NCBI GenBank assembly: GCA_014218215.1
Contig: CP043652.1
Span: 434,001 to 498,000 of the forward strand
Source of the DNA: Geodermatophilaceae bacterium NBWT11
Lineage (GTDB): Bacteria > Actinomycetota > Actinomycetes > Mycobacteriales > Geodermatophilaceae
Direction: 5' to 3'
Length of the DNA stretch: 64,000 bases
The stretch's first letter is position 1, and every line of letters begins with the position of its first letter. A program made the translations under genes and the position numbers. The notes beneath the pieces are model-generated. The model made no database searches and was not told where the DNA came from. It was given only the letters and a program-made list of their open reading frames with translations. Positions 1 through 64,000 of the stretch are shown piece after piece.

Positions 1-542
1 AGCACGGCCCGCTGCGCCGCGGCCTTCTCCCGTGCTTCCTGACGGACGTCGAGCAACCGATGCTGGACCGGCGTGGCGGCGCCGACGACGCGGAACAGCG
101 CCGGAGAGGGCGGCTGGACCGCCAGGTTCAGAGCCGCGAGATCGCTGCCCACCAGCGGCACCGGGACGACGAGGACGTGCCGGGCGACCCAGTCGACGAG
201 ACGCAGGGACCGTTCGCGCCCGAGGTCGAGCAGCGGCCACAACCGGATGCGGAGCAGGGACAGCAGCCGCGGGTCGAGCAGCCGGCGGGCCTGCCCGGCC
301 AGGGTGTCCAGGGCGGCACCCTCCCGTTCGTGGTCGGCCGGAGCCATCCACCAGGTGAGCAGGTCGCCCTCCATCGGCATGCCCAGTCGTCGTTCCACCG
401 CCCACCGGCCCTCGCCGTCGAGCCACGCGCTCATCAACCCGGGCTGGTGCCAGCGCACGGAGTCCCCGTCGGCGATCCAGGCCGGGGGGACGGCGGCGTC
501 CTGGACGAAGAGCGCAGTTGACACCTCGGTGGCCGTCGGCAC
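1..542 (-). CDS. Hypothetical protein, 3' part missing (runs off left edge)
   Basis: I do not recognise this protein. The visible N-terminal 180 residues start at a GTG one base after the stop of the upstream gene, so it is the third gene of a tightly packed minus-strand operon. The frame is open to the window edge and rich in tryptophan, leucine and arginine (for example WIADGDSVRWHQPGLMSAW near residue 19), with no membrane segment or signal peptide. The competing plus-strand open frame over the same bases is low-complexity Arg/Ser/Pro translation and is taken as a shadow. The role should be tied to the two zinc-ribbon proteins upstream, but I cannot name it. Confidence 0.5.
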   Translation of the reverse strand, partial: MPTATEVSTALFVQDAAVPPAWIADGDSVRWHQPGLMSAWLDGEGRWAVERRLGMPMEGDLLTWWMAPADHEREGAALDTLAGQARRLLDPRLLSLLRIRLWPLLDLGRERSLRLVDWVARHVLVVPVPLVGSDLAALNLAVQPPSPALFRVVGAATPVQHRLLDVRQEAREKAAAQRAV

Positions 543-543
543 C

Positions 544-1578
544 TCAGAACACCGTCCCGCGGTGCTCGCTCATGCAGTCGTGGCACTCGTCGCCATCCAT
601 GTGCCATGCCGAGCGCTGCCGGCGGCACAGCGCGCACCAGCGGACGGCGGCGCGGCTGGCTCCCACCAGCGCGGCCGCGACGGCGGCGACCTCCGCGGGG
701 CGGACCAGCAGGTCGGTCAGGTCGAGGACGTGCTGGTCGACCGGGTGCAGCACCGGCCGGTGGTCCTCCCAGCGGCCCTCGGGGCGGGCGAGCGCGAAGG
801 AGGACTGGTCGACCCCCAGCAGGAGCTGCGCGGGCTCACCGCTGACGAACCAGGTCCGAGAGAGCAACCCTCCCTCGGCCTCCAGCACGTCGGCGCCGCG
901 GCGCCATCCGCCGCCGAGCACGTCGACCAGGAGGCCCACCGGGAGCCCCACCTGCGCTTCGACGACCCGCTCGAGCTCGGACACGGAGACGCCATCGTCG
1001 TCATCGTCGTCGGGCTCGGGGACCCTGGCCGGTGGCGGGAGCGGTGCCGCGCCAGCAGCGACGTCCTCGACGACGTCCCAGAAGTCCACGAGATCGAACG
1101 GGAAGGCCAGCGCCACCTCGGCACCGGGACCGCCCAGCCACACGTGGTCGTGGCCCACGCGCAGCTGGACCTCAGAGCCGGCCAGCCTCGCCAGGTCCGC
1201 GAGACCGCCGGAGTCGGTGTCGTCGAGCAGCTGCGCCAGGTCGTGCACCTCCGTGGTGAGTCCTGCGACCTGCTGCTGCCGGGCCAGGTCGGGGTGCCAG
1301 CGGACGCCGGACTTCATGAGCACCACGTGCAGGACCTGCTCGTCGATGTCGGCGTGCGGGGCCGCTCGGTTCTCGATGGCCGCCAGCCGGTGGACGCGCA
1401 GGCGCGTCCTCTGGGCAAGCTCCGGGAGACTCAGCCCCAGGACCGCGCGCATGGCCCGGAACTCCACGCCGGTGGGGATGGGCCCCTGCGGCATCTCCTC
1501 GGCCGGGTGCCAGTCCGGGGAGTTCATCTCGGCCTCGGTGGGCAACCGGTCGGTCCACCGGCGACGTACGCCGCTCAC
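544..1578 (-). CDS. HTH-like protein with C-terminal zinc-finger motif
   Basis: A 344-residue protein of unknown function. The start is a GTG whose bases overlap the TGA of the upstream gene (GTGA). Residues about 30-75 look like an XRE-type helix-turn-helix (FRAMRAVLGLSLPELAQRTR), a family pattern in which a short helical bundle precedes a longer effector region. A run of aspartates sits in the middle. The last 35 residues contain CALC...CHDC, a likely zinc-binding finger. The motif WFVSGEPAQ and the C-terminal Cys finger are also found in the upstream neighbour, so the two look like divergent paralogs or partners. DNA binding is an inference from the HTH-like segment. Confidence 0.6.
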   Translation of the reverse strand: MSGVRRRWTDRLPTEAEMNSPDWHPAEEMPQGPIPTGVEFRAMRAVLGLSLPELAQRTRLRVHRLAAIENRAAPHADIDEQVLHVVLMKSGVRWHPDLARQQQVAGLTTEVHDLAQLLDDTDSGGLADLARLAGSEVQLRVGHDHVWLGGPGAEVALAFPFDLVDFWDVVEDVAAGAAPLPPPARVPEPDDDDDDGVSVSELERVVEAQVGLPVGLLVDVLGGGWRRGADVLEAEGGLLSRTWFVSGEPAQLLLGVDQSSFALARPEGRWEDHRPVLHPVDQHVLDLTDLLVRPAEVAAVAAALVGASRAAVRWCALCRRQRSAWHMDGDECHDCMSEHRGTVF

Positions 1579-2186
1579 CGGTCGATCCCGTGGTGCCGCC
1601 CGGCGCAGTCGTTGCAGACTCCGCGGTAGCCCGAGAAGTCCTCCGGGGCGTGCGGACGGCGGCAGGTGGGGCACCAGCGGAAGCTGCGCCGCCGAGCCCG
1701 TGCGAACTCGTCGGCCGCTGCGGCGAGCCACTCCGGGGAGCAGAGCAGATCGTCCCGACTGAAGGACCGCCCCTGGTCCCACGCGACCTCGACGTCCCCG
1801 GCGGCGGCGACCGGCGCCAGGGTCAACGTCCCGAGCCCCACGCCGAGGGCCACCTGCGCCGGCTCACCGCTGACGAACCAGTCCACCCCGGCGTCGTCCA
1901 GACTCACCCGCCGCCACCCGGCGCCCACCGCGCGGACGACGTCCTCGCCCCCGACCCCGAGCAGGTCGGCGAGCTCCCGCTCGTCGGTCGTGGGGTCGTC
2001 GTGGGACCCCCAATCGTGCGAGCACCCACGGCAGACGAACGCCGCCTGGTCCTCGAACACGATGCACCCGGCCAACGCGACCAGGCCACGCTCGGCGGCC
2101 AGCGCCAACTCCGCCGTCGGCATGCCGTGCACCACGCGCACCGCGTCCTCGACGCCGCACTCCGGGCACACCTGCCCCCGAACCAC
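1575..2186 (-). CDS. Zinc-ribbon protein, paralog of the downstream gene
   Basis: About 203 residues, unknown function. The chosen GTG start places a CPECG knuckle at residues 6-10, paired with CRGC about 50 residues later, which together make an N-terminal zinc ribbon. A second Cys set (CPTC...CNDC) closes the C-terminus. The central WFVSGEPAQ motif is shared with the next gene. The frame is open further upstream to 2267, but that extension is Arg/Gly-rich and lacks features, so the later start was preferred. It is the first gene of a three-gene operon with start/stop overlaps. Two zinc modules suggest nucleic-acid or protein binding, but this is not shown. Confidence 0.6.
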   Translation of the reverse strand: MVRGQVCPECGVEDAVRVVHGMPTAELALAAERGLVALAGCIVFEDQAAFVCRGCSHDWGSHDDPTTDERELADLLGVGGEDVVRAVGAGWRRVSLDDAGVDWFVSGEPAQVALGVGLGTLTLAPVAAAGDVEVAWDQGRSFSRDDLLCSPEWLAAAADEFARARRRSFRWCPTCRRPHAPEDFSGYRGVCNDCAGRHHGIDR

Positions 2187-2376
2187 TCCGTACTCGACCA
2201 ACCCACACCCCCGTGCTGGTCGCCCCCGTGACGACCGGATGCGGACTGTGGCACAGGGGTCCGACAAAACCCCCGGCCATCGCTCCTCCCGGCTCCGACG
2301 CGCTAGGTTCGGCCCGTGGAGCGGAGCGGACTACCCCGCCCTCCGTGGCGGGTGTAGTCACGGACAAGGAGCCCCC

Positions 2377-2541
2377 ATGGCTCACTCCCCGCACAAGCAG
2401 TGGAAGGGCTGCCGGGTCTGCCGGCCCCACAGGGACCGCCGCCTCGGGCGGTCCCACCGCGACCCGTTCCGCGAGCTGAGGAAGCTCGGCAAGCTCTCGC
2501 GCGTCAGCCGCCAGGACCTGGGCGACGTCGACCTGGAGTGA
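2377..2541 (+). CDS. Small basic CxxC protein (54 aa)
   Basis: A small open frame with a good ribosome binding site (aaggag, six bases before the ATG) and a strong terminator immediately after. The product is 54 residues, very basic, with a single CRVC motif near residue 12 followed by an Arg/His-rich stretch (RPHRDRRLGRSHRDPF). One CxxC is half a zinc site, so metal binding would need a dimer or the nearby histidines. The composition suggests nucleic-acid binding, but the family is not recognised. Confidence 0.6.
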   Translation: MAHSPHKQWKGCRVCRPHRDRRLGRSHRDPFRELRKLGKLSRVSRQDLGDVDLE

Positions 2542-2548
2542 CTGCAGC

Positions 2549-2582
2549 GGGGTGGGTCGCGTCCGACGGCGTGACCCACCCC
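2549..2582. terminator. Bidirectional intrinsic terminator-like hairpin
   Basis: GGGGTGGGTC (2549-2558) pairs perfectly with GACCCACCCC (2573-2582) around a 14-base loop. It lies exactly between the converging ends of the small CxxC gene and nrtR, so it can serve both. There is no T-tract, as is usual in high-GC actinobacteria. Confidence 0.7.
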
Positions 2583-2587
2583 GTCGC

Positions 2588-3250
2588 TCAGCGGGCCGGC
2601 CGGCGCCGGTAGAGCTGCGCCGGCTTGCCGACGGTCCCCTCCCGCACCTCCCCCGACACCTCGTCCAGGGACGGGAGCATCGCCCGCCGGAACGTGTCCG
2701 CCGAGCGGGGCAGCCGACCGAGCACGGCCTCGTGCACCAGGCGCAGTTCCCGCAGGGTGAACGGCTCGGTGACCAGGCCGGCGGGGTCGGGGTCGGCGCG
2801 GTAGCCGGCGCGGACGTGCTCGGCGGCAAGCATCACGATCGCGTCGTGGTCGAACGCCAGGCCGCGCACCTCGTCGCACGGGCGGTGGGTGACGTCGTCC
2901 GGACGGCGCTCGAGCACCGGCGCCAGCTCGGCCCACGGGACGACGTCGACGTGCGCGACGCTGAGCACCCAGCCACGGCTGTCCCGCGCCGGGTCGTCGA
3001 ACACCCGCAACTGCTCGGGATCGCGTCCCCGGAGACCCACCTTCACCCGCAACGAGCGCTGGACGGCGTCGGCGAGCCGCTCCCCCTCGTGGAGGAAGGT
3101 CCCCGGCAGCCGCCAGGTCCCGTCGTCCGAACGGACCACCAGCACGTCGAGGGTCGACGAGTCCGGCGGGACCGTCAGCACTGCGGTGTCGACCGCGAGG
3201 GACGGGCGCTCGTAATCGGTGAGGGCCTTGCCTGCGGAGTCGAGGTGCAC
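2588..3250 (-). CDS. nrtR: NrtR-type transcriptional regulator (NUDIX + winged helix)
   Basis: A 220-residue protein with an N-terminal NUDIX fold (about residues 15-140) and a C-terminal winged helix (about 150-215, FTLRELRLVHEAVLGRL). This is the architecture of NrtR, a regulator of NAD metabolism whose NUDIX domain senses ADP-ribose-type ligands. The Nudix box is degenerate: around GERLADAVQRSLRVKVGL the catalytic glutamates are replaced by Ser, Val and Lys, so it should bind rather than hydrolyse the ligand. The start is GTG. It is divergent from an ARPP/ADP-ribosylglycohydrolase operon, with repeated half-sites between them, which makes that operon its probable target. Identification of family is firm; ligand is inferred. 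Confidence 0.85.
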   Translation of the reverse strand: MHLDSAGKALTDYERPSLAVDTAVLTVPPDSSTLDVLVVRSDDGTWRLPGTFLHEGERLADAVQRSLRVKVGLRGRDPEQLRVFDDPARDSRGWVLSVAHVDVVPWAELAPVLERRPDDVTHRPCDEVRGLAFDHDAIVMLAAEHVRAGYRADPDPAGLVTEPFTLRELRLVHEAVLGRLPRSADTFRRAMLPSLDEVSGEVREGTVGKPAQLYRRRPAR

Positions 3251-3258
3251 GGCTTGAC

Positions 3259-3315
3259 TTTAGCGCAGAACCCGCCTATCTCTTGTTACAGCGAACTTGC
3301 GCTAACTTGCGCTAA
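3259..3315. promoter_or_regulatory. Probable NrtR operator region: repeated TTGCGCTAA half-sites
   Basis: In the divergent nrtR/ARPP gap, the ten-base word CTTGCGCTAA occurs twice head to tail (3296-3305 and 3306-3315). An inverted half-site TTAGCGCAG lies at 3260-3268. AGCG...CGCT also pairs around 3290-3303. Such a cluster between a NUDIX-wHTH regulator and its neighbour is the expected place for its operator. Binding is inferred. Confidence 0.55.
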
Positions 3316-3334
3316 CTAGAACGGGGTGGTCAGC

Positions 3335-4195
3335 ATGACCCGCATCCGACTGCACGTTGGGCAGGGCACCCACCGCGGCTCCCTCACCGTCTTCCCGGTC
3401 TGGACGGACGCCGCGCCCGTCACCGGCCTGCTCACCGGCGCTGCGGCCCAGGTCGACGTGGTGGAGCGGGCCGGCTCGCCGTCCGTCGACCAGCTCGTCG
3501 TCACCAACCGGACCGAGAAGCCCGTCCTCCTGCTGGCCGGCGAACTGCTCGAGGGCGGCTGGCAGAACCGAACTCTCACAGCGTCCACCGTGCTGGCACC
3601 GGCCACCCCGACGGTGCTGCCTGTGCTCTGCGTCGAGCACGGCCGATGGGGTGGCGGCGAGGCGCACCGCCGCCAGGCGCGCCGGGCACCCGTCGCGCTG
3701 CGGCCCGACCTCGAGCACCCCGATGCTCAGGCCCGGGTGTGGCGCCGGGTGTCCGGCTACACCGCGGTCGCCGGCCCCTCCCCCACCGACTCACTGCTCG
3801 ACCGGCTGGACCGCACCCGTCCCGAGGCCGAGCGCCTCACCGCGGGCCTTACGCCCCTGGCCGGGCAGAGCGGCGTCCTGCTGGGGATTGCCGGCCGACC
3901 GGTGTCGCTCGAGCTCTTCGGCTCCCGCCGGTCCTTGACCGAGCACTGGATGCCGCTCCTCGAGGCAGCCGCCCTCGACGCGCTCGGCCGCCCGGCGGTC
4001 CGGACCACCGCGGCCCTGGCCCGCGCCTTCGCCGAGCGGGTGCAGGGCACCGACCTGACCGCGGTCCGCGGCGCCGGCGCGGGCCGCCGGTACAGCGGGG
4101 GTGGCCGCGTGCGGGTGGACGACGTCCGCTGGCGCGACCGCACCGTGCACCTGAACGCCCTCGACCTCACCCACCCCGTCCTGGAGGCGTCATGA
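3335..4195 (+). CDS. ARPP-1 family protein
   Basis: About 286 residues, resembling ARPP-1 (ARG- and rhodanese-phosphatase-superfamily-associated protein), a family defined by its linkage to ADP-ribosylglycohydrolases. The N-terminus (HRGSLTVFPVW) and the LLLAGELLEGGWQNRT segment near residue 65 fit this assignment. No catalytic role is established for the family; it is thought to act in NAD-derivative or ADP-ribosyl turnover. The ATG at 3335 was chosen because cggggtgg lies a few bases upstream; a GTG at 3326 in the same frame is an alternative. The stop overlaps the next start as ATGA, so the two proteins are coupled in translation. Confidence 0.7.
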   Translation: MTRIRLHVGQGTHRGSLTVFPVWTDAAPVTGLLTGAAAQVDVVERAGSPSVDQLVVTNRTEKPVLLLAGELLEGGWQNRTLTASTVLAPATPTVLPVLCVEHGRWGGGEAHRRQARRAPVALRPDLEHPDAQARVWRRVSGYTAVAGPSPTDSLLDRLDRTRPEAERLTAGLTPLAGQSGVLLGIAGRPVSLELFGSRRSLTEHWMPLLEAAALDALGRPAVRTTAALARAFAERVQGTDLTAVRGAGAGRRYSGGGRVRVDDVRWRDRTVHLNALDLTHPVLEAS

Positions 4196-5577
4196 CCATG
4201 CCCCGCTCGCACCGCGCCGCCGGCGCGGTCATCGGCTCCGCCGTCGGGGACGCCCTCGGCGCCCCGTTCGAGTTCGGACTGGCGGGGCGCTTCTCGGCCC
4301 GATTCCCCGTTGACGCCCGCGGGTCGGCCACGGAGATGTGCGGCGGCGGGTCGCTCGGCTGGGAGCCGGGCGAGTTCACCGACGACACGCAGATGGCCCT
4401 GCTGGTCGCGCAGTCGCTGGTCGAGCGCGGCGGCCTGGACGAGGCCGACCTCTTCGAGAGGTTTCGCCGGTGGGCCGACGCTCCCCCGCCGGACATCGGC
4501 ACCCAGACCCGTGCCGTCCTGGGTTCCGGCTGGCCGTGGGACGTCGCCGCGAGCGAGCACTTCGCCCGATCCGGGCATGCCGCCGGCAACGGCTCGCTCA
4601 TGCGGACGACGCCCGCGGCCGTGTTCTTCGCACCCCAGGGGAGGACGGCGACGATGAACGCCGCGCGATGGATCTCCGCGCTCACCCACGGTGACCCGTC
4701 CGCCGGGGAGGGCTGCGCGGTCTTCCACGAGCTCGTCCGGGTCGCCCTGGACGGCGGGGACCCGCTGGCCGCCATCGACGACGCCCTGGCCGCGGTGGCA
4801 CCCGAGCACCGCGACCGATGGGCGACCGTGTTGGCCCCGGACTGGACGCCGGCGGACGCGACCGAGAGCAACGGCGCAATCTGGCCGACGCTGGGGCAGG
4901 CGTTCTGGGCGCTGCGCGGGGCGACGTCGTTCGCGCAGGTGATGCGCCGGGTGATCGACCTGGGCGGGGACACCGACACGGTCGCCGCCGTCGCCGGCGG
5001 ACTGGCCGGCGCGGTCTTCGGCATCGCCGGCATCCCGATGCGCTGGACATCGGTCGTGCACGGCCGGGTGCCCGGGCACGGCGACCACCAGTGGGACCTG
5101 ACGGACGTGCACGCCCTCACCGCAGGGCTCACCGACGGTTCGACGGCGAGGTACGAGGCGCCGCAGACCCGAGGGATCGAGCCCCGGGAGGTTGCGGACG
5201 GCGTGTGGGCCAGCGACCTGGACGGTGCGCGCCACAGCTCACGGGACTTCGCCGTCGTGTCGTTGTGCCGGACCGGCGAGCCGTTCGGCCACGAAGTCCA
5301 GCGGTTCGCCTACCTGACCGACGACGACGCCAACAGCGAGCTGGACGCCGTGCTCGCCGACGTCCTGGACGACATGGCTGCGCTGCGGGCCGAGGGGCGC
5401 CCGGTGCTGGTGCACTGCTTCGCGGGGCAGTCCCGGACCGGCCTGGTGCTGCGGGCCTGGCTGCGCAGGACCGAAAGTCTGTCGGCACGGGAGGCGACCG
5501 AGCGGGTCGCCGAGACCTGCCCCCACCTGGGGCTCTGGAACGACAGCTTCACCGCCGCGCTCGAGCGCGTGCGCTGA
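4192..5577 (+). CDS. ADP-ribosylglycohydrolase fused to a dual-specificity-like phosphatase
   Basis: A 461-residue two-domain enzyme. Residues 1-300 are an ADP-ribosylglycohydrolase of the DraG/ARH fold, with the metal-binding signatures present: GDALGAPFEFG near residue 18, FTDDTQMALL near 63, GNGSLMRTT near 130 and LGGDTDTVAAVAGG near 257. This fold removes ADP-ribose from modified proteins or small molecules. Residues about 340-455 form a tyrosine/dual-specificity phosphatase-like domain with the P-loop VHCFAGQSRTGLVL (HC-x5-R type). A phosphatase joined to an ARH fold suggests that ADP-ribose release is coupled to removal of a phosphate (e.g. ADP-ribose 1''-phosphate or a phosphorylated target), but the substrate is inferred. 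It starts at the ATGA overlap with the ARPP-1 gene. Confidence 0.85.
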   Translation: MTMPRSHRAAGAVIGSAVGDALGAPFEFGLAGRFSARFPVDARGSATEMCGGGSLGWEPGEFTDDTQMALLVAQSLVERGGLDEADLFERFRRWADAPPPDIGTQTRAVLGSGWPWDVAASEHFARSGHAAGNGSLMRTTPAAVFFAPQGRTATMNAARWISALTHGDPSAGEGCAVFHELVRVALDGGDPLAAIDDALAAVAPEHRDRWATVLAPDWTPADATESNGAIWPTLGQAFWALRGATSFAQVMRRVIDLGGDTDTVAAVAGGLAGAVFGIAGIPMRWTSVVHGRVPGHGDHQWDLTDVHALTAGLTDGSTARYEAPQTRGIEPREVADGVWASDLDGARHSSRDFAVVSLCRTGEPFGHEVQRFAYLTDDDANSELDAVLADVLDDMAALRAEGRPVLVHCFAGQSRTGLVLRAWLRRTESLSAREATERVAETCPHLGLWNDSFTAALERVR

Positions 5578-5593
5578 TCAGGGGAGGGACACC

Positions 5594-5980
5594 ATGAGGT
5601 TGGTCGCGTCATCGGATCCAGGAGCGGTCGCCCGCTGGAACGCGGGACAGCTGCTCGACGAGCGGGTCGTGCTGGCCACCGCAGTGGTGCGAGAGCTGCA
5701 GAGGAGTGGCGGTGCCGACATCGGGGGCAGGTCCCGGGTGGCCCTGGACCTGCTGCGGCGGTGGGTGGGCGAACGCTACAAGGGCGGGGCGGAGACGCAC
5801 GCCCGGGACGGGCTCGCCGACATGGTGGTGCCCGAGGGCTACGAGGACACCATGCGGGAGCTCACGGCGGCAACGGCCATCTGCGAGGCTCTGGCCATGG
5901 CCTGGACGGCAGACACCCAGCGCGAGCTGGACGGCGACATCGCCGAGATTCGCAGCCTGGTGGCGGGCCATGCCTGGTGA
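5594..5980 (+). CDS. Hypothetical small helical protein (128 aa)
   Basis: Not recognised. It follows the glycohydrolase-phosphatase gene by 16 bases with a strong ribosome site (aggggaggga), so it is probably in the same transcript. The protein is predicted mostly helical, soluble and acidic at its C-terminus, with no cysteines in pairs, signal or membrane segment. Its stop lies inside the next small gene, whose ATG precedes it by 8 bases. Confidence 0.65.
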   Translation: MRLVASSDPGAVARWNAGQLLDERVVLATAVVRELQRSGGADIGGRSRVALDLLRRWVGERYKGGAETHARDGLADMVVPEGYEDTMRELTAATAICEALAMAWTADTQRELDGDIAEIRSLVAGHAW

Positions 5981-6101
5981 GGTCGTGCCGCGCTGCGAGA
6001 CATGCTCATCGCTGCAGAGCGGACGTTGCATCGGCCCGTCCCTGCTCAACGGCGCTGCCTGTGGGAAATCAGACGGCCCGATGTGGGAGAAAGACCAGTG
6101 A
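5970..6101 (+). CDS. 43-residue four-cysteine protein
   Basis: A very short gene wedged between two others. Its ATG lies within the last codons of the upstream gene and its TGA overlaps the GTG of the next gene (GTGA). The sequence has CETC near residue 9 followed by single cysteines at about residues 19 and 28, a spacing that could hold one zinc or form disulfides. Double start/stop overlap is the main evidence that it is translated. The family is not recognised; its position suggests an accessory of the nuclease-like protein downstream. Confidence 0.55.
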   Translation: MPGEVVPRCETCSSLQSGRCIGPSLLNGAACGKSDGPMWEKDQ

Positions 6102-6703
6102 AAGAGGACGTGCTGGAGCAGGTCGTCGAGGACTACCTGCAGCTCAACGGCTACTTCACCCGCCACAACCTGAAGTTCCGGCCGTCGAAGACTTTCCCGG
6201 GCTACAGCGCACACGAGCACTCAGTAGCCAGCGACGTAGACGTCATCGGCATTCATCCGCGCCGATCTGGGCCCGATCGAGTCCGGGTCGTGTCGTGCAA
6301 GGCCTGGCAGGCTGGCTTCTTCCCTGCAGCGAAGCTGGCCGAGCTGCGCGAGGAGAAGGCCAACCCCAAGCGGGCAACATGGCGCCACTTCCGTGAGCTG
6401 TGGCGGCCGGAGTGGTCCGAGGCCTTTCGGGATGAGGTCGAGAAGGCGGCTGGTCAGCGCGACTTCCACTACTCCATCGCGGTCACCGCACTCAAGGGTC
6501 CAGGTTCGGATGATCCCACCGCCGCCGCGGCAGTGTGGTCGGCGGACCCGACCATCGCCAAGCATCTGGACGGGTGTTCCTTCAGCTTCCTGACCATGAA
6601 GGACATGTGGGCTCACCTTCAGGCATCACTCACCACCACACCTGCCGCGTCCGAGATCGGCCGGCTGGCCCAATTGCTCCGCGCAGCGGGGGTCCAGGCC
6701 TGA
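6098..6703 (+). CDS. PD-(D/E)XK nuclease-like protein
   Basis: A 201-residue soluble protein. The GTG start overlaps the preceding stop and has gggagaaag upstream. Residues about 10-75 read as a restriction-endonuclease-like core: an N-terminal helix (LEQVVEDYLQLNGYF), the acidic strand SDVDVIGIHP, then RVRVVSCKAW. This matches the D...(D/E)xK layout except that serine stands where Asp/Glu is usual before Cys-Lys. This fold is common in nucleases acting on DNA. The departure from the canonical motif leaves catalysis uncertain. It closes a run of genes starting with the ARPP-1 gene and lies at the left edge of the defence island. Confidence 0.55.
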   Translation: MKEDVLEQVVEDYLQLNGYFTRHNLKFRPSKTFPGYSAHEHSVASDVDVIGIHPRRSGPDRVRVVSCKAWQAGFFPAAKLAELREEKANPKRATWRHFRELWRPEWSEAFRDEVEKAAGQRDFHYSIAVTALKGPGSDDPTAAAAVWSADPTIAKHLDGCSFSFLTMKDMWAHLQASLTTTPAASEIGRLAQLLRAAGVQA

Positions 6704-6777
6704 CCGACCGCTTCGACGGGATCCGGTGGACGCCAACCGCTTGTCACCTGGGTCACCGTTCTGATTGCCTGGGTGGC

Positions 6778-7290
6778 ATGACGGGTGATGCACGGCCGAG
6801 CAATGTGGTCTACGGGGTCTACCCACTGCACGAATCGCTCTGCGTCATCGACAGAGATCGCGCACGGGCATTGAGCGACGCAATTGCGCGGGTGAAGGAG
6901 TGCACCACCATTGGCCAGGCCATGGATCTCAACCGCGAGCTCAGCGCGACGTGGGTCCCGGGTGCGCCCGAGAGCGCGGAGGAGATGGAGGACGAAGACC
7001 TCACTCCGGAGTCGCCGTACTCGTGGGACGACACCGGCGCCGTCCAGGACGGCGACTGGCCGCCCATGCCGACCGCGCTGACGTTGGAGTTGTTCGCGGA
7101 GAGCGACGTCGAGGCGTGGGCTGCGCTGGAATCACCGCCCGTCGGCGCCCGCCGCGTCACGACGACGCTCAACGGCGACTACCTCGAGATCGACCCAGCG
7201 CGGGCGCAGGTGCTCGTCGATGCGCTGAAGGGCTTGGGTATCGACGCCGTCCGCGACGACGCGCTCATCGACACCTTGTCGGGAGAATGA
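6778..7290 (+). CDS. Hypothetical acidic protein (170 aa)
   Basis: Not recognised. The ATG at 6778 was chosen over the long upstream open frame because the upstream part overlaps the nuclease-like gene and reads as shadow. The product is strongly acidic in its middle (residues about 60-85 rich in Glu/Asp) and has no transmembrane segment. It ends in ATGA overlapping the SBD-HNH endonuclease gene, so it should be co-translated with it. A regulatory, inhibitory or DNA-mimic-like partner role is possible from acidity and coupling, but this is speculation. Confidence 0.55.
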   Translation: MTGDARPSNVVYGVYPLHESLCVIDRDRARALSDAIARVKECTTIGQAMDLNRELSATWVPGAPESAEEMEDEDLTPESPYSWDDTGAVQDGDWPPMPTALTLELFAESDVEAWAALESPPVGARRVTTTLNGDYLEIDPARAQVLVDALKGLGIDAVRDDALIDTLSGE

Positions 7291-8253
7291 CGTCTACCGC
7301 CGACGACGTCCTCCGACGTTTCGGAAGCCTGAAACAGCACCGCCGCGACGGCACCCGGTCGCCACACAAACCGCTGCTGGTGCTGCTCGCTCTCGGTCGA
7401 CTGCAGTTAACCGGCAGTTCGGCGGTGCCGTGGTCGATCGCCGAGATCCAACTCGCAGAGCTCATCGCCGAGTTCGGTCCGGCGTCCCGGACATCGCCTG
7501 CGCAGAGTGCCGCGTACCCGTTCACCCGACTCCGAGCGGACGCCGTCTGGCAACTGGACCACGACGTTGCCATGGACTCAGTAGGGCCTCTTCGTCGGGA
7601 GGGAGTCAACGGGTCCTTCGTCCCGGACATCGAGAAGCACCTCCTGTCGACCCCGGCCGCTGTCGCCGAGCTGGCTCGCTCGCTCGCTCGTGGACAGTCA
7701 GTTCCCTGCCAGCATCTCCGACGACGTCCTCACTGCCGTCGGCCTCGTGGAGCTGGTGGAGACAGCCGTCAGCCCGTCGACGAGGCTGCGCCGGCGGGAC
7801 ACGACGTGGCGGATGTCCGTGGTCGAAGCCTGGGATCGGCAGTGCGCGTTCTGCGGTTACGACGGCCAGGTCGCTGGCATCCCGGTGGGGCTCGAGGCGG
7901 CGCACGTTCGCTGGTTTGCCTTCGACGGTCCGGATGATCTGGACAACGGTTTGGCACTGTGCATGCTCCACCACAAGCTGTTCGACCGAGGAGTCCTGGG
8001 GCTTGACGACCAGCACCGGGTCACGGTGTCTGGTTCTTTCACGGCGAGGACCGAGGAGGGCCGACAGGTCTACGGGCTCCACGGCCGTCCTCTGTCCGGT
8101 CGACCCGGTACGCCGCTTCCCGCATCTGTGCACGTCGCGTGGCACAGGGACCAGGTCTTCAGGGGCGCCGCGCTCGCCGCCTGGGAGTCGGCCGACGATC
8201 CGCCCGCCGAGTCCAAGGCATCGAGGACGTCGCGCCAGTCATCGGCATGCTGA
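7287..8253 (+). pseudogene. Phosphorothioate-DNA-type SBD-HNH endonuclease, frameshifted
   Basis: Two frames together make one ScoMcrA-like enzyme. Frame one (7287 to about 7680) is a sulfur-binding domain (SPHKPLLVLLALGRL near residue 25, YPFTRLRADAVW further on), the domain that recognises phosphorothioated DNA in this family. Frame two (from about 7690) carries the HNH nuclease: CAFCGYDG, then LEAAHVRWF, then NGLALCMLHHKLFDRG. The shift falls in a tract of four GCTC units; three units would give a continuous protein. Its C-terminal end overlaps the converging SIR2 gene by 184 bases, so the tails of one or both are probably junction sequence. Intact members cleave modified DNA; no dnd modification genes are seen here. 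Confidence 0.8.
7674..7690. repeat. (GCTC)4 tetranucleotide tract at the frameshift point
   Basis: Four perfect GCTC units plus a trailing G. Removing a single unit joins the SBD frame to the HNH frame without any other change (…ELARSLVDSQFPAS…). This is the pattern of slipped-strand mispairing. Confidence 0.85.
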
Positions 8254-9806
8254 CCGGACGTCGCCCACTTCTCGACCCAGCTCCGCAACTGTGCGAGCTT
8301 ATGAGCCGTCGTGCGCTCGTCGTCGTCCCGGATCAGTGCCGAGTACCTCGGGTCCAGGAGGGTGGCGGTGCCGCGAGCCGCGTGCTGCGCGACGCGGTCG
8401 AGGAACACGTCGAGCTCCCGGGCCGCGCCCACCATCCGGGCCGTGCGCTCATCATCCGTCTCCTCGGCGGGTGCGGCGCCACCGACCGCGAGGTAGCGCA
8501 GCTCCGGCGCCCAGAGATCTGCGGAGAGAGGATCGTCCTGGAGTGTCACAACGGTGCCCAGCTCGGCCTTGCCACCTCGCTTCTCCTTCAGGACCGCCAC
8601 CTCGTGTACGAGCCTGATGACGTTGTCGTCGTTCATGGAGGCGCCCACCACGAACAGGTGGCGGGTCAGCAGCGTGGCTTGCAGGACCGCGGCCAGCGGG
8701 CGCTGCTCGGCGTCGTAACGGACGAACGATCGACGGTCCAGGACGATGGTGTCCGGCTCGCTGGCGTCCCCGTGCAGCTTGAGCAGCCACTGTCGCCAGT
8801 CGCCCTCTGGTTGCTCTCCCTTCGGGAGCAGGACTCGGGGCCGGGCGCCGGTCGCGCTCTCGACGGCGCGTTCGTACAGGTCGTCAAAGTTCGTGGTGAT
8901 CGCGTTGCCGACGTCCAGGGCCGCGAGCAGTGCGTGGCTGAGCGCGAACCGAGGGGGCGTGCTGATCACGTCGGCGACCCGCTCACCCAGCGAACGCGTC
9001 TCGCCGCTCGCTTTGCCGAATGCTCGCCGCAGCACCTCGGCGGCGTCCAGCGGGTTCATGCGGCCAAGTGCTTCAGCTCCGCCAGGAATGCGCACGCCTT
9101 CGGCCAGGCGCGCCAGCAGACCGCTCCAGAGCGGAAGACCAGCCGCGACCCCTGTCCCGGCTCCCATGAAGAGCGCGAGCTGGCCGCGCAGTGCCAGGTC
9201 GCCCAGTCGTCGAGCGTCCTCCTGGAGGTGTTTGGCGAGTCCTCGCCCAGGTGCCCTGCGCCGGAGGGATTGGAGCGCCGAGTAGTCAGAGGCCGCTCTC
9301 GCGACGATGACCACATCCAGGCCGTGCAGTTGGGCTGCGTCCTCGCACGCCTCCAGCAGCTTCTCAACGACTTCACCGCGCTGCCCGTCGAGGCCACCGC
9401 CGTCCACCCCGAAGACTGGTACTGCCACCCGCCTCGGCCGTCCCGGGGTCAGGTGCTCGGCACTCTGGGAAGCGATGGCCTCCAGCACCTCGCGAACGCC
9501 GTCGGCGACCCAGGATGGGCCTGCACTTTGTCGAGACCCGACGGCGAGCAGCCATCGCCCCGGCTCGACACCGGTGCTGGACGCAAGCCGGGTCCACCGC
9601 CCCCGTGCGTCCTCTGGCCGCGCGGCTGACCGGTCTGCTTCAGATGCCCACCCCAACGCGGTCCACCACGACCTGCGTACGCCGGCAGGTCCCCGGCCAT
9701 CTGTGGACACGACGAGGTCATCGCACACGATGCCCTCGACGCTGCTGCGGACGACGAACACGTGACCGGTCACGGCTCCATCATCAGGTCCCGCTCGCTC
9801 AACCAT
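8070..9806 (-). CDS. SIR2-domain protein, probable defence NADase
   Basis: A 578-residue protein with a SIR2-like NAD-binding domain from about residue 215 to 410. Visible signatures are LFMGAGTGVAAGLPLW (GAG glycine motif), AITTNFDDLYE (the Asn-Phe-Asp site), LLKLHGDASEPDTIV (catalytic histidine) and LFVVGASMNDDNV. Defence SIR2 proteins deplete NAD to abort infection. The N-terminal 190 residues (GHVFVVRSS, then VAVPVFGVDGGGLDGQRG) may be macro-domain-like, which would suit an NAD-derived ligand, with low confidence. The ATG has GGAGGG nine bases upstream. The last 40 residues run into the convergent HNH gene and look non-conserved. Confidence 0.8.
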   Translation of the reverse strand: MVERAGPDDGAVTGHVFVVRSSVEGIVCDDLVVSTDGRGPAGVRRSWWTALGWASEADRSAARPEDARGRWTRLASSTGVEPGRWLLAVGSRQSAGPSWVADGVREVLEAIASQSAEHLTPGRPRRVAVPVFGVDGGGLDGQRGEVVEKLLEACEDAAQLHGLDVVIVARAASDYSALQSLRRRAPGRGLAKHLQEDARRLGDLALRGQLALFMGAGTGVAAGLPLWSGLLARLAEGVRIPGGAEALGRMNPLDAAEVLRRAFGKASGETRSLGERVADVISTPPRFALSHALLAALDVGNAITTNFDDLYERAVESATGARPRVLLPKGEQPEGDWRQWLLKLHGDASEPDTIVLDRRSFVRYDAEQRPLAAVLQATLLTRHLFVVGASMNDDNVIRLVHEVAVLKEKRGGKAELGTVVTLQDDPLSADLWAPELRYLAVGGAAPAEETDDERTARMVGAARELDVFLDRVAQHAARGTATLLDPRYSALIRDDDERTTAHKLAQLRSWVEKWATSGQHADDWRDVLDALDSAGGSSADSQAASAAPLKTWSLCHATCTDAGSGVPGRPDRGRPWSP

Positions 9807-10031
9807 GACGGCGGTCCCTCCACGGGGTGGGGCGCGGGCGTCCTGAGCGGCTCTGCACCACAGATTAGATGTCACCCATTCGTGCAGCATTCCTGCCCGC
9901 CGCGAAGCCCTGCCGCCCTGCGTGCACGAGCACAACCATCACCGGCCTCTCACCGCAATCGGCAATCGGGCACCCATCACTGGCTTGACCAACCTGTCTG
10001 GGCAGTACAGCTAGCACCCCGTCCAACGGCG

Positions 10032-10463
10032 TCAGAACTTCCACTCGTGGTTGGGATCGTCGAGCGCCTTGCGAATCTGGCCGAGGTCGCCCATCGCGGC
10101 CAGTGGCGAGGACTTCGCGATGTCGACGATGCCTACCAGCACTGCGGCTGCCGCGGTGTCGTCCCCGCGGGACAGCGCTTCGTCGAATCGTGTGAACAAA
10201 TCCGTCGTCGTCCGCGACCGTTCCGCGAAGGCGTTGGCCAGGTAGCTCTCGAGCGTCCGACGCGCAGCATCGATCTTGGCGACCTCGACAGTGCGATAGA
10301 CGTCGAGCTCCTCCCGCTTGGATTGCTCGACCTCCTTCGTCCGGCCGTATTCCCGGAGTGCGTCGACGATGTTGTTCAGAGCTCCGAGCGCATCGGCACT
10401 GGTGACCATGGTCTTCGCAGCGGGCGGGATCACCGTCCCCTCCACAGGCTTTCTGGTGGTCAT
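10032..10463 (-). CDS. Hypothetical coiled-coil partner protein (143 aa)
   Basis: A helical, charged protein without membrane segments. It resembles a small family with an ALREYG...helix, a long coiled coil and a DLFTRFDEALSRGD...AKSSPL tail, which occurs beside toxin-like or membrane genes. I recognise the pattern but no assigned function. The ATG overlaps the TGA of the upstream membrane-protein gene, so the two are translated as a pair. It may be an adaptor or regulator of that protein. Confidence 0.6.
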   Translation of the reverse strand: MTTRKPVEGTVIPPAAKTMVTSADALGALNNIVDALREYGRTKEVEQSKREELDVYRTVEVAKIDAARRTLESYLANAFAERSRTTTDLFTRFDEALSRGDDTAAAAVLVGIVDIAKSSPLAAMGDLGQIRKALDDPNHEWKF

Positions 10464-11434
10464 CGGCCGGCCTCCCTGTAGCTCAGGATCATCCTCATCG
10501 ACTCCGAGTTGATCTGTCCGTCTTCGCCCAGCAACTGAAGGCTGCAGATCTCCCGTACTGCAAGCACCAGAGTCATCGCCCGTTCGAAGTCTGGCGCGTG
10601 CATCCCTGAGCCGAAGTCCAGGGCGTCGAGTGCGTCGAGGGCAGCGACTCCGCGCTGCACCAGCTGGCTCAGCACCATCTCTGCTTCGTCGACCCGCAGG
10701 TGCACCCCGTCGAGCGTGGACCGGAACGCGTGATGGTCAGCGATGACGATGTCGATCTTGCTCGTTGCCTCGCGCGTCTTGGTCTTTGCTTTCTCGCCCT
10801 GCACGTTGATGGCGATCCCGCTGATGAGAAGAGCCGGGCCGACGGTCACGACGTTGAGCGCTGTGGCTCCGAGTGCAACCCCGCCGCCCCCCGCTGCAAT
10901 CGATCCGCCCCCCAACCAGGCGAGGAGTGCGCTCTCAGCTGCAGCCCCGGACAGGGTGCCAATGGCCGTCCCCGTGCTCGCAGAACCAACAGCTGTCACA
11001 GCCGCCTGCACGCCCGCAGACACGCCGTACCCGCTCGCAGCGGCAACGCCGGCGGCTGCGAACAGCGAGCCTTGGTCTACGAGCCGCCCAGCAGGACCCA
11101 CCAGGTCTCGCTGTTCGACCGATACGCCGTCGAGGCAGGCCCAGGCCGACTCGCGCACGATCCGACTGTGCCTACGGATGAAGTCCGCCATCCTGAGGAC
11201 CACCGCGCGGCGGGCAGCCTCCTGCTGCTGCCCGAATGCCCTGACCCGGTCGTTGACGGAGGCGACTGCGGCTTCGGTCTCGGCGGCTGCCTCGGCGAGC
11301 CGCGCGCGCGCTTGATCATCATCGGACCTGGCGCCCTTGATCATCAACCCACCTCGGACACCCGCGATGACGCCGCCGAGTGCGGTAGTTGCGCCGGTAC
11401 CGACGAGAATCAACGGAATCAACGGCAAGACCAT
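10460..11434 (-). CDS. Glycine-rich membrane protein with coiled coil
   Basis: A 324-residue protein with an N-terminal hydrophobic segment (residues about 2-30) and a central glycine/alanine-rich region (about 110-210, including LLAWLGGGSIAAGGGGVALG) of likely two or three membrane-inserting helices. Charged helices lie on either side. Glycine-rich hairpins of this kind are typical of proteins that insert into or bend membranes. The ribosome site ggaggagga precedes the ATG. It forms a two-gene operon with the small coiled-coil protein downstream. In a defence island a membrane-damaging effector with a cytosolic partner is a reasonable guess, not a demonstrated role. Confidence 0.6.
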   Translation of the reverse strand: MVLPLIPLILVGTGATTALGGVIAGVRGGLMIKGARSDDDQARARLAEAAAETEAAVASVNDRVRAFGQQQEAARRAVVLRMADFIRRHSRIVRESAWACLDGVSVEQRDLVGPAGRLVDQGSLFAAAGVAAASGYGVSAGVQAAVTAVGSASTGTAIGTLSGAAAESALLAWLGGGSIAAGGGGVALGATALNVVTVGPALLISGIAINVQGEKAKTKTREATSKIDIVIADHHAFRSTLDGVHLRVDEAEMVLSQLVQRGVAALDALDALDFGSGMHAPDFERAMTLVLAVREICSLQLLGEDGQINSESMRMILSYREAGR

Positions 11435-11562
11435 GCGTCCTCCTCCAAGAGCAGCAGAGTTGACGCTATCGGCAGTCCGTTATTTCAACTAGAAGGACGA
11501 GTTCACCATGGTCAGTTCGGGTTACGGATCCGGTCGGCCCCACCGTGGCACGAACGCCGCAT

Positions 11563-14520
11563 TCAGATCCGCGGGATGACGACAGCCGCCGACAGGACTC
11601 GCGGGGGTTGAGCTGAGACCTGCATCTGCAGGTCGATGCGCCGCATGCGCGCTTCCAACCGACTCGTCAGGTCGGCCGCCTTCTGCAGCAGGCCGTCTGG
11701 CGACTCGCCGCTCTGGGCCCGACGCGAGTCCCTGGCCGCCTGCTCGTACTGCTCGATCTCGCTCGCGAGACGGTCGCGCACGAGCGTTCTCTCACGCTCC
11801 AGGTCTCCACGCCGGCGCCCGGCAAGCGTCTCGACGTAGTCGGACAGGCCAGCAGTCACGACCGCAGTGATCAGGCTGGCCTCAGCGTTCTGCAGCCAAG
11901 GATCGGCCGTGATCCGGGCGATGATCGCGGGCTCGACAGGCGTGGAGCCCTCGAAGGGATGGGCGCCCGCCGGGGCTGACCGTCCGAAGGCATCGATGGA
12001 GAAGTATCCGAAGTGTCTGTCGAGCACGAGGTCCTCACCGTCCACGATCGTTTGCTCGAGACCCAGCACCAGTGTCGGTTCGGACACCCACGCAGACCGG
12101 ACAACAGACCCATGGCGCAGAGCCCCACCGGCATGATCGAGCGCCTGGCCGATTACAGCATCGAGGAGCGGGTGGCCAGGTCCGAGCAGCTGTGCTGGCT
12201 CTCCTCCCGGGACCTCGACCAGATCGGGATCGAAAACCACGCGGTCGTAGGACGCGGGCAGCGGCGCTGACGCGGCGCCGCGAACCTTCGGCGGGATGCT
12301 CAGCACCTCGTAGCGCCCACGCTCGCGTCGCACGACGCGCCCACCGATCCGGGCGAAGGCTGTCGTCCAGACGCGCTCCAGGTCACCCCAGCCGACACGC
12401 CGCGCGCGCGCCTCCTCCATGTCGCTCTGGATCGAAACGAGATCGGACCCGAGGAGTTGCTCGGTCACCAACGCACGCTCGGCCAGCAGCTCTGCCAACC
12501 CGTCAGACACCGAGGTGTCGATGACGTCGCGCATGCGGGCTCGGGTGTCCGGGTGTTCTCCGTACCGGATCGCTTCGACCAAGAGATCCCGCAACGGGGT
12601 GTCGGCGAAGGACTTGCCCAGGACGTCAAAAACCTTGCCGCCGTACGCCTCCCTCTGCTCCTCGATCTTCTCCAGGAGCCTGCTGAAAACCTCGCCTTCC
12701 CGTGTGTTGGTGGCGACGAGGTTCCAGAGCCGACACACCTCCGTCTGTCCGATGCGATGAACGCGCCCGAATCGTTGCTCGATTCGGTTGGGGTTCCAGG
12801 GGAGGTCGTAGTTCACGACGAGGTGGGCCGCTTGCAGGTTGAGCCCCTCCCCCGCGGCATCCGTCGCGACCAGCACGCGCGAGGACGGCCGGTCGCTGAA
12901 GTTCGAGACAGCACGGCGGCGCGCATCCCGCGGCAAGCCGCCGTGGATCGTCACGACCGACGAATCGCCCATGGTCGATCGGATGCGGCTGGCTAGGTAG
13001 TCGAGGGTGTCGCGGTGCTCGGTGAAGACGATGATCTTCCGAGGCTCCCCATGGTTTCCCAGCACATCGGCCCTGTCCCGGAGGATGGTGTGGAGCTCGG
13101 CCCACTTCCGGTCGGTCGAAGCAGCGCGAACGCCGGCCGCCGCGTCGGTGAGTGCCCGCACCTCGGCAATCTCCGCATCGAGCTCGGCCACGGTCTGAGC
13201 GGCTGTCGCCCCGTCGGCGAGTTCGTCCTCGGTGAGCTCCATCGTCTCGGGTGGCAGGACGTCGTTGTCCCAGTCGTCCGGGTCGACAGGCGGTAGCTGC
13301 CACGAACCCTTCGAGGACAGCAAGTCGGTGCGCTTGTCGCTCAACCGCGCCAGACGGCGGACGAGGCTCTGGTGGATGGCCGCTGGGCTCGAGGCCAGCC
13401 GACGCTGGAGGACGGTGAGCGCGAATCCGACGGTGTTCTTGCGCTGGCCTCCGACCCGCTCGGCTCGATTCATGCCTTCGCGGACGTAGTCGGTCACTTG
13501 CTCGTACAGGGCGTACTCGAGCTCGCTGAGCTCGTACGGGACGGTCTCGGCGATCCGCTCCGGGAAGAGCCGACGTCCATCGAACGTGAGCAGGTCTTCC
13601 TTGATCATGCGCCGCATGACCCCGGTCGTGTCGGGCCGTCGCGGTGCGCGTCCGTGGAAGCGATCGGGGTCCAGGAGTGAGAGAAACAGCTGGAAGTCGT
13701 CGTGCTTGCCGGCGTGGGGCGTCGCTGTCATCAAGAGCAGGTGACGGGCGACCCGACCGAGGGCTTCCCCCAGCTCGAAACGCTTCGTCTTCCGCACCTC
13801 GGTGCCGTAATGGTTCGCACCCATACGGTGGGCCTCGTCCACCACCACCAGGTCCCAGCGACTCTGCTCCAGCTGGGCGACGAGTTCGGGGCTGCGCGAC
13901 AGCTGGTCCATCCGTGCCAGGAGCAGCGGTCGTGAATCGAACACGTTGGTGCCCCGATGGCTGTCGATGAGGTCTCGCCCCAGGACGTCGAACCGCAATC
14001 CGAACTTGAGGAGCAACTCGTCGTGCCACTGGTCGATCAGGCCGCCTGGCGCGACGACCAGGCACCGTTGCACGTCCTGGCGAAGGATCAGCTCCTTGAT
14101 GTACAGCCCGGCCATGATTGTCTTCCCTGCACCCGGGTCATCCGCGAGCAAGAAGCGCAGAGGGGTTCTTGGCAAGAGCTCCTCGTAGACCGCTCGGATC
14201 TGGTGCGGGAGGGGCTGCACATCGCTGGTCGCGACGGCGAGCATCGACTTGGACAAGCCCGCCCGGCTGACGCGCTGCACGTCTGCCGCGAACAAGAAGT
14301 CGTCACCCAGTGCGTCGAAGGCCCGCACGCCTCCGTCCCCTGCGGACAGCTTTGGTTCATCACCGCGGAAGAGCATGCGCTGGCCGATCTGCCCGCTCGC
14401 CGACTTGTAGGTCAACTCCACCGTCGCCGGTCCGTGCCACTGCGCATGGAGGACGGTGACCGGTTCCCCCACGACCCCGGTGACCCTCGCTCCGGCGACG
14501 AGATCCTCGAGTCGGGCCAC
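11563..14520 (-). CDS. SNF2/DEAD-like helicase (DrmD-like superfamily 2)
   Basis: About 985 residues with a full superfamily 2 helicase core: LLADDPGAGKTIMAGLY (Walker A) near residue 130, VVVDEAHRMG (motif II), LLMTATPHAG (motif III) and QRFGRVHRIGQ (motif VI). A long C-terminal region follows. The N-terminal 100 residues (LEDLVAGARVTGVVGEP) are a small module seen at the start of these helicases. The GTG at 14520 has AGGAG just upstream; an ATG at 14547 is possible. It is divergent from the SNF2/PIN pair with 60-90 bases between, suggesting shared control. It is distinct from drmD in the DISARM operon, with low overall similarity. Confidence 0.8.
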   Translation of the reverse strand: MARLEDLVAGARVTGVVGEPVTVLHAQWHGPATVELTYKSASGQIGQRMLFRGDEPKLSAGDGGVRAFDALGDDFLFAADVQRVSRAGLSKSMLAVATSDVQPLPHQIRAVYEELLPRTPLRFLLADDPGAGKTIMAGLYIKELILRQDVQRCLVVAPGGLIDQWHDELLLKFGLRFDVLGRDLIDSHRGTNVFDSRPLLLARMDQLSRSPELVAQLEQSRWDLVVVDEAHRMGANHYGTEVRKTKRFELGEALGRVARHLLLMTATPHAGKHDDFQLFLSLLDPDRFHGRAPRRPDTTGVMRRMIKEDLLTFDGRRLFPERIAETVPYELSELEYALYEQVTDYVREGMNRAERVGGQRKNTVGFALTVLQRRLASSPAAIHQSLVRRLARLSDKRTDLLSSKGSWQLPPVDPDDWDNDVLPPETMELTEDELADGATAAQTVAELDAEIAEVRALTDAAAGVRAASTDRKWAELHTILRDRADVLGNHGEPRKIIVFTEHRDTLDYLASRIRSTMGDSSVVTIHGGLPRDARRRAVSNFSDRPSSRVLVATDAAGEGLNLQAAHLVVNYDLPWNPNRIEQRFGRVHRIGQTEVCRLWNLVATNTREGEVFSRLLEKIEEQREAYGGKVFDVLGKSFADTPLRDLLVEAIRYGEHPDTRARMRDVIDTSVSDGLAELLAERALVTEQLLGSDLVSIQSDMEEARARRVGWGDLERVWTTAFARIGGRVVRRERGRYEVLSIPPKVRGAASAPLPASYDRVVFDPDLVEVPGGEPAQLLGPGHPLLDAVIGQALDHAGGALRHGSVVRSAWVSEPTLVLGLEQTIVDGEDLVLDRHFGYFSIDAFGRSAPAGAHPFEGSTPVEPAIIARITADPWLQNAEASLITAVVTAGLSDYVETLAGRRRGDLERERTLVRDRLASEIEQYEQAARDSRRAQSGESPDGLLQKAADLTSRLEARMRRIDLQMQVSAQPPRVLSAAVVIPRI

Positions 14521-14610
14521 GACACTCCTGTTCGGCTGGGAACACATCCGCGATCAAGACGGACCCCGGATGATTAGCCTCACACTGTTCCATCGACCGG
14601 GCGGGGGCCT

Positions 14611-17238
14611 GTGAACGGCGCGGAAAAAGCAGAGCTGACCGAAGCCACGGCAATTGTCTCTGGATGGGTTGCCGCGGCAGGGAGGGTCTCGTCCGCTAGG
14701 CAGGGCGTCCTGAGTGCCGCAGCACAAGCGGACTCCCAGCTGCGCAGTCGACTGGTAGACGTGCCCCACGGGAAGACCGTGGGGTGGCGGGTTCTCGTCC
14801 TCGGTCGCGAGGACGGTCAGCTCCTGGCATCGCTTGCCGCCGCGGAGAGACTCCCCCCGCTCACCAAGGACGACGCCGCCACCATGTCGTTGTTCGCTGA
14901 AGCGATACCTCGCGCCATAGACAGATCCCGCGGTGCGGTCGGTCTCGGGCGGTTGTTCCGCGGCTCCGCAGCCAAGCAGGCGGCAGACGAAGCTGCCCAG
15001 TACGTGATGCGGGTCCACGCCGAAGGCAATCGCAAGGGCATTAGCCGGCACCTCACGAAGCTCAAGAACGACACGAACAGCCCCACGGTGGCAGTTCACG
15101 ACGCGCTGTCGCCTGACGTCGGACTGTCCCGTCGTCTGGCACCAGTCAGCCGGAAACAGGCGCTGGAGAGCGCGACCCCCTTTGCGCAACTGCCCGGCGT
15201 TCTGAGGACGCTCAGCAACCTCGCTCAGCTCGAGGCCGCGCGCCGCCAGTCTGTCGTCGCCAGTGGCCACGAGGTGCGCGCCGACGAGACGAAGGCCCTG
15301 GTGGCCTCCATGCCCGTCGAGCGGTTGAAGGACGCTACGCGCGATCGATTGCGCGTGAACGCACTCCTGGACGCCGGCATCCGAACCGTCCAGCAAGTCC
15401 TGGATTCCGAAGCGAGGCTGCAGCGCCTGCCTGGCGTCGGCGTCAAGACGGCAGATCGAATGGTGGGCGCTGCGATGGCCCTGTGGCAGGCGACCTACGA
15501 CGACATGCCTGCCCGACTGGACATGAAGCGCCGGTCTCCGGCAGCGACCACGTTGTTGCGGGACCTCGCGGCGTGGGACGCCGTTCGAAGGACCATGGCC
15601 GATGGTAGCCAGCTGCCCGATCTCGCCGCCCTTCGAACCCTCGCGAGCGCTGTCGGCCCACGCGCAACCCACCTCGTCGTCTTCGCGATGTCAGGCCGCA
15701 GCCCCGGTGAACTGATCCGGCAAGTCATGCCGGTGCTGGAACGTGCTCGCCGGGTCGCGTTGGCATCGGGCCCAGGGCTGGCTGGTGATCCGTGGGACGA
15801 CTTCCTCACCCGCCCGGCTGACTACTACGCGCTGTTGAGCGAGCTGGGGTTCCTCGCCGAGGACGAGGCCAAGGCGCACGGCGACCTGCCGGACGAGATC
15901 GTCGAGGCTGTTCGCGCCCTCCAACTTGACACGACGTTCCTAACTGCGTCACTGCGCGGGTACCAGAGCTTCGCCGCGCGGTTCTTGCTGGTCCAGAAGA
16001 AGGTCGTGATCGGCGACGAGATGGGCCTCGGCAAGACGGTCGAGGCATTGGCCGCGCTGAGCCACCTGCGCAGCAAGGGCGAGGGCCACAGCCTGGTCGT
16101 GTGCCCGGCCGCGGTAGTCACCAACTGGGTCCGAGAGGTGGGCAACAAAACCAAGCTCGTTGCTCATCGACTGCACGGGCCAGATCGACTGAGCGCTGCC
16201 CGCCGGTGGGTGCGCAGCGGGGGCGTGGCAGTGATCACCTACGACACCCTCGGATGGCTGCTGGACGCGATGCCCAGCGTCCCCGATCTCGCTTGCGTGG
16301 TCGTCGACGAAGCCCACTACATCAAGAACCCGGACGCGAAGCGCACGGGCAGGGTGAGGCACTTCCTGGAGAACGCCCCGCGAGCGGTGCTGCTCACCGG
16401 CACACCGCTGGAGAACCGCATCGAGGAGTTCGGCAACCTCGTCAGCTATCTCAGGCCTGACCTGGTCGTCGACACCGATGGGCTCTCCGCGAGGCGGTTC
16501 CGCCAGCAGGTAGCCCCTGCGTACCTCAGGCGGAACCAGGAGGATGTCCTGACCGAGCTCCCGGAGTTGGTCGAGATGGAGGACTTCGCGCCTTTCACCG
16601 ACGAGGACGCACACGCCTACCGCCGTGCCGTGCGGGACGGCAACTTCATGGCGATGAGACAAGCGGCCCTTCGTCGCCCCGACTCGGGCAAGGCCCAACG
16701 GTTGGTCGAGATCGTCCGAGAAGCGGAGGAGAACGACCGTCGTGTCATCGTCTTCTCCTACTTCCGAGACGCACTCGACATGGTCGCCCGCACTCTCCCG
16801 GGTCGAGTCGTCGGCCCGTTGACCGGGTCGGTGAACGCGAACAAGCGGCAGGCGATGGTGGATGAGTTCAGCAGGGGGAAGGGCGGAGCGGTCCTGGTGG
16901 CGCAGATCGATGCCGGGGGCGTCGGGTTGAACATCCAGGCTGCGTCGGTGGTGGTGATCTGCGAGCCGCAGCTGAAGCCGACCACCGAATGGCAGGCCAT
17001 CGCACGCGCCCGGCGTATGGGACAGCTCGAGTCCGTCCAGGTGCACCGTCTGCTGTCCGAGGAGGGAGTCGATCAGCGGGTCCGCGAGATCCTGGCGAAG
17101 AAGGGCGCGTTGTTCGATGACTTCGCCCGGGTCAGCGCCACGGCCGAGAGCGCACCGGAGGCGTATGACGTGTCCGAGGCAGAACTAGCTCGCGAAGTAG
17201 TCGAGGACGAACGGCGCAGATTGTTCGGAACACCATGA
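14611..17238 (+). CDS. SNF2-family helicase with helix-hairpin-helix N-terminus
   Basis: An 875-residue ATP-dependent DNA translocase. Residues about 265-295 hold a helix-hairpin-helix (LQRLPGVGVKTADRMVGA), a non-specific DNA-binding motif. The SNF2 core starts near 445: VVIGDEMGLGKTVEAL, CVVVDEAHYIKN, LLTGTPLEN, and the C-terminal lobe ending ARARRMGQ. The N-terminal 440 residues are otherwise helical and unfamiliar. The start is GTG and the stop overlaps the PIN gene start as ATGA, so helicase and nuclease are made together. The pairing implies DNA or RNA unwinding coupled to PIN cleavage, most likely in anti-phage defence given the location. Confidence 0.8.
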   Translation: MNGAEKAELTEATAIVSGWVAAAGRVSSARQGVLSAAAQADSQLRSRLVDVPHGKTVGWRVLVLGREDGQLLASLAAAERLPPLTKDDAATMSLFAEAIPRAIDRSRGAVGLGRLFRGSAAKQAADEAAQYVMRVHAEGNRKGISRHLTKLKNDTNSPTVAVHDALSPDVGLSRRLAPVSRKQALESATPFAQLPGVLRTLSNLAQLEAARRQSVVASGHEVRADETKALVASMPVERLKDATRDRLRVNALLDAGIRTVQQVLDSEARLQRLPGVGVKTADRMVGAAMALWQATYDDMPARLDMKRRSPAATTLLRDLAAWDAVRRTMADGSQLPDLAALRTLASAVGPRATHLVVFAMSGRSPGELIRQVMPVLERARRVALASGPGLAGDPWDDFLTRPADYYALLSELGFLAEDEAKAHGDLPDEIVEAVRALQLDTTFLTASLRGYQSFAARFLLVQKKVVIGDEMGLGKTVEALAALSHLRSKGEGHSLVVCPAAVVTNWVREVGNKTKLVAHRLHGPDRLSAARRWVRSGGVAVITYDTLGWLLDAMPSVPDLACVVVDEAHYIKNPDAKRTGRVRHFLENAPRAVLLTGTPLENRIEEFGNLVSYLRPDLVVDTDGLSARRFRQQVAPAYLRRNQEDVLTELPELVEMEDFAPFTDEDAHAYRRAVRDGNFMAMRQAALRRPDSGKAQRLVEIVREAEENDRRVIVFSYFRDALDMVARTLPGRVVGPLTGSVNANKRQAMVDEFSRGKGGAVLVAQIDAGGVGLNIQAASVVVICEPQLKPTTEWQAIARARRMGQLESVQVHRLLSEEGVDQRVREILAKKGALFDDFARVSATAESAPEAYDVSEAELAREVVEDERRRLFGTP

Positions 17239-18320
17239 CAGCTGCACCTCGGCGCAATCGCGCCGTCATCCTCGACAACAACGTCTGGTCCTACCTGGCT
17301 GCCCAATCATCGGACGTCCGGTATGTGGAACGAGCAGCAAAGCGGGGCAACTGGACGCTGCTGACTCCGCCGAGCATTCTCCTCGAGGCACTTCGGCGTC
17401 CCCACGCCCGCGAGCGACGCGCGACGGTGAGAGCCATGAGCGTCGGCCCTCAGCGCCGACGTGTTCTCCCCGAGATCGCCATGGAGGTCGACGACTTCAT
17501 CGCTCTCGTCGGCCGCCATCTGCCTGCGCTGCTCAGGCCGACTCCCGATCGACTCCGTCGCAAGGCCCTCGACGACTACTGGACGGCAGGCATCTGGACC
17601 GAAGTAGCGAACGACGACCGACACTCGCACCAGAACCAGGTCGCTGCCGCCTCCCAGCGGGCGTCGCTCATCGCGACAGCCCGTGAGAACAAGACATCCC
17701 TGGGCAGGATCGGATTCGACGCCAGGCAGCTGCACACGCTGCTGCACCTGACCGACGAGAGAGCACCAGCGTCTTACCTGCTCGGCTGGGACGGCTCTCA
17801 ACGCGAAGCGTGGCGAGTGCAGCTGCGCGACCACTGGTTCAGGGCCCTGATCTGGAGCGACCACCAACGCGACAGGAGCGCGGCTCTCTACCGCGAGTGG
17901 GCCGGCTGCCATCTCGATCTCGACGCGATCTCGGCCGCGGGGCCAGCCCTGACGGAGCTCTTCCTCTCGACCGTGCAGCCGATCGATCTTCCGCACGCCT
18001 GGTTCCGATGGGCCGTCAACATGGCGCAGGAGGCGCGGAAGATCGGCAGCGGGAATGCTGTCGACAACCAACACAGCGCGTACCTACCGAACGCCGACCT
18101 GTTCATCACAGCTGACCGCAGGATGGCTGACGCACTCGCCATTGCCAGCGGCCAGACGCCCTTTCCTGTCGCGCACACCTTGCTGGCCATCGTCGAACCA
18201 CTGCACACATTTGCTTCTCGTATCGGGGACCTGCTGCAGGAACAGGTGGCGCCGGAATCGACGACGGGCTCCCGACACGAGGCGTCCCGGGGGCGCATGT
18301 CGCCGCCTGTGACCGGTTAG
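17235..18320 (+). CDS. PIN-like nuclease partner of the SNF2 helicase
   Basis: A 361-residue protein with the PIN fold acidic residues in order: VILDNNVWSYLA near residue 10 (first Asp), a Glu in LLEALRR near 48, and DNQHSAYLPNADLFITADRRM near 275-295 (Asp/His and the TxD motif). PIN proteins are metal-dependent ribonucleases or, in some defence systems, structure-specific nucleases. The large middle insertion of about 200 residues is longer than in VapC-type toxins, so it is not a simple toxin, and there is no antitoxin gene beside it. It is coupled to the helicase by a four-base overlap. Nine bases separate it from drmD. Confidence 0.7.
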   Translation: MTAAPRRNRAVILDNNVWSYLAAQSSDVRYVERAAKRGNWTLLTPPSILLEALRRPHARERRATVRAMSVGPQRRRVLPEIAMEVDDFIALVGRHLPALLRPTPDRLRRKALDDYWTAGIWTEVANDDRHSHQNQVAAASQRASLIATARENKTSLGRIGFDARQLHTLLHLTDERAPASYLLGWDGSQREAWRVQLRDHWFRALIWSDHQRDRSAALYREWAGCHLDLDAISAAGPALTELFLSTVQPIDLPHAWFRWAVNMAQEARKIGSGNAVDNQHSAYLPNADLFITADRRMADALAIASGQTPFPVAHTLLAIVEPLHTFASRIGDLLQEQVAPESTTGSRHEASRGRMSPPVTG

Positions 18321-18329
18321 TGTCGATTC

Positions 18330-21300
18330 GTGATCACGGGGGCACGCGAAGGCGTGGCGCAGAAGATGGCTGGTCTGACGAGCGCACGCATGGTGCCGCA
18401 GCAAGGCCAGATCGCGCAGGTGCGCGGAGCGACCTGGGCAGTCACGGATGTCCGCGTCCAGGGTCTGCCGCGTAGCGGTGCAGACGACGCACTCACGGGC
18501 CTGCAGCACGCCGTCACCCTCCAATCTCTCGACGAAGACCGGCTCGGCGACGAACTGCAGGTCGTGTGGGAGCTGGAGCAGGGGCGATCACTGAAGCCCG
18601 AACTCGGTCTGCCAGCGACCATCGACCCCGCGGGTTTCGACCACCCCGGTCGCCTGGCCGCCTTCATCGATGCATTGCGCTGGGGCGCCATCACGTCCGC
18701 CGATTCTCAGATCGTCCAGGCACCGTTCCGAAGCGGCGCTAACGTCGAGGCTTACCAGCTCGAACCGCTGCGACGAGCTCTCCGTGAGTCGCGTGCCAAC
18801 TTGCTCCTCGCCGACGACGTCGGCCTCGGTAAGACCATCGAGGCCGGCCTCGTCGTCCAAGAGCTCTTCCTCCGCCACCGTGCACGCACCGCGATCATCG
18901 TCTGTCCCGCCGGCCTGGCGCTGAAGTGGCAGGACGAGATGCTGGAGAAGTTCGGGCTCGACTTCACGGTGATCAACTCAGAGACGATGCGCGAGGTCCG
19001 GCGCAGCCACGGGTTGCACGCCAACCCGTTCACGCTCTTCCCGCGCATCATCGTCTCGATGTCCTGGCTGCCCGGGCAGCGCGCCCAGCGCCTCCTCCGC
19101 GACGTCTACTCGCAGACAGCGAAGCGAGAGGGCGCCCGCCGCTTCGCCTACGACATCCTGATCGTCGACGAGGCGCACCACGTCGCGCCGTCGAGCCCGC
19201 AGCGGGTCGACAAGCTGAACATCACCCGCCGCGGCTACGCCGTCGACTCGCACCGCACGCACGCCGTCCGCGAGTTGGCCGAGAAGTGCGAGCACCGCCT
19301 GTTCCTCAGCGCGACCCCGCACAACGGCTACGTCGAGTCGTTCACCGCACTCCTGGAGATGATCGATCCGCAGCGCTTCGTCCGCGGCTCGCACATCGAC
19401 CGTTCGGCCTTGCGCGAGGTCGCCGTCCGCCGGCTCAAGCGCGACTTGAAGGAGGCGAAGGGCTTCCAAGAGCGCAAAGTCACCGCGTTGCCGTTCGAGC
19501 CCACGCCGGGCGAGGAGGAAGCGTACGAGCGCCTCCTCGCCTTCACGAACCGGCGCGACAAGGCGGTGGTCACGGGGGATGGCGCCGCCAAGCAGGCCCG
19601 CGACATGGCGACGCTCCTCCTGAAGAAGCGCTTCTTCTCCTCCCCCGTCGCCTTCGCCCGCACGGTGGACGTCTACCTGGAGACGCGGCTCCGCGGTGTG
19701 GACGCCGAGCTGACCGGCGACTACGACGACGTCCTTGGCGTCGACGCCGACGACCTCGAGGAAGGCAAGTCGGACCAGACCGAGCTGCTGACCCTCGCCC
19801 GCACCCGGCGGAAGCTCCCTCCCCTGACCGACGAGGACGTCGCGGGCCTGCGGTGGCTCAGCCGGTGGGGCCACGAGTTCGACGGCACCGTCGACTCCCG
19901 CCTTGCGGCCCTGGTCCACCACCTCGACGGGGTGCTATTCGCCGGCGATCTCTGGATCGACGAGCGGATCGTCGTCTTCACCGAGTACGTCGACACCCTG
20001 TACTGGGTCAGGGACAACCTGCTCCAGCACGGCTACGACGCCGATCGGATCGCGGTGATCGACGGCAGCACCGACCCCGAGCAGCGCGAGATCACGCGCG
20101 CTCAGTTCAACGAGCCGCCGAGCAAGACGAAGGTGCGCATCCTGCTCGCCACAGACGCGGCCGGGGAAGGCATCGACCTGCAGGCCAACTGCCACCGGTT
20201 GTTCAACTACGACATCCCGTTCAACCCGAACCGGCTTGAGCAGCGCATCGGCCGGGTCGACCGGTACGGCCAGGAGCACCAGCCCGACATCCGCCACTTC
20301 ACGCCGGTGGCGGGCCCCTCCGGCCTGGCGTCGGACGTCGACTTCCTCGCCCGGGTCGCCACCAAGATCGCCCGGGTCGAGCTGGACCTAGGCTCGGCGA
20401 ACGAGATCATCGCGCCCGACATCCAGCGCAAGCTCACCGGCGCCGCGCTCACGCCAAGGTCGAACGAGCAGGCCCCCAAGGGAGACCGCGCAGTCAACGA
20501 GATGCTGCTGGGCCAGCGGCAAGTGAACGCCGAGCTGACCGCGCTCGAGACCCAGCTGGAGGAGGATCGGGAGAGCCTTCATCTGCGGCCCATGAACCTC
20601 CGACGCGTAGTCGAGACCGCTCTGGACCTCGACATGCAGCCTCGACTGGTCCCCACCCAGCTCAAGGACGGCGGCGCCGAGGTCTTCGAGTTGCCGTCCC
20701 TCGCTCGCTCCTGGGAACCCGTCACCCGGGGCCTGGCCAGCCGACTGGAGCCGGACCGTCTGCGGCCCATCACGTTCGACCAGGACGTCGCCCGCGCCAC
20801 CACGGACGTCGTCCACGCCCACCTGGGCCACCCGTTGCTCCAGCGGTCCACTCGGCTGCTCCGATCCGCCCTGTGGAGCGGCGAGACCGACCTGCACCGG
20901 GTCAGCGCCGTCGTGGTCCCCGGGCTCGACGAGTCCTTCGCCGCCGCCGTCGTCCGACTCGTCCTGGTCGGTCGGGGCGGCCTCCGGCTGCACGAGGAGG
21001 TCTTCCTGGCCGGCACGCGGCTGGCCCGTCGGCAGCAGGTCGGAGTCGAGCGAGCCGAGGAGCTGTTGGCCCGGGCGCTGGACGGCGACCAGCTGACCGC
21101 CGCGCCGAACGAGTTCGCGCACGGCCTCGCCACGGCATGGGACGACGAGGCGACGGGCCTCCGCTCCCGCGTCGAGGACGCCATCCGGGTGCGGGTTGAG
21201 CGGCGGACACGGGAGGTCGAGGACCGACTGGCGAAGCGGCGCGAGGAGGACCTCGGCCGGGTGGACGCCATCTTCACGCGCTTCGCCGGCACCCTCCGCG

Positions 21301-21548
21301 AGTCGATCGCCGCGGCAGAGAAGCTCGAACAGGAAGCGGAGGCGATGTTGTTCGACGTCGAGCAGCACCAATCGGAGCGGGACCTGCGGCAGATGCGCGC
21401 ACGGCTCGACGAAATCGACGACGAGCGCCGCCGCGAACGAGAGGCGGTGGAGACCCGCTACCAGGACGTGAAGCCATGGCCGTTCCCTGCCGCGGTGCTC
21501 TTCGCGATCAGCCCCGCCGACGTCGAGCGGGGGGTGTCGGTCCGATGA
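18330..21548 (+). CDS. drmD: DISARM class 1 helicase DrmD
   Basis: A SNF2-like helicase of about 1,060-1,072 residues. Core motifs are LLADDVGLGKTIEAGLV near 165, DILIVDEAHHVAP near 285, LFLSATPHNGY near 330, ATDAAGEGIDLQ and QRIGRVDRYGQ near 645. A coiled-coil tail ends the protein. Together with the next four genes it makes the class 1 DISARM arrangement; drmD and drmMI are the class-defining genes. DISARM restricts unmodified incoming phage DNA. GTG 18330 was kept, but ATG 18366 is nearly as likely. The stop overlaps the drmMI start as ATGA. Confidence 0.9.
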   Translation: MITGAREGVAQKMAGLTSARMVPQQGQIAQVRGATWAVTDVRVQGLPRSGADDALTGLQHAVTLQSLDEDRLGDELQVVWELEQGRSLKPELGLPATIDPAGFDHPGRLAAFIDALRWGAITSADSQIVQAPFRSGANVEAYQLEPLRRALRESRANLLLADDVGLGKTIEAGLVVQELFLRHRARTAIIVCPAGLALKWQDEMLEKFGLDFTVINSETMREVRRSHGLHANPFTLFPRIIVSMSWLPGQRAQRLLRDVYSQTAKREGARRFAYDILIVDEAHHVAPSSPQRVDKLNITRRGYAVDSHRTHAVRELAEKCEHRLFLSATPHNGYVESFTALLEMIDPQRFVRGSHIDRSALREVAVRRLKRDLKEAKGFQERKVTALPFEPTPGEEEAYERLLAFTNRRDKAVVTGDGAAKQARDMATLLLKKRFFSSPVAFARTVDVYLETRLRGVDAELTGDYDDVLGVDADDLEEGKSDQTELLTLARTRRKLPPLTDEDVAGLRWLSRWGHEFDGTVDSRLAALVHHLDGVLFAGDLWIDERIVVFTEYVDTLYWVRDNLLQHGYDADRIAVIDGSTDPEQREITRAQFNEPPSKTKVRILLATDAAGEGIDLQANCHRLFNYDIPFNPNRLEQRIGRVDRYGQEHQPDIRHFTPVAGPSGLASDVDFLARVATKIARVELDLGSANEIIAPDIQRKLTGAALTPRSNEQAPKGDRAVNEMLLGQRQVNAELTALETQLEEDRESLHLRPMNLRRVVETALDLDMQPRLVPTQLKDGGAEVFELPSLARSWEPVTRGLASRLEPDRLRPITFDQDVARATTDVVHAHLGHPLLQRSTRLLRSALWSGETDLHRVSAVVVPGLDESFAAAVVRLVLVGRGGLRLHEEVFLAGTRLARRQQVGVERAEELLARALDGDQLTAAPNEFAHGLATAWDDEATGLRSRVEDAIRVRVERRTREVEDRLAKRREEDLGRVDAIFTRFAGTLRESIAAAEKLEQEAEAMLFDVEQHQSERDLRQMRARLDEIDDERRREREAVETRYQDVKPWPFPAAVLFAISPADVERGVSVR

Positions 21549-24500
21549 GGCGTCGTCCGCCGAGCACGACGCAGCTACACCAGGACTGGTTGGCGCAGGT
21601 CGAGACCGACGGCCCGTTCCTGTCCCTGCCGGTCCTGAAGGACACGTGGCCCAACGGGATGGAGCCACTGAGCGACGTCGACGACCGGCTGGTCACGTTC
21701 AAGCAGAGCCACGCCGCCTGGGAGCAGGCCTTCGACAGTTCCCGGAACGCGCCGGCCGCGCAGTACGCCGACGTGGCGCGCTCCTGGGTGGACGTGGTGC
21801 TCGACGTCCTTGCCGGGTGGGAGGGGCATCGAGTCGCACCGGGCGAGCTGCCGGAGGACCTGGTGGTCCGGTCGCCGGGCGAGACGATCGCGGTTCGACC
21901 GGACGGCGCCCTACGTGGCCGGGACGGCGAGCTCGTGTGCCTGTTGCGGGTCGTGGCGCCGACCGACAGCCTGCAGGCGGCAGGCCTGGACGGCTGGTCG
22001 GCGAGCGAGGTCGACCGGATGGCCGCGCTGATGCGCAGGGCCGACGTCGCGGTCGGGGTGGTGACCGACGGCCGCTGGTGGTCGCTGGTCTGGGCCGGCG
22101 AGGGCACGACCACCGGGTCGGGTGTGGTCGACGCGCTGAGCTGGCGCGAGGAGCCCCGGCTGCGTGACGCGTTCCTGACGCTGGTCAGCGCGTCGACGCT
22201 GCGACATGCGAACCCCGAGCGCCGTCTCCCACGCTTGTTCGCACGCAGCGTGCTCGAAGCCGAGGAGATCACCGAGGCCCTCGGCGTCCAGGTCCGCAAG
22301 TCCGTCGAGCTCCTGGTCCAGGCGTTCTCCGAGGCGCGCCTGTCCGCGCGAGGCAGGGGGCTCGACGACCCGCTGTCCGAGGACCCGGACGAGATGTACC
22401 AGGCCGCAGTCACCGCGATGATGCGGGTGGTCTTCCTGCTCTTCGCCGAGGAGCGCGGGATGCTGCCGACGCCGGAGCTCTACCGGGCCGCCTACGGGAT
22501 CAGCGACCTGCTCGACGACCTGCAAGGCCGGGCGCAGCAGGAGGGAGAAGAATACCTCGACCACTCCACGGACGTCTGGCACCGGCTGCTCGCAGTCAGC
22601 ACCGCGCTCTACGGCGGGGCGAACTTCGACGAGGTCCGAATGCCCGCCTACGGCGGTTCCCTGTTCGACCCCCAGCGGTTCCCGTGGCTGGCCGCCGAGC
22701 GTCCCGACGGCGGACTACGCCTGCGGGTGTCGGACCGGGTGATGCTTCACGTGCTCGAGTCGGTGCAGGTGGCCAAGGTCGGCGGTCAGGCACGGCGGAT
22801 CTCCTTCCGGGACGTCGACGTCGAGCAGATCGGCTACATCTACGAGGGCTTGCTCGGCTACACCTGCCGCGAGGTCGACGCCGAGGTCGTAATCGGACTC
22901 GTCGGCAAGGACGGCGAGGAACCCGAGATCGACCTGGACACCCTGGACGAGATCTACGAGGAGTCGCGGGGCGCCAAGGACTTCGCCGCGAAGCTGACCG
23001 ACTGGGTCAAGCAGAGCCAGCCGGCGGCGAAGCTCGTCTCCGCGACGAAGCTGGCCAAGCTGCACGACGCCGACGTCGACGAGGCGGAGATGAACCGCCT
23101 CCTCAAGCCGATCGCCGGAGACGACCCCGACCTCCTTCCTGCGCTGGTGTCGTGGGGCAACCTCATCCGCCGCGACCTGCGCGACCTGCCCTACGTCGTG
23201 CCGCGCGGCGGGCTGGTCGTGTCGGAGACCCCGTCGCGGAAGAACGCCGGCGCCCACTACACCCCCCGCTCGCTCGCCGAAGAAGTCGTGCTCCACGCCC
23301 TGCAGCCGCTGGTCTACGAACCCGGACCGCTGCAGACCAACGACGAGGACGCCTGGCGGCTCAAGTCGAGCTCGGCGATCCTCGACCTCAAGGTCGCCGA
23401 CATCGCCGCCGGCTCCGGAGCCTTCCTCGTCGCCGCCGCCCGTTACCTCGGCGACCGCCTCGTCGAAGCCTGGACCGCCGAAGCCATCATCGACGGCGAC
23501 CACGTCGACACCGGCCTGCGCACCCGCGCCATCCGCGAAGTCATCGCCCACTGCCTCTACGGGGCCGACATCAACGGCATGGCGGTCGAGATGTGCAAGC
23601 TGTCGCTCTGGCTGGTGTCACTGGACCCGTCCAAGCCGTTTTCGTTCGTCGACGACAAGGTCTTCCACGGCAACTCACTGCTCGGCCTCACCACGCTCGA
23701 CCAGCTCCGCCATCTGCACATCGCACCGAAGACGAAGAAGTCCCAGCAACTCAGCGCCTTCGTCGGCGCCGAGGCCGTACTCGACGAGGTCACCCGCATC
23801 CGCCACCAGCTCGCCACCACCGTCGACGAGGACGATCCGCAGCGCACACGCAACGGCAAGCGTCGCCTTCTCGAACAGTCAGCACAGGTCACCGCCAAGC
23901 TTCGCCTGATCGCCGACGGCATCGTCGCCACCGCACTCCGCCTCGGCGGCAAGGGTGGTACTGCCCTAGACGACGCATTCACCGCGCTCGAAGGCGCCCT
24001 CATCCGAGCGTTTCCCGCCGACAGAAGCACCGGCGACGCCACCGCCCTGAACCGGATCATCGAGCAGGGACTCACCCCCACCGTTTCTACCGACTACAAG
24101 CGCTGGGAACCGCTCCACTGGATTATCGAAGCCCCCGACGTACTCCTTGAGCATGGCGGATTCGACGCCATCGTCGGCAACCCCCCATTCCTCGGTGGCA
24201 AGCGCATTTCGCCAGCCCTTGGCTCTAATTTTCGCGAGTGGCTAATGCAGGGAGTCGCCAACGGTCGGACCGGCAATGCCGACCTAGCTGCATACTTCTT
24301 CCTGCGAGCATGGTCGCTACTGACCAAGGGCTACCTTGGGCTGATCGCGACCAACACAATCGCGCAAGGCGATACTCGAGGTGTCGGACTCGACCAGATC
24401 GCCATGGCAGGAGGCGAGATAATGCGTTCCATCAGAAGCGCGCCTTGGCCTTCAGCGTCAGCAAATCTGGAGTATGCGGCGATCTGGATTTCAAAAACCG

Positions 24501-25567
24501 CACCGGAGGGGCCGATCGAGCGCGTCGCGGATGGTATCGCCGTGGCTCGCATTTCGACCCTTCTGAAAGCCGAGGGCCGCATCGCAGGGAACCCACTCGC
24601 GCTGGCAGAAAATGCAGGAATTGCATTCAAGGGATCCATCGTATTGGGGTCAGGCTTCTTGCTCAGCATGGCGGAAGCTCAGACGATTCTCGAACAGGAC
24701 CCCGCCTGTCGCCCGGTCCTCAAGCCATACCTCGGCGGCGAGGACGTGAACACCAGCCCGCGTGCGGCTGCCAATCGCTGGGTCATCGACTTCGGCGAAT
24801 TACCTGAGTCCGAAGCGTGTCAGTTCAGTTCGGCCTGGAAGATTGTGAGCGAGCGCGTGAAACCCGACCGCGCCACAAAAGACGCCGGTCGTTATCCCCG
24901 CATGGTGCACGAATGGTGGAAGTTCTGGAATTCGCGACAGCGCCTGTACGCTGCAACCGACGAAATGGACGAGGTCCTAGTCGTAGCCGTAGTCACGAAG
25001 TACTTGATCCCCATGCGCGTGCCTACCGGTCAGGTTTTCAACGACAAGCTCTGCGTCTTCGCGCGGGCAGATTACGCATTCCAAGCCGTGTTGTCCTCGG
25101 CAGCCCACGAGTGGTGGACGCGCAAGTTTGCCTCGACCCTAGAGACCCGACTAAACTACTCGCCTACCGATGCCTTCGCCAACTTTCCACTCCCTGCCAT
25201 GACCCCCCGCTTAGAGGCGGCGGGACGGACCCTGGTTGACACGAGGTCGCAGATAATGCAAGATCGCGAAATTGGCGTCACCAAACTCTACAACTTGGTC
25301 AACGACCACGCGGTGAGCAGCGACCTTGCCGTCGATCAACTGCGGAGCGCGATTGTGGAGGTCGACTACGCCACGGTGGCCGCTTATGGGTGGGACGATC
25401 TACCATTGAGCCATGGGTACGACAACAGCACGGAAACCCAACATCGTTTCACCATCGATCCCATCGCAAGGCTTGAGATATTAGATCGATTGCTTGAGGA
25501 GAATCATTGTCGGGCCGGTGTTCTGCGCGGCGAAATCGGTCAACAGCCGGTGATTTTTGGTGAGTAG
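21545..25567 (+). CDS. drmMI: DISARM class 1 DNA adenine methylase DrmMI
   Basis: A 1,340-residue Eco57I/PglX-like N6-adenine methyltransferase. The AdoMet site is at KVADIAAGSGAFLVAAARYL near residue 620 and the catalytic NPPF motif at FDAIVGNPPFLGGKR near 875. It marks host DNA to protect it from the DISARM machinery. The N-terminal 600 residues are a helical region typical of large type I/II-like methylases, and the C-terminal 400 are the target-recognition part. From about 24150 onward the base composition drops clearly and codon use shifts (TTA, ATA, AAT codons), suggesting that this domain was exchanged. The start overlaps drmD and the end overlaps drmA. Confidence 0.9.
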   Translation: MRRRPPSTTQLHQDWLAQVETDGPFLSLPVLKDTWPNGMEPLSDVDDRLVTFKQSHAAWEQAFDSSRNAPAAQYADVARSWVDVVLDVLAGWEGHRVAPGELPEDLVVRSPGETIAVRPDGALRGRDGELVCLLRVVAPTDSLQAAGLDGWSASEVDRMAALMRRADVAVGVVTDGRWWSLVWAGEGTTTGSGVVDALSWREEPRLRDAFLTLVSASTLRHANPERRLPRLFARSVLEAEEITEALGVQVRKSVELLVQAFSEARLSARGRGLDDPLSEDPDEMYQAAVTAMMRVVFLLFAEERGMLPTPELYRAAYGISDLLDDLQGRAQQEGEEYLDHSTDVWHRLLAVSTALYGGANFDEVRMPAYGGSLFDPQRFPWLAAERPDGGLRLRVSDRVMLHVLESVQVAKVGGQARRISFRDVDVEQIGYIYEGLLGYTCREVDAEVVIGLVGKDGEEPEIDLDTLDEIYEESRGAKDFAAKLTDWVKQSQPAAKLVSATKLAKLHDADVDEAEMNRLLKPIAGDDPDLLPALVSWGNLIRRDLRDLPYVVPRGGLVVSETPSRKNAGAHYTPRSLAEEVVLHALQPLVYEPGPLQTNDEDAWRLKSSSAILDLKVADIAAGSGAFLVAAARYLGDRLVEAWTAEAIIDGDHVDTGLRTRAIREVIAHCLYGADINGMAVEMCKLSLWLVSLDPSKPFSFVDDKVFHGNSLLGLTTLDQLRHLHIAPKTKKSQQLSAFVGAEAVLDEVTRIRHQLATTVDEDDPQRTRNGKRRLLEQSAQVTAKLRLIADGIVATALRLGGKGGTALDDAFTALEGALIRAFPADRSTGDATALNRIIEQGLTPTVSTDYKRWEPLHWIIEAPDVLLEHGGFDAIVGNPPFLGGKRISPALGSNFREWLMQGVANGRTGNADLAAYFFLRAWSLLTKGYLGLIATNTIAQGDTRGVGLDQIAMAGGEIMRSIRSAPWPSASANLEYAAIWISKTAPEGPIERVADGIAVARISTLLKAEGRIAGNPLALAENAGIAFKGSIVLGSGFLLSMAEAQTILEQDPACRPVLKPYLGGEDVNTSPRAAANRWVIDFGELPESEACQFSSAWKIVSERVKPDRATKDAGRYPRMVHEWWKFWNSRQRLYAATDEMDEVLVVAVVTKYLIPMRVPTGQVFNDKLCVFARADYAFQAVLSSAAHEWWTRKFASTLETRLNYSPTDAFANFPLPAMTPRLEAAGRTLVDTRSQIMQDREIGVTKLYNLVNDHAVSSDLAVDQLRSAIVEVDYATVAAYGWDDLPLSHGYDNSTETQHRFTIDPIARLEILDRLLEENHCRAGVLRGEIGQQPVIFGE

Positions 25568-28500
25568 CGCACCGTCGGCTTACGTTCGTGCAGGGCTTGC
25601 CAATCTGCTTCAGCAGGAATTGCTAGGCCCAAGAGGTGATCCTGACGAGGAGATCTCAGCGAGCCCTCGTGCCATGTACGCCGTCGGCGGGCTTGCGCCA
25701 GTCACCATCGACCCCGCGATCGCTCGTCAGCAAGTTGATGCGGAGGCGGCGTTAAGCCAGGGAGCCGATGGCGCGCCGATGCAGGCGATCAGTGATGTGG
25801 ACCCGGAGCACTTCGGTCAGCCTGGCGTCCCCGTGCCGACTGACGAAGACGTCGCGACCGCGGACTCCGATGACGAAGAGGACACCGGCCCGAAGGGAGC
25901 CCTGACGCATCCCTCGTCGATGGGACTGCGGTTTCAGGTGCCCGTCGATGTCGGCACGCTCGTCGTGATCGCCGCGTGGGGCCGCTACGAGAGCTTCCAG
26001 CGCCTGAACGAGGAGACCGGCAAGAAGCGCACGTGGTTCCGGCGCACGCCCTTCGAGTTCCCCAAGGAGCTCGACCTGGGAGGCACCACAGCCAGGCGAG
26101 CGGACGTTCTCGACCTCGACACCGACGTCACTCTTCGCGTCGAGGTCTTCCCGCTCGGTGACCGACTGGTCGTCGAGCTGGCGCTCAGCAACGACCGCGT
26201 CACCGGTACCGACGCCCCGCCCGGAGACTGGCTGTTCCAGACGAAGCTGACCGTCACGGCGAAGCACGGTTCGGCGTGCTTCTTGCCGAGCCGCGACGTC
26301 CTCGAGCCCGGCTACCGGGAGCCCGACGAGGAGCGGCAGCGCCTCGACCTGCAGTACAAGCACAAGCTTGAGTACGCCGTTGGCCGCACCTGCTCGGTCG
26401 ACTGGGACGAGGTCTCCGAGACCCGCCGCGCTCGCCAGGTCACGACCACGTGGCTGCCGACGGCCGACGTCCCGCAGACCGTCGCCGGTGATGCCGGCGA
26501 CACCGTCACGTCGATGCGCGTTCTCGCCGAGATCGACGCCGGGAAGATCCGCCGGGCGCTCGAGCCGATGATCGCCGGCTACGCGACGTGGCTCGCCGGG
26601 GACCAGGAGCTGGCTGCCGCCGCGCTCCCCGACCACCTACAGCAGACCGCGACCGAGGCAATCGCCGAGGCAAAGGTGGTGGCCTCTCGGCTGGAGGCTG
26701 GGTTGCTGCTGCTGGAGAGCGACCCGGACACGCTGACGGCCTTCCGGTTCATGAACCAGGCCATGCGCAACCAGCGCATTCGCTCCCAGGTCGCCGCCGC
26801 ACGAGCGGCCAAGGTGGGAGTTACGATCGAGCAGGCACTGGCCCAGGTCGAGGCCAGGGGCGACAGGGCCGCCTCGTGGCGGCCGTTCCAGCTCGCCTTC
26901 ATCCTCATGCAGCTGCCGGCGCTGGTGGACCCGACCGATCCCTATCGGAGCGGCGACGACTCCCGCGTCGAACTGCTCTTCTTCCCCACTGGTGGCGGCA
27001 AGACCGAGGCCTACCTCGGCCTAGCAGCCTTCACCTTCGCGATCCGGCGTCTCCAGGGAACTGTCCAGGGCGAGGACGGGGAGCTGGACGGCGGCGACGG
27101 GGTCGCCGTCCTCATGCGCTACACGCTGCGTCTGCTGACCTCCCAACAGTTCCAGCGCGCGGCCGCGCTCGTGTGCGCGGCGGAGCTGATCCGCCGGGAG
27201 GACGAGATCACCTGGGGCACCGAGCCCTTCCGCATCGGGCTCTGGGTCGGCAGCAGCGTCAGCCCCAAGCGCTACGCCGAGGCCGAGGCGCAGGTGAAGC
27301 TGGCCAAGTCCGAGGACGGTCGCGCCCACGGCCTCACAGTCCTGCAGATCAAGCGCTGTCCGTGGTGCGGGACGCCGATCGACCCGAAGCGCGACGTCGA
27401 CGCCGTGGCCACCACCCAGCGGATCCACGTCCACTGCGGCGACCGCGACGAGGAGTGCCCCTTCTCCACACGCGGGCCTGACGACGAGGGCCTGCCCATC
27501 CTCACCGTCGACGAGGAGATCTACCGGCACCCGCCGACGTTCCTGCTCGCCACCGTCGACAAGTTCGCCCGGCTGGCGCGTGAGGGCGAGGCGGCGAGCC
27601 TCTTCGGCTACGTCGCCGAGCGCTGCCCCCGCCACGGCTACCGCCACCCCGACGCGCGCGGCGACTCCTGCAAGGGCCAGAAGCACAACGCCGTCACCAA
27701 GGGCGGCATCACCTACCCGGCCGTCGACGTCGAGCCGGTGTCACGCCTCCGCCCGCCGGACCTGATCATCCAGGACGAGCTGCACCTCATCACCGGAGCA
27801 CTCGGCACCGCGGTCGGCGTCTTCGAGAACGTCGTCGACGTGCTCTGTTCCTGGTCCAGGGACGGCGATGCCGTCCTTCCGCTGATCATCGCCTCCACGG
27901 CGACCGTCCGGAAGGCCGAGGACCAGGTCCGCAACCTGTACGGACGAGGCGTCGATGTCTTCCCGCCGCAGGTGCTCGACGTCCGGCAGACCTTCTTCTC
28001 GAGGGAGCTGGTGGTCACCGAGGACGACCCGGGGCGGAAGTACCTCGGCGTCTGCGCGCACGGCATCCGGCTGACCCTCGCCGAGATCCGCATCGCCGAG
28101 GTGCTCCTGCTCGCCGGGCAGATGCTGCTCGACGAGCACGGCAAGGCGGCCGACCCGTACTTGACGTCGGTCGCCTACTTCAGCGCGACGCGAGAGCTCG
28201 CCGGCATGCGGCGCTACCTCGACGACGACGTCACCACCCGCGTGTCCGGCAGGACTGAGCCGTTCCCGCGCCGCACCACGGACTTCTCCCGCCTGGCGAT
28301 CGGGGAACTGACCTCGCGCATCTCGGCGTCGGAGATCGGGGCCACGCTGGACAAGCTCTCTCTGGAGTTCAACCCGGAACGCTGGAGCACGAACGGCAAG
28401 AAAGCGTTCGCCGAGGCCATGCAGGCCGGCAAGGTCAAGGGCGGGTACGACGAGCGGCCGTACGACTTCGTGCTGGCCACGTCGATGCTGCAGGTCGGTG

Positions 28501-29225
28501 TCGACGTCCCCCGCCTGGGCCTGATGCTCGTCGTCGGCCAGCCCAAGAACACCGCCGAGTACATCCAGGCGTCGTCCCGCGTCGGTCGTGATCCGTCCCG
28601 CCCCGGGCTGGTCGTGTCGCTGGCCAACTGGTCGAGGCCGCGGGACATGGCGCACTTCGAACAGTTCCGGCACTACCACGAGACGTTCTACGCGCAGGTG
28701 GAGGCGCTCAGCGTCACCCCGTTCTCCGAGGCCGCTCTCGAGCGAGGGCTCATGGGTGTGCTCGTGAGCGCGGCCCGGGTGATGGACGTCGGCCGGCCGA
28801 AGTCGCTGTCCCCCGAGCTCGGCGCCGGCCGGATCATCGACAGCGCGCAGCGCCTGGACGAGGTCATCGAGCGGCTCACCGAACGGGCAGCACGTGCCTA
28901 CACCGAGCCGGACTTCGACGAGCGGGTACGTGCCAAGCTGATCCAGCGCAAAGACCGCTGGCTCGAACGTGCGATCGAGGAAGGCGGCGGCCTCGTCTAC
29001 GAGCGTTCGACGGACAAGACCCAGGTGACCAGCCCGCTGCTGATCAGCCCCGAGGTACGGACCACCACGGCCTCCGAGAAAGTCTTCGTCGTCGCCAACT
29101 CGATGCGCGAAGTGCAGCCGGAGATCAATCTACTGGTCAGCCCGAGCCCGAGTCATCTCGCTGCCAAGGAGCCCGTCGACGCTCCCGGTTGGACCTTCCA
29201 TCCCCCCGCCGAGGAGGACGCATGA
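25560..29225 (+). CDS. drmA: DISARM core helicase DrmA
   Basis: A 1,221-residue helicase-domain protein. Signatures are LLFFPTGGGKTEAYLGLA near residue 480 (Walker A), DLIIQDELHLITG near 740 (DEAH-like), and the RVGRDPSRPGLVVSLANW segment near 1010 (motif VI). A zinc-binding pair CPWCG ... HCGDRDEEC lies in between. DrmA with DrmB forms the DNA-sensing core of DISARM. The GTG start falls 8 bases before the drmMI stop (a TTG just upstream is also in frame). The first about 80 codons share the lower GC of the end of drmMI. Confidence 0.92.
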   Translation: MSSAPSAYVRAGLANLLQQELLGPRGDPDEEISASPRAMYAVGGLAPVTIDPAIARQQVDAEAALSQGADGAPMQAISDVDPEHFGQPGVPVPTDEDVATADSDDEEDTGPKGALTHPSSMGLRFQVPVDVGTLVVIAAWGRYESFQRLNEETGKKRTWFRRTPFEFPKELDLGGTTARRADVLDLDTDVTLRVEVFPLGDRLVVELALSNDRVTGTDAPPGDWLFQTKLTVTAKHGSACFLPSRDVLEPGYREPDEERQRLDLQYKHKLEYAVGRTCSVDWDEVSETRRARQVTTTWLPTADVPQTVAGDAGDTVTSMRVLAEIDAGKIRRALEPMIAGYATWLAGDQELAAAALPDHLQQTATEAIAEAKVVASRLEAGLLLLESDPDTLTAFRFMNQAMRNQRIRSQVAAARAAKVGVTIEQALAQVEARGDRAASWRPFQLAFILMQLPALVDPTDPYRSGDDSRVELLFFPTGGGKTEAYLGLAAFTFAIRRLQGTVQGEDGELDGGDGVAVLMRYTLRLLTSQQFQRAAALVCAAELIRREDEITWGTEPFRIGLWVGSSVSPKRYAEAEAQVKLAKSEDGRAHGLTVLQIKRCPWCGTPIDPKRDVDAVATTQRIHVHCGDRDEECPFSTRGPDDEGLPILTVDEEIYRHPPTFLLATVDKFARLAREGEAASLFGYVAERCPRHGYRHPDARGDSCKGQKHNAVTKGGITYPAVDVEPVSRLRPPDLIIQDELHLITGALGTAVGVFENVVDVLCSWSRDGDAVLPLIIASTATVRKAEDQVRNLYGRGVDVFPPQVLDVRQTFFSRELVVTEDDPGRKYLGVCAHGIRLTLAEIRIAEVLLLAGQMLLDEHGKAADPYLTSVAYFSATRELAGMRRYLDDDVTTRVSGRTEPFPRRTTDFSRLAIGELTSRISASEIGATLDKLSLEFNPERWSTNGKKAFAEAMQAGKVKGGYDERPYDFVLATSMLQVGVDVPRLGLMLVVGQPKNTAEYIQASSRVGRDPSRPGLVVSLANWSRPRDMAHFEQFRHYHETFYAQVEALSVTPFSEAALERGLMGVLVSAARVMDVGRPKSLSPELGAGRIIDSAQRLDEVIERLTERAARAYTEPDFDERVRAKLIQRKDRWLERAIEEGGGLVYERSTDKTQVTSPLLISPEVRTTTASEKVFVVANSMREVQPEINLLVSPSPSHLAAKEPVDAPGWTFHPPAEEDA

Positions 29226-31330
29226 CCACCGTGTCGGACGACCCGACCGCCGTTGACGACTCCCCCTCTCCCGACGCCCCCGAGGCGGCGGTGGCCACCG
29301 TCGAGCAGGAGCTCGACCCGATTGCCGACGTCGAGACCAACAAGCCGAAGAACCGGGCAAAGGTGGGCGCCGTCCGGCCCTCTGCACTGCTCTACACGCA
29401 GGGCATCGGCTCGACGGTCGACCTGCCGCACCTGTCGGTCATGCCGCACGGACTCGACGACTGGGAGCGCATCTACCGCCGTCGACCCACCCCACCGGAG
29501 ACCATCGTCGAGCCCCGCCTGCTCCAGGTCGTCCAGGCGCACCTGGGCAAGACCATGCACGAGCTGCGCAAGCCCCCGTGGGCGTCCGCCGAGATCGGCC
29601 AGAAGGACTCGGCGACCGACCTGGGGATTCCCGGGCGCGTCTTCCCCCAGTGGCTGCGGTGCACCGGCTGCGGACTGCTCGGGCAGGTGTCGGACGGTGC
29701 CAGCTTCGAGTACCGGAACACCAACCCGTTCCGGCCGGACCAGGCGGAGTTCCTGCACCTCAAGTGCACTGGCTGGTCCAAGGGCGGCACGGTGAAGCGC
29801 AAGCCGCGAGACCGCACCGCAGTGCCTGCCCGCTATCTCATCGCGTGTCAGAAGGGGCACCTCGACGAATTCCCCTACGTCGCCTGGGTGCACCGGGGAG
29901 CGGCGTGCCCGTCCGCTCCCCGACCGCGGCTCCGCATGCAGGAGTGGAAGAGCAACCTCGGTCCGGATGTCCGGATCACCTGCCAAGCGTGCAAGGCCTA
30001 CCGCGGCATGCTGGACGCGACCACTCGCGCAGCCGCCGCGAATCTGCCTCGCTGCCGCGGGCGACACCCACACCTCGACGCCTTCTTCAAGTGCCAGGAG
30101 CAAGGAAGGCTCATGCTGCTTGGCGCCGCCAACCAGTGGTTCTCGAACACGGTGAGCGCCCTGGCCCTGCCGCGCGAGGACGAGGCGTCGGCATCCGAAC
30201 TGGCCCCGGCCATCGCCTCCCTGCCCAAGAAGGTGCTGGACGGCGTCCATGGTCCCGAGAGCCTGGACCTGTTCAAGCAGCTCGCGGCCATGAATGGCCT
30301 CGTCGGCCTGGACGACGTCGACGACGCCGTCCTCTGGGAGGCCTTCCAACTCGCGACCGGACAATCGACGACCGCGGACGACGCCGAGCATGCGGCCGCC
30401 CGACGCGATCCGCGGACTCTGCTGGCGCCCGAGTGGACCGTGCTCAGCGACCCGTCGAAGTTCACCAAGTACAGCGGCTCCCCTGACTTCAAGGCCGCGT
30501 CTCGCGACGTGGCTGCCGAGCTGGACCCGCTCGTCACCGGCGTCGTCGCCGTCGAGCGGCTCAAGAAGGTCAACGCCTTCATCGGGTTCACCCGGATCGA
30601 CGCCTTCGACCGCATCGACGACGCCTCCGACCGCGTTGCCCCTCTCACCCGCACTGGCCAGCCGTCGTGGGTGCCGGCCACAGAGGACCGTGGGGAGGGC
30701 GTGTTCATCCAGTTCGACGAGGCGCGCGTCGCCAGCTGGGAAGCCGACGTGCTGGGCCGTCCAGTCTGGCAGCGCTACCGAGAAGCGCACCGGCTCAACT
30801 TCCTGCGCCGGACCAGCAAGACCGCAGCGGAGATCGATCCGGACGGCCGCTTCCCGTCCCCGCGCTACTGGGCCATCCACACGCTCTCGCACCTGCTGAT
30901 CCGCGAGATGGCGATGTCCAGCGGGTACGGCTCGGCCAGCCTGACCGAACGTGTCTTCGCGTGGCCCGGCAACGACGACGCCCCACCGGCGGCTGGAGTG
31001 CTCGTCAGCACGACGTCCTCGGACAGCGAAGGCACGCTTGGCGGCCTCGTCGAGCTGGCCAAGCCGGCGAAGCTGCAGAAGGTCGTCCTGGACGCCCTCC
31101 GCCGCGGTACCCGCTGCTCGTCGGACCCGATCTGTTCGCACCGAGCGCCAGGCGGCAAGGAGGACTTCCTGCACGGGGCGGCTTGCCACTTCTGCCTGTT
31201 CGTCAGCGAGACCAGCTGCGAGCGGACGAACCGCTTCCTGGACCGACGGATGGTCCTCGACCTGGTCGCCGACCCGAGCACCTGGACGTCCGGGCTGTTC
31301 GCCGAGCTGTGCGAGGAGGACGCCGGATGA
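29222..31330 (+). CDS. drmB: DISARM core protein DrmB (DUF1998)
   Basis: A 702-residue protein of the DrmB/DUF1998 type that partners DrmA. Visible features are a zinc knuckle LRCTGCGLLGQ near residue 150 with a later LKCTG, YLIACQKGHLDEFPYVAWVH near 220, ITCQACKAY, and a C-terminal cysteine region (CSSDPICSHRAPGG ... ACHFCLFVSETSCE) where DUF1998 proteins bind metal. It starts at the ATGA overlap with drmA and ends at an ATGA overlap with drmC, so the core proteins are coupled. Confidence 0.9.
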   Translation: MTTVSDDPTAVDDSPSPDAPEAAVATVEQELDPIADVETNKPKNRAKVGAVRPSALLYTQGIGSTVDLPHLSVMPHGLDDWERIYRRRPTPPETIVEPRLLQVVQAHLGKTMHELRKPPWASAEIGQKDSATDLGIPGRVFPQWLRCTGCGLLGQVSDGASFEYRNTNPFRPDQAEFLHLKCTGWSKGGTVKRKPRDRTAVPARYLIACQKGHLDEFPYVAWVHRGAACPSAPRPRLRMQEWKSNLGPDVRITCQACKAYRGMLDATTRAAAANLPRCRGRHPHLDAFFKCQEQGRLMLLGAANQWFSNTVSALALPREDEASASELAPAIASLPKKVLDGVHGPESLDLFKQLAAMNGLVGLDDVDDAVLWEAFQLATGQSTTADDAEHAAARRDPRTLLAPEWTVLSDPSKFTKYSGSPDFKAASRDVAAELDPLVTGVVAVERLKKVNAFIGFTRIDAFDRIDDASDRVAPLTRTGQPSWVPATEDRGEGVFIQFDEARVASWEADVLGRPVWQRYREAHRLNFLRRTSKTAAEIDPDGRFPSPRYWAIHTLSHLLIREMAMSSGYGSASLTERVFAWPGNDDAPPAAGVLVSTTSSDSEGTLGGLVELAKPAKLQKVVLDALRRGTRCSSDPICSHRAPGGKEDFLHGAACHFCLFVSETSCERTNRFLDRRMVLDLVADPSTWTSGLFAELCEEDAG

Positions 31331-32040
31331 CGGCCGCCGCCGACCTGGGCGCCTTCCTGACCAAGGACGAGGCGAGGCGGATCGGCGGATCTCTCGACCT
31401 CGGCCACGGACTCCTCCACCAGGCCGTCAAGAGCGTCCACGCGGATCGTCGTGAGCACGCGCTCGAGCTTCTCCACGCCGCGCTCGGAAATCTCGCAGGG
31501 GACGTCCGCGCCCTGTCAGTTGTGCTGACGGCCTTGAGCGGGGTCCCGCGCGCCGCTCGACCGCAACTGGTGTGGACGTCCCCGAGCCTGCCGCACAGTG
31601 AAGGCCGCACGACCTTGGCCGCGTCGCAATTGATCAACGAAGCACAGTCCTACGTCTACGCCGCCACCTATTCGGCGACCATGGGTTCGTCGTACGTGGC
31701 GGCGCTCCGGGAGGCGGTCGGCCGCGGCGTCGCGGTGACCCTGGTCGTCGACCAGGCGCGGCAAGCGAAGACAGCCACCGCACTCGCCGGAAAGCTGTCA
31801 GGCGCCCGCATCTGGACGATGGCACCGCCTGAGGTGGGTGTGTACGCCATACAGCACGCGAAGATCGTGATGGTCGACGGGCTCGCGGCACTCATCACCA
31901 GCGCGAACTTCTCGTCCGCCGCGGCGGAGGCGAACCTGGAGTGTGGCGTCCTGTTGCGCGACGCCTCCGTGGCTTCGTCGATCAAGATTCACCTCGACCA
32001 GCTGCGCGAGAGCCACTTCTTGGTGGACTACACAGCCTGA
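31327..32040 (+). CDS. drmC: DISARM phospholipase D-like protein DrmC
   Basis: A 237-residue PLD-superfamily protein with one HKD motif near residue 178: QHAKIVMVDGLAALITSANF (H-x-K-x4-D then the S/N-rich strand). One motif per chain implies a dimer to complete the active site. DrmC is the nuclease-like fifth DISARM component and is known to be dispensable in some systems. It is the last gene of the overlapping operon. Confidence 0.9.
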   Translation: MTAAADLGAFLTKDEARRIGGSLDLGHGLLHQAVKSVHADRREHALELLHAALGNLAGDVRALSVVLTALSGVPRAARPQLVWTSPSLPHSEGRTTLAASQLINEAQSYVYAATYSATMGSSYVAALREAVGRGVAVTLVVDQARQAKTATALAGKLSGARIWTMAPPEVGVYAIQHAKIVMVDGLAALITSANFSSAAAEANLECGVLLRDASVASSIKIHLDQLRESHFLVDYTA

Positions 32041-32095
32041 CCCAGGTGGGGACGCGCCGTCGACCGAGCCTCCGCCGTGGAACGCTGTGATCGTG

Positions 32096-32554
32096 ATGGC
32101 GAGGACCCCCCAGCCCGGCCCGCACCCCGGGTCCTCCAGTGCCGAGATGTCTCGGCGTATGAGTGCTGTCAAGAAGCGCGATAACGGGCCCGAGATGGCC
32201 GTCCGTCGATTGCTTCACGCTGCCGGTCTTCGCTACCGAGTGACTTGGCCGGTTCCGGGCCAACGCCGGAGAACGATCGACATCGCCTTCACCCGCGCAC
32301 GGCTCGCCGTCTTCATCGACGGATGCTTCTGGCACGGGTGCCCCTTGCACGCGACCTCGCCGAAGGCCAACGCAGCCTGGTGGGCCGAGAAGATCTCGAC
32401 CAACCGAACCCGTGACGCGGACGTGACCTCGCAACTGGAGGACATGGGCTGGACAGTGCTGCGCTTCTGGGAGCACGAGGTGCCGGAGGACGTCGCGTCG
32501 GCCATAGTCGGGCGGCTCACAGCCCCCGATGGGGCGGCGAGATCAGGGGGCTGA
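32096..32554 (+). CDS. vsr: Very short patch repair endonuclease
   Basis: A 152-residue Vsr-type nickase. Characteristic runs are MSAVKKRDNGPEMAVRRLL, TIDIAFTRARLAVFIDGCF and WHGCPLH, followed by N-x2-WW-x2-KI-x2-N and the W-x-V-L-R-F-W-E-H end motif. Vsr nicks at T:G mismatches made when 5-methylcytosine deaminates, which fits the cytosine methyltransferase encoded convergently next to it (their ends overlap by 12 bases). A GTG three bases before the ATG is an alternative start. Confidence 0.9.
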   Translation: MARTPQPGPHPGSSSAEMSRRMSAVKKRDNGPEMAVRRLLHAAGLRYRVTWPVPGQRRRTIDIAFTRARLAVFIDGCFWHGCPLHATSPKANAAWWAEKISTNRTRDADVTSQLEDMGWTVLRFWEHEVPEDVASAIVGRLTAPDGAARSGG

Positions 32555-33703
32555 GAGCACCACGTGCTCGTCGAGTGCCGACATGAAGTCCCCCGAGTAG
32601 CGAAGACTGCTGCGCAGGAGCCGGTCGCGGAAGCCCTTGGTCGCTCTGTGCGACAGGGGCTCTTGACCGTGAGTTCGGAGGACGTCGGCCAGGTGCTGGT
32701 AGCCAGCCAGCGGCGATCGTGGCCACTCGGAGACCCGGACGTCCCATCTCTGCTCTGCGTGACTGCACGCGGCCTTCGGCCAGACAGTCCCGTCGACGTG
32801 TGGCTTCCTGTCCGGACTGGCGGCCGACCCACCGGCCTCGAGCATGCCTTCCCCGATCCATCGCGCTACCGGGACGCTGACGGCGTTGCCCACCAGCTTC
32901 CACCGGTCGCGGGTCGGCGCGTTCGCGGTCCACCCGGCGGGAAACCCTTGGAGTACCTCCGCGGCCTCGATCGACGGGCGCACGATGCACGTTCCCGGCT
33001 CGCTGTCGCACATCCACACCGCTGGCGGGCTGGGGATGCTGACGGTCGTAGATCCCTTCAACGTCGGCACGGCGTCGATCGCCCACCCGACGCCGCGATT
33101 GCCCTCGGTCCAGTAGAAGCCGTATGCACTGTCCCGCGCGGCTCCGGAGGCTGCGCCGTCCGGATCCTCGGACGGCACGTCGTCGCGGAAGAGGACCGCC
33201 GCCGGGTCGTGTATGCGGGATGCGAGCAAGTACACGCGCTTGCGGCGCTGCGGCAGCCCGAAGGAGCGGGAGTCGATGGTGCGGTAGGCCCATGCGTAGC
33301 CAGCGGCCTCCAGAGAAGCGGTGATCTCTTGGATCGCCGCGCCCCGGCCGAGGCGGAGCATGTTCGGAACGTTCTCGATCAACACCCACTCGGGGCTGGC
33401 CTTACGGAGAAGCTGGAGCACGTGACGGATCAGGCCGGAGGCCAGGCCTTCCAGACCTGACATACGGCCTGCTTGCGACAAGTCGGTGCAGGGGAAGCCG
33501 GCGGTGACGATCGTGGCGTCGCGCAGGTCCCGCAGTCCGACGACGTCGCCGTTCAGATCGGCATCCGCGAAGTGGTGAGCCAGGACGGACCTCGCGGAGG
33601 GCCACCACTCGAAGAGATCGGACGGCTCGTCGATGCCCGCCTGCTGGAGCCCGAGCTCCATGCCGCCGACCCCGGCGAACAGTCCGAGGATCGAGTGAGC
33701 CAC
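32543..33703 (-). CDS. DNA cytosine-5 methyltransferase
   Basis: A 386-residue C5-MTase with the ordered motifs: I, ILGLFAGVGGMELGL at residue 6; IV, TAGFPCTDLSQAG with the catalytic Pro-Cys; VI, LIENVPNML; VIII, LPQRRKRVYLLAS; and IX/X, WKLVGNAVSVPVARWI. The start GTG at 33703 has GGGAGG about nine bases upstream; a GTG at 33712 directly abuts that box. The target recognition region lies between motifs VIII and IX. With the adjacent HNH nuclease and Vsr it looks like a type II restriction-modification set; alternatively it is a second methylase recruited by DISARM. Confidence 0.92.
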   Translation of the reverse strand: MAHSILGLFAGVGGMELGLQQAGIDEPSDLFEWWPSARSVLAHHFADADLNGDVVGLRDLRDATIVTAGFPCTDLSQAGRMSGLEGLASGLIRHVLQLLRKASPEWVLIENVPNMLRLGRGAAIQEITASLEAAGYAWAYRTIDSRSFGLPQRRKRVYLLASRIHDPAAVLFRDDVPSEDPDGAASGAARDSAYGFYWTEGNRGVGWAIDAVPTLKGSTTVSIPSPPAVWMCDSEPGTCIVRPSIEAAEVLQGFPAGWTANAPTRDRWKLVGNAVSVPVARWIGEGMLEAGGSAASPDRKPHVDGTVWPKAACSHAEQRWDVRVSEWPRSPLAGYQHLADVLRTHGQEPLSHRATKGFRDRLLRSSLRYSGDFMSALDEHVVLSAP

Positions 33704-33831
33704 GACGTGCACCCTCCCACGGCGAGCCCGAGCCGCGCTGCTTCGCCACATGCGACACGGCTGCTCCAGCCTCCGTGTCGCAGAGTCCCCCCGTGCTTGC
33801 TGAACAGCTCGGATCAGTAGAGGCTCCGCCC

Positions 33832-34743
33832 GTGACCGGATCAGTATCGGAGCGGTACGTCAGGGCAGCCGCTCTCGACTGGCTGAGGGATGTGACCCTC
33901 GACGGCACCATCCCGGTCACCCGCGCTCAGCTGCGGGACGACTTCCGCATCGCCGGCGACCGGTTCCCGCTGGTGGACGCTGGGCGTGGAATCCGGCGCC
34001 CGAGAGGGTGGTCGTCGGCACTGAGCATCCTGACGGCGGCGCCGGAGGGTGCGCCGTCCCGCCCGTACGACGACTCGGAGGGCGCGGACGGGCTGCATCG
34101 GTACAAGCTCCGCCGGGATCAGCGAGGCGCTGCGGAGAACGAGGGACTGCGTCGCGCGATGCTCGAGCAAGCGCCGCTGCTGTGGTTCTACGGCATCCGG
34201 CCTGGCATCTTCCAAGCCATCTTCCCGGTCTACCTGATCGGTGAGGAGCAGGAGTTGTCGCAGTTCGTCATGGCGCTGACGGAGGAACAGCGCCAGGTGC
34301 AGCCGGGCAGTCGCGTCGAGGAGGCGCTGCGGAAGTACCTGATGACGATGACGCGCAGACGCCTGCACCAACCGGTGTTCGCCAGCCAGGTGATGGTCGC
34401 CTACGAGACTCGGTGCGCCGTCTGCTCGCTGAACCATCGGGAGCTGCTCGACGCTGCTCACATCATCCCCGACTCGCAACCCGGCGGGGACGCCGTCCTC
34501 CCGAACGGTCTGGCGCTCTGCAAGCTCCATCACGCCGCCTACGACCGGAACATCCTCGGTATCCGTCCTGACTACACGGTCGAGATCCACCGTCGACTGC
34601 TCGACGAGGTCGACGGCCCGATGCTGCGCCACGGTCTCCAGGAACATCATGAGCGGCCGCTGATGACGCTGCCGTCAGCCAGACGGGAACGGCCAGACAC
34701 GGACCGGTTGATGGAGCGCTATGCACAGTTCCGCGCGGCTTGA
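33832..34743 (+). CDS. HNH restriction endonuclease
   Basis: A 303-residue nuclease. The C-terminal HNH domain reads CAVCSLNHRELLDAAHIIP, then GDAVLPNGLALCKLHHAAY, then DRNILGI: the cysteine pairs, Asp-Ala-Ala-His and Asn/His positions of the motif are intact. The N-terminal 180 residues (RYVRAAALDWLRDVT ...) form a domain found in HNH enzymes placed beside cytosine methylases and probably read the site. It is divergent from the methyltransferase, 128 bases apart. The GTG at 33832 begins MTGSVSERYVR; an upstream GTG at 33793 is possible. Confidence 0.85.
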   Translation: MTGSVSERYVRAAALDWLRDVTLDGTIPVTRAQLRDDFRIAGDRFPLVDAGRGIRRPRGWSSALSILTAAPEGAPSRPYDDSEGADGLHRYKLRRDQRGAAENEGLRRAMLEQAPLLWFYGIRPGIFQAIFPVYLIGEEQELSQFVMALTEEQRQVQPGSRVEEALRKYLMTMTRRRLHQPVFASQVMVAYETRCAVCSLNHRELLDAAHIIPDSQPGGDAVLPNGLALCKLHHAAYDRNILGIRPDYTVEIHRRLLDEVDGPMLRHGLQEHHERPLMTLPSARRERPDTDRLMERYAQFRAA

Positions 34744-34772
34744 CCTGGGAGGGCGTTGCCCAGCCACCGACC

Positions 34773-36632
34773 TCATCGGTTCGGAGCGTCTGCTGACTCC
34801 CTGACGCCCAATCGCGTCTGCAGGCGACTGCGCAGGAGACCCTTTCGGATCTCGTAGAAGTCCATGAACCCGGTGACGTCTTCCGGGAGGGACCCGAGAT
34901 CGTTCTGCTCGACATAGGCCGCCCTCTTCTCCGCAGACTCGAATGCATGATCGAGCCAGGCCGCCGGCAGGACGGCTTGCTTCTCGATGTTCGCCAACCC
35001 CTGGAGCAACTGCAGGTTGGGCAGACGGTCGACCGCATCCATGAAGACGTCGAGATGCTGTGGAGTTACCCCTGCTTCGGCAAGCCGCTTGCGGGTGAAC
35101 CTCGACCGGGGGAAGACATGATCCTCGTGGAAGACCTTGCTGAGGTCGAGGCCCGGGTACAGCATCGCGAGCACCGGGAAGGTCCTCTGGCCGCCGTACT
35201 TCAGCTCGAGCAGCTCGTCGATCTCCGTGGCCTCGAACTCCAGAGACTTCCCGATAGCAGCCATCTCGGCCTGGATCGACGCAACGGGGAAGGTCCCGCC
35301 GTCGTGGGCATCTATTGCCTGCCGTATCCGGGTCAAGGTCGTGTCGAGGCCCGATCCCCAAATTCCCCGCTTCATGAGCGATCTGTTGATCCAGGCTTGC
35401 AGACGGGCTCGATCCTCTGCGCTCGCCGTCGAGTCGAGGTAGGCGTCATCGAGGTTCTTCGACGCGATGAAGTAGGCCACCGGGATCACGACGCTGTGCG
35501 CGGTGAGGCTCCGCGTGGACAAGCCGAGGCGACTCAGCAGCGTCGCCGCCCGCAGGAGCGCGGCCCTGGTGGTACCCCAGGCGGCCTCGACCTTCTGCAT
35601 GTTCTCCCGCGTGAAGTTGGAGACACGGAAGCGCAGATCAACCCCTGCGACCATCAGAGCGGTCTTGAGGACGACGTCCTTAGAGAAGGAAAACTCGCGA
35701 GATCCGCCAGTGTTCAGTTCCTGCACCAGCGCGCGGACCTCTTCGCGAGCGTCGTGTTCTTCCCACTGGTTCGTCGCCATGGACAACAAGAGGTCCGAGT
35801 AGGAAAGAGTCGTGCCGCCGCTGTTGACCCTGACGAAGATGTCCAGGACCTTGTCTGCGTCCTGAGACCCTTCCAGGTAGTAGTTGATAGGTTGCTTGAC
35901 CCGCAACGCCTCGTAGAGCTCGTACAACCGGTTGTAGGCACCGGTTCCGTTGAGGTCGATTCCCCGTGCGGCCAGGGCATTCATCAGCGCGGGCCCAGCG
36001 TCCCCGAGGCTGAACACGTCGCCGACCCTGAACCACTTGGCCGGCTCCCCGTCGAGCGGCTTCGCCTCTTGGTCGGCGAGGAACCGCAGGTCGTAGCGAA
36101 GCGACAGGTCGCCGTGGTCTGGGTCTTCGAGGAGGTTCAGGTAGAGCCGCTTCTTCGGGAAGGCGTCGGGGCTGTTCCACCAGGCGTACTTCTTCTTCTC
36201 CGCGTGGCTCCCGTAGACAGCGATGTTGAGCGCTGTGAGCCGCTGCTGGCCGTCAAGGATCGCTACCGTCGGCCGTCCTGAAGGGACCGTCGCCTTCGAT
36301 GCGAACGGGTGGTCCCGTTCGTGGAAGTCGGTCAGGAAATCGTAGAACACGTAGTCCGAAGCGGTAGTGGCCTCGACCTCCCAGAACAGGAAGGACCCGA
36401 TCGGATAACCACGCATCAGGCTGTCCATCAGCTGACGGATCTGGTCCGGTCCCCAGACGAACTCCCGCTGGATAGCCGGCAGCAGGTACCGCTTCTCATG
36501 GATGCCCGAGAGCACGTCCTGAACGGTCACTGGTGTCTGGAAGGCCATTGGTTCCCCCGGTTTGATCGGAGCGTTCGACCTACGCCGTCGTCCGCGCTCA
36601 TCTCGTTCGCTGATGTAGTCGAAGTCGACCAT
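34773..36632 (-). CDS. GmrSD-like DUF262/HNH restriction protein
   Basis: A 619-residue protein. The N-terminal DUF262 (ParB/Srx-like NTP-using fold) is seen from YLLPAIQREFVWGPDQI near residue 48 to ILDGQQRLTALN near 123, the signature sequence of the family. The C-terminus has FHEDHVFPRSRF near 500, an HNH-like DUF1524 nuclease centre. This layout occurs in type IV restriction proteins that act on modified (for example glucosylated) phage DNA. Start ATG 36632 has GGAG upstream; an inner ATG preceded by GGGGGA (beginning MAFQTPVTVQDV) is also plausible. It is the right-hand end of the defence island. Confidence 0.85.
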   Translation of the reverse strand: MVDFDYISERDERGRRRRSNAPIKPGEPMAFQTPVTVQDVLSGIHEKRYLLPAIQREFVWGPDQIRQLMDSLMRGYPIGSFLFWEVEATTASDYVFYDFLTDFHERDHPFASKATVPSGRPTVAILDGQQRLTALNIAVYGSHAEKKKYAWWNSPDAFPKKRLYLNLLEDPDHGDLSLRYDLRFLADQEAKPLDGEPAKWFRVGDVFSLGDAGPALMNALAARGIDLNGTGAYNRLYELYEALRVKQPINYYLEGSQDADKVLDIFVRVNSGGTTLSYSDLLLSMATNQWEEHDAREEVRALVQELNTGGSREFSFSKDVVLKTALMVAGVDLRFRVSNFTRENMQKVEAAWGTTRAALLRAATLLSRLGLSTRSLTAHSVVIPVAYFIASKNLDDAYLDSTASAEDRARLQAWINRSLMKRGIWGSGLDTTLTRIRQAIDAHDGGTFPVASIQAEMAAIGKSLEFEATEIDELLELKYGGQRTFPVLAMLYPGLDLSKVFHEDHVFPRSRFTRKRLAEAGVTPQHLDVFMDAVDRLPNLQLLQGLANIEKQAVLPAAWLDHAFESAEKRAAYVEQNDLGSLPEDVTGFMDFYEIRKGLLRSRLQTRLGVRESADAPNR

Positions 36633-36803
36633 AGGGGACTCCGCCTCGGGACTCAGGCTGAACGCTCAACGCTTGTTCCGGCCCGAAAAACCGACCATCG
36701 CTCGCCCCTGCGGGCAGTGCTCAGCAGCCGCGCTTCGAGCGCAGCGGGGCAGGGCGGGCTGAGCTTGACGCCGCGCGACCGGGCGTGCGCATGTCGGCGC
36801 CCT

Positions 36804-36843
36804 GACGCCTCGACGCCTCGACGCCTGGACGCCTGGACGCCTG
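36804..36843. repeat. Five tandem 8-base units GACGCCT(C/G)
   Basis: Five head-to-tail copies: two ending in C, then three ending in G, followed by a decayed copy. It lies in the gap between the DUF262 gene and the MerR promoter, just beyond the defence island. No spacer structure, so not CRISPR. Confidence 0.8.
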
Positions 36844-36855
36844 GATCTAGGCAAG

Positions 36856-36893
36856 TTGACAGCAGCACTATCGATAGTAAGATTATCGATTAT
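36856..36893 (+). promoter_or_regulatory. MerR promoter with palindromic operator; leaderless start
   Basis: TTGACA (36856-36861), 16 bases, TAAGAT (36878-36883), then the ATG only 8 bases later. Between and after the boxes lie the 12-base palindrome ACTATCGATAGT (36867-36878) and a second ATCGAT core (36885-36890). The spacing puts the transcription start at or beside the ATG, so the mRNA is probably leaderless and the regulator binds its own promoter. Confidence 0.75.
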
Positions 36894-37530
36894 GCGGATT
36901 GCAGAGCTGGCGGGGGCGAGCGGGGTGAGTGCCACCTCGATCAAGTGGTACGTCAGCGAGGGCCTGCTGCCCGCCGGCGAGCGCACCGGCTACAACCAGA
37001 CCGAGTACACCGAGGACCACCTCACCCGCCTGCACCTGATCCGCAGCCTCATCGAGGTCGGCGGGCTCAGCGTCGCGGCGGTGAAGGACGTCCTGGCCGC
37101 CACGGACGACCCCGACCACCCCTTCGGCAACACCCTGGGCATCGCGCAGGCCTCGCTCCCCCGGGTCGCGACGCCGCCGTCCGAGGAGTCCCTGCACCAG
37201 ATCCGCGAAGCGGCGGACGCGATGGGCTGGCAGGTGCACGACGGCAACCCCGGACTGCCCGCGGCAGCCGCCGTCCTCGACCGGTACAGCGCCCTGGGTC
37301 GCGGCGACCTCGCCGCCACCTTGCCGAACTACCTCCGCGCCGCCGAGATGGTCGCCGAGGCCGACCTCGACGCCGTCACCAAGAACCTCGACCAGGGGCC
37401 GGCGGTGGCGGCGCAGACCGTCGTTGTCGGCACCGTGCTCGGGGACGCCCTGTTCGCTGGACTCCGCCGCATGGCGCAGGAGAACGAGTCCGTCCGCCGG
37501 TTCGCACCCACCCCCGGGAGCCCCACATGA
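36892..37530 (+). CDS. MerR family transcriptional regulator
   Basis: A 212-residue regulator. Residues 1-70 are the MerR winged helix (MRIAELAGASGVSATSIKWY, then YTEDHLTRLHLIRSLIEVGG). The C-terminal 120 residues are an unfamiliar helical effector domain with no cysteines, so metal sensing is unlikely. The ATG lies immediately downstream of a -10 box containing ATCGAT palindromes, which are the probable autoregulatory sites. Translation couples to the next gene through an ATGA overlap, so the membrane protein is its likely companion target. Confidence 0.9.
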   Translation: MRIAELAGASGVSATSIKWYVSEGLLPAGERTGYNQTEYTEDHLTRLHLIRSLIEVGGLSVAAVKDVLAATDDPDHPFGNTLGIAQASLPRVATPPSEESLHQIREAADAMGWQVHDGNPGLPAAAAVLDRYSALGRGDLAATLPNYLRAAEMVAEADLDAVTKNLDQGPAVAAQTVVVGTVLGDALFAGLRRMAQENESVRRFAPTPGSPT

Positions 37531-38390
37531 CCGCCGTTCTCGATCGCCCCGCCGTCCGGACCCTCAACCGGCCACTGTTCGGGCTGGCTGCCCTCATGGC
37601 GGCCACCGCCGTCGTCACCGCCGCGCTGGCGGTGGTCGACCCGGTGCAGATCACCGGCAGCAACGGCTGGTTCAAGCCGCTGAAGTTCTCGGTCTCCATC
37701 GCCGTCTACGCCCTCACCCTGGCCTGGCTGCTGAGCCTGCTGCCCGAGCGCCGTCAGCGGCTGGGCCGGCTCGGTGCGTGGGTCGTCGTCGTCGCCATGG
37801 TCGTGGAGATGCTGGTCATCACCGGCGCCGTCGCGGCCGGCACGACCAGCCACTTCAACATCTCCTCCCCCACCGCGACCGCCCTCTGGGCAGCCATGGG
37901 GACGGCGATCGCCGCCGTCTGGCTGGTCACCCTCGTCGTCGCGGCCCTGCTCTGGCGACTGCCCGACGCCGACCCCGCCCGGCGGCTCGCCATCCGGGCC
38001 GGGCTGGTCATCGGACTGGCCGGCATGGCGGTGGCCTTCTTCATGACCTCGCTGACCAGCGCCCAGCTCGACGACTTCGCCGGGGTGGCCGGCGCGCACG
38101 CCGTCGGGGTCGCCGACGGCGGGCCGGGCCTGCCGTTCCTCGGCTGGTCGACCGTGGGCGGGGACCTGCGGGTGCCGCACTTCGTCGGCATGCACGCCCT
38201 GCAGGTGCTGCCGCTGCTCGCCCTGGGGCTGGAGCTGCTGTCCCGTCGGATCCCCGCGCTGCAGGCTCCCGACGCTCGCTACCGCGTCGTCGCGATCGCC
38301 TCGGTCGGGTTCGCCGTCCTCGTCGTCCTGCTGACCCTGCAGGCGCTCGCCGGCATCCCGGTCACCGAGCCGCTGGGGTTCCTCGGCTGA
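37527..38390 (+). CDS. Integral membrane protein with MerR regulator
   Basis: A 287-residue membrane protein of about seven transmembrane helices (for example residues 18-40, 58-75, 85-105, 120-140, 158-175). Its polar segment HFNISSPTATALWAAMGTAI and FVGMHALQVLPLLALGLELL (with a possibly functional His) recur in this family of MerR-linked proteins. The function is not assigned. It is co-translated with the MerR gene. Confidence 0.75.
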   Translation: MTAVLDRPAVRTLNRPLFGLAALMAATAVVTAALAVVDPVQITGSNGWFKPLKFSVSIAVYALTLAWLLSLLPERRQRLGRLGAWVVVVAMVVEMLVITGAVAAGTTSHFNISSPTATALWAAMGTAIAAVWLVTLVVAALLWRLPDADPARRLAIRAGLVIGLAGMAVAFFMTSLTSAQLDDFAGVAGAHAVGVADGGPGLPFLGWSTVGGDLRVPHFVGMHALQVLPLLALGLELLSRRIPALQAPDARYRVVAIASVGFAVLVVLLTLQALAGIPVTEPLGFLG

Positions 38391-38397
38391 CGGGTCG

Positions 38398-38958
38398 TCA
38401 GCGGCCGGCTGCCTTCGCGGCCTCGCGCCAGCGCCGGCGTGCGTCGCTCACGTAGCCGTGCAGCGGGTGGGCGGTGTTGTCGGCCAGGTTGAGCGGCGGC
38501 TCCAGCTCGGCGATGACTGCGGCCTCCACCGTCCACGGCTCTGGGTGCTCGGCCCAGGTCAGCTGCAGCGTCTGGGCCATCCACTCCGACAGCGCCAGCT
38601 CGTCCCGGTTCACCAGCACCGGCCGCGAGGTCCAGCGGCTGCGCCAGCCCTGCTGCTCGCTCAGCAGCGCCGCCAGCGACCGGCGGAGCGTCGAGGAACC
38701 CGTCGTCCCGCGGATGTGGTTGCCCACCACCCGCGAGCGCAGCGTCGCCTGCGAGGTCGGCCCGCTCGGCGCGATGCCGATGTACAGCAGCTGCACCGGG
38801 GCGCTCGGGTGCTTGGGTCCGGAGACCCCGGGCAGCGCACCGAACCGGCCCCACCAGGCGTAGAGGCCGGGGACGGCCGGCACGGCGGTCGGCGCCTCCG
38901 TGACCGGTACGGGCTGTGCGTGCAGAGCTCTGACGACGGCGTCCACGGCGTCAGTCAA
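38398..38958 (-). CDS. GIY-YIG-like nuclease family protein
   Basis: A 186-residue protein. The motif pair PGLYAWWG (GIY position) and LLYIGIAPSG (YIG position), followed by a basic helix (LRSRVVGNHIRG), matches the GIY-YIG fold used by UvrC and homing nucleases. The C-terminal glutamate expected by the fold could be the one in AAVIAELEPPLN near residue 150. It stands alone on its strand, between converging membrane-protein genes. Cleavage activity is inferred from the family. Confidence 0.7.
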   Translation of the reverse strand: MTDAVDAVVRALHAQPVPVTEAPTAVPAVPGLYAWWGRFGALPGVSGPKHPSAPVQLLYIGIAPSGPTSQATLRSRVVGNHIRGTTGSSTLRRSLAALLSEQQGWRSRWTSRPVLVNRDELALSEWMAQTLQLTWAEHPEPWTVEAAVIAELEPPLNLADNTAHPLHGYVSDARRRWREAAKAAGR

Positions 38959-39007
38959 CCCGGCCCGCCGGGAGCACCGCCGACTCGACTGCTCCTAGGC
39001 TCCGTGC

Positions 39008-39295
39008 ATGGCCACACCGCAGCAGCCCCGCCCCCTGCCCGTCCGGGTGCTCGGCGGCCTCGGCGTGCTCGGCATGGCCAGCCCGCTGGTCTGGGTGGTC
39101 GTCCTCGCGGTGCTGTGGCTCGTCGCGCGTGACCGGCTCAACGGGGGCCTGGTCTTCTACGTCTTCGGCTCGACCCTGCTGGCGATGATCGTCGGGGTGC
39201 TGCTGTTCGCCTGGGCCGACCGGCTCGACCAGCGGCGCCTCCACCCGGACGGTGGAGCTCGCGCGGACGACAGCGAGGTCGACGGGCAGTCCTGA
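39008..39295 (+). CDS. Small two-helix membrane protein (95 aa)
   Basis: Two hydrophobic segments (about residues 14-42 and 48-68) followed by a charged tail, ending just before a strong terminator. No domain is recognised. The start ATG stands on a promoter-proximal run without an obvious partner gene. Confidence 0.6.
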   Translation: MATPQQPRPLPVRVLGGLGVLGMASPLVWVVVLAVLWLVARDRLNGGLVFYVFGSTLLAMIVGVLLFAWADRLDQRRLHPDGGARADDSEVDGQS

Positions 39296-39323
39296 GCAGC
39301 ACCGCTCCTCGGGCAGCGGGACC

Positions 39324-39353
39324 GTGGGGGTGTCCCCGCGGGGACACCCCCAC
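39324..39353. terminator. Perfect 30-base palindromic terminator
   Basis: GTGGGGGTGTCCCC GC GGGGACACCCCCAC forms a perfect inverted repeat between the converging ends of the small membrane gene and the monooxygenase gene. The strong stem without T-tract serves both directions. Confidence 0.75.
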
Positions 39354-39358
39354 CCCCG

Positions 39359-40846
39359 TCAGCGGTAGACCAGCGACCCGTCGTCCAGGTCTGCGCCCGG
39401 CAGATCGTCCTTCTCCACCGCGTGCTCCTGCAGGCCCAGCCACGGCTCGTGGTCACCCTGCTTGGGCATCAGCTGCATCGACCGCGCCAGGTAGCCGGGG
39501 TTGAAGTTCGCCGGGTCCACCCACGGGCCGAGCGTCATGTCGCCGTCCTCGGGCCGGAGCTCGGGGACGACGGTGCTCGCACCGTGCGTGCTCATCTCGC
39601 CGAGCAGCCGGCAGACGACGTCGCTGATCATGTCCGCCCGCAGCGTCCAGCTGTGCCGGAAGTAGCCGAACACGTAGACCAGGTTCGGGATGCCGGTGAA
39701 CATCATCCCGCGCCAGGTGACGGTGTCGGCGAAGTCGACGGGCTTGCCGTCGACGGCGAAGGCGATGTCGCCGAACACCGACAGGTCGAAGCCGGTCGCG
39801 GTGACCACGATGTCGGCCTCGAGCGTCTCGCCGGAGCTGAGCTTGATGCCGTCGCGGGTGAAGGTCTCGATGGTGTCGGTGACCACCGAGGCGCTGCCGT
39901 CCTTCAGCGCGTCGAACATGTCCCCGTCGGGCAGGACGGCGATGCGCTGTTGCCACGGCCGGTAGGTCGGGTTGAAGTGCTTGTCGATGTCCATCCCCTC
40001 GGGCAGCAGCGGGCGCATCGACTCGATGAGGAACGTCCGCAGCTCCTCGGGCTCCTCGAACGACATCCGGGTCAGCTCGTTCATCTCGGTGATGTAGGCC
40101 CGCCGGAGGATCTCGTGCGTCCACTCCTCGGGGGTGTCCAGCCCGCGCAGCGTCGTCGCCAGCTCGTGGGTCTTGGGCCGGGCATAGAAGAACGTGGGCG
40201 AGCGCTGCAGCATCGTCACGTGCTTCGCGGTCTTCGCGATCGCCGGGATGAGCGTCGCCGCCGTCGCCCCGGAGCCGATGACGACCACTTGCTTGCCGGT
40301 GTGGTCGAGGTCCTCGGGCCAGGTCTGCGGGTGCACCACCTGCCCCTGGTAGTCGTCGATGCCGGGCCACTGCGGTGTATAGCCCTGATCGTGCTTGTAG
40401 TAGCCCGGGCACATCCACAGGAAGTCCGTGGTCAGCCGGCTCTCGACACCGCTCGCGACGTCGGTGACGTCGACGGTCCACCGCGCCTCGGACGACGACC
40501 ACTGCGCCGCGGTCACCCTGTGCTCGTAGGAGATCTTCGAACCGAGCTTGTTCTCCTCCACCACCTCGTCGAGGTAGGCGAGGATCTCTGTTGCCGTCGC
40601 GATCGAGGGCCCGCGCCAGGGCTTGAAGCGGTAGCCGAAGGTGAACAGGTCGCTGTCGGAGCGGGCGCCGGGGTAGCGGTGCGTCCACCACGTGCCGCCC
40701 TTGTCCGGCAGCGCGTCGAGCACCCGGAAGCTGCGGTCGGGGAACCGCTCCTGCAGGTGGTAGGCGGCCCCGATGCCGGAGATCCCCGCCCCCACCACCA
40801 GGACGTCGACGTGCTCGGTGGCCGTGCTCTGCTCGATGGTCGTCAC
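39359..40846 (-). CDS. FAD-dependent Baeyer-Villiger-type monooxygenase
   Basis: A 495-residue flavoenzyme resembling EthA-like monooxygenases. The N-terminal FAD fold is VDVLVVGAGISGIGAAYHL at residue 13; the NADPH fold is QVVVIGSGATAATLIPAI near 188; the FATGFDLSVFG region near 355 and the segment after it complete the family layout. Such enzymes insert oxygen into ketones or oxidise thioamides. The canonical FxGxxxHxxxW fingerprint is only partly visible (YPGARSD and VVHPQTWP), so the substrate is not predicted. The start is GTG. Confidence 0.85.
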   Translation of the reverse strand: MTTIEQSTATEHVDVLVVGAGISGIGAAYHLQERFPDRSFRVLDALPDKGGTWWTHRYPGARSDSDLFTFGYRFKPWRGPSIATATEILAYLDEVVEENKLGSKISYEHRVTAAQWSSSEARWTVDVTDVASGVESRLTTDFLWMCPGYYKHDQGYTPQWPGIDDYQGQVVHPQTWPEDLDHTGKQVVVIGSGATAATLIPAIAKTAKHVTMLQRSPTFFYARPKTHELATTLRGLDTPEEWTHEILRRAYITEMNELTRMSFEEPEELRTFLIESMRPLLPEGMDIDKHFNPTYRPWQQRIAVLPDGDMFDALKDGSASVVTDTIETFTRDGIKLSSGETLEADIVVTATGFDLSVFGDIAFAVDGKPVDFADTVTWRGMMFTGIPNLVYVFGYFRHSWTLRADMISDVVCRLLGEMSTHGASTVVPELRPEDGDMTLGPWVDPANFNPGYLARSMQLMPKQGDHEPWLGLQEHAVEKDDLPGADLDDGSLVYR

Positions 40847-40952
40847 GTGCGGTTCCCCCTCGGCTGTGGCCCTGCCCCGCCGCCAGGCCCGGTTGTGATC
40901 CAGGTCTCACGCTCCACTTCCGAGACCCGCTTGTCCACCCCCTGTCGGCGCG

Positions 40953-42074
40953 TCAGCGCAGCCGGGCCGCCTGCCGGGCCAGGTGATCCCGCTCGGCGGT
41001 GTTCGTCGCGACCCGGACCGCCTCCGCGTACAGCTCCGCTGCCCGGACACGGTCGCCGTCCGCCTCGTGCAGGTGCGCGGCCACCGCGGCATACCGCGGC
41101 AGGGCGGGGTCCAGGGGCGCCAGCGCCGCGAGCCCGGCCCGCGGCCCGTCGGCCTCGCCGACCGCGACCGCCCGGTTGAGCCGGGCGACCGGGTTGCCGG
41201 TCAGCGCGACCAGCTCGTCGTACCACTCGACCACCTGCACCCAGTCGGTCTCCGCGGTCGAGGGGGCGTCGGCGTGCAGCGCCGCGATCGCGGCTTGCGC
41301 CTGGTACTCCCCCAGCCGGTCCCGGGCCAACGCGCCCTGCAGCAGGGCGACCCCCTCGGCGATGAGGACCGTGTCCCACAACGACCGGTCCTGATCAGCC
41401 AGCGGCACCAACGACCCGTCTGCGACGAACCTCGCCGGGCGCCGAGCGGTATGCAGCAGCATCAGCGCCAGCAGCCCGGCCACCTCGGGGTGGTCGATTG
41501 CCGCGTGCAGCTGCCGGGTGAGCCGCACCGCCTCGGCGGCCAGGTCGACGTCCCCGGAGTGGCCTTCGGTGAACACCAGGTACAGCACCCGCAGCACGGT
41601 CCCGACGTCGCCCGGGGTGTCCAGCCGGGCGCCGTTGATGGTCCGCTTCGCCCGGCTGATCCGCTGCGCCATCGTCGCCTCTGGCACCAGGAACGCCGCC
41701 GCGATCTGCCTCGTCGTCAGCCCGCCGACCGCGCGCAGGGTCAGCGCCACCGCCGAGGACGACGACAGCGACGGGTGCGCGCTGAGGAAGTAGAGCTACA
41801 GGGAGTCGTCGGTACCGGGCACCTCGCCCGGCTCGACGTCCACCGTCTCCTCCCGGCGCCGGCGGGCCGTCTCCCAGCGCTGGGCGTCCAGGAACCGCCG
41901 CCAGGCGACGGTGACGAGCCATGCGCGCGGGTCGCGCGGCGGGTCGTGGGGCCAGGTGCGCAGCGCCTCGACCAGCGCGTCCTGCACGGCGTCCTCGGCC
42001 GTCGCGAAGTCCAGTCCGCGGCGGATGAGGACGCCGAGCACCTGCGGCACCAGCGCCCGCAGGTCCGGGCTCAC
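40953..42074 (-). pseudogene. ECF42-type sigma factor with one in-frame amber codon
   Basis: The frame codes for a sigma-70 ECF factor with the long C-terminal extension typical of the YCII-linked class. Region 2 is AEDAVQDALVEALRTW near residue 30, region 4 is GLTTRQIAAAFLVPEATMAQ, and a TPR-like domain follows. At 41796-41798 a TAG interrupts it between the two regions (DDSL-stop-LYFLSAHPSL), where close relatives have a Gln or Arg; a C-to-T change of CAG would explain it. There is no frameshift, and both parts stay well conserved in codon use. It starts by a GTGA overlap with the YCII-like gene. Possible outcomes are inactivation, readthrough or a sequence error. Confidence 0.8.
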
Positions 42075-42478
42075 TCGGTGACGGTCGGCGCCTCGGACAT
42101 GAACGGGCGCAGCTCGAGCCACTCGTGGATCGGCTTCCCCCCGGCACCAGGCGCCGCCGACAGCTCCGCGGCCAGCTCCAGCGCGCGGTCGTAGGAGTCC
42201 ACGTCGATCGCCATCCAGCCGGCGATGAGGTCCTTGGTCTCGGCGAACGGGCCGTCAGTGACCGGCGGCTTGCCCTCCCCGTCGAACCGCACCCAGGTGC
42301 CCTCCTGGGCGAGCGCCTGCGCATCGACGAACTCGCCGTTCTCCTGCAGCCGGGCGGCGAAGTCGTTCATGTACTGGATGTGCGCGGTGACCTCGTCGGT
42401 CGTCCACTCCCCCATCGGGACGTCGTTGCTGGGAGCCGGGGCGCCGCGGTAGTGCTTGAGCAGCAGGTACTTGGCCAT
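42071..42478 (-). CDS. YCII-like (DGPF) protein partner of the sigma factor
   Basis: A 135-residue protein with the YCII/DGPF core: MAKYLLLKHYRG at the start, VTDGPFAETKDLIAGWMAID near residue 72, and ALELAAELSAAPG at the end. The DGPF family is nearly always encoded with ECF sigma factors like the one downstream, although its biochemical job is unsettled. gaggaggacacc precedes the ATG and its stop overlaps the sigma start. Confidence 0.9.
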   Translation of the reverse strand: MAKYLLLKHYRGAPAPSNDVPMGEWTTDEVTAHIQYMNDFAARLQENGEFVDAQALAQEGTWVRFDGEGKPPVTDGPFAETKDLIAGWMAIDVDSYDRALELAAELSAAPGAGGKPIHEWLELRPFMSEAPTVTE

Positions 42479-42583
42479 GAGGTGTCCTCCTCGGTCGCGT
42501 GCGGCCCATCCTGGTCGCCTCCACCCCTGGGACGGAACCGATGGGCCATCCTCGACACGCAGGCTCCCGCCGACACCGAGGAC

Positions 42584-42961
42584 GTGCCCGTGCCCACGGT
42601 CGACCAGCACCTCGCCGAGCTCCAGCACCCCCGGGCGGACGACGTCCGGGCGCTGCGGACGGCGGTGCTCGCGCTCAGCCCGGACATCACCGAGCAGGTG
42701 AAGTGGAACGCGCCGAGCTTCGTCGTCGACGGGGTGGACCGGGTGACCTTCCGGCTGGCGCCTCGCGACCTCTTCCAGGTCGTCCTGCACCGGGGCACCG
42801 CGATGCGGGACGACGCCGCGACGTTCGTCTTCCACGACCCGACAGGGCTCGTGCGGTGGGCCGCACCCGACCGCGGGGTCCTCGACCTGACCGCCCCGGG
42901 TGCGTACGCCGAGCGCCGGGACGCCGTCCTCGGGCTGATCGGGCGCTGGATCCGGGCCTGA
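42584..42961 (+). CDS. DUF1801 domain protein
   Basis: A 125-residue DUF1801-like protein: LSPDITEQVKWNAPSFVV near residue 30 and the later VTFRLAPRDLFQVVLHRG contain the family's typical polar residues. These small alpha-beta proteins have no firm function. Two GTG starts six bases apart are possible. Confidence 0.75.
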   Translation: MPVPTVDQHLAELQHPRADDVRALRTAVLALSPDITEQVKWNAPSFVVDGVDRVTFRLAPRDLFQVVLHRGTAMRDDAATFVFHDPTGLVRWAAPDRGVLDLTAPGAYAERRDAVLGLIGRWIRA

Positions 42962-43000
42962 ACCCAGCGGCTCCCGCACCGGGGCCGTCTACTGGACCCC

Positions 43001-44197
43001 ATGCCCTCCCGCAGCGTCCTCGTCTCCGGCGCCAGCGTCGCCGGCCCCACCGCAGCGTTCTGGCTCGCCCGCGCCGGGTTCGACGTCACCGTCGTCGAGC
43101 GCACCGACGCCCTGCGCGAGGAGGGCCAGAACGTCGACGTCCGCGGCGCCGCCCGCGAGGTGCTGCGCCGGATGGGCCTGGAGGACGCCGCCCTCGCCGC
43201 CACCACCGGCGAGCAGGGCACCGCGTTCGTCGACGACCAGGGCCGCGACGTCGCCGCCTTCCCCGCGGGCACCGACGACACCAGCGGGCCCACCGCCGAG
43301 CTCGAGATCCTCCGCGGCCGGCTCAGCGAACTGCTGTACGAGCACACCAAGGCTGACGTCACCTACCTGTTCGGCGACCAGATCGCGAGCCTCCAGCAGG
43401 ACGCCGACGGGGTGGACGTCGTCTTCGCCTCGGGCCGCGAGGAGCGCTTCGACCTCGTCGTCCTCGCCGAAGGCGTCAACTCCCGCAGCCGCCGGCTGGT
43501 CTTCCCCGACGCCCGCAAGGACCACCTCGGCATGGTCATCGCCTACCTCACGATCCCGCGCCAGGACGACGATACCGACTGGTGGCGCTGGTACGTCGCC
43601 GGCAAGGGCCGCGGGGTCAACCTGCGCCCGGACGACGTGGGCAGCATCCGCGCCTCGGTGAACCTGATGACCGACGTCCGCGGCCTGGACGAGCTCGACC
43701 GGGACGGCCAGGTCACCGTGCTGCGCCGCGCCTTCGAGGACGCCGGGTGGGCCGCGCCGCGCATCCTGGCCGCCCTGGACGACGGTGCACCGTTCTACTT
43801 CGAGGACCTCGGCCAGATGCACCTGCCCAGCTGGACGGCGGGCCGGGTCACCCTGCTCGGCGACGCCGCCTGGTGCGCCACCCCGGTCAGCGGCATCGGC
43901 ACGACGCTCGCGCTCACCGGCGCCTACGTCCTCGCCGCCTCGCTCGCCGCGACCGAGGACCACCGCGCCGCACTGGCCGACTACGAGGCGACGATGCGGC
44001 CGTTCGTGGACAAGGGCCAGTCGCTCCCGCCGGGCACCCCGGGCCTGGCCAACCCGCAGTCCCTCGCCGCCCGCCGGGTGCTGTGGACCGTGCTGCGCGC
44101 CGTCGCCAGCCGCCCCGCCCAGCGCCTCGGCGCCCTGGCCGGCCGCTTCTCCCCGCCGGCCGACGAGTTCGAGCTGCCCCCGATGCCCGCCCGGTGA
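43001..44197 (+). CDS. FAD-dependent monooxygenase (PHBH/TetX type)
   Basis: A 398-residue class A flavin monooxygenase. SVLVSGASVAGPTAAFWLAR at residue 4 is the GxGxxG nucleotide-binding segment; RFDLVVLAEGVNSRSRR near 150 is the second FAD contact; VTLLGDAAWCATPVSG near 285 is the GD motif. Members hydroxylate aromatic or antibiotic substrates, the target here being unknown. It is a single-gene unit. Confidence 0.85.
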   Translation: MPSRSVLVSGASVAGPTAAFWLARAGFDVTVVERTDALREEGQNVDVRGAAREVLRRMGLEDAALAATTGEQGTAFVDDQGRDVAAFPAGTDDTSGPTAELEILRGRLSELLYEHTKADVTYLFGDQIASLQQDADGVDVVFASGREERFDLVVLAEGVNSRSRRLVFPDARKDHLGMVIAYLTIPRQDDDTDWWRWYVAGKGRGVNLRPDDVGSIRASVNLMTDVRGLDELDRDGQVTVLRRAFEDAGWAAPRILAALDDGAPFYFEDLGQMHLPSWTAGRVTLLGDAAWCATPVSGIGTTLALTGAYVLAASLAATEDHRAALADYEATMRPFVDKGQSLPPGTPGLANPQSLAARRVLWTVLRAVASRPAQRLGALAGRFSPPADEFELPPMPAR

Positions 44198-44206
44198 CGC
44201 CCGTGG

Positions 44207-45436
44207 TCAGCCGGCGAGCTCCGCTCGACGGGTACGCAACAGGTCGGCCAGCCGGGCCGTCGCGGCGTCGTCGAAGCCGATCTCCCCGACCCGGTCGATC
44301 CACGGCTCGACGGCGGTGACGATCCGGTCGAGCGACCGGTGCACCACCCGCTCGGGCAGCCCCCAGCGCTGTGCGGCGTCCAGCCACCACCGGCGGCCCA
44401 GCCGGTTGGCCCGCCCGTACAGCGGGACGGCCATCGGGTCGGTCCAGCCCGTGTAGGGCTGGGTGCAGAGCAGGTCGTAGGCCGGGGTCACCTCCCACAG
44501 CCCGTCGGGCGCGGCCCGCATGGACAGGTTCTTGCCGTGCAGGTCCCCGTTGCCGATGAGATAGCTGACCGCGGCGGTCTCCAGCACCCGGCGCAGCGCC
44601 AGGGGGCGGGAACCGCCGGCCTGCTCGACGGCGTCGGCGAGAGCGAGCGCGGCCTCCTGCAGGGTGATCCGGTACTTCGCGGCCGGGTAGCGGCCGAGCA
44701 CCTGGCAGGCGTCCTCCTGGGGCAACCGCCGGACCGGTGCACCGGGGACGACGACCCGGTCGAACCGCTCCACCAGCAGCCCGGAGCGCCCGGCCGCGTC
44801 GGTGAGCAGCCGGTGCGCCGGCACGGGCAGCCCGCAGGCTGCCGCCAGGGACAGGAAGAAGTGCTCGTTGGCGACCAGCTGCGGCCAGCCTGGCGGGTCG
44901 AGCTTGAGGATGGCCGGCCCGGCCGTCGTCCCCAGCGGTGTCGACATCACCGCCGCCGACACCTTGACCTGCACCCCGGGCAGCGCGACCCGGTCCAGCG
45001 CGGCGGGGTCGGCGGAGGTGGCCCGGGCGAACAGCGCGGTGAAGTCCACGTCGGGGGCGGCGGTGTCCAGCAGGGGCTCGGGGTCGACCGGGGCCGCGCC
45101 GTGCGGCAGGACCCGGACGTCGCCGATCGCATCGGCCCCGACGAGGAGCAGCAGGGTGAGGTGGTCGTCGGCCGACGTCCGCGCGCCGCTGGTCAGTGCC
45201 TGCAGTCGGGCACCCTCGGGCAGCAGACCGGCGAAGAAGGGCGGGACCGATCCAGATCCGGCGCGGACGGGTTCCCCGGTCAGCGGCAGGGAGAAGGCCA
45301 CGGGGCGGGCGTCGGGGTCAGCGAGGTGGGCGGCGTCGTAGCTGAAGACGACGTCGTCGCCGTCCCGGCGCAGCTGCCCGACGAGCCGGCCGCCCTGCAG
45401 GACGTCGGCCACCTCGACCTCACGGGGGTCGCTCAC
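44207..45436 (-). CDS. hipA: HipA-type serine/threonine kinase toxin
   Basis: A 409-residue HipA-like kinase. Visible parts are a short N-terminal subdomain with PPFFAGLLPEG near residue 65, the ATP-binding region around LPGVQVKVSAAV (the P-loop-like motif) near 150, and the catalytic loop YLIGNGDLHGKNLSMR near 290, followed by the metal-binding YDLL. HipA kinases phosphorylate a tRNA synthetase or similar target and slow growth. It is co-encoded with an HTH antitoxin by a four-base overlap. Confidence 0.88.
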   Translation of the reverse strand: MSDPREVEVADVLQGGRLVGQLRRDGDDVVFSYDAAHLADPDARPVAFSLPLTGEPVRAGSGSVPPFFAGLLPEGARLQALTSGARTSADDHLTLLLLVGADAIGDVRVLPHGAAPVDPEPLLDTAAPDVDFTALFARATSADPAALDRVALPGVQVKVSAAVMSTPLGTTAGPAILKLDPPGWPQLVANEHFFLSLAAACGLPVPAHRLLTDAAGRSGLLVERFDRVVVPGAPVRRLPQEDACQVLGRYPAAKYRITLQEAALALADAVEQAGGSRPLALRRVLETAAVSYLIGNGDLHGKNLSMRAAPDGLWEVTPAYDLLCTQPYTGWTDPMAVPLYGRANRLGRRWWLDAAQRWGLPERVVHRSLDRIVTAVEPWIDRVGEIGFDDAATARLADLLRTRRAELAG

Positions 45437-45726
45437 CGGGGCGCCACCGTCGGGTCGAGCAGCAGGACCTCGCGGGCCGACCGCAGTGCCGGGCGGGGTC
45501 CGACGCCCAGCCCCAGCCCGAGGGCCTCCAGGACGGCGAGCGCCACCACGAGGGTGACCGTCTCCCGCCCGGCTTCGAGCCCGCGGACGGAGGAGACCCC
45601 GACACCGGAGAGGTCGGCCAGGTCGAGCTGGGTGAGGCCGAGCTGCAGCCGCCGGTCCCGGACCAGCTCGCCGGCCTCGGCCAGACCGCCGGTGGTCAGC
45701 CGCTGACGACGACGGGGAACGGACAC
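45433..45726 (-). CDS. hipB: HipB-type HTH antitoxin
   Basis: A 97-residue XRE-type regulator: GELVRDRRLQLGLTQLDLAD is helix 1-2 and SGVGVSSVRGLEAGRETV the recognition helix. The C-terminal 25 residues should contact HipA. The GTG at 45726 was preferred over an upstream ATG since it has an AGGAG-like box and fits the family length. Palindromic sites lie just upstream, as expected for autorepression. Confidence 0.85.
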   Translation of the reverse strand: MSVPRRRQRLTTGGLAEAGELVRDRRLQLGLTQLDLADLSGVGVSSVRGLEAGRETVTLVVALAVLEALGLGLGVGPRPALRSAREVLLLDPTVAPR

Positions 45727-45746
45727 GAGGCTCCTGTCGTCGGTAG

Positions 45747-45873
45747 AGCAGCGATAGCGGGCCAAAGGGCCCACGGGGGATATCGGCATCACCTTATCGC
45801 TGCTTTAGCAACGAACAACGACCATCCAGCTCGATCACGCTCCGATCACGACCTTGTCGTTGCTCCAGCAACG
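45747..45873. promoter_or_regulatory. HipB operator cluster (palindromic AGCA-CGA sites)
   Basis: TCGCTGCTTTAGCAACGA (45797-45814) and TCGTTGCTCCAGCAACG (45857-45873) are imperfect palindromes lying 60 bases apart and both preceded by ACCTT. A half-site AGCAGCGATA (45747-45756) is the exact inverse of TATCGCTGCT (45796-45805). They occupy the gap between hipB and the divergent lipoprotein gene, where an autorepressing HipB would bind. Confidence 0.65.
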
Positions 45874-45909
45874 CCGGAACCACCGACGCGCCCGGGTCGT
45901 CCTCACCGC

Positions 45910-46725
45910 ATGCGCACCCGCCTGCTCGCCGCCGTCCTCGGAGCGGGGCTCGTGCTCACCGCCTGCGCCGAGCAGAGCAGCGGCAGCCCGGCTCCCCGGG
46001 TCCAACTGCCCACCGGCGCCGACGACCTGGTGCTGCGGATCGCCTACACCGGCGGCTACGTCACGCCGACCACGACGGTGAGCCGGTTGCCCCTGGTCGC
46101 GGTCTACCGGGACGGCCGGGTGTTCAGCGAGGGCCCGGTGACGGCCATCTACCCCGGCCCGGCGTGGCCCAACGTCCAGGTCGGCCAGCTCGACGAGGCC
46201 CAGGTGCAGCGGATCGCCGAGGCCGCGATGGACGCCGGGGTGGCCGACACCGCCGACCTGGGCTCCCCCGGCATCGCCGATGCCCCGACCACGGTGTTCA
46301 CCCTGGCCACGGCCGAGGAGACGTTCACCCGCGAGGTGTACGCGCTCCGGGAGGGGACCTCGGGCCCCGGTGTCACCCCCGAGCAGCAGGACGCCCGCGC
46401 CGCCCTCACCGAACTGCTCGACGAGCTGACCAGCTCGCAGGACCCGACCACCGCCTACGAGCCCGCCGCCGTGGCCGCGATCGCCGAGCCGTACCTCCCG
46501 CCCGAGGACGCCACGCTCACCCGCGACCCGGCGGCCTGGCCCGGCCCGACGCTGCCCGGCGACCCGGTCGGCCCCGGCATCGGCTGCGTCGTCGCCGGCA
46601 GCGAGGTCACCGCCGCCGCGCAGGCCGCCGACACCCTGACCCCCTGGACCAGCGAGGGGCAGACCTGGACCGTCACCTTCCGGCCGCTGCTGCCCGGCGA
46701 GACCGGCTGCGCCGACCTGGGCTGA
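45910..46725 (+). CDS. Exported lipoprotein
   Basis: A 271-residue protein with a lipoprotein signal (MRTRLLAAVLGAGLVLTAC) and lipobox Leu-Thr-Ala-Cys, so the mature chain starts at Cys 19 and is membrane-anchored outside the cell. The rest is a soluble domain with no family I can name; two later cysteines near the C-terminus (GIGCVV, GCADLG) could form a disulfide. It is divergent from hipBA. Confidence 0.8.
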   Translation: MRTRLLAAVLGAGLVLTACAEQSSGSPAPRVQLPTGADDLVLRIAYTGGYVTPTTTVSRLPLVAVYRDGRVFSEGPVTAIYPGPAWPNVQVGQLDEAQVQRIAEAAMDAGVADTADLGSPGIADAPTTVFTLATAEETFTREVYALREGTSGPGVTPEQQDARAALTELLDELTSSQDPTTAYEPAAVAAIAEPYLPPEDATLTRDPAAWPGPTLPGDPVGPGIGCVVAGSEVTAAAQAADTLTPWTSEGQTWTVTFRPLLPGETGCADLG

Positions 46726-46766
46726 GGCGTGGCGCCCGGGCGGCGACCGTCCTACGGTCCACGGGC

Positions 46767-47711
46767 ATGGCGACCGAGCTGACCCCCGAGGTCCGGGACT
46801 GGCTGCTGGACGGCGACCCGGCCATCCGCTGGCAGGTGCACCGCGACCTGCTCCGCTCCCCCGCCGAGGTGGTCGACGCCGAGCGCGCCCGCGTCGCGAC
46901 CGAGGGCTGGGGCGCCCGACTGCTCGCCCTGCAGGGGGACGACGGCCAGTGGGCCGGCGGCGCCTACTTCCCGGACGACGCCACCGCGGCGACCGAGCCG
47001 GGCCAGCCGTGGACGTCGACCGCGCACGTCCTGGAGCTGCTCCGCCGCTTCGGGCTGCCCCCGGAGGCCGCGCGGGAGGCCCTGGCCGCGGTGGCCGAGC
47101 ACTGCCGCTGGGAGCACGACGGGCAGCGCTTCTTCGACGGCGAGGTCGAGCCCTGCATCAACGGCATGACCCTCGCCGTGGGCGCGTACTTCGAGCAGGA
47201 CGTCACCGGGATCGCCGCCCGGCTCGTGGCCGAGCAGCTGGCCGACGGCGGGTGGAACTGCGCGGTGGAGACCGGGTCGACGCGGTCGTCGTTCCACACC
47301 ACGATCGCCGTCCTCGAGGGGCTGCTGGAGTTCGAGCGCCGCACCGGTGACGCGGGAGCGAGGGAGGCACGGCTGCGCGGGCAGGACTACCTGCTGCAGC
47401 GCCGGCTGCTGCGCAAGGCCTCGACCGGCGAGCTCATCGACCCGGACTTCACCACCCTGGCGTTCCCGCCGCGCTGGTACTTCGACGTCCTGCGGGCCCT
47501 GGACCACCTGCGCGACGCCGGCACGTTCCTCGACGAGCACTGCCGGGAGGCCGTGGAGGCGGTCGCGGCCCAGCAGGGGGACGACGGCCGCTGGCTGTTG
47601 GCCCACGCCCACCCCGGCCGGGTGCCGTTCGAGCTGGAGCCCGTCGGAGCGCCCAGCCGGTGGAACACCCTGCGGGCGCTGCGGGTGCTCGCCTGGTGGG
47701 AGGGCCGCTAG
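46767..47711 (+). CDS. Terpene-cyclase-like alpha-toroid protein
   Basis: A 314-residue protein with repeated QW-type segments (GDDGQWAGG near residue 57, LADGGWNCAV near 160, QQGDDGRWLL near 270) spaced as in squalene-hopene cyclases and prenyltransferase beta subunits. The length matches a single alpha-toroid domain, and the acidic DxDD motif of cyclases is not apparent, so catalysis is uncertain. It ends by a 4-base overlap with the converging deaminase gene. Confidence 0.7.
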   Translation: MATELTPEVRDWLLDGDPAIRWQVHRDLLRSPAEVVDAERARVATEGWGARLLALQGDDGQWAGGAYFPDDATAATEPGQPWTSTAHVLELLRRFGLPPEAAREALAAVAEHCRWEHDGQRFFDGEVEPCINGMTLAVGAYFEQDVTGIAARLVAEQLADGGWNCAVETGSTRSSFHTTIAVLEGLLEFERRTGDAGAREARLRGQDYLLQRRLLRKASTGELIDPDFTTLAFPPRWYFDVLRALDHLRDAGTFLDEHCREAVEAVAAQQGDDGRWLLAHAHPGRVPFELEPVGAPSRWNTLRALRVLAWWEGR

Positions 47712-48145
47712 ACGCCGATGTCCTCGTTCCACAGCGCGGGCTCCCGGGCGATGAAGTCGGTCATCAGCGCGATGCACTCGGCGTCGTCGAGCACCACGAC
47801 GTCGACCCCGCGCGAGCGGAGCAGGTCCTCCCCGCCGATGAACGTGCGGTTCTCCCCGATCACCACCCGCGGGATGCCGTAGAGCAGCACCGCGCCGGTG
47901 CACATGTCGCACGGCGAGAGCGTGGTGACCATCGTGGCGCGGGCGTAGACCGAGGCCGGGAGCCGGCCGGCGATCTCCAGGCAGTCGGTCTCCCCGTGCC
48001 GGATCGCGCTGCCCAGCTGCACCCGCCGGTTGCGGCCGACGGCGAGCACCTCGCCGTCCACCACCAGGGCTGCGCCGATCGGCACCCCGCCCTCGTCCCG
48101 GCCCAGCCGGGCCTGGGCCAGAGCCGGTGCGAGGAGCTCGCTCAC
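47708..48145 (-). CDS. Cytosine/nucleoside deaminase-type protein
   Basis: A 145-residue zinc-dependent deaminase. RHGETDCLEIA contains the catalytic His-Ala/Glu pair position, and LSPCDMCTGAVLL the PCxxC zinc motif. Members deaminate cytosine, creatinine or nucleosides. It is co-translated with the NUDIX-like gene upstream by a GTGA overlap. Confidence 0.85.
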   Translation of the reverse strand: MSELLAPALAQARLGRDEGGVPIGAALVVDGEVLAVGRNRRVQLGSAIRHGETDCLEIAGRLPASVYARATMVTTLSPCDMCTGAVLLYGIPRVVIGENRTFIGGEDLLRSRGVDVVVLDDAECIALMTDFIAREPALWNEDIGV

Positions 48146-48675
48146 ACGCCCAGGTGGGCCAGCGCCTGCTGGAGCAGCACACTCTGCCCGTTGGCCAGCT
48201 CGGACATCACGGTGGGCTCGCGGACCTCCTCCGGGGAGAACCAGGTGAGCTCCAGGGCGTCCTGCTGCGGCGAGCAGTCACCCTCCACCGGCACCACGTA
48301 GGCCAGCGACACCGCGTGCTGGCGCGGGTCGTGGAACGGGGTGACGCCGGGGGTCGGGAAGTACTCGGCGATGGTGAACGGCTGCGGCGCCGGGGGCACC
48401 CGCGGCAGCGCGAGGGGGCCCAGGTCCTTCTCCAGGTGCCGGATCAGCGCCGTCCGCACCCGCTCGTGGTAGAGCACCCGGCCCGAGACCAGCGCCCGCT
48501 TGATCTGCCCGTCCTCCCCCGCGCGCAGCAGCAGGCCGACGCCGGTGACCACGCCGTGGTCGTCCACCCGCACCGGCACCGCGTCGACGTAGAGGATCGG
48601 CAGCCGCTCGCGTGCGGCGTCCATCTCCTCGCGGGAGAGCCAGCCGGCCTGCGTCGCGGTCGTCACGTCGGTCAT
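48142..48675 (-). CDS. DUF4916 NUDIX-like protein
   Basis: A 177-residue protein of the actinobacterial DUF4916 group, a NUDIX-like fold: LPILYVDAVPVRVDDHG near 27, LVSGRVLYHERVRTALIRHL near 62, and DPRQHAVSLAYVVPV near 113. The catalytic Nudix box is not evident, so substrate use is open. It precedes and overlaps the deaminase gene, hinting at a shared nucleotide-handling role. Confidence 0.75.
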   Translation of the reverse strand: MTDVTTATQAGWLSREEMDAARERLPILYVDAVPVRVDDHGVVTGVGLLLRAGEDGQIKRALVSGRVLYHERVRTALIRHLEKDLGPLALPRVPPAPQPFTIAEYFPTPGVTPFHDPRQHAVSLAYVVPVEGDCSPQQDALELTWFSPEEVREPTVMSELANGQSVLLQQALAHLGV

Positions 48676-48839
48676 GGCCACTGTCTATCCGATGCGCACG
48701 CCGACGGGGCGTCGGGGCTGTGTGACGCTCGACGACACGACTCGTCGGACGCCCGCGTACCGGTTCTCGGCGTCTCCCGTGTCAGGATCCCCGCCGTCGC
48801 CGTCCACGGGGGAAGGCGACGACCAACGGGGGAACCACC

Positions 48840-49277
48840 ATGCGCCGCACCGTCCTGCCTGCCCTGCTCGCGCTCGCCGTCCTGGCGGGGTGCTCCAGCG
48901 ACCCGGAGCCGGCGGCCGCACCGGCCAGCACCCCTGCGGCAGCCACGACCACCGAGGCCCCGGCACCGGCGCCCGCTCCCGCCCCGGCGCCCGCCCCGGT
49001 GACGACGACCGCGGCACCCACCACGGTGGCCGCCCCCACCGTCGACTTCGCCATGCCCTCCCTCGTCGGCCTGGACCTGCAGACCGCCCAGGACACCATC
49101 CAGACCTTCGGCGTCTTCCTCTCCGTGTCCCACGACCTGCTCGGGTCGCGGAACCAGGTGCTGGACTCGAACTGGATCGTCTGTGACCAGAACGTCGCAC
49201 CCGGCCAGCAGGTCACCGGGGACGTCGAGGGCGGGATCGACCTGGGCGTGGTCAAGCGCGAGGAGACCTGCCCCTGA
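48840..49277 (+). CDS. PASTA-domain lipoprotein
   Basis: A 145-residue lipoprotein. Lipobox LAGC is at residue 15-18. A Pro/Ala/Thr-rich spacer (residues 25-65) carries one PASTA domain (MPSLVGLDLQTAQDTI) with a closing cysteine pair (IVCDQN and ETCP). PASTA domains bind peptidoglycan or its fragments, so the protein is probably a cell-wall sensor or anchor. The ribosome site is gggggaac. Confidence 0.8.
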   Translation: MRRTVLPALLALAVLAGCSSDPEPAAAPASTPAAATTTEAPAPAPAPAPAPAPVTTTAAPTTVAAPTVDFAMPSLVGLDLQTAQDTIQTFGVFLSVSHDLLGSRNQVLDSNWIVCDQNVAPGQQVTGDVEGGIDLGVVKREETCP

Positions 49278-49309
49278 CGGGACGGCGCGGCCTGCCAGGA
49301 TCTCCAGCC

Positions 49310-49798
49310 ATGACCGGCGACGACGAGCTCCACCGGCTGTCCATGACCGTGCTGATGACCCCGGACATGAGCAACTTCTCCGGCAACGTCCACGGCGGGC
49401 AGCTGCTCAAGCTGCTGGACCAGGTGGCCTACACCTGTGCCAGCCGGTACAGCCGGAACTACGCGGTCACCCTCAGCGTCGACCAGGTCGTCTTCCGAGA
49501 GCCCATCGCGGTCGGCGAGCTGGTCACCTTCCAGGCCAGCGTCAACTACACCGGCCGGACGTCGATGGAGATCGGCATCCGGGTCACCACCGAGGACCTG
49601 CGCGCCGGGCAGGTGCGGCACACCAACAGCTGCTACTTCACGATGGTCGCCCTCGACGGGGACCGGAAACCCGTCGAGGTCCCCCCGCTCGTGCCGGCCA
49701 CCGACGACCAGCACCGCCGGCACGCCGCCGCGCTGGCCCGTCGGGAGCTGCGCCGGGAGATCGAGCGCCGCGGGCAGGAGATCCGCCGCACCGGCTGA
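49310..49798 (+). CDS. Acyl-CoA thioesterase (hotdog)
   Basis: A 162-residue hotdog-fold thioesterase of the YciA/ACOT type: MSNFSGNVHGGQLLKLLDQV near residue 17 carries the typical Asn/Asp and Gly contacts, and the later FREPIAVGELVTFQASVNY matches the second half. It hydrolyses acyl-CoA; chain length is not predicted. Confidence 0.85.
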   Translation: MTGDDELHRLSMTVLMTPDMSNFSGNVHGGQLLKLLDQVAYTCASRYSRNYAVTLSVDQVVFREPIAVGELVTFQASVNYTGRTSMEIGIRVTTEDLRAGQVRHTNSCYFTMVALDGDRKPVEVPPLVPATDDQHRRHAAALARRELRREIERRGQEIRRTG

Positions 49799-49865
49799 CC
49801 ACCCGACCGGGTGGTCCCGGCCGTGCGGGGTGCAGGACGACGTCCCGGCTGCCGAGGACCTCAGG

Positions 49866-52049
49866 GTGACCGCCCCCCGCACCCACCGCGCGCGGGCACT
49901 GCTCCCCGTCGCCCTGGCCGGGGCCTCCCTCGCCGCCACGGCGGTGTCGCTGTACACCCCGGCCCGACCGGCCGCGATGCTCACCGCCTGCGGGCTGGCC
50001 ACCGTCGCGCCGCTGGTCGGGATCGCGCTGCACCGACCCGCCCGGCGGGTGCCCTGGCTGCTGATGAGCCTCATGCTCGGCACCTGGACGGTCTCCTTCG
50101 CCGCCACCTCGGTCCAGCTCGCCCTGGACACCCAGCTCGCCGGCACAGTGCTCGCCCTCGTGGTGGTCGGGCTGATGTTCGACGTGCACCGCCGGTCCCC
50201 CCGCTCCCCCCGCCCGGTCAGCCGCCGCGAGACCTGGGGACGACGGGCCGACCTGGTCGCGGTGATCACCGTGATGGGCCTGGCCGCGGCGCAGGCCGTA
50301 CGGGCCGCGACCGCCGTGGACGCCCCGCCCAGCGCCTGGTGGTCGCCGGTCGACGTCGTCCTGGCCTGCCTGCTGTTGCGCTTCCTGGCCTCCCGCGCGG
50401 AGCTCGGCCCCAGCACCAAGCTCTTCGTGCTCGCCGGGGTCATCGCCTGCGTCTACGACGCGGTCGTGGCCAACACCGGCACGCACCTCGTGCTGCTGCC
50501 GCACCCGCTGAACAGCCTGTGGGCCTTCGCCTCGACGGTCTTCGTGGCCGCCGCGGTGCACCCCAGCATGCGGACGGCGTACGCCACCAGCCGGATGCCG
50601 CGGATGCGGCCGGAGTCCGGTCGGGTGCTCGGGCTGGTGCCGCTGGTCGTGGTGCCGTGCGTGCTGGCCAGCTTCGACCCCGCGGGCCGGCTGCCCACCT
50701 GGGTCTACCTGGTCAGCGGCGCGTTCCTGGCCGGTGTCGCCCTCGCCCGTGGCGCCCAGGCGCTGCACACCAGCGAGCAGCGCGCCCGGCACGACCCGCT
50801 CACCGGGCTGGCCAACCGCCGCGGGCTGCAGGACGCCTTCGACGCCCTCGTGCTGACCCCCGTCGCGGCGGGCGCGGTCGTCGGCCGGCTCGCCGTGCTC
50901 GACGTCGACGACTTCAAGCACGTCAACGACACGTTCGGTCACGAGACCGGTGACCGGCTGCTGGTCGCCGTCGGCCGCCGGCTCGCCGAGGCCGTCGCCG
51001 GCCACGGGACGGTCGCCCGCTCCGGCGGCGACGAGTTCGTGCTGCTCCTCGCACCCGGGGCACCCCTGCCCGAGGACCTGCTCGAGCGGGCGTTCCTGCA
51101 GTCCTTCGTCCTGGACAACGGGTTGCGCGACCAGGCGTTCACGGTCCGGGCGAGCTCGGGGTGGGTCGACGTGCGCACCGACAGCGAGCTCACCCACGCC
51201 CTCGCCGACGCCGACGTCGCCCTCTACACCAGCAAGGACACCGCCCGGGGGACGACGACGCGCTTCGCCCCGCTGCAGCGCACCGCCGTCCTCGGGCAGC
51301 TGGCCCTGGCCGAGGACCTCCGCGCCCTGGTGCGCGGCGACCCCGCCGCCGGGGAGCTGGTCCTGCACTTCCAGCCGCTGGTCGCACTGCCCGACCGCAC
51401 GGTCCTCGGCCACGAGGCGCTGCTCCGCTGGGCGCACCCCACCCTCGGGGTGCTGGGCCCCGACGCGTTCCTGCCCCTCGCGGAGTCCCAGGGCCAGGGC
51501 GCGGCCCTGGACAGCTGGGTGCTGCAGCGGGCCTGTGCCGCGGCCGCCGGGTGGGCCACCGCCGGGTCGGACTGGACGGTCAGCGTCAACCTGGGCCGCT
51601 CGTCGATGGTCGACCCCGACCTCGCCCGCCGGGTGCAGACCGCCCTGGACGCCACCGGCCTCGCCCCGGAACGGCTGCACGTGGAGATCACCGAACACGA
51701 CCAGTTGCCCGCCGAGGCCGGGGTCGGACCGCTGAGGGTGCTCGCCGACGCCGGCGTCGGCGTGCACCTGGACGACTTCGGCACCGGCTACACCTCGCTG
51801 GCCTACCTGCAGCGCTACCCGGTGTCAGTGCTCAAGCTCGACCGCTCGGTGACCGGCCTGGACGCCTCGCACGGCCTGCTCGCCGGGGTCGTCGCGCTCG
51901 CCGACGCCCTGGGCATCACCGTGCTCGCCGAGGGCGTGGAGACCGACGCGCAGTGCGCCCGGCTGGCCTCGCTGGGGATCGACCGTGGGCAGGGCTGGCT
52001 GTTCGGCCGGCCGGTGCCGCACCCGCAGCGGGTCGCGGCTGCGGTCTAG
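49866..52049 (+). CDS. GGDEF-EAL bifunctional c-di-GMP protein
   Basis: A 727-residue protein. Residues 1-300 carry about eight or nine hydrophobic segments (membrane sensor region). GGDEF follows, with DPLTGLANRRGLQDAF near 310 and VARSGGDEFVLLL near 385 (active-site GGDEF intact). The EAL domain begins FQPLVALPDRTVLGHEALLR near 503, with LDDFGTGYTSLAYLQRY near 635. Both catalytic motifs look intact, so the protein could make or degrade c-di-GMP. The GTG start at 49866 follows a gagg-like box; an upstream GTG is possible. Confidence 0.85.
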   Translation: MTAPRTHRARALLPVALAGASLAATAVSLYTPARPAAMLTACGLATVAPLVGIALHRPARRVPWLLMSLMLGTWTVSFAATSVQLALDTQLAGTVLALVVVGLMFDVHRRSPRSPRPVSRRETWGRRADLVAVITVMGLAAAQAVRAATAVDAPPSAWWSPVDVVLACLLLRFLASRAELGPSTKLFVLAGVIACVYDAVVANTGTHLVLLPHPLNSLWAFASTVFVAAAVHPSMRTAYATSRMPRMRPESGRVLGLVPLVVVPCVLASFDPAGRLPTWVYLVSGAFLAGVALARGAQALHTSEQRARHDPLTGLANRRGLQDAFDALVLTPVAAGAVVGRLAVLDVDDFKHVNDTFGHETGDRLLVAVGRRLAEAVAGHGTVARSGGDEFVLLLAPGAPLPEDLLERAFLQSFVLDNGLRDQAFTVRASSGWVDVRTDSELTHALADADVALYTSKDTARGTTTRFAPLQRTAVLGQLALAEDLRALVRGDPAAGELVLHFQPLVALPDRTVLGHEALLRWAHPTLGVLGPDAFLPLAESQGQGAALDSWVLQRACAAAAGWATAGSDWTVSVNLGRSSMVDPDLARRVQTALDATGLAPERLHVEITEHDQLPAEAGVGPLRVLADAGVGVHLDDFGTGYTSLAYLQRYPVSVLKLDRSVTGLDASHGLLAGVVALADALGITVLAEGVETDAQCARLASLGIDRGQGWLFGRPVPHPQRVAAAV

Positions 52050-52492
52050 CGGTCCCGCGGCACCCGACGGTCCCTCCGGCGGTCACCGACGAGGAACGCC
52101 ACCACCACCAGCTCGAGGACGACGACCACCCAGCCGGTCGTCACGGCCCGGTCGGGCGTGCGCGGCCACTTCGTGCCCCCGTCCGGGTCGGCCACCAGCT
52201 CGGGGGCCAGCACGCCGAGCGGGCCGATGACGAACAGCCCGACCACCAGCGGCGCCGTCACCAGGACCGCGCTGGCCTTCCACCACCGGTCGTGCGTGCG
52301 CGGGTCCGCGAGCGGGAACAGGAGCCCGGCCAGCCCCCAGCACAGGAAGAGGCCGCGGACGAGCACGTCGGACAACCGCTCGGCGGGCTCGGCCAGGGTG
52401 AGCCACCCGCCGGCACCGAGGAGCACCATCCCGACGACGGCGCACACCAGCCGCCCGCGCAGGCCCATCGGCTCGGGGCTGGGGCGACGCAC
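52046..52492 (-). CDS. Four-helix membrane protein (148 aa)
   Basis: Hydrophobic segments near residues 14-32, 45-60, 72-92 and 120-138, with a basic tail. No known domain. It converges with the c-di-GMP gene by 4 bases. GTG 52492 was chosen; ATG 52468 is an alternative. Confidence 0.6.
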   Translation of the reverse strand: MRRPSPEPMGLRGRLVCAVVGMVLLGAGGWLTLAEPAERLSDVLVRGLFLCWGLAGLLFPLADPRTHDRWWKASAVLVTAPLVVGLFVIGPLGVLAPELVADPDGGTKWPRTPDRAVTTGWVVVVLELVVVAFLVGDRRRDRRVPRDR

Positions 52493-52530
52493 CGGTCCAT
52501 CCTGGCCCGGCGTGGGTGAGGATGCCGGGC

Positions 52531-53295
52531 ATGGACGCCTTCTACCTCCCGCTGGGCGGGAACCGGTTCGCCCCGACGGTGGCCACCGAGAGCCCGTGGG
52601 ACGGCGAGGCCCAGCACGGCGGCCCGCCCTCGGCGCTGCTCGCCCACCTCGCCGGTGCGGCGAACGGCGGCCAGCAGGTCGCCCGGGTGTCGGTGGACTT
52701 CTTCGGCGCCATCCCCCGTCGCGAGCTGACCGTCGGGGTCTCCCCCGTGCGGCCCGGTCGGCGGATCGACCTCACCGAGGCGGTGATGACCGTGGAGGGC
52801 CGGACCGTGGCCGTCGCCCGGGTGTGGTCACTGGCCCCGGGCCCCACCCCGCCCGTGGTCACGTCGCTGACCCCACCCCCGCCGGTGCCGTCCGAGGGGT
52901 CCCAGGTGCTGCCGCAGCTCACCGACTGGGGCTACGGGCGGGCGCTGGACTGGCGGTACACGGCAGGGGCGGCCACCGAGCCGGGTGCTGCCGACGTGTG
53001 GACCCGGGTGCGCATCCCCCTGATCGACGGGCAGGAGCTGACCGGCACCGACCGGGTGCTCATCGCCGCCGATGCCGCCAACGGCATCTCCGCAGAGCTG
53101 CCCATCGACTCGTGGCTGTCCATCCCGCCGGGGATGACCGCCCACCTCGTCCGCGAGGCCGAGGGCGAGTGGGTGCACCTGTCCTGCCGCACCTCGATCT
53201 CCGCCACCGGCCTGGGCCTGTGCACCGGCGTCCTCGCCGATGCCCGCGGCGTACTCGGCGAGGTCTCCCAGCCCCTGCTGGTCCGCGCTCGGTAG
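52531..53295 (+). CDS. Acyl-CoA thioesterase family protein (double hotdog)
   Basis: A 254-residue TesB-like protein. HGGPPSALLAHLAGA near 30 is the N-terminal hotdog signature and PRRELTVGVSPVRPGRRID continues it; the C-terminal half (LIAADAANGISAELPID near 175) is the second hotdog. It probably hydrolyses acyl-CoA. ATG 52531 has GAGGA upstream. Confidence 0.75.
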   Translation: MDAFYLPLGGNRFAPTVATESPWDGEAQHGGPPSALLAHLAGAANGGQQVARVSVDFFGAIPRRELTVGVSPVRPGRRIDLTEAVMTVEGRTVAVARVWSLAPGPTPPVVTSLTPPPPVPSEGSQVLPQLTDWGYGRALDWRYTAGAATEPGAADVWTRVRIPLIDGQELTGTDRVLIAADAANGISAELPIDSWLSIPPGMTAHLVREAEGEWVHLSCRTSISATGLGLCTGVLADARGVLGEVSQPLLVRAR

Positions 53296-53467
53296 CGCTG
53301 CGTGGCGGTCCTCCCCCGGCTGTCGTGACCCTGTGTGTGACCTGAACGACATGTGCCGAACAGCGGACCCACAGGTGTCGGAAACAGGCGCGCGGCACGC
53401 GGGCCGTTCCGAGACCCAGCGGTCAGGGTGACGGAGAACGTCCACCACCTCACGGGGAGCAACCCAC

Positions 53468-53869
53468 ATGCGCACTCGCACCCTCGCCGCCGGCGTCCTC
53501 GCCGCCGCCACGATCTCCATCGGCTTCACCGGCACCGCGTCCGCGGCAGCTGACCGGGACTGCCCCGACTTCGCCAGCCAGGCCGACGCCCAGGCTGCCT
53601 TCGACGCCGTCCCCGGCGACCCCGAGCGCCTCGACGCGAACAACAACGGCGTGGCCTGCGAGAGCCAGGTCTACCCGGCCGGCACGGCGCGCTCGGCCGG
53701 TGCCGGCACGGCCCCCCAGGTCACCGTCGTCCCCTCCGGTGGCGTCGCCGCCGGTGACGGGTCGTCGTCGGACGCCTCTGCGCTGCCCTACGTCCTCGGC
53801 GGCTTGGCCTTCGTCGGTGCCGGTGGCGCCGCGTTCGCGTCCAAGCGCACCTCCCGCGCCACCGCCTGA
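53468..53869 (+). CDS. Excalibur-domain surface protein
   Basis: A 133-residue secreted protein. The signal peptide is at residues 1-26 (ending TASAAA). The Excalibur domain reads RDCPDFASQADAQAAF, then DANNNGVACES, a Ca-binding loop with the family cysteine pair. A C-terminal hydrophobic segment (LPYVLGGLAFVGAGGAAF) plus a KR tail anchors it or acts as a sorting signal; it is not a canonical LPXTG. The sortase gene beside it could attach it to the wall. The ribosome site is acggggagc. Confidence 0.8.
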   Translation: MRTRTLAAGVLAAATISIGFTGTASAAADRDCPDFASQADAQAAFDAVPGDPERLDANNNGVACESQVYPAGTARSAGAGTAPQVTVVPSGGVAAGDGSSSDASALPYVLGGLAFVGAGGAAFASKRTSRATA

Positions 53870-53910
53870 GCACCCCGCACCTCCTCGTGCGGCACCGCGC
53901 ACCCGCGAGC

Positions 53911-53943
53911 GACCGGCCGGACCCGATCGAGGTCCGGCCGGTC
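53911..53943. terminator. Hairpin following the Excalibur gene
   Basis: GACCGGCCGGACC (53911-53923) pairs perfectly with GGTCCGGCCGGTC (53931-53943), leaving a 7-base loop, and TCTCCC follows. It lies before the preferred sortase start, so it may terminate Excalibur transcription partly and let some readthrough reach the sortase. Confidence 0.65.
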
Positions 53944-53949
53944 TCTCCC

Positions 53950-54702
53950 GTGCGCATCGTCGGGCTGTACCCCCCACCCCTGGTCCCGGTGGAGGTCGAA
54001 GCCCCCCACGTCACCCGGTACGGACGACGGCGGACCAGCAGCTCCAGTGCCTGGGCCGGCGCCTCGGCGCTGCTCGCCGCCGCCGGGGTGGCCGCCGTCG
54101 TCGTCCTGCCCTCGTCGGGAGACCCGGCGCCGGCGCGGCTCGACCAGCCGGTCGCCGTCGTCGCCGCCCCGGCCCCGGTGGCCCAAGCGCCTGCTCCCGT
54201 CGTCCCGGCGCCGGTCGTCGAGACGGCTGCGCCGATCGCCCTGCAGCTGACCCCCAGCACGCCCACCCGGGTGCAGATCCCGGCTCTCGGGGTGACCTCG
54301 TCGGTCATCGACCTGGGCCTGGAGCGGGACGGGTCGATGGAGGTGCCCGGCGGCGCCTACCCGGTCGGCTGGTTCGACGGCAGCCCGACCCCGGGCGAGC
54401 TCGGGCCCTCCGTGCTGGCCGGGCACGTCGACTGGTCCGGTGAGCCCGGCGCGTTCTACGGCCTGCGCGAGCTGCTGCCCGGTGACGAGGTCGTCGTGGA
54501 CCGCGCCGACGGCACCCGGGCGGTCTTCGTCGTCGACGCCGTCGAGGAGCACCCCAAGGACGAGTTCCCCTCCGACGCGGTCTACGGCGACATCGACCAC
54601 GCCGGGCTGCGCCTGATCACCTGCGGCGGCTCCTTCGACGAGGACACCGGCGACTACCTGGACAACGTCGTCGTCTTCGCCTCGCTCGTCAGCGGCGGCT
54701 GA
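53950..54702 (+). CDS. Class F sortase
   Basis: A 250-residue sortase. After a short basic N-terminus lies one membrane segment (about residues 38-58), then an Ala/Pro/Val-rich linker, then the catalytic domain: VLAGHVDWSGEPG near residue 157 (His) and LRLITCGGSFDEDTGDYLDN near 222 (the Cys in Thr-Cys). These are the class F signature. GTG 53950 was chosen because an earlier GTG at 53887 would put the strong hairpin inside the coding region. It probably anchors secreted proteins such as the Excalibur protein upstream. Confidence 0.85.
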   Translation: MRIVGLYPPPLVPVEVEAPHVTRYGRRRTSSSSAWAGASALLAAAGVAAVVVLPSSGDPAPARLDQPVAVVAAPAPVAQAPAPVVPAPVVETAAPIALQLTPSTPTRVQIPALGVTSSVIDLGLERDGSMEVPGGAYPVGWFDGSPTPGELGPSVLAGHVDWSGEPGAFYGLRELLPGDEVVVDRADGTRAVFVVDAVEEHPKDEFPSDAVYGDIDHAGLRLITCGGSFDEDTGDYLDNVVVFASLVSGG

Positions 54703-55078
54703 GCGGGGCGGCGATCTCCCAGAGGTGACCCGACGGGTCGGCGAAGGCCGCCGTCCGGATGCCCCAGGGGCGGTCCTGCGGGCCGTTGGTCAGGGCGACG
54801 CCCAGCTCGGCGAGGGTCACGCAGACGGCGTCGACGTCCTCGACGCCGACGGTGAGCAGGAACCGGTGCCCAGACGGCGGGGCCACCTCGCCCGGCGTCA
54901 CCAGCTCGGGGGCCTCGGTCGACTGCAGCAGGTTGACGATCACGTTGCCGAGGTCGAAGGCGGTCGAGACGTCGTCCTCGTGCACCACGGGGCGGTCGAA
55001 GACGGCGGCGTAGAAGGCGCGCGAGGCGGCCAGGTCCTCGGTGAACAGGGTGATCGCGTCCAGGTCCTGCAGCGGCAC
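54689..55078 (-). CDS. VOC/glyoxalase-family protein
   Basis: A 129-residue single VOC domain: ITLFTEDLAASRAFYAAVF near residue 9, then GHRFLLTVGVEDVDAV and AAFADPSGHLWEIA near 110, with His/Glu ligands typical of the fold. Substrate unknown. It converges with the sortase by 14 bases. Confidence 0.8.
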   Translation of the reverse strand: MPLQDLDAITLFTEDLAASRAFYAAVFDRPVVHEDDVSTAFDLGNVIVNLLQSTEAPELVTPGEVAPPSGHRFLLTVGVEDVDAVCVTLAELGVALTNGPQDRPWGIRTAAFADPSGHLWEIAAPLSRR

Positions 55079-55199
55079 GGGTGCTCCTCGGGGGTGGGAC
55101 GGCGGGGTGTCGGAGGGGTGACCGGGTCACGGGGCGGGACTCATCGCCGAGGGGGCACTAAACTCGGTTGCACACCGAGCCATTCGTGTTCGAACGACC

Positions 55200-56033
55200 G
55201 TGAAGGCTCTCTCCTTGGCCCTGATCGCCTGCCCGGAATGCTCCTCCGAGGACATCACCGGCACCCCCCAGCCCGACAGCCGTCTGCTGATCCACTGCGC
55301 CGACTGCGGCCACGAGTGGCTGCGCGGCGAAGCCCGCCGCGACCCGGCCCGTCCGCACGTGCGTTCCGTCGACACGCTGCAGGGTGAGTTCCCCTCGGCA
55401 GCCGACGTCCGGCCCGACGTCCGGGAGCGGATCACCGCCCTCGAGGCCGAGTACATCGCCCAGAAGCCCGACGCCGACCCCGACGTCGAGGGCTTCGCCA
55501 GCCGCTACCGCGAGCTGTTCCAGAAGGAGAACCTCTCCTCGGCCAGCCCCGAGGCGCTGCTGCACTTCGCCACGTCCACCACGCTGGCCAACCCGGGCAA
55601 CACCTCCGGGTTCACCCGCGCCTGGAAGACCGCCGGGGACGACAAGGCCGCCGACGGCGTCCGCGCCTCGATCGACCACCTGCTGTACGGGCCGGAGAGC
55701 CTGCGCGTGGAGGACCGGCTCACCCAGCTCGTCGAGGGCAAGAAGGGCCTGGGCTTCCCCTCCTTCAAGGAGCCGATGCTGACCAAGGTCCTGGCCGTCG
55801 TCGAGCCCGAGCGCTTCCTGCCGCTGCTGCGCTACAGCGCCGCCGCCGACGGCAAGAAGGAGATCGCCAAGGACGTCTTCGGCCTCGACCTGCCCCCGGT
55901 CGACAAGTCCTCCTTCACCGCCGGCCGCGTCGCGGTGTGGAGCAACGACCTGCTCCGCTCGCTGGTCGGTCTGGAGAGCCCGCAGGAGGCCGCGGCGTTC
56001 CTGCGCTGGGCCAAGGTCCGCCCGACCGGCTGA
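55200..56033 (+). CDS. Zinc-ribbon protein with a conserved helical C-terminus
   Basis: A 277-residue protein. The first 40 residues are a zinc ribbon (CPECSSED then CADCGHEW). The remainder, including FRASIDHLLYG-like and GLGFPSFKEPMLTKVLAVV-like segments near 155-200, resembles the N-terminal recognition module of McrB-like modification-dependent restriction proteins, but I see no nuclease motif. The GTG start lies very close to the probable promoter region. Function unassigned. Confidence 0.6.
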   Translation: MKALSLALIACPECSSEDITGTPQPDSRLLIHCADCGHEWLRGEARRDPARPHVRSVDTLQGEFPSAADVRPDVRERITALEAEYIAQKPDADPDVEGFASRYRELFQKENLSSASPEALLHFATSTTLANPGNTSGFTRAWKTAGDDKAADGVRASIDHLLYGPESLRVEDRLTQLVEGKKGLGFPSFKEPMLTKVLAVVEPERFLPLLRYSAAADGKKEIAKDVFGLDLPPVDKSSFTAGRVAVWSNDLLRSLVGLESPQEAAAFLRWAKVRPTG

Positions 56034-56041
56034 CCCCCCGC

Positions 56042-56071
56042 CCCGGCCGGACCCTCAGCGGTCCGGCCGGG
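56042..56071. terminator. Bidirectional terminator hairpin
   Basis: CCCGGCCGGACC (56042-56053) pairs perfectly with GGTCCGGCCGGG (56060-56071) across a six-base loop. It lies between the converging ends of the zinc-ribbon gene and the next minus-strand gene, and overlaps the last codons of the latter. Confidence 0.75.
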
Positions 56072-56951
56072 CGAGCACCAGCACGCGCTCCACGAGGACG
56101 GCGGCGATCTCCGCCGGGTCGGGATCGGGTCCGAACACTCCCCAGAGGTCCGACAGCACGCCCCCGGCCGACGACCGGGCCAGCTCGCCGGACACGGCCT
56201 GCTCGACGCGAGCGCGGCCGAACAGCCCGCCCAGGAACACCACCGGGCGCAGCACCCCCCGCCCGGTGACCCGCACCCGGGCACGCAGCCGCCAACGGTC
56301 GCCCTCGGGCTCGACCCAGAGCCGCAGACTGCCGGCGCCCCGGCGGAACGACCCCGATGCCGTCACCTGGGGACGGCGGTCCTGCCGCGGCGGGAGCCGG
56401 TCGAGCTGGACCGCGGCCTCGCCGTCGACCGGGCCGTCGGCGAACCGACGGCCCGCAGCGACCACCCCGGACGCCCGCACCACCACCGCCCGGGCACTGC
56501 CCGGGTCGGCCAGCTCGACCTCGACCTGCACCCCGTCGAGGTGCACGACCACGGCCACCTCGGCCCGGGTGTCGGTGCGCAGCTCCACGACCACCGGTGT
56601 CGCACCGGTCGCGGCCCGGGCGGGCAGCCAGCGCCGGTACCAGGCGTTCACCGCGGCGCGGTCCCCCCGCCGGCGCAGCCCGAGGAGCTCCCGCTCGGCC
56701 TCGACCGGGATCTCGGTCGCCTCGGCCTCGGCCCGGGTGGGCGCCGGGGGCACCGTCAGGGCGTAGCGGGTGCCCGGCCGCGGGTGCACGCCGGTCACCT
56801 GCACCCCGGTGCAGCGCCGGCCCCAGGCGTCCACCGGCGCACCGTCGACGACCGGCACCGCCCGGACAGCGGTCAGCAGGTGCGGCACCACCCGGCGCAG
56901 CAGGTCGACGTCGGTCAGCGGCAGGACGGTCGCGGTGGCCTCGAGTCGCAT
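56055..56951 (-). CDS. Hypothetical protein (298 aa)
   Basis: No family recognised. It is soluble with mixed alpha-beta character and many basic residues; the C-terminal 90 residues (SFRRGAGSLRLWVEPEGDRW onward) could be a START/SRPBCC-like lipid-binding domain, which is a guess from pattern only. It runs in the same direction as the acyl-CoA synthetase, with 16 bases between the two. Confidence 0.5.
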   Translation of the reverse strand: MRLEATATVLPLTDVDLLRRVVPHLLTAVRAVPVVDGAPVDAWGRRCTGVQVTGVHPRPGTRYALTVPPAPTRAEAEATEIPVEAERELLGLRRRGDRAAVNAWYRRWLPARAATGATPVVVELRTDTRAEVAVVVHLDGVQVEVELADPGSARAVVVRASGVVAAGRRFADGPVDGEAAVQLDRLPPRQDRRPQVTASGSFRRGAGSLRLWVEPEGDRWRLRARVRVTGRGVLRPVVFLGGLFGRARVEQAVSGELARSSAGGVLSDLWGVFGPDPDPAEIAAVLVERVLVLARPDR

Positions 56952-56967
56952 CGGGCCACCCTGCCAG

Positions 56968-58497
56968 TCAGCGCGGGACGGGGATCCAGTCGGTCGCCGT
57001 CCGCAGCGGGCCCTTGAGCACCTTGCCGCCGGCGTTGCGGGGCAGCGGGCCGTCCAGCACCCGCAGGAACTGGGGCACCTTGAAGTCGGCCAGCCGCTCC
57101 CGGGCGAACGCGGCCAGCTCGGGGGCGTGCAGCGTCGTCCCCGGGCGGGCCAGGACCACCGCCCCGACCTTCTCCCCCATCACCGGGTCGGGGACGCCGA
57201 CCACGGCGACCTCCAGCACGTCGGGGTGCTCGGCGAGGGCGTTCTCCACCTCGACGGAGTACACGTTCTCCCCACCGCGGTTGATCATGTCCTTGGCCCG
57301 GTCGACGATCCGGACCAGGCCCTCGGCGTCGATCGAAGCGAGATCACCGGTGTGCAGCCACCCGTCGACGAAGGTCTCCGCCGTCCGGGCCGGGTCGCCC
57401 CAGTAGCCGACCGCGACGTTCTGGCCGCGCACCAGCAGCTCGCCCACCCCGGTGTCGGGGTCGGGCCGGTCGACGGCGACGTCGACCACCGGCGCCGGGA
57501 AGCCCACCGAATCGGCGTGCGCGTCGGTCCAGGCGTCGGGCAGGAAGGTCGCGAGCGCGCTGGTCTCGGAGAGGCCGAACCCGTTGCCCAGCCGGACGCC
57601 GGGGAGCGTCGTCCGCAGCCGGTGCACGAGCTCGGGGGCCATCGGGGCGCCGCCGTAGGACAGCGCGCGCACGCTGGACAGGTCGGCGGTGCCCACGTCG
57701 GGGTGCCGGAGCACCAGCTCGTAGATCGTCGGCACGCTGGTGAGCAGGGTGACCCGGTGCTCGGCGACCGCGGCCAGGAAGGTCTCGGGCCGGAAGCGCG
57801 GCATCAGCACGGTCGTGCCGGCCATCAGCACCTGGGTGACCATCTGCGAGCAGCAGCCGGTGACGTGGAAGAGCGGCACCGAGATCAGCGAGACGTTGAC
57901 GACGTCCGGGTCGAGCTCGCGGCAGCGCTCCACGTTCTCCGCCGAGGACAGGAAGCACTCCTGGGTGAGCATCGCGCCCTTGGGCCGCCCGGTGGTGCCC
58001 GAGGTGTAGAACAGCGCCGCCAGGTCGGTCGCGGCGGGGTCGGCCGGCTCGACCGGCTCGCCGTCGGGCAGTTCGCCGATCGTGACGACGGCGCCGGAGT
58101 CGGTCTCGATGAACGCGCGCTCGGCCGGTGCCAGCCGGGTGTTCAGCGGGACGACGACGGCCCCGGCCAGCTGGGCGCCCCAGAAGCCGAGCATCCAGGT
58201 CAGCCCGTTGGGGTGGGCGATCGCCACCCGGTCCCCGGGCTGCACACCCTGCGCGTCCAGGCCCCCGGCCACCCGGGCGGCGCCGTCCCACAGCTCGCGG
58301 TAGGTGACGGTGGGACCGTCCAGCTCGATGACGGCCGTCCGGTCGGGGTGGGCCGCCACGGTGCGGGCGAACCCGCGCACCAGGTTCTGCTCCAGCCCGG
58401 TGTAGCGGGCGATGCCGTCGGCACCGCGCTCGATGCCGCTGTCGTCGAAGACCACGTCGCTCCCGTTCCCGGTGGCGCCGTCGCCACCTCGTTGCAT
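56968..58497 (-). CDS. Long-chain acyl-CoA synthetase/AMP-binding enzyme
   Basis: A 509-residue ANL-superfamily adenylating enzyme. Motifs are LFYTSGTTGRPKGAM (A3) near residue 168, GYWGDPARTAETF and GWLHTGDLASIDA near 370, RAKDMINRGGENVYSVEVE near 403, and PRNAGGKVLK at the C-terminus (catalytic Lys). It activates fatty or carboxylic acids with CoA. ATG 58497 gives the standard length. Confidence 0.85.
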   Translation of the reverse strand: MQRGGDGATGNGSDVVFDDSGIERGADGIARYTGLEQNLVRGFARTVAAHPDRTAVIELDGPTVTYRELWDGAARVAGGLDAQGVQPGDRVAIAHPNGLTWMLGFWGAQLAGAVVVPLNTRLAPAERAFIETDSGAVVTIGELPDGEPVEPADPAATDLAALFYTSGTTGRPKGAMLTQECFLSSAENVERCRELDPDVVNVSLISVPLFHVTGCCSQMVTQVLMAGTTVLMPRFRPETFLAAVAEHRVTLLTSVPTIYELVLRHPDVGTADLSSVRALSYGGAPMAPELVHRLRTTLPGVRLGNGFGLSETSALATFLPDAWTDAHADSVGFPAPVVDVAVDRPDPDTGVGELLVRGQNVAVGYWGDPARTAETFVDGWLHTGDLASIDAEGLVRIVDRAKDMINRGGENVYSVEVENALAEHPDVLEVAVVGVPDPVMGEKVGAVVLARPGTTLHAPELAAFARERLADFKVPQFLRVLDGPLPRNAGGKVLKGPLRTATDWIPVPR

Positions 58498-58560
58498 CCT
58501 GCACCCGCCCCCTGTGAGCTCAGCGGAGAGCCAGCACCCACTGGCTTTCACGTGTCCTGT

Positions 58561-58583
58561 TTGACAAGATTCCGGTATCGGAA
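58561..58583. promoter_or_regulatory. TTGACA box with an inverted repeat before the lone foreign gene
   Basis: TTGACA (58561-58566) is followed at once by the inverted repeat TTCCG-GTAT-CGGAA (58570-58583). A clear -10 box is missing. A repressor acting there is a guess. Confidence 0.35.
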
Positions 58584-58599
58584 ACGGGGGCTGAGACCG

Positions 58600-60276
58600 A
58601 TGACCGTTCTCTATCGGGCCATGTGGACCGACGACCGGGTCGACGCGTCGGACGAGCTGTTGGCGGCGTTTCAGGCTTGGTTCACCAAGAAGACCCGCGG
58701 GCTGCGTCTCGAAGACTCCGCAACCGTCTCAGCAGCACTCCAAAAGCCCGAACTACACGTTGAGGGAACCCTCCGGCGCGCGCGATACGACTCCTCGATA
58801 GCGGTGAAAGCTGCTCTCGTTGAGATCAACCCTGCCGGGGAAAGATGGCAGACGACGCTAAACTGTTGGACCGCGGACTCTGAGGCAGGACGGACGACCT
58901 GGGCATGGGTTGACGTCGAAGCCGAAGGTCCATCGGGAATGGCGCACGTGACCATTGCTGCCCCAACGGTTGTTAACGAAATGCTGGGCGATGGGTTCAA
59001 CACCCGATGCGGCCCGGTACCGCTCCTGGCTCTGCCCCGGTATTTCGTCGGCTCACAAGGCGGCGAAGCGCTCGCGGAAATACTGAGCGATCAGGAACGC
59101 AGCATCCCCGCCCTGGTCATGAGTCTGTACCCGCCGGTAGCCAGCCGCTTCACGCCGGCGTCCCGCTTCCAATTCGAGGACGTCGCGCTTTTCACGGCTC
59201 GCCGATTAGCGGGCGCGGTGCCCGTCTTTGTGGTTGATGAGGCCGCATCCGATGCGCTCTCTTCTGCATTGGGTCGAGATCACGGCGTCTGGGGGGCGAG
59301 TTGCCGGGTCTATCAACCCCTCTTGGATCCCGCACGCGGCACCCCGTGGCTCCATCCGCTCGTCAAGCCAGATCGGTATCTCACCGACCGGGCCCGAGCC
59401 AGCAAGATTGTGATGGCTGCTGTCGGAGCCAGCATCACGACACGGAGGCCTCCAGCGTCTTACGTGGGTGCTAAGAGCCTGCTGGATGCCGATAGATCAG
59501 AGGGTGAGAGCTCTGAATGGGTACGCATCTTGGAGGAGGAGAATACCGCGCTTCTGGGGCGCATGAATGAGGTACAAGCCTCGCTGCGCGCCGCTGAAGA
59601 TGGGCATCTTGGAGCAACTGCAGACTTTGAAGCGGAGGTAGAGCGCACCACTTCGCTCACGGAACGGTTGGATGCAGCCGTTCGCACGGTCAGCCTTCTG
59701 CGGTCGCGGCTAACAGAACTCGCCGAGGACGATTCTGCTTCTCTGACAGCCCCCCTCTCATCGCTTCCGGACAAGGCAGGAAGCTCTCAAGAAGCAGTGG
59801 ATCTTGCGCGCGCCCATCTGTGGGCAACTCTTGTCGTACATCCCGACGCTTGCCGCGACTTAGACCACCTGGACACAGCAGTCGAGGGTCCCTCCTGGGG
59901 TCAAAAGGCGTGGGATGGTTTTCGCGCCTTAGCCGCTTACGGAGAGCACCTAGCGTCCGCCGAAACATCGATGGACTTTTGGAATTGGTGCTTGCGTTCT
60001 CAGCACCCAAGAGTATGGCCGGCGACCGACAAGCATCTGGCAATGGTCGAGTCGCAATCCGTACGGCAGAACAAGAGGATGGCCTCACAACGCATGCTGC
60101 CCGTCCACCGCGACGTGTCTCCATCGGGAGTGGTGAGCATGGAGGCACATCTCAAGATTTCTACCGGGGGCGGCATGCTCGCTCCTCGGATCTACTTCAA
60201 GGCTTCACAAGAACTTGGAAAAGTGTTCGTCGGCTACTTCGGCCCGCACAAACACATGTCCAACACGAAGACCTGA
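58600..60276 (+). CDS. Lone coiled-coil protein of foreign codon use, possible defence gene
   Basis: A 558-residue protein with no confident family. It has an alpha-beta N-terminal half, a long coiled coil at about residues 305-380 (SEWVRILEEENTALLGRM onward), and a C-terminal segment (MEAHLKISTGGGMLAPRIYF, then FVGYFGPHKHMSNTKT) that recurs in single-gene islands of unknown role. GC is clearly lower than flanking genes, with codons such as TTA, AGA and ATA. It sits between two unrelated housekeeping genes, pointing to horizontal gain. A stand-alone defence or mobile cargo gene is the best guess. Confidence 0.6.
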   Translation: MTVLYRAMWTDDRVDASDELLAAFQAWFTKKTRGLRLEDSATVSAALQKPELHVEGTLRRARYDSSIAVKAALVEINPAGERWQTTLNCWTADSEAGRTTWAWVDVEAEGPSGMAHVTIAAPTVVNEMLGDGFNTRCGPVPLLALPRYFVGSQGGEALAEILSDQERSIPALVMSLYPPVASRFTPASRFQFEDVALFTARRLAGAVPVFVVDEAASDALSSALGRDHGVWGASCRVYQPLLDPARGTPWLHPLVKPDRYLTDRARASKIVMAAVGASITTRRPPASYVGAKSLLDADRSEGESSEWVRILEEENTALLGRMNEVQASLRAAEDGHLGATADFEAEVERTTSLTERLDAAVRTVSLLRSRLTELAEDDSASLTAPLSSLPDKAGSSQEAVDLARAHLWATLVVHPDACRDLDHLDTAVEGPSWGQKAWDGFRALAAYGEHLASAETSMDFWNWCLRSQHPRVWPATDKHLAMVESQSVRQNKRMASQRMLPVHRDVSPSGVVSMEAHLKISTGGGMLAPRIYFKASQELGKVFVGYFGPHKHMSNTKT

Positions 60277-60286
60277 GGCCCAGTTC

Positions 60287-61525
60287 TCATCCGTCGGATA
60301 GCACCGCCCAGCCGTGCGCGGGCAGCCTGCCGCCGTCGATCCGTCCGGCGAGCACCGCACCGGCGGCCGGGACGGTGGCGGGCTCGTCGGCCAGGTTGAG
60401 CGCGACGATCAGGGCCTTGCCGTCGGCCTCGGTGCGGTAGACCAGCTGCAGGTTGGTCAGGTGCTCGGTCGTCGTCCGGGCGTGGTGCAGCCAGCGGTGC
60501 CGACGGCGCAGCCCGATCAGCTCCTGGTGCAGCGCGAACACCGCGCCGCCCTCGACGGACAGCGGGTCGGCGGGGAACTCGGGGCGGATCGCGTCGTCGC
60601 CACCGACCCGGTCCTCCTTGATCCCGTGCCAGCCGAACTCGTCGCCGGACCACACGGCGGGGGTGCCGCCGACGGTCGCCCAGACCACCAGCGCGTGCGG
60701 CAGGTGCTGCTCACCGACCTGGTCGACGATGCGGGTGACGTCGTGGTTGCCCACGAACGTCCACGGCACGAACGCGTCGAGGAACCCGTCGTGGCGCTGC
60801 AGGGCGTGGTCGAGCTCGAACAGGTTGCCCTCGGCGATGCCGTGCCAGAGGCCCTGCCACAGCTCGTACTGGGTGACCGCGTCCATCGTCGACGCCTCGA
60901 TGATGCCGGCGTAGTCGCCGTGGATGACCTCACCGACCACGTAGACGTCGGGGAACCGCTCCCGGACGGCGGGCAGCACCTGCGCCCAGAACTCCGGCGG
61001 GACGGCGTAGGCCGCGTCCAACCGCCACCCGTCGATGCCGCGCTCGAGCCAGTGGATCATCACGTCGACGACGAACTGCACGACGTCGGGCTGGGCGTGG
61101 TCGAGGGCGACGAGCTGCCCGTGGCCCTCGAACACCTCGGGCTCGCCGTCGGGACCGCGGCGGATCCAGTGCTGCTTCGTCGGGTCGGTGAAGGCGGCGT
61201 GGCTGCGGCCGACGTGGTTGAACACGCCGTCCAGCAGCACCCGGACGCCCTTGGCGTGCGCAGCGTCGACCAGGTCGCGGAGGTCCTGCTCGTCGCCGAG
61301 CCGACCGTCGATGCGCAGGTGGTCGGTGGTGTCGTAGCCGTGCGTCTCCGCGGCGAAGACCGGGCCCAGGGCCAGCCCGTTGGCCCCGAGCGCGACGGCG
61401 TGGTCGAGCCAGCCGGCGATCCGGGACAGCCGGTGCGTGGTGGCCTGCTGCGCGTCCCGTTCGGCGCCGACGAACCCCAGCGGGTGCACCTGCCACCAGA
61501 TCGCGTCCTGCACCCAGTCGGGCAC
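60287..61525 (-). CDS. GH13 alpha-amylase family enzyme
   Basis: A 412-residue glycoside hydrolase. The catalytic residues are DGWRLDAAYAV (nucleophile Asp) near residue 170, DVYVVGEVIHGDY (acid Glu) near 200, and FVGNHDVTRIVDQ (second Asp) near 260. The (beta/alpha)8 barrel is complete, with a short C-terminal domain. Probably an oligosaccharide- or trehalose-type hydrolase; substrate not settled. The GTG start has GAGGAGG seven bases upstream. Confidence 0.85.
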   Translation of the reverse strand: MPDWVQDAIWWQVHPLGFVGAERDAQQATTHRLSRIAGWLDHAVALGANGLALGPVFAAETHGYDTTDHLRIDGRLGDEQDLRDLVDAAHAKGVRVLLDGVFNHVGRSHAAFTDPTKQHWIRRGPDGEPEVFEGHGQLVALDHAQPDVVQFVVDVMIHWLERGIDGWRLDAAYAVPPEFWAQVLPAVRERFPDVYVVGEVIHGDYAGIIEASTMDAVTQYELWQGLWHGIAEGNLFELDHALQRHDGFLDAFVPWTFVGNHDVTRIVDQVGEQHLPHALVVWATVGGTPAVWSGDEFGWHGIKEDRVGGDDAIRPEFPADPLSVEGGAVFALHQELIGLRRRHRWLHHARTTTEHLTNLQLVYRTEADGKALIVALNLADEPATVPAAGAVLAGRIDGGRLPAHGWAVLSDG

Positions 61526-61549
61526 CCGTGCCTCCTCGATCGCCGTCAG

Positions 61550-61562
61550 TGAGTTCGACTCA
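61550..61562. promoter_or_regulatory. Palindromic TetR operator between amylase and TetR genes
   Basis: TGAGT-TCG-ACTCA is a perfect palindrome in the 51-base divergent gap between the amylase and the TetR-type gene, so it is the likely binding site for that regulator. It could control both genes. Confidence 0.7.
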
Positions 61563-61576
61563 GTAGGATACGCCCC

Positions 61577-62179
61577 GTGCCCCGGACCGACCGCCGACCC
61601 CGGACCCGGCAGGACCCCGCCGTCCGCCGGGCCGAGATCCTCGCCGTCGCCACGGTCCTGTTCGGCGTCCGCCCGTACCCGGACGTCGCGGTCACCGCGA
61701 TCGCCGAGCGGGTGGGGGTCTCCGAGGCGCTCGTGCTGCGCTACTTCGGCACGAAGGGCGAGCTGTACACCGCCGTCGTCGAAGCAGCCCTGGCCCGGCT
61801 GCAGGCCGAGCACGAGGCCGCCGACGCCGCCCTGCCGGCCGGCACTCCCCCGATGTCCCGGGTCGCCCGCTCGATCGAGGTCTACCTGGACGTCGTCGCC
61901 GCGGCCCCGGTGGGCTGGTCCGCCCCGCTGCGCGGAGAGGGCGTCCCGGCCGCCGACCGGCTCCGGGCACAGGCGCTGACCGGCTACGTCGACCGGCTCG
62001 CCGACGTCCTGTCCGTGGACCCCGCCGGCCCGGCCGGCCTGGCCCTGCGCGGCTACCTGGGCTTCCTGGAGTCCGCCTGCCTGGCCTGGGCCGACCGCGG
62101 TTGCCCGGCGTCGTCCCGCCCCGCCCTGCTCGCGATGTCCCTCGACGCCCTCCAGGCCGCCCTGGAGGCCGCCCTCTGA
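61577..62179 (+). CDS. TetR-family transcriptional regulator
   Basis: A 200-residue TetR protein. The N-terminal HTH is RAEILAVATVLFG near residue 18, followed by ITAIAERVGVSEALVLRYF-like residues up to the YFGTKGELYTAV segment near 55. The C-terminal helical domain is a ligand pocket of unknown specificity. It is divergent from the amylase gene, with a palindromic operator between. Just 13 bases past its stop lies the IS30 end. Confidence 0.9.
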   Translation: MPRTDRRPRTRQDPAVRRAEILAVATVLFGVRPYPDVAVTAIAERVGVSEALVLRYFGTKGELYTAVVEAALARLQAEHEAADAALPAGTPPMSRVARSIEVYLDVVAAAPVGWSAPLRGEGVPAADRLRAQALTGYVDRLADVLSVDPAGPAGLALRGYLGFLESACLAWADRGCPASSRPALLAMSLDALQAALEAAL

Positions 62180-62192
62180 CGACGAGAAGCGC

Positions 62193-62217
62193 GGCGGTCT
62201 CAACGGGTGTGTGCAAC
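62193..62217. repeat. IS30 left terminal inverted repeat
   Basis: Begins GGCGGTCTCAACGGGTG and ends TGCAAC; it matches the reverse complement of the right end except at two central positions. Confidence 0.88.
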
Positions 62218-63351
62218 GGCCTCGTTGAATGCTTCGGCGGGAGTCTTCCAGTCCAGGGTCTGTCGGGGTCGGCCGTTGAGTCGTGCGGCGATGGCGTCGA
62301 GGTCGTGCTGGGTGAAGGCCGTGAGGTCGGCGCCCTTGGGCAGGTACTGGCGGAGGAGGCCGTTGGTGTTCTCGTTGCTGCCCCGCTGCCAGGGGCTCTT
62401 GGGGTCGCAGAAATAGACGTCGACGCCGGTGGCCACGGTGAACTGTGCGTGGGCGGCCATCTCCTTGCCCTGGTCCCAGGTCAGGGACCGGCGCAGCTGG
62501 GCTGGCACCCGCCTGATCGCTGCGGCCAGAGCCGGGTGGACCTGCTCGGCCTTCTTGCCTTCCGGTAGCGCCACCAACGCCACGAACCGGGTGGTGCGCT
62601 CCACCAGGGTGGCCACTGCACTGGGCAGCTTGCCCAAGACGAGGTCGCCCTCCCAGTGCCCGGGGACCGCCCGGTCGGTGGCCTCGGCGGGTCGTTCGGA
62701 GATCGGGACCATCCCGCGCAGCTGCCCACGCCCGGAAGGCAACTTGGCCCCGCGCGGGTGCCGGGTCGCCCGACCGGTGCGCAACGACCGGGTCAACTCA
62801 CGGGCCAACCCGCCCCTGGCCTGCACGAACAAGGTCAGGTAGATCGTCTCGTGGGAGACCCGCATCGCCTCATCGTCGGGGAAGTCCACGACCAAGCGTG
62901 ACGCGATCTGCTGCGGTGACCACTCCAGGGCCAGCCCACGCTGCACCTCCGCGCGAAGCCGCCCGTCGATCGCCAGCTTCGCCGGCTTGGGTCGCAGCGC
63001 CCGACGATCGGCCGCGGCATCGGCTGCTGCGGCCCGGTAGGCCTCCCGCCCGCCGTTGCGGGCCAGCTCCCGGCTGATCGTGGAGGGCTCCCGCCCCAAC
63101 ACACGCGCGATCGCCCGCACCGACGCCTCGGCGGCGATCCCGCGGCTGATCTCCTCCCGCTCGACCACGCTCAACGCCAGCGGCCCCCGCCGCCGCGCTA
63201 CCGGCCGTCTGCCACCACACGCCGTGACATGCCGGTGCACCGTGGCATGCGACAGCCCCAATGACCGGCCGATGCCACGCAGTGACTCACCGGCCCGCCA
63301 TCGCGCCCACAACTGATCCTGCTGCTCCACCGACAACCCCGACGACCTCAC
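62200..63351 (-). CDS. IS30 family transposase
   Basis: A 383-residue DDE transposase. The N-terminal HTH (EREEISRGIAAEASVRAIAR, then STISRELARNGG) binds the ends. The catalytic residues are in GHWEGDLVLGK near residue 230 (first Asp), LTWDQGKEMAAH near 288 (second Asp), and NENTNGLLRQYLPKG near 330 (Glu). The frame is intact with a GTG start, so the element may still be mobile. Confidence 0.92.
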   Translation of the reverse strand: MRSSGLSVEQQDQLWARWRAGESLRGIGRSLGLSHATVHRHVTACGGRRPVARRRGPLALSVVEREEISRGIAAEASVRAIARVLGREPSTISRELARNGGREAYRAAAADAAADRRALRPKPAKLAIDGRLRAEVQRGLALEWSPQQIASRLVVDFPDDEAMRVSHETIYLTLFVQARGGLARELTRSLRTGRATRHPRGAKLPSGRGQLRGMVPISERPAEATDRAVPGHWEGDLVLGKLPSAVATLVERTTRFVALVALPEGKKAEQVHPALAAAIRRVPAQLRRSLTWDQGKEMAAHAQFTVATGVDVYFCDPKSPWQRGSNENTNGLLRQYLPKGADLTAFTQHDLDAIAARLNGRPRQTLDWKTPAEAFNEAVAHTR

Positions 63352-63396
63352 CGGACCACCCCTCAGACCACGACACCGTGATCATCTGCAGAGGCT

Positions 63397-63421
63397 GTTG
63401 CATCCACCCGTTGAGACCGCC
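63397..63421. repeat. IS30 right terminal inverted repeat
   Basis: Begins GTTGCATCC and ends CACCCGTTGAGACCGCC, pairing with the left end at 23 of 25 positions. Confidence 0.88.
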
Positions 63422-63422
63422 G

Positions 63423-63453
63423 CCCTTTTCGTCAGCTCGGCTGACGGGAAGGG
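63423..63453. terminator. Terminator-like hairpin beside the IS and Ltp gene
   Basis: CGTCAGC-TCG-GCTGACG (63430-63446) forms the core stem, extended after small mismatches by CCCTT (63423-63427) pairing with AAGGG (63449-63453). It lies just past the stop of the minus-strand lipoprotein gene and directly next to the IS30 end. Confidence 0.5.
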
Positions 63454-63472
63454 CGCTTCTCGTGCGGGGTGG

Positions 63473-64000
63473 TCAGAGGCCGACCGAGTCGGCCCCGAAG
63501 GCGGCCTGCTCCGGGGTGTAGCCCTCGAAGACCAGCTGGTCGATGAGCCCGGACCGGGAGAACGAGGTGAACTCCAGGTAGCTCTCCGCCGACCCGGCCG
63601 CCTGGGCGTTCCAGTCGACCGTGACGGTGTCGGCCGCCCAGGTGGCGTCAGCGGTCGAGTACCCCTCGTACTCGAGCTGGCCGATCAGGCCCGTGCGGGA
63701 GAAGTTGGTGAAGTCCAGGTAGCTGTTCGCCGCGCGGAGTGCGTTGGACTGGCTCACGGACACGTCCGGCACCGGTGCCGGGGCCGGCGCGGGAGCGACC
63801 GTGGTCGTGGGCGCAGGCGCCGGCGCGACCGTGGTGGTCACCGGTGCCGGAGCGGCCTCGACGACATCGGTGACCGGCGGCGGCGGGACCACCGAGGAGA
63901 TCGGCGCCGAGGACGACGAGGACGTCGCTGCGGAGGCCGTCGAGGACGGACTGGTCTCGGTCGGTCCGTTCACCGCCGAACCGATGATGCCCAGGCCCAG
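63473..64000 (-). CDS. Ltp-family lipoprotein, N-terminal part missing
   Basis: The right edge cuts the gene, so the signal region is outside the window. The visible part has a Ser/Thr/Pro/Ala-rich linker and then two Ltp repeats of about 45 residues: NALRAANSYLDFTNFSRTG with IGQLEYEGYSTADATWA, and AESYLEFTSFSRSG with LIDQLVFEGYTPEQAAFG. This domain is known from surface lipoproteins and from phage superinfection-exclusion proteins. Cell-surface or exclusion roles are both possible. The in-frame GTG at 63973 is not taken as the start, since hydrophobic codons continue upstream to the edge. Confidence 0.75.
   Translation of the reverse strand: MGLGIIGSAVNGPTETSPSSTASAATSSSSSAPISSVVPPPPVTDVVEAAPAPVTTTVAPAPAPTTTVAPAPAPAPVPDVSVSQSNALRAANSYLDFTNFSRTGLIGQLEYEGYSTADATWAADTVTVDWNAQAAGSAESYLEFTSFSRSGLIDQLVFEGYTPEQAAFGADSVGL

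Follow-up and report, generated by a model that had tools for sequence, protein, structure and literature searches.

The locus lies in a window of 64,000 nucleotides from the 4.59-Mb genome of a soil bacterium of the genus Klenkia, family Geodermatophilaceae (G000). An nrtR-like gene stands divergent to a coding run that begins with ARPP-1 and meets a convergent Macro-SIR2 gene. The features are the following.

2588..3250, minus strand: nrtR-like repressor with a degenerate Nudix domain and the NrtR winged helix (PF21906, 33.9 bits; PF00293, 24.5 bits).
3254..3315, plus strand: putative promoter and operator of the ARPP-1 operon, positions counted by eye.
3335..4195, plus strand: ARPP-1 (PF20208, 218.4 bits, E 1.8e-64, above the Pfam cut-off).
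4192..5577, plus strand: ARG fused to a dual-specificity phosphatase, DSPc (PF03747, 217.7 bits; PF00782, 43.5 bits), here ARG.DSP.
5594..5980, plus strand: 128-aa protein without a family match, probably helical, intact in four of the six Klenkia ARPP-1 loci.
5970..6101, plus strand: ORF of 43 aa overlapping both neighbours, probably no gene (conservation, dN/dS).
6098..6703, plus strand: PD-(D/E)XK-like protein of 201 aa, GTG start, GTGA overlap with the 43-aa ORF, apparently separately mobile.
6778..7290, plus strand: 170-aa protein of the same cassette; two Klenkia relatives have it at 95% and 90% identity.
About 7287..8253, plus strand: PT-DNA-binding HNH restriction gene (NF045808) in two frames, changing near 7690.
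About 8070..9773, minus strand: Macro-SIR2 protein, convergent, right end of the block (PF13289, 72.8 bits).

The five frames from ARPP-1 to the PD-(D/E)XK-like gene, with their overlaps, are all present where the initial annotation had placed them (sequence and ORF check). Four of them hold as genes; the 43-aa frame probably does not. The run had been taken to end at 6703. Three more genes follow, for the 170-aa protein, the HNH restriction protein and Macro-SIR2, the last one convergent. Three of the six Klenkia ARPP-1 loci, the window counted, have the whole series from nrtR to Macro-SIR2 in collinear order; the relatives with the complete run are K. terrae (L026 = G083) and Klenkia sp. PcliD-1-E (L022 = G080).

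The ARPP-1 and ARG.DSP frames share an ATGA overlap. Active-site motifs of ARG.DSP are TDDT, HGD and GGDTDT; the phosphatase loop is HCFAGQSR. ARPP-1 is matched in 17 of 298 genomes of the order (16 above the cut-off) and in 13 of 360 genomes of the class. Twelve loci of Geodermatophilaceae were compared (G000, G042, G047, G056, G064, G065, G076, G077, G078, G080, G083, G109), 11 of them obtained by the order-wide ARPP-1 search and G064 through its own SIR2 gene; five ARPP-1 genomes outside the family (G353, G740, G807, G983, G1006), which had weak matches, matches at contig ends or fragmented assemblies, were left out. ARG stands behind ARPP-1 in 12/12 loci, the G042 copy being a fragment, and nrtR adjoins ARPP-1 in 12/12.

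The NrtR_WHD and NUDIX matches of the nrtR product exceed the Pfam cut-offs; against NF050029 it scores 70.9 bits, far under the cut-off of 400. The catalytic Nudix consensus is REUxEExG. The Nudix box of this protein, RSLRVKVG, departs from it, and the protein is therefore probably a sensor without hydrolase activity. The intergenic region shared with ARPP-1 holds the promoter-like parts TTGACT (3254-3259) and TATCTC (3277-3282), 17 bases apart, and the putative operator elements TTAGCGCA (3260-3267) and TTGCGCTAA (3297-3305 and 3307-3315). Of the 11 family loci compared (all but G064), 9 have in this region a block of the form TTGAC(A/T)-N17-TA that runs into TTA(A/G)CGC(A/G); in L057 and L058 it is not present in that form. 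Control of the ARPP-1 operon by NrtR, as initially proposed, is plausible in view of this conserved block. Terminator-like sites were not detected in 3150-7340. A strict promoter scan gave none in 3150-8300 and likewise missed the conserved ARPP-1 promoter. A separate promoter between 5577 and 5594 had been considered; the gap measures only 16 bases and the scan is negative there, although a scan that misses a conserved promoter carries little weight.

The 128-aa gene begins after this 16-base gap behind ARG.DSP. It is intact and directly behind ARG in G000, G076, G080 and G083. Matches to its product occur in 5 of 112 family genomes, G000 and G053 among them. A diverged match (30% over 80 aa) is present in G077; G053 holds a C-terminal fragment, with no ARPP-1 within the 16 kb examined. 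The protein is 73-75% identical in K. terrae and PcliD-1-E, and dN/dS is 0.05-0.29 (NG86). It has no match in Pfam, PADLOC, NCBIfam or PHROGs, and none to the described chaperone families in the libraries scanned; the structure model is poor (pLDDT 45). Selection and position mark it as a real gene, the fourth of the operon and specific to Klenkia.

The 43-aa ORF had been read as the gene of a Cys-rich microprotein. The copies of the two Klenkia relatives are 44% and 51% identical to that of the window, and differences between copies do not cluster at third codon positions. Of the four cysteines, C12 alone is invariant in the three Klenkia copies. Values of dN/dS (NG86, three pairs) are 1.46, 0.55 and 0.54, by comparison with 0.08 for the nuclease-like gene. 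A four-cysteine zinc microprotein is rejected on the cysteines and these ratios, clear protein-level constraint is not seen, and the ORF is probably not a gene.

The PD-(D/E)XK-like protein is predicted to have the core fold of that superfamily, of Mrr/AF1548- and FokI-type among the families listed by structural searches. Residues E7, D48 and K68 are invariant in eight sequences; S66 occupies the acid position of (D/E)xK. No Pfam match lies above cut-off (Mrr_cat, 12.3 bits vs cut-off 21). The protein is 89-95% identical in K. terrae and PcliD-1-E. All three Klenkia genomes with the gene carry it behind the ARPP-1 operon, which leaves room for a functional link at this locus. A single transcript through the gene is also possible, given the GTGA overlap and the lack of a terminator-like site. 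As a fixed operon partner, the role first given to it, the gene fails in the neighbourhood survey: ARPP-1, ARG, nrtR and the 128-aa gene are absent from 12 of 12 non-Klenkia loci of the gene that were read (a count that leaves out two weak matches, G053 and G441), and nine of the 12 family ARG loci lack it. Homologues mostly lacking ARPP/ARG were what the initial annotation itself had named as refuting its proposal, and for this gene that is the outcome. Plasmids are among its carriers. Its distribution marks it as a separately travelling gene.

The adjoining 170-aa protein has no Pfam match. The two frames of the HNH gene score 80 and 161 bits against NF045808, each under the cut-off of 180; in both Klenkia relatives the gene is one frame. 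In BLAST comparisons among Klenkia loci the left chromosomal flank and the core are conserved. A rough global alignment had given a block from nrtR to SIR2 with unrelated flanks on both sides; this was rejected on the conserved left flank. Homology of the window to G076, which has no cassette, stops at 5991, 11 bases past the stop codon of the 128-aa gene; to G078 it stops at 5572 and to G077 at 5616, less than 40 bases from the ARG stop. It reaches 9890 with L022 and 9846 with L026, just past the likely SIR2 start. The K. terrae DNA that follows the block on the right matches G000 in no more than two places, each about 45 bases long. Comparison of the window with K. terrae gives dS values (NG86 estimates from single pairs, as for the next comparison) of 0.55-1.10 for the genes from nrtR through the 128-aa one, but of 0.27 for the nuclease-like gene and 0.09 for the 170-aa gene, which suggests separate histories. 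With PcliD-1-E the contrast is absent, the nuclease-like gene (0.73) being similar to the operon (0.54-0.69).

Other loci hold different genes in the slot: a DUF4268 protein and an ART-like gene in G078; an ART-like gene and an HD hydrolase in G064, G065 and G109, with a broken ART-like gene in G047; HD and a 277-aa CxxC protein in G056; HD and a 430-aa protein in G042. Since homology breaks at this point and the slot genes differ, the region to the right of the core is read as a variable cargo site. The operon is its left edge, by these breaks and by the left flank conserved in Klenkia. The ART-like domain, of about 180 aa, occupies the same slot in G047 (broken), G064, G065, G078 and G109. 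Six of the 298 order genomes carry it, four of them at ARPP-1 loci (G047, G065, G078, G109); for the other two carriers, G044 and G093, no ARPP-1 is seen in the 14-16 kb examined. The C-terminal half, with R-S-E-like motifs, is taken here to resemble an ADP-ribosyltransferase; Pfam, PDB profile, PHROGs and NCBIfam searches give this identity no support. The middle of the PcliD-1-E copy of the 43-aa ORF matches the start of this domain (E 1.4e-4; profile searched among 3287 translated pieces from seven loci, two entered twice), and the same profile gives E 0.12 for the K. terrae copy and E 4.7 for that of the window. The ORF may be a relic of the relatives' longer ART-like cargo gene, a reading that is weak for the window's own copy. 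A search for a repeat element behind the ORF gave no genome matches and carries little weight, as the pattern misfits the window's own copy.

The Macro-SIR2 gene lies about 2.5 kb past ARG in the window. The listed ORF is 8070-9935; comparison with relatives places the likely start at 9773. Motifs are TTNFD and KLHGD. The N-terminal 200 residues match macroH2A1 (E 3.1e-5) and TTHA0132 (E 0.019) in a PDB profile search; at E <= 10, Pfam gives no Macro family in any of the 14 members. PADLOC reports a ThsA match at the locus. Some SIR2 match occurs in 69 of 112 family genomes, in two of these (G104, G111) by the tail antisense to HNH alone. Nine short matches (51-59% identity, about query residues 576-620) fall in this antisense tail and are not counted as orthologues. 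Close full-length orthologues (>=50% identity) number seven, and 7/7 are convergent at the far end of an nrtR/ARPP-1/ARG locus, with varying genes between. Seven of the 12 family loci thus have the gene as a boundary of the cargo site; in the stretches read of the other five it is not seen. Nor is it present in the stretches read of 12 ARPP-1 loci outside the family (L055, L083-L093), one of which spans only 6 kb. The remaining SIR2 matches are mostly about 40% identical and look like another copy, widespread in the family; in G042, G047, G056, G064 and G065 this copy lies at least 75 kb from ARPP-1 or on another contig. The simplest alternative account of the Macro-SIR2 linkage is co-inheritance of one locus.

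The probable reading is an NrtR-repressed ARG-type operon bordered on its right by a variable cargo site, which here holds a cassette with a mobile nuclease-like gene. Gene content, homology breaks, selection and linkage are observed; the biochemical steps and the defence role are proposed conditionally. The genes nrtR / ARPP-1 - ARG.DSP, with the 128-aa gene in some genomes, would be a repressed operon. ADP-ribosylated host molecules, or the breakdown of NAD+ under attack, would supply free ADP-ribose, which would release NrtR from the TTAGCGCA sites. The ARG domain would remove ADP-ribose from macromolecules; the phosphatase and ARPP-1 would then process the freed sugar phosphate. The cargo in the window and in two relatives comprises the PD-(D/E)XK-like gene, the 170-aa gene, the PT-DNA HNH gene and the convergent Macro-SIR2. 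The nuclease may be expressed by read-through as a second-line effector, and the 43-aa ORF is probably what remains of a cargo gene that held this position earlier.

The initial annotation had joined the five genes into one system in which ADP-ribose-type ligands activate the nuclease effector, the 128-aa and Cys-rich proteins serving as adaptors. The continuous coding run with short overlaps, uninterrupted by terminator-like sites, the identical order in three Klenkia genomes (the window counted) and the REase genes among the variable partners of ARG systems (PMC9503650) agree with it. The set nevertheless comes apart: the 128-aa gene is part of the operon, the 43-aa ORF lacks clear constraint and is likely a relic, and the nuclease-like gene travels separately, lacking the operon outside Klenkia and missing from most family ARG loci. 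One such system is decidedly improbable. Unlikely as well is an operon for ordinary NAD housekeeping that happens to border a defence island, with no meaning in its neighbours. The NrtR proteins studied control NAD genes (PMC6800001), and DISARM and Hma-like genes are present in the island on the right-hand side; conflict systems better account for the patchy presence of ARPP-1 in the order and for the way attached genes turn over.

A possible though not favoured reading makes the whole stretch from nrtR to Macro-SIR2 the unit: the operon would supply control and clean-up to a system whose other half is the Macro-SIR2 NADase, and effectors would be exchanged in the slot between them. Macro would sense ADP-ribose, SIR2 would consume NAD+, and the resulting ADP-ribose would relieve NrtR. 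The seven convergent orthologues with varied genes between argue for it, as do the Macro domain profile match and the binding of ADPR by Thoeris ThsA Macro domains (PMC11204291). Against it stand the loci inside and outside the family where the gene is not seen in the stretches read, its position on the opposite strand, and the widespread paralogue of about 40% identity elsewhere in the genome; common descent of one locus could also preserve the pairing. A bolder form, rather doubtful, holds that in Geodermatophilaceae the ADP-ribose operon and Macro-SIR2 are one two-ended system. A Macro-sensing SIR2 NADase would make ADP-ribose, which would open the NrtR operon, whose enzymes would clear it again; the slot effector (nuclease, DUF4268 protein, ART-like gene with HD hydrolase, or others) would be on only during NAD+ consumption.

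The locus offers a compact case, with natural variants that retain the core while their cargo is exchanged. The microprotein and the nuclease as a fixed partner drop out as false leads. The point most deserving of follow-up is the Macro-SIR2 linkage, a sensor-linked NAD-enzyme gene being a more telling partner than a nuclease. As Macro-SIR2 recurs at the site despite the differing genes between, a link of ADP-ribose to NAD is testable; whether the core responds to ADP-ribosylation from outside or to the cell's own NADase can now be tested.

The locus resembles several known systems in part. With the NrtR regulons of NAD metabolism (PMC6800001) it shares the divergent nrtR and, between nrtR and its target, a likely operator; the target there is NAD biosynthesis and here ARPP-1/ARG, and the half-site here is TTAGCGCA, versus the mycobacterial palindrome GTTTTCGA-N7-TCGAAAAC. 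With the ThsA and SIR2 NADase effectors of Thoeris (PMC11204291) it shares the SIR2 domain and Macro as a possible ADP-ribose sensor. It differs in that Macro and SIR2 are joined in one protein. A scan of the ten proteins of 2588-9935 named no TIR/ThsB partner. The nuclease-like protein resembles Mrr/AF1548- and FokI-type PD-(D/E)XK nucleases in predicted fold and in its invariant residues, and differs in the serine that replaces the (D/E)xK acid.

The closest likeness is to the ARG-centred conflict systems predicted in section 3.8 of PMC9503650 (2022), which are repressed until ADP-ribose appears. Listed parts are ARG, a rhodanese-phosphatase, a Nudix transcription factor, ARPP, variable REase effectors and variable chaperones. 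A Nudix or WYL one-component regulator is present in >42% of ARG systems; a phosphatase is fused to or beside ARG in little over 55%. A peptide-binding chaperone gene is often present; ARPP and the REase-fold effector are optional and variable. Removal of ADP-ribose from host targets, reversal of phage ADP-ribosylation and phage protection are predictions of that paper. The earlier statement that no such gene set had been described is thereby corrected, and the link to ADP-ribose and defence proposed with it gains plausibility, since the same core is predicted there as a conflict system. Experimental tests of ARPP-1/ARG/NrtR operons were not found in the open-access literature searched. Shared features are the NrtR-type Nudix repressor, the ARG-phosphatase fusion, ARPP and, in relatives, the HD phosphatase; by these the nrtR/ARPP-1/ARG.DSP core is of the described ARG-centred kind. 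The PD-(D/E)XK-like gene beside the operon is a candidate for one of the variable REase effectors, but the non-Klenkia loci read have it without the operon. The differences are the Macro-SIR2 gene at the locus and, by motif reading, the ART-like gene in relatives. The search criterion of PMC9503650 was the absence of a genomically coupled ART or sirtuin, and the original screen would have excluded loci with this recurring Macro-SIR2 partner. The ARG-type core is thus of a known, predicted kind; the linkage of Macro-SIR2 to ARPP-1/ARG was not found in the open-access literature searched.

A defence island (PADLOC and Pfam) extends to the right of the nrtR/ARPP-1 locus, at window 11563–36632, and comprises:

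Within 11563–36632, HmaA-like helicase, 994 aa (PADLOC/Pfam)
Within 11563–36632, DpdE-like protein (PADLOC/Pfam)
Within 11563–36632, DISARM-type proteins DrmD, DrmMI and DrmA (PADLOC/Pfam)
Within 11563–36632, GmrSD-type HEC-05 protein (PADLOC/Pfam)

The PT-DNA-type HNH restriction gene of the window (7287–8253) is split between two frames, with the switch near 7690, and is read in a single frame in two Klenkia relatives. Its two-frame state reflects either a sequencing error or a broken gene. In the Klenkia genome G076, a second, fragmentary ARG copy (locus L098, 18243–18759) lies approximately 15 kb downstream of the intact ARG, as if cargo had been inserted between the two copies. Of the 112 Geodermatophilaceae genomes searched, over half carry the Macro-SIR2 paralogue (e.g., loci L064–L071), usually with a single full-length copy each. 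This paralogue is about 40% identical to the Macro-SIR2 of the window and looks like a long-resident gene, not an island gene.

The ART-like gene adjoins a RelA/SpoT-type HD gene in genome G044 (L081, 5475–7006) and, as a partial gene, in G093 (L082, 7932–9213). ARPP-1 is not seen near the pair in the 14–16 kb read in either genome, which suggests that the two genes form a separate unit.

Homologues of the nuclease occur in other settings. One, annotated as hypothetical, is encoded at 217696–218316 of the Cupriavidus metallidurans plasmid pMOL30 (L104), which is predicted to be conjugative; HNH, integrase and PD-(D/E)XK genes lie nearby. Another, on a Frankiaceae contig (L023, 3–5107), directly follows an operon that, judging by its translations, looks like a type I restriction-modification system.
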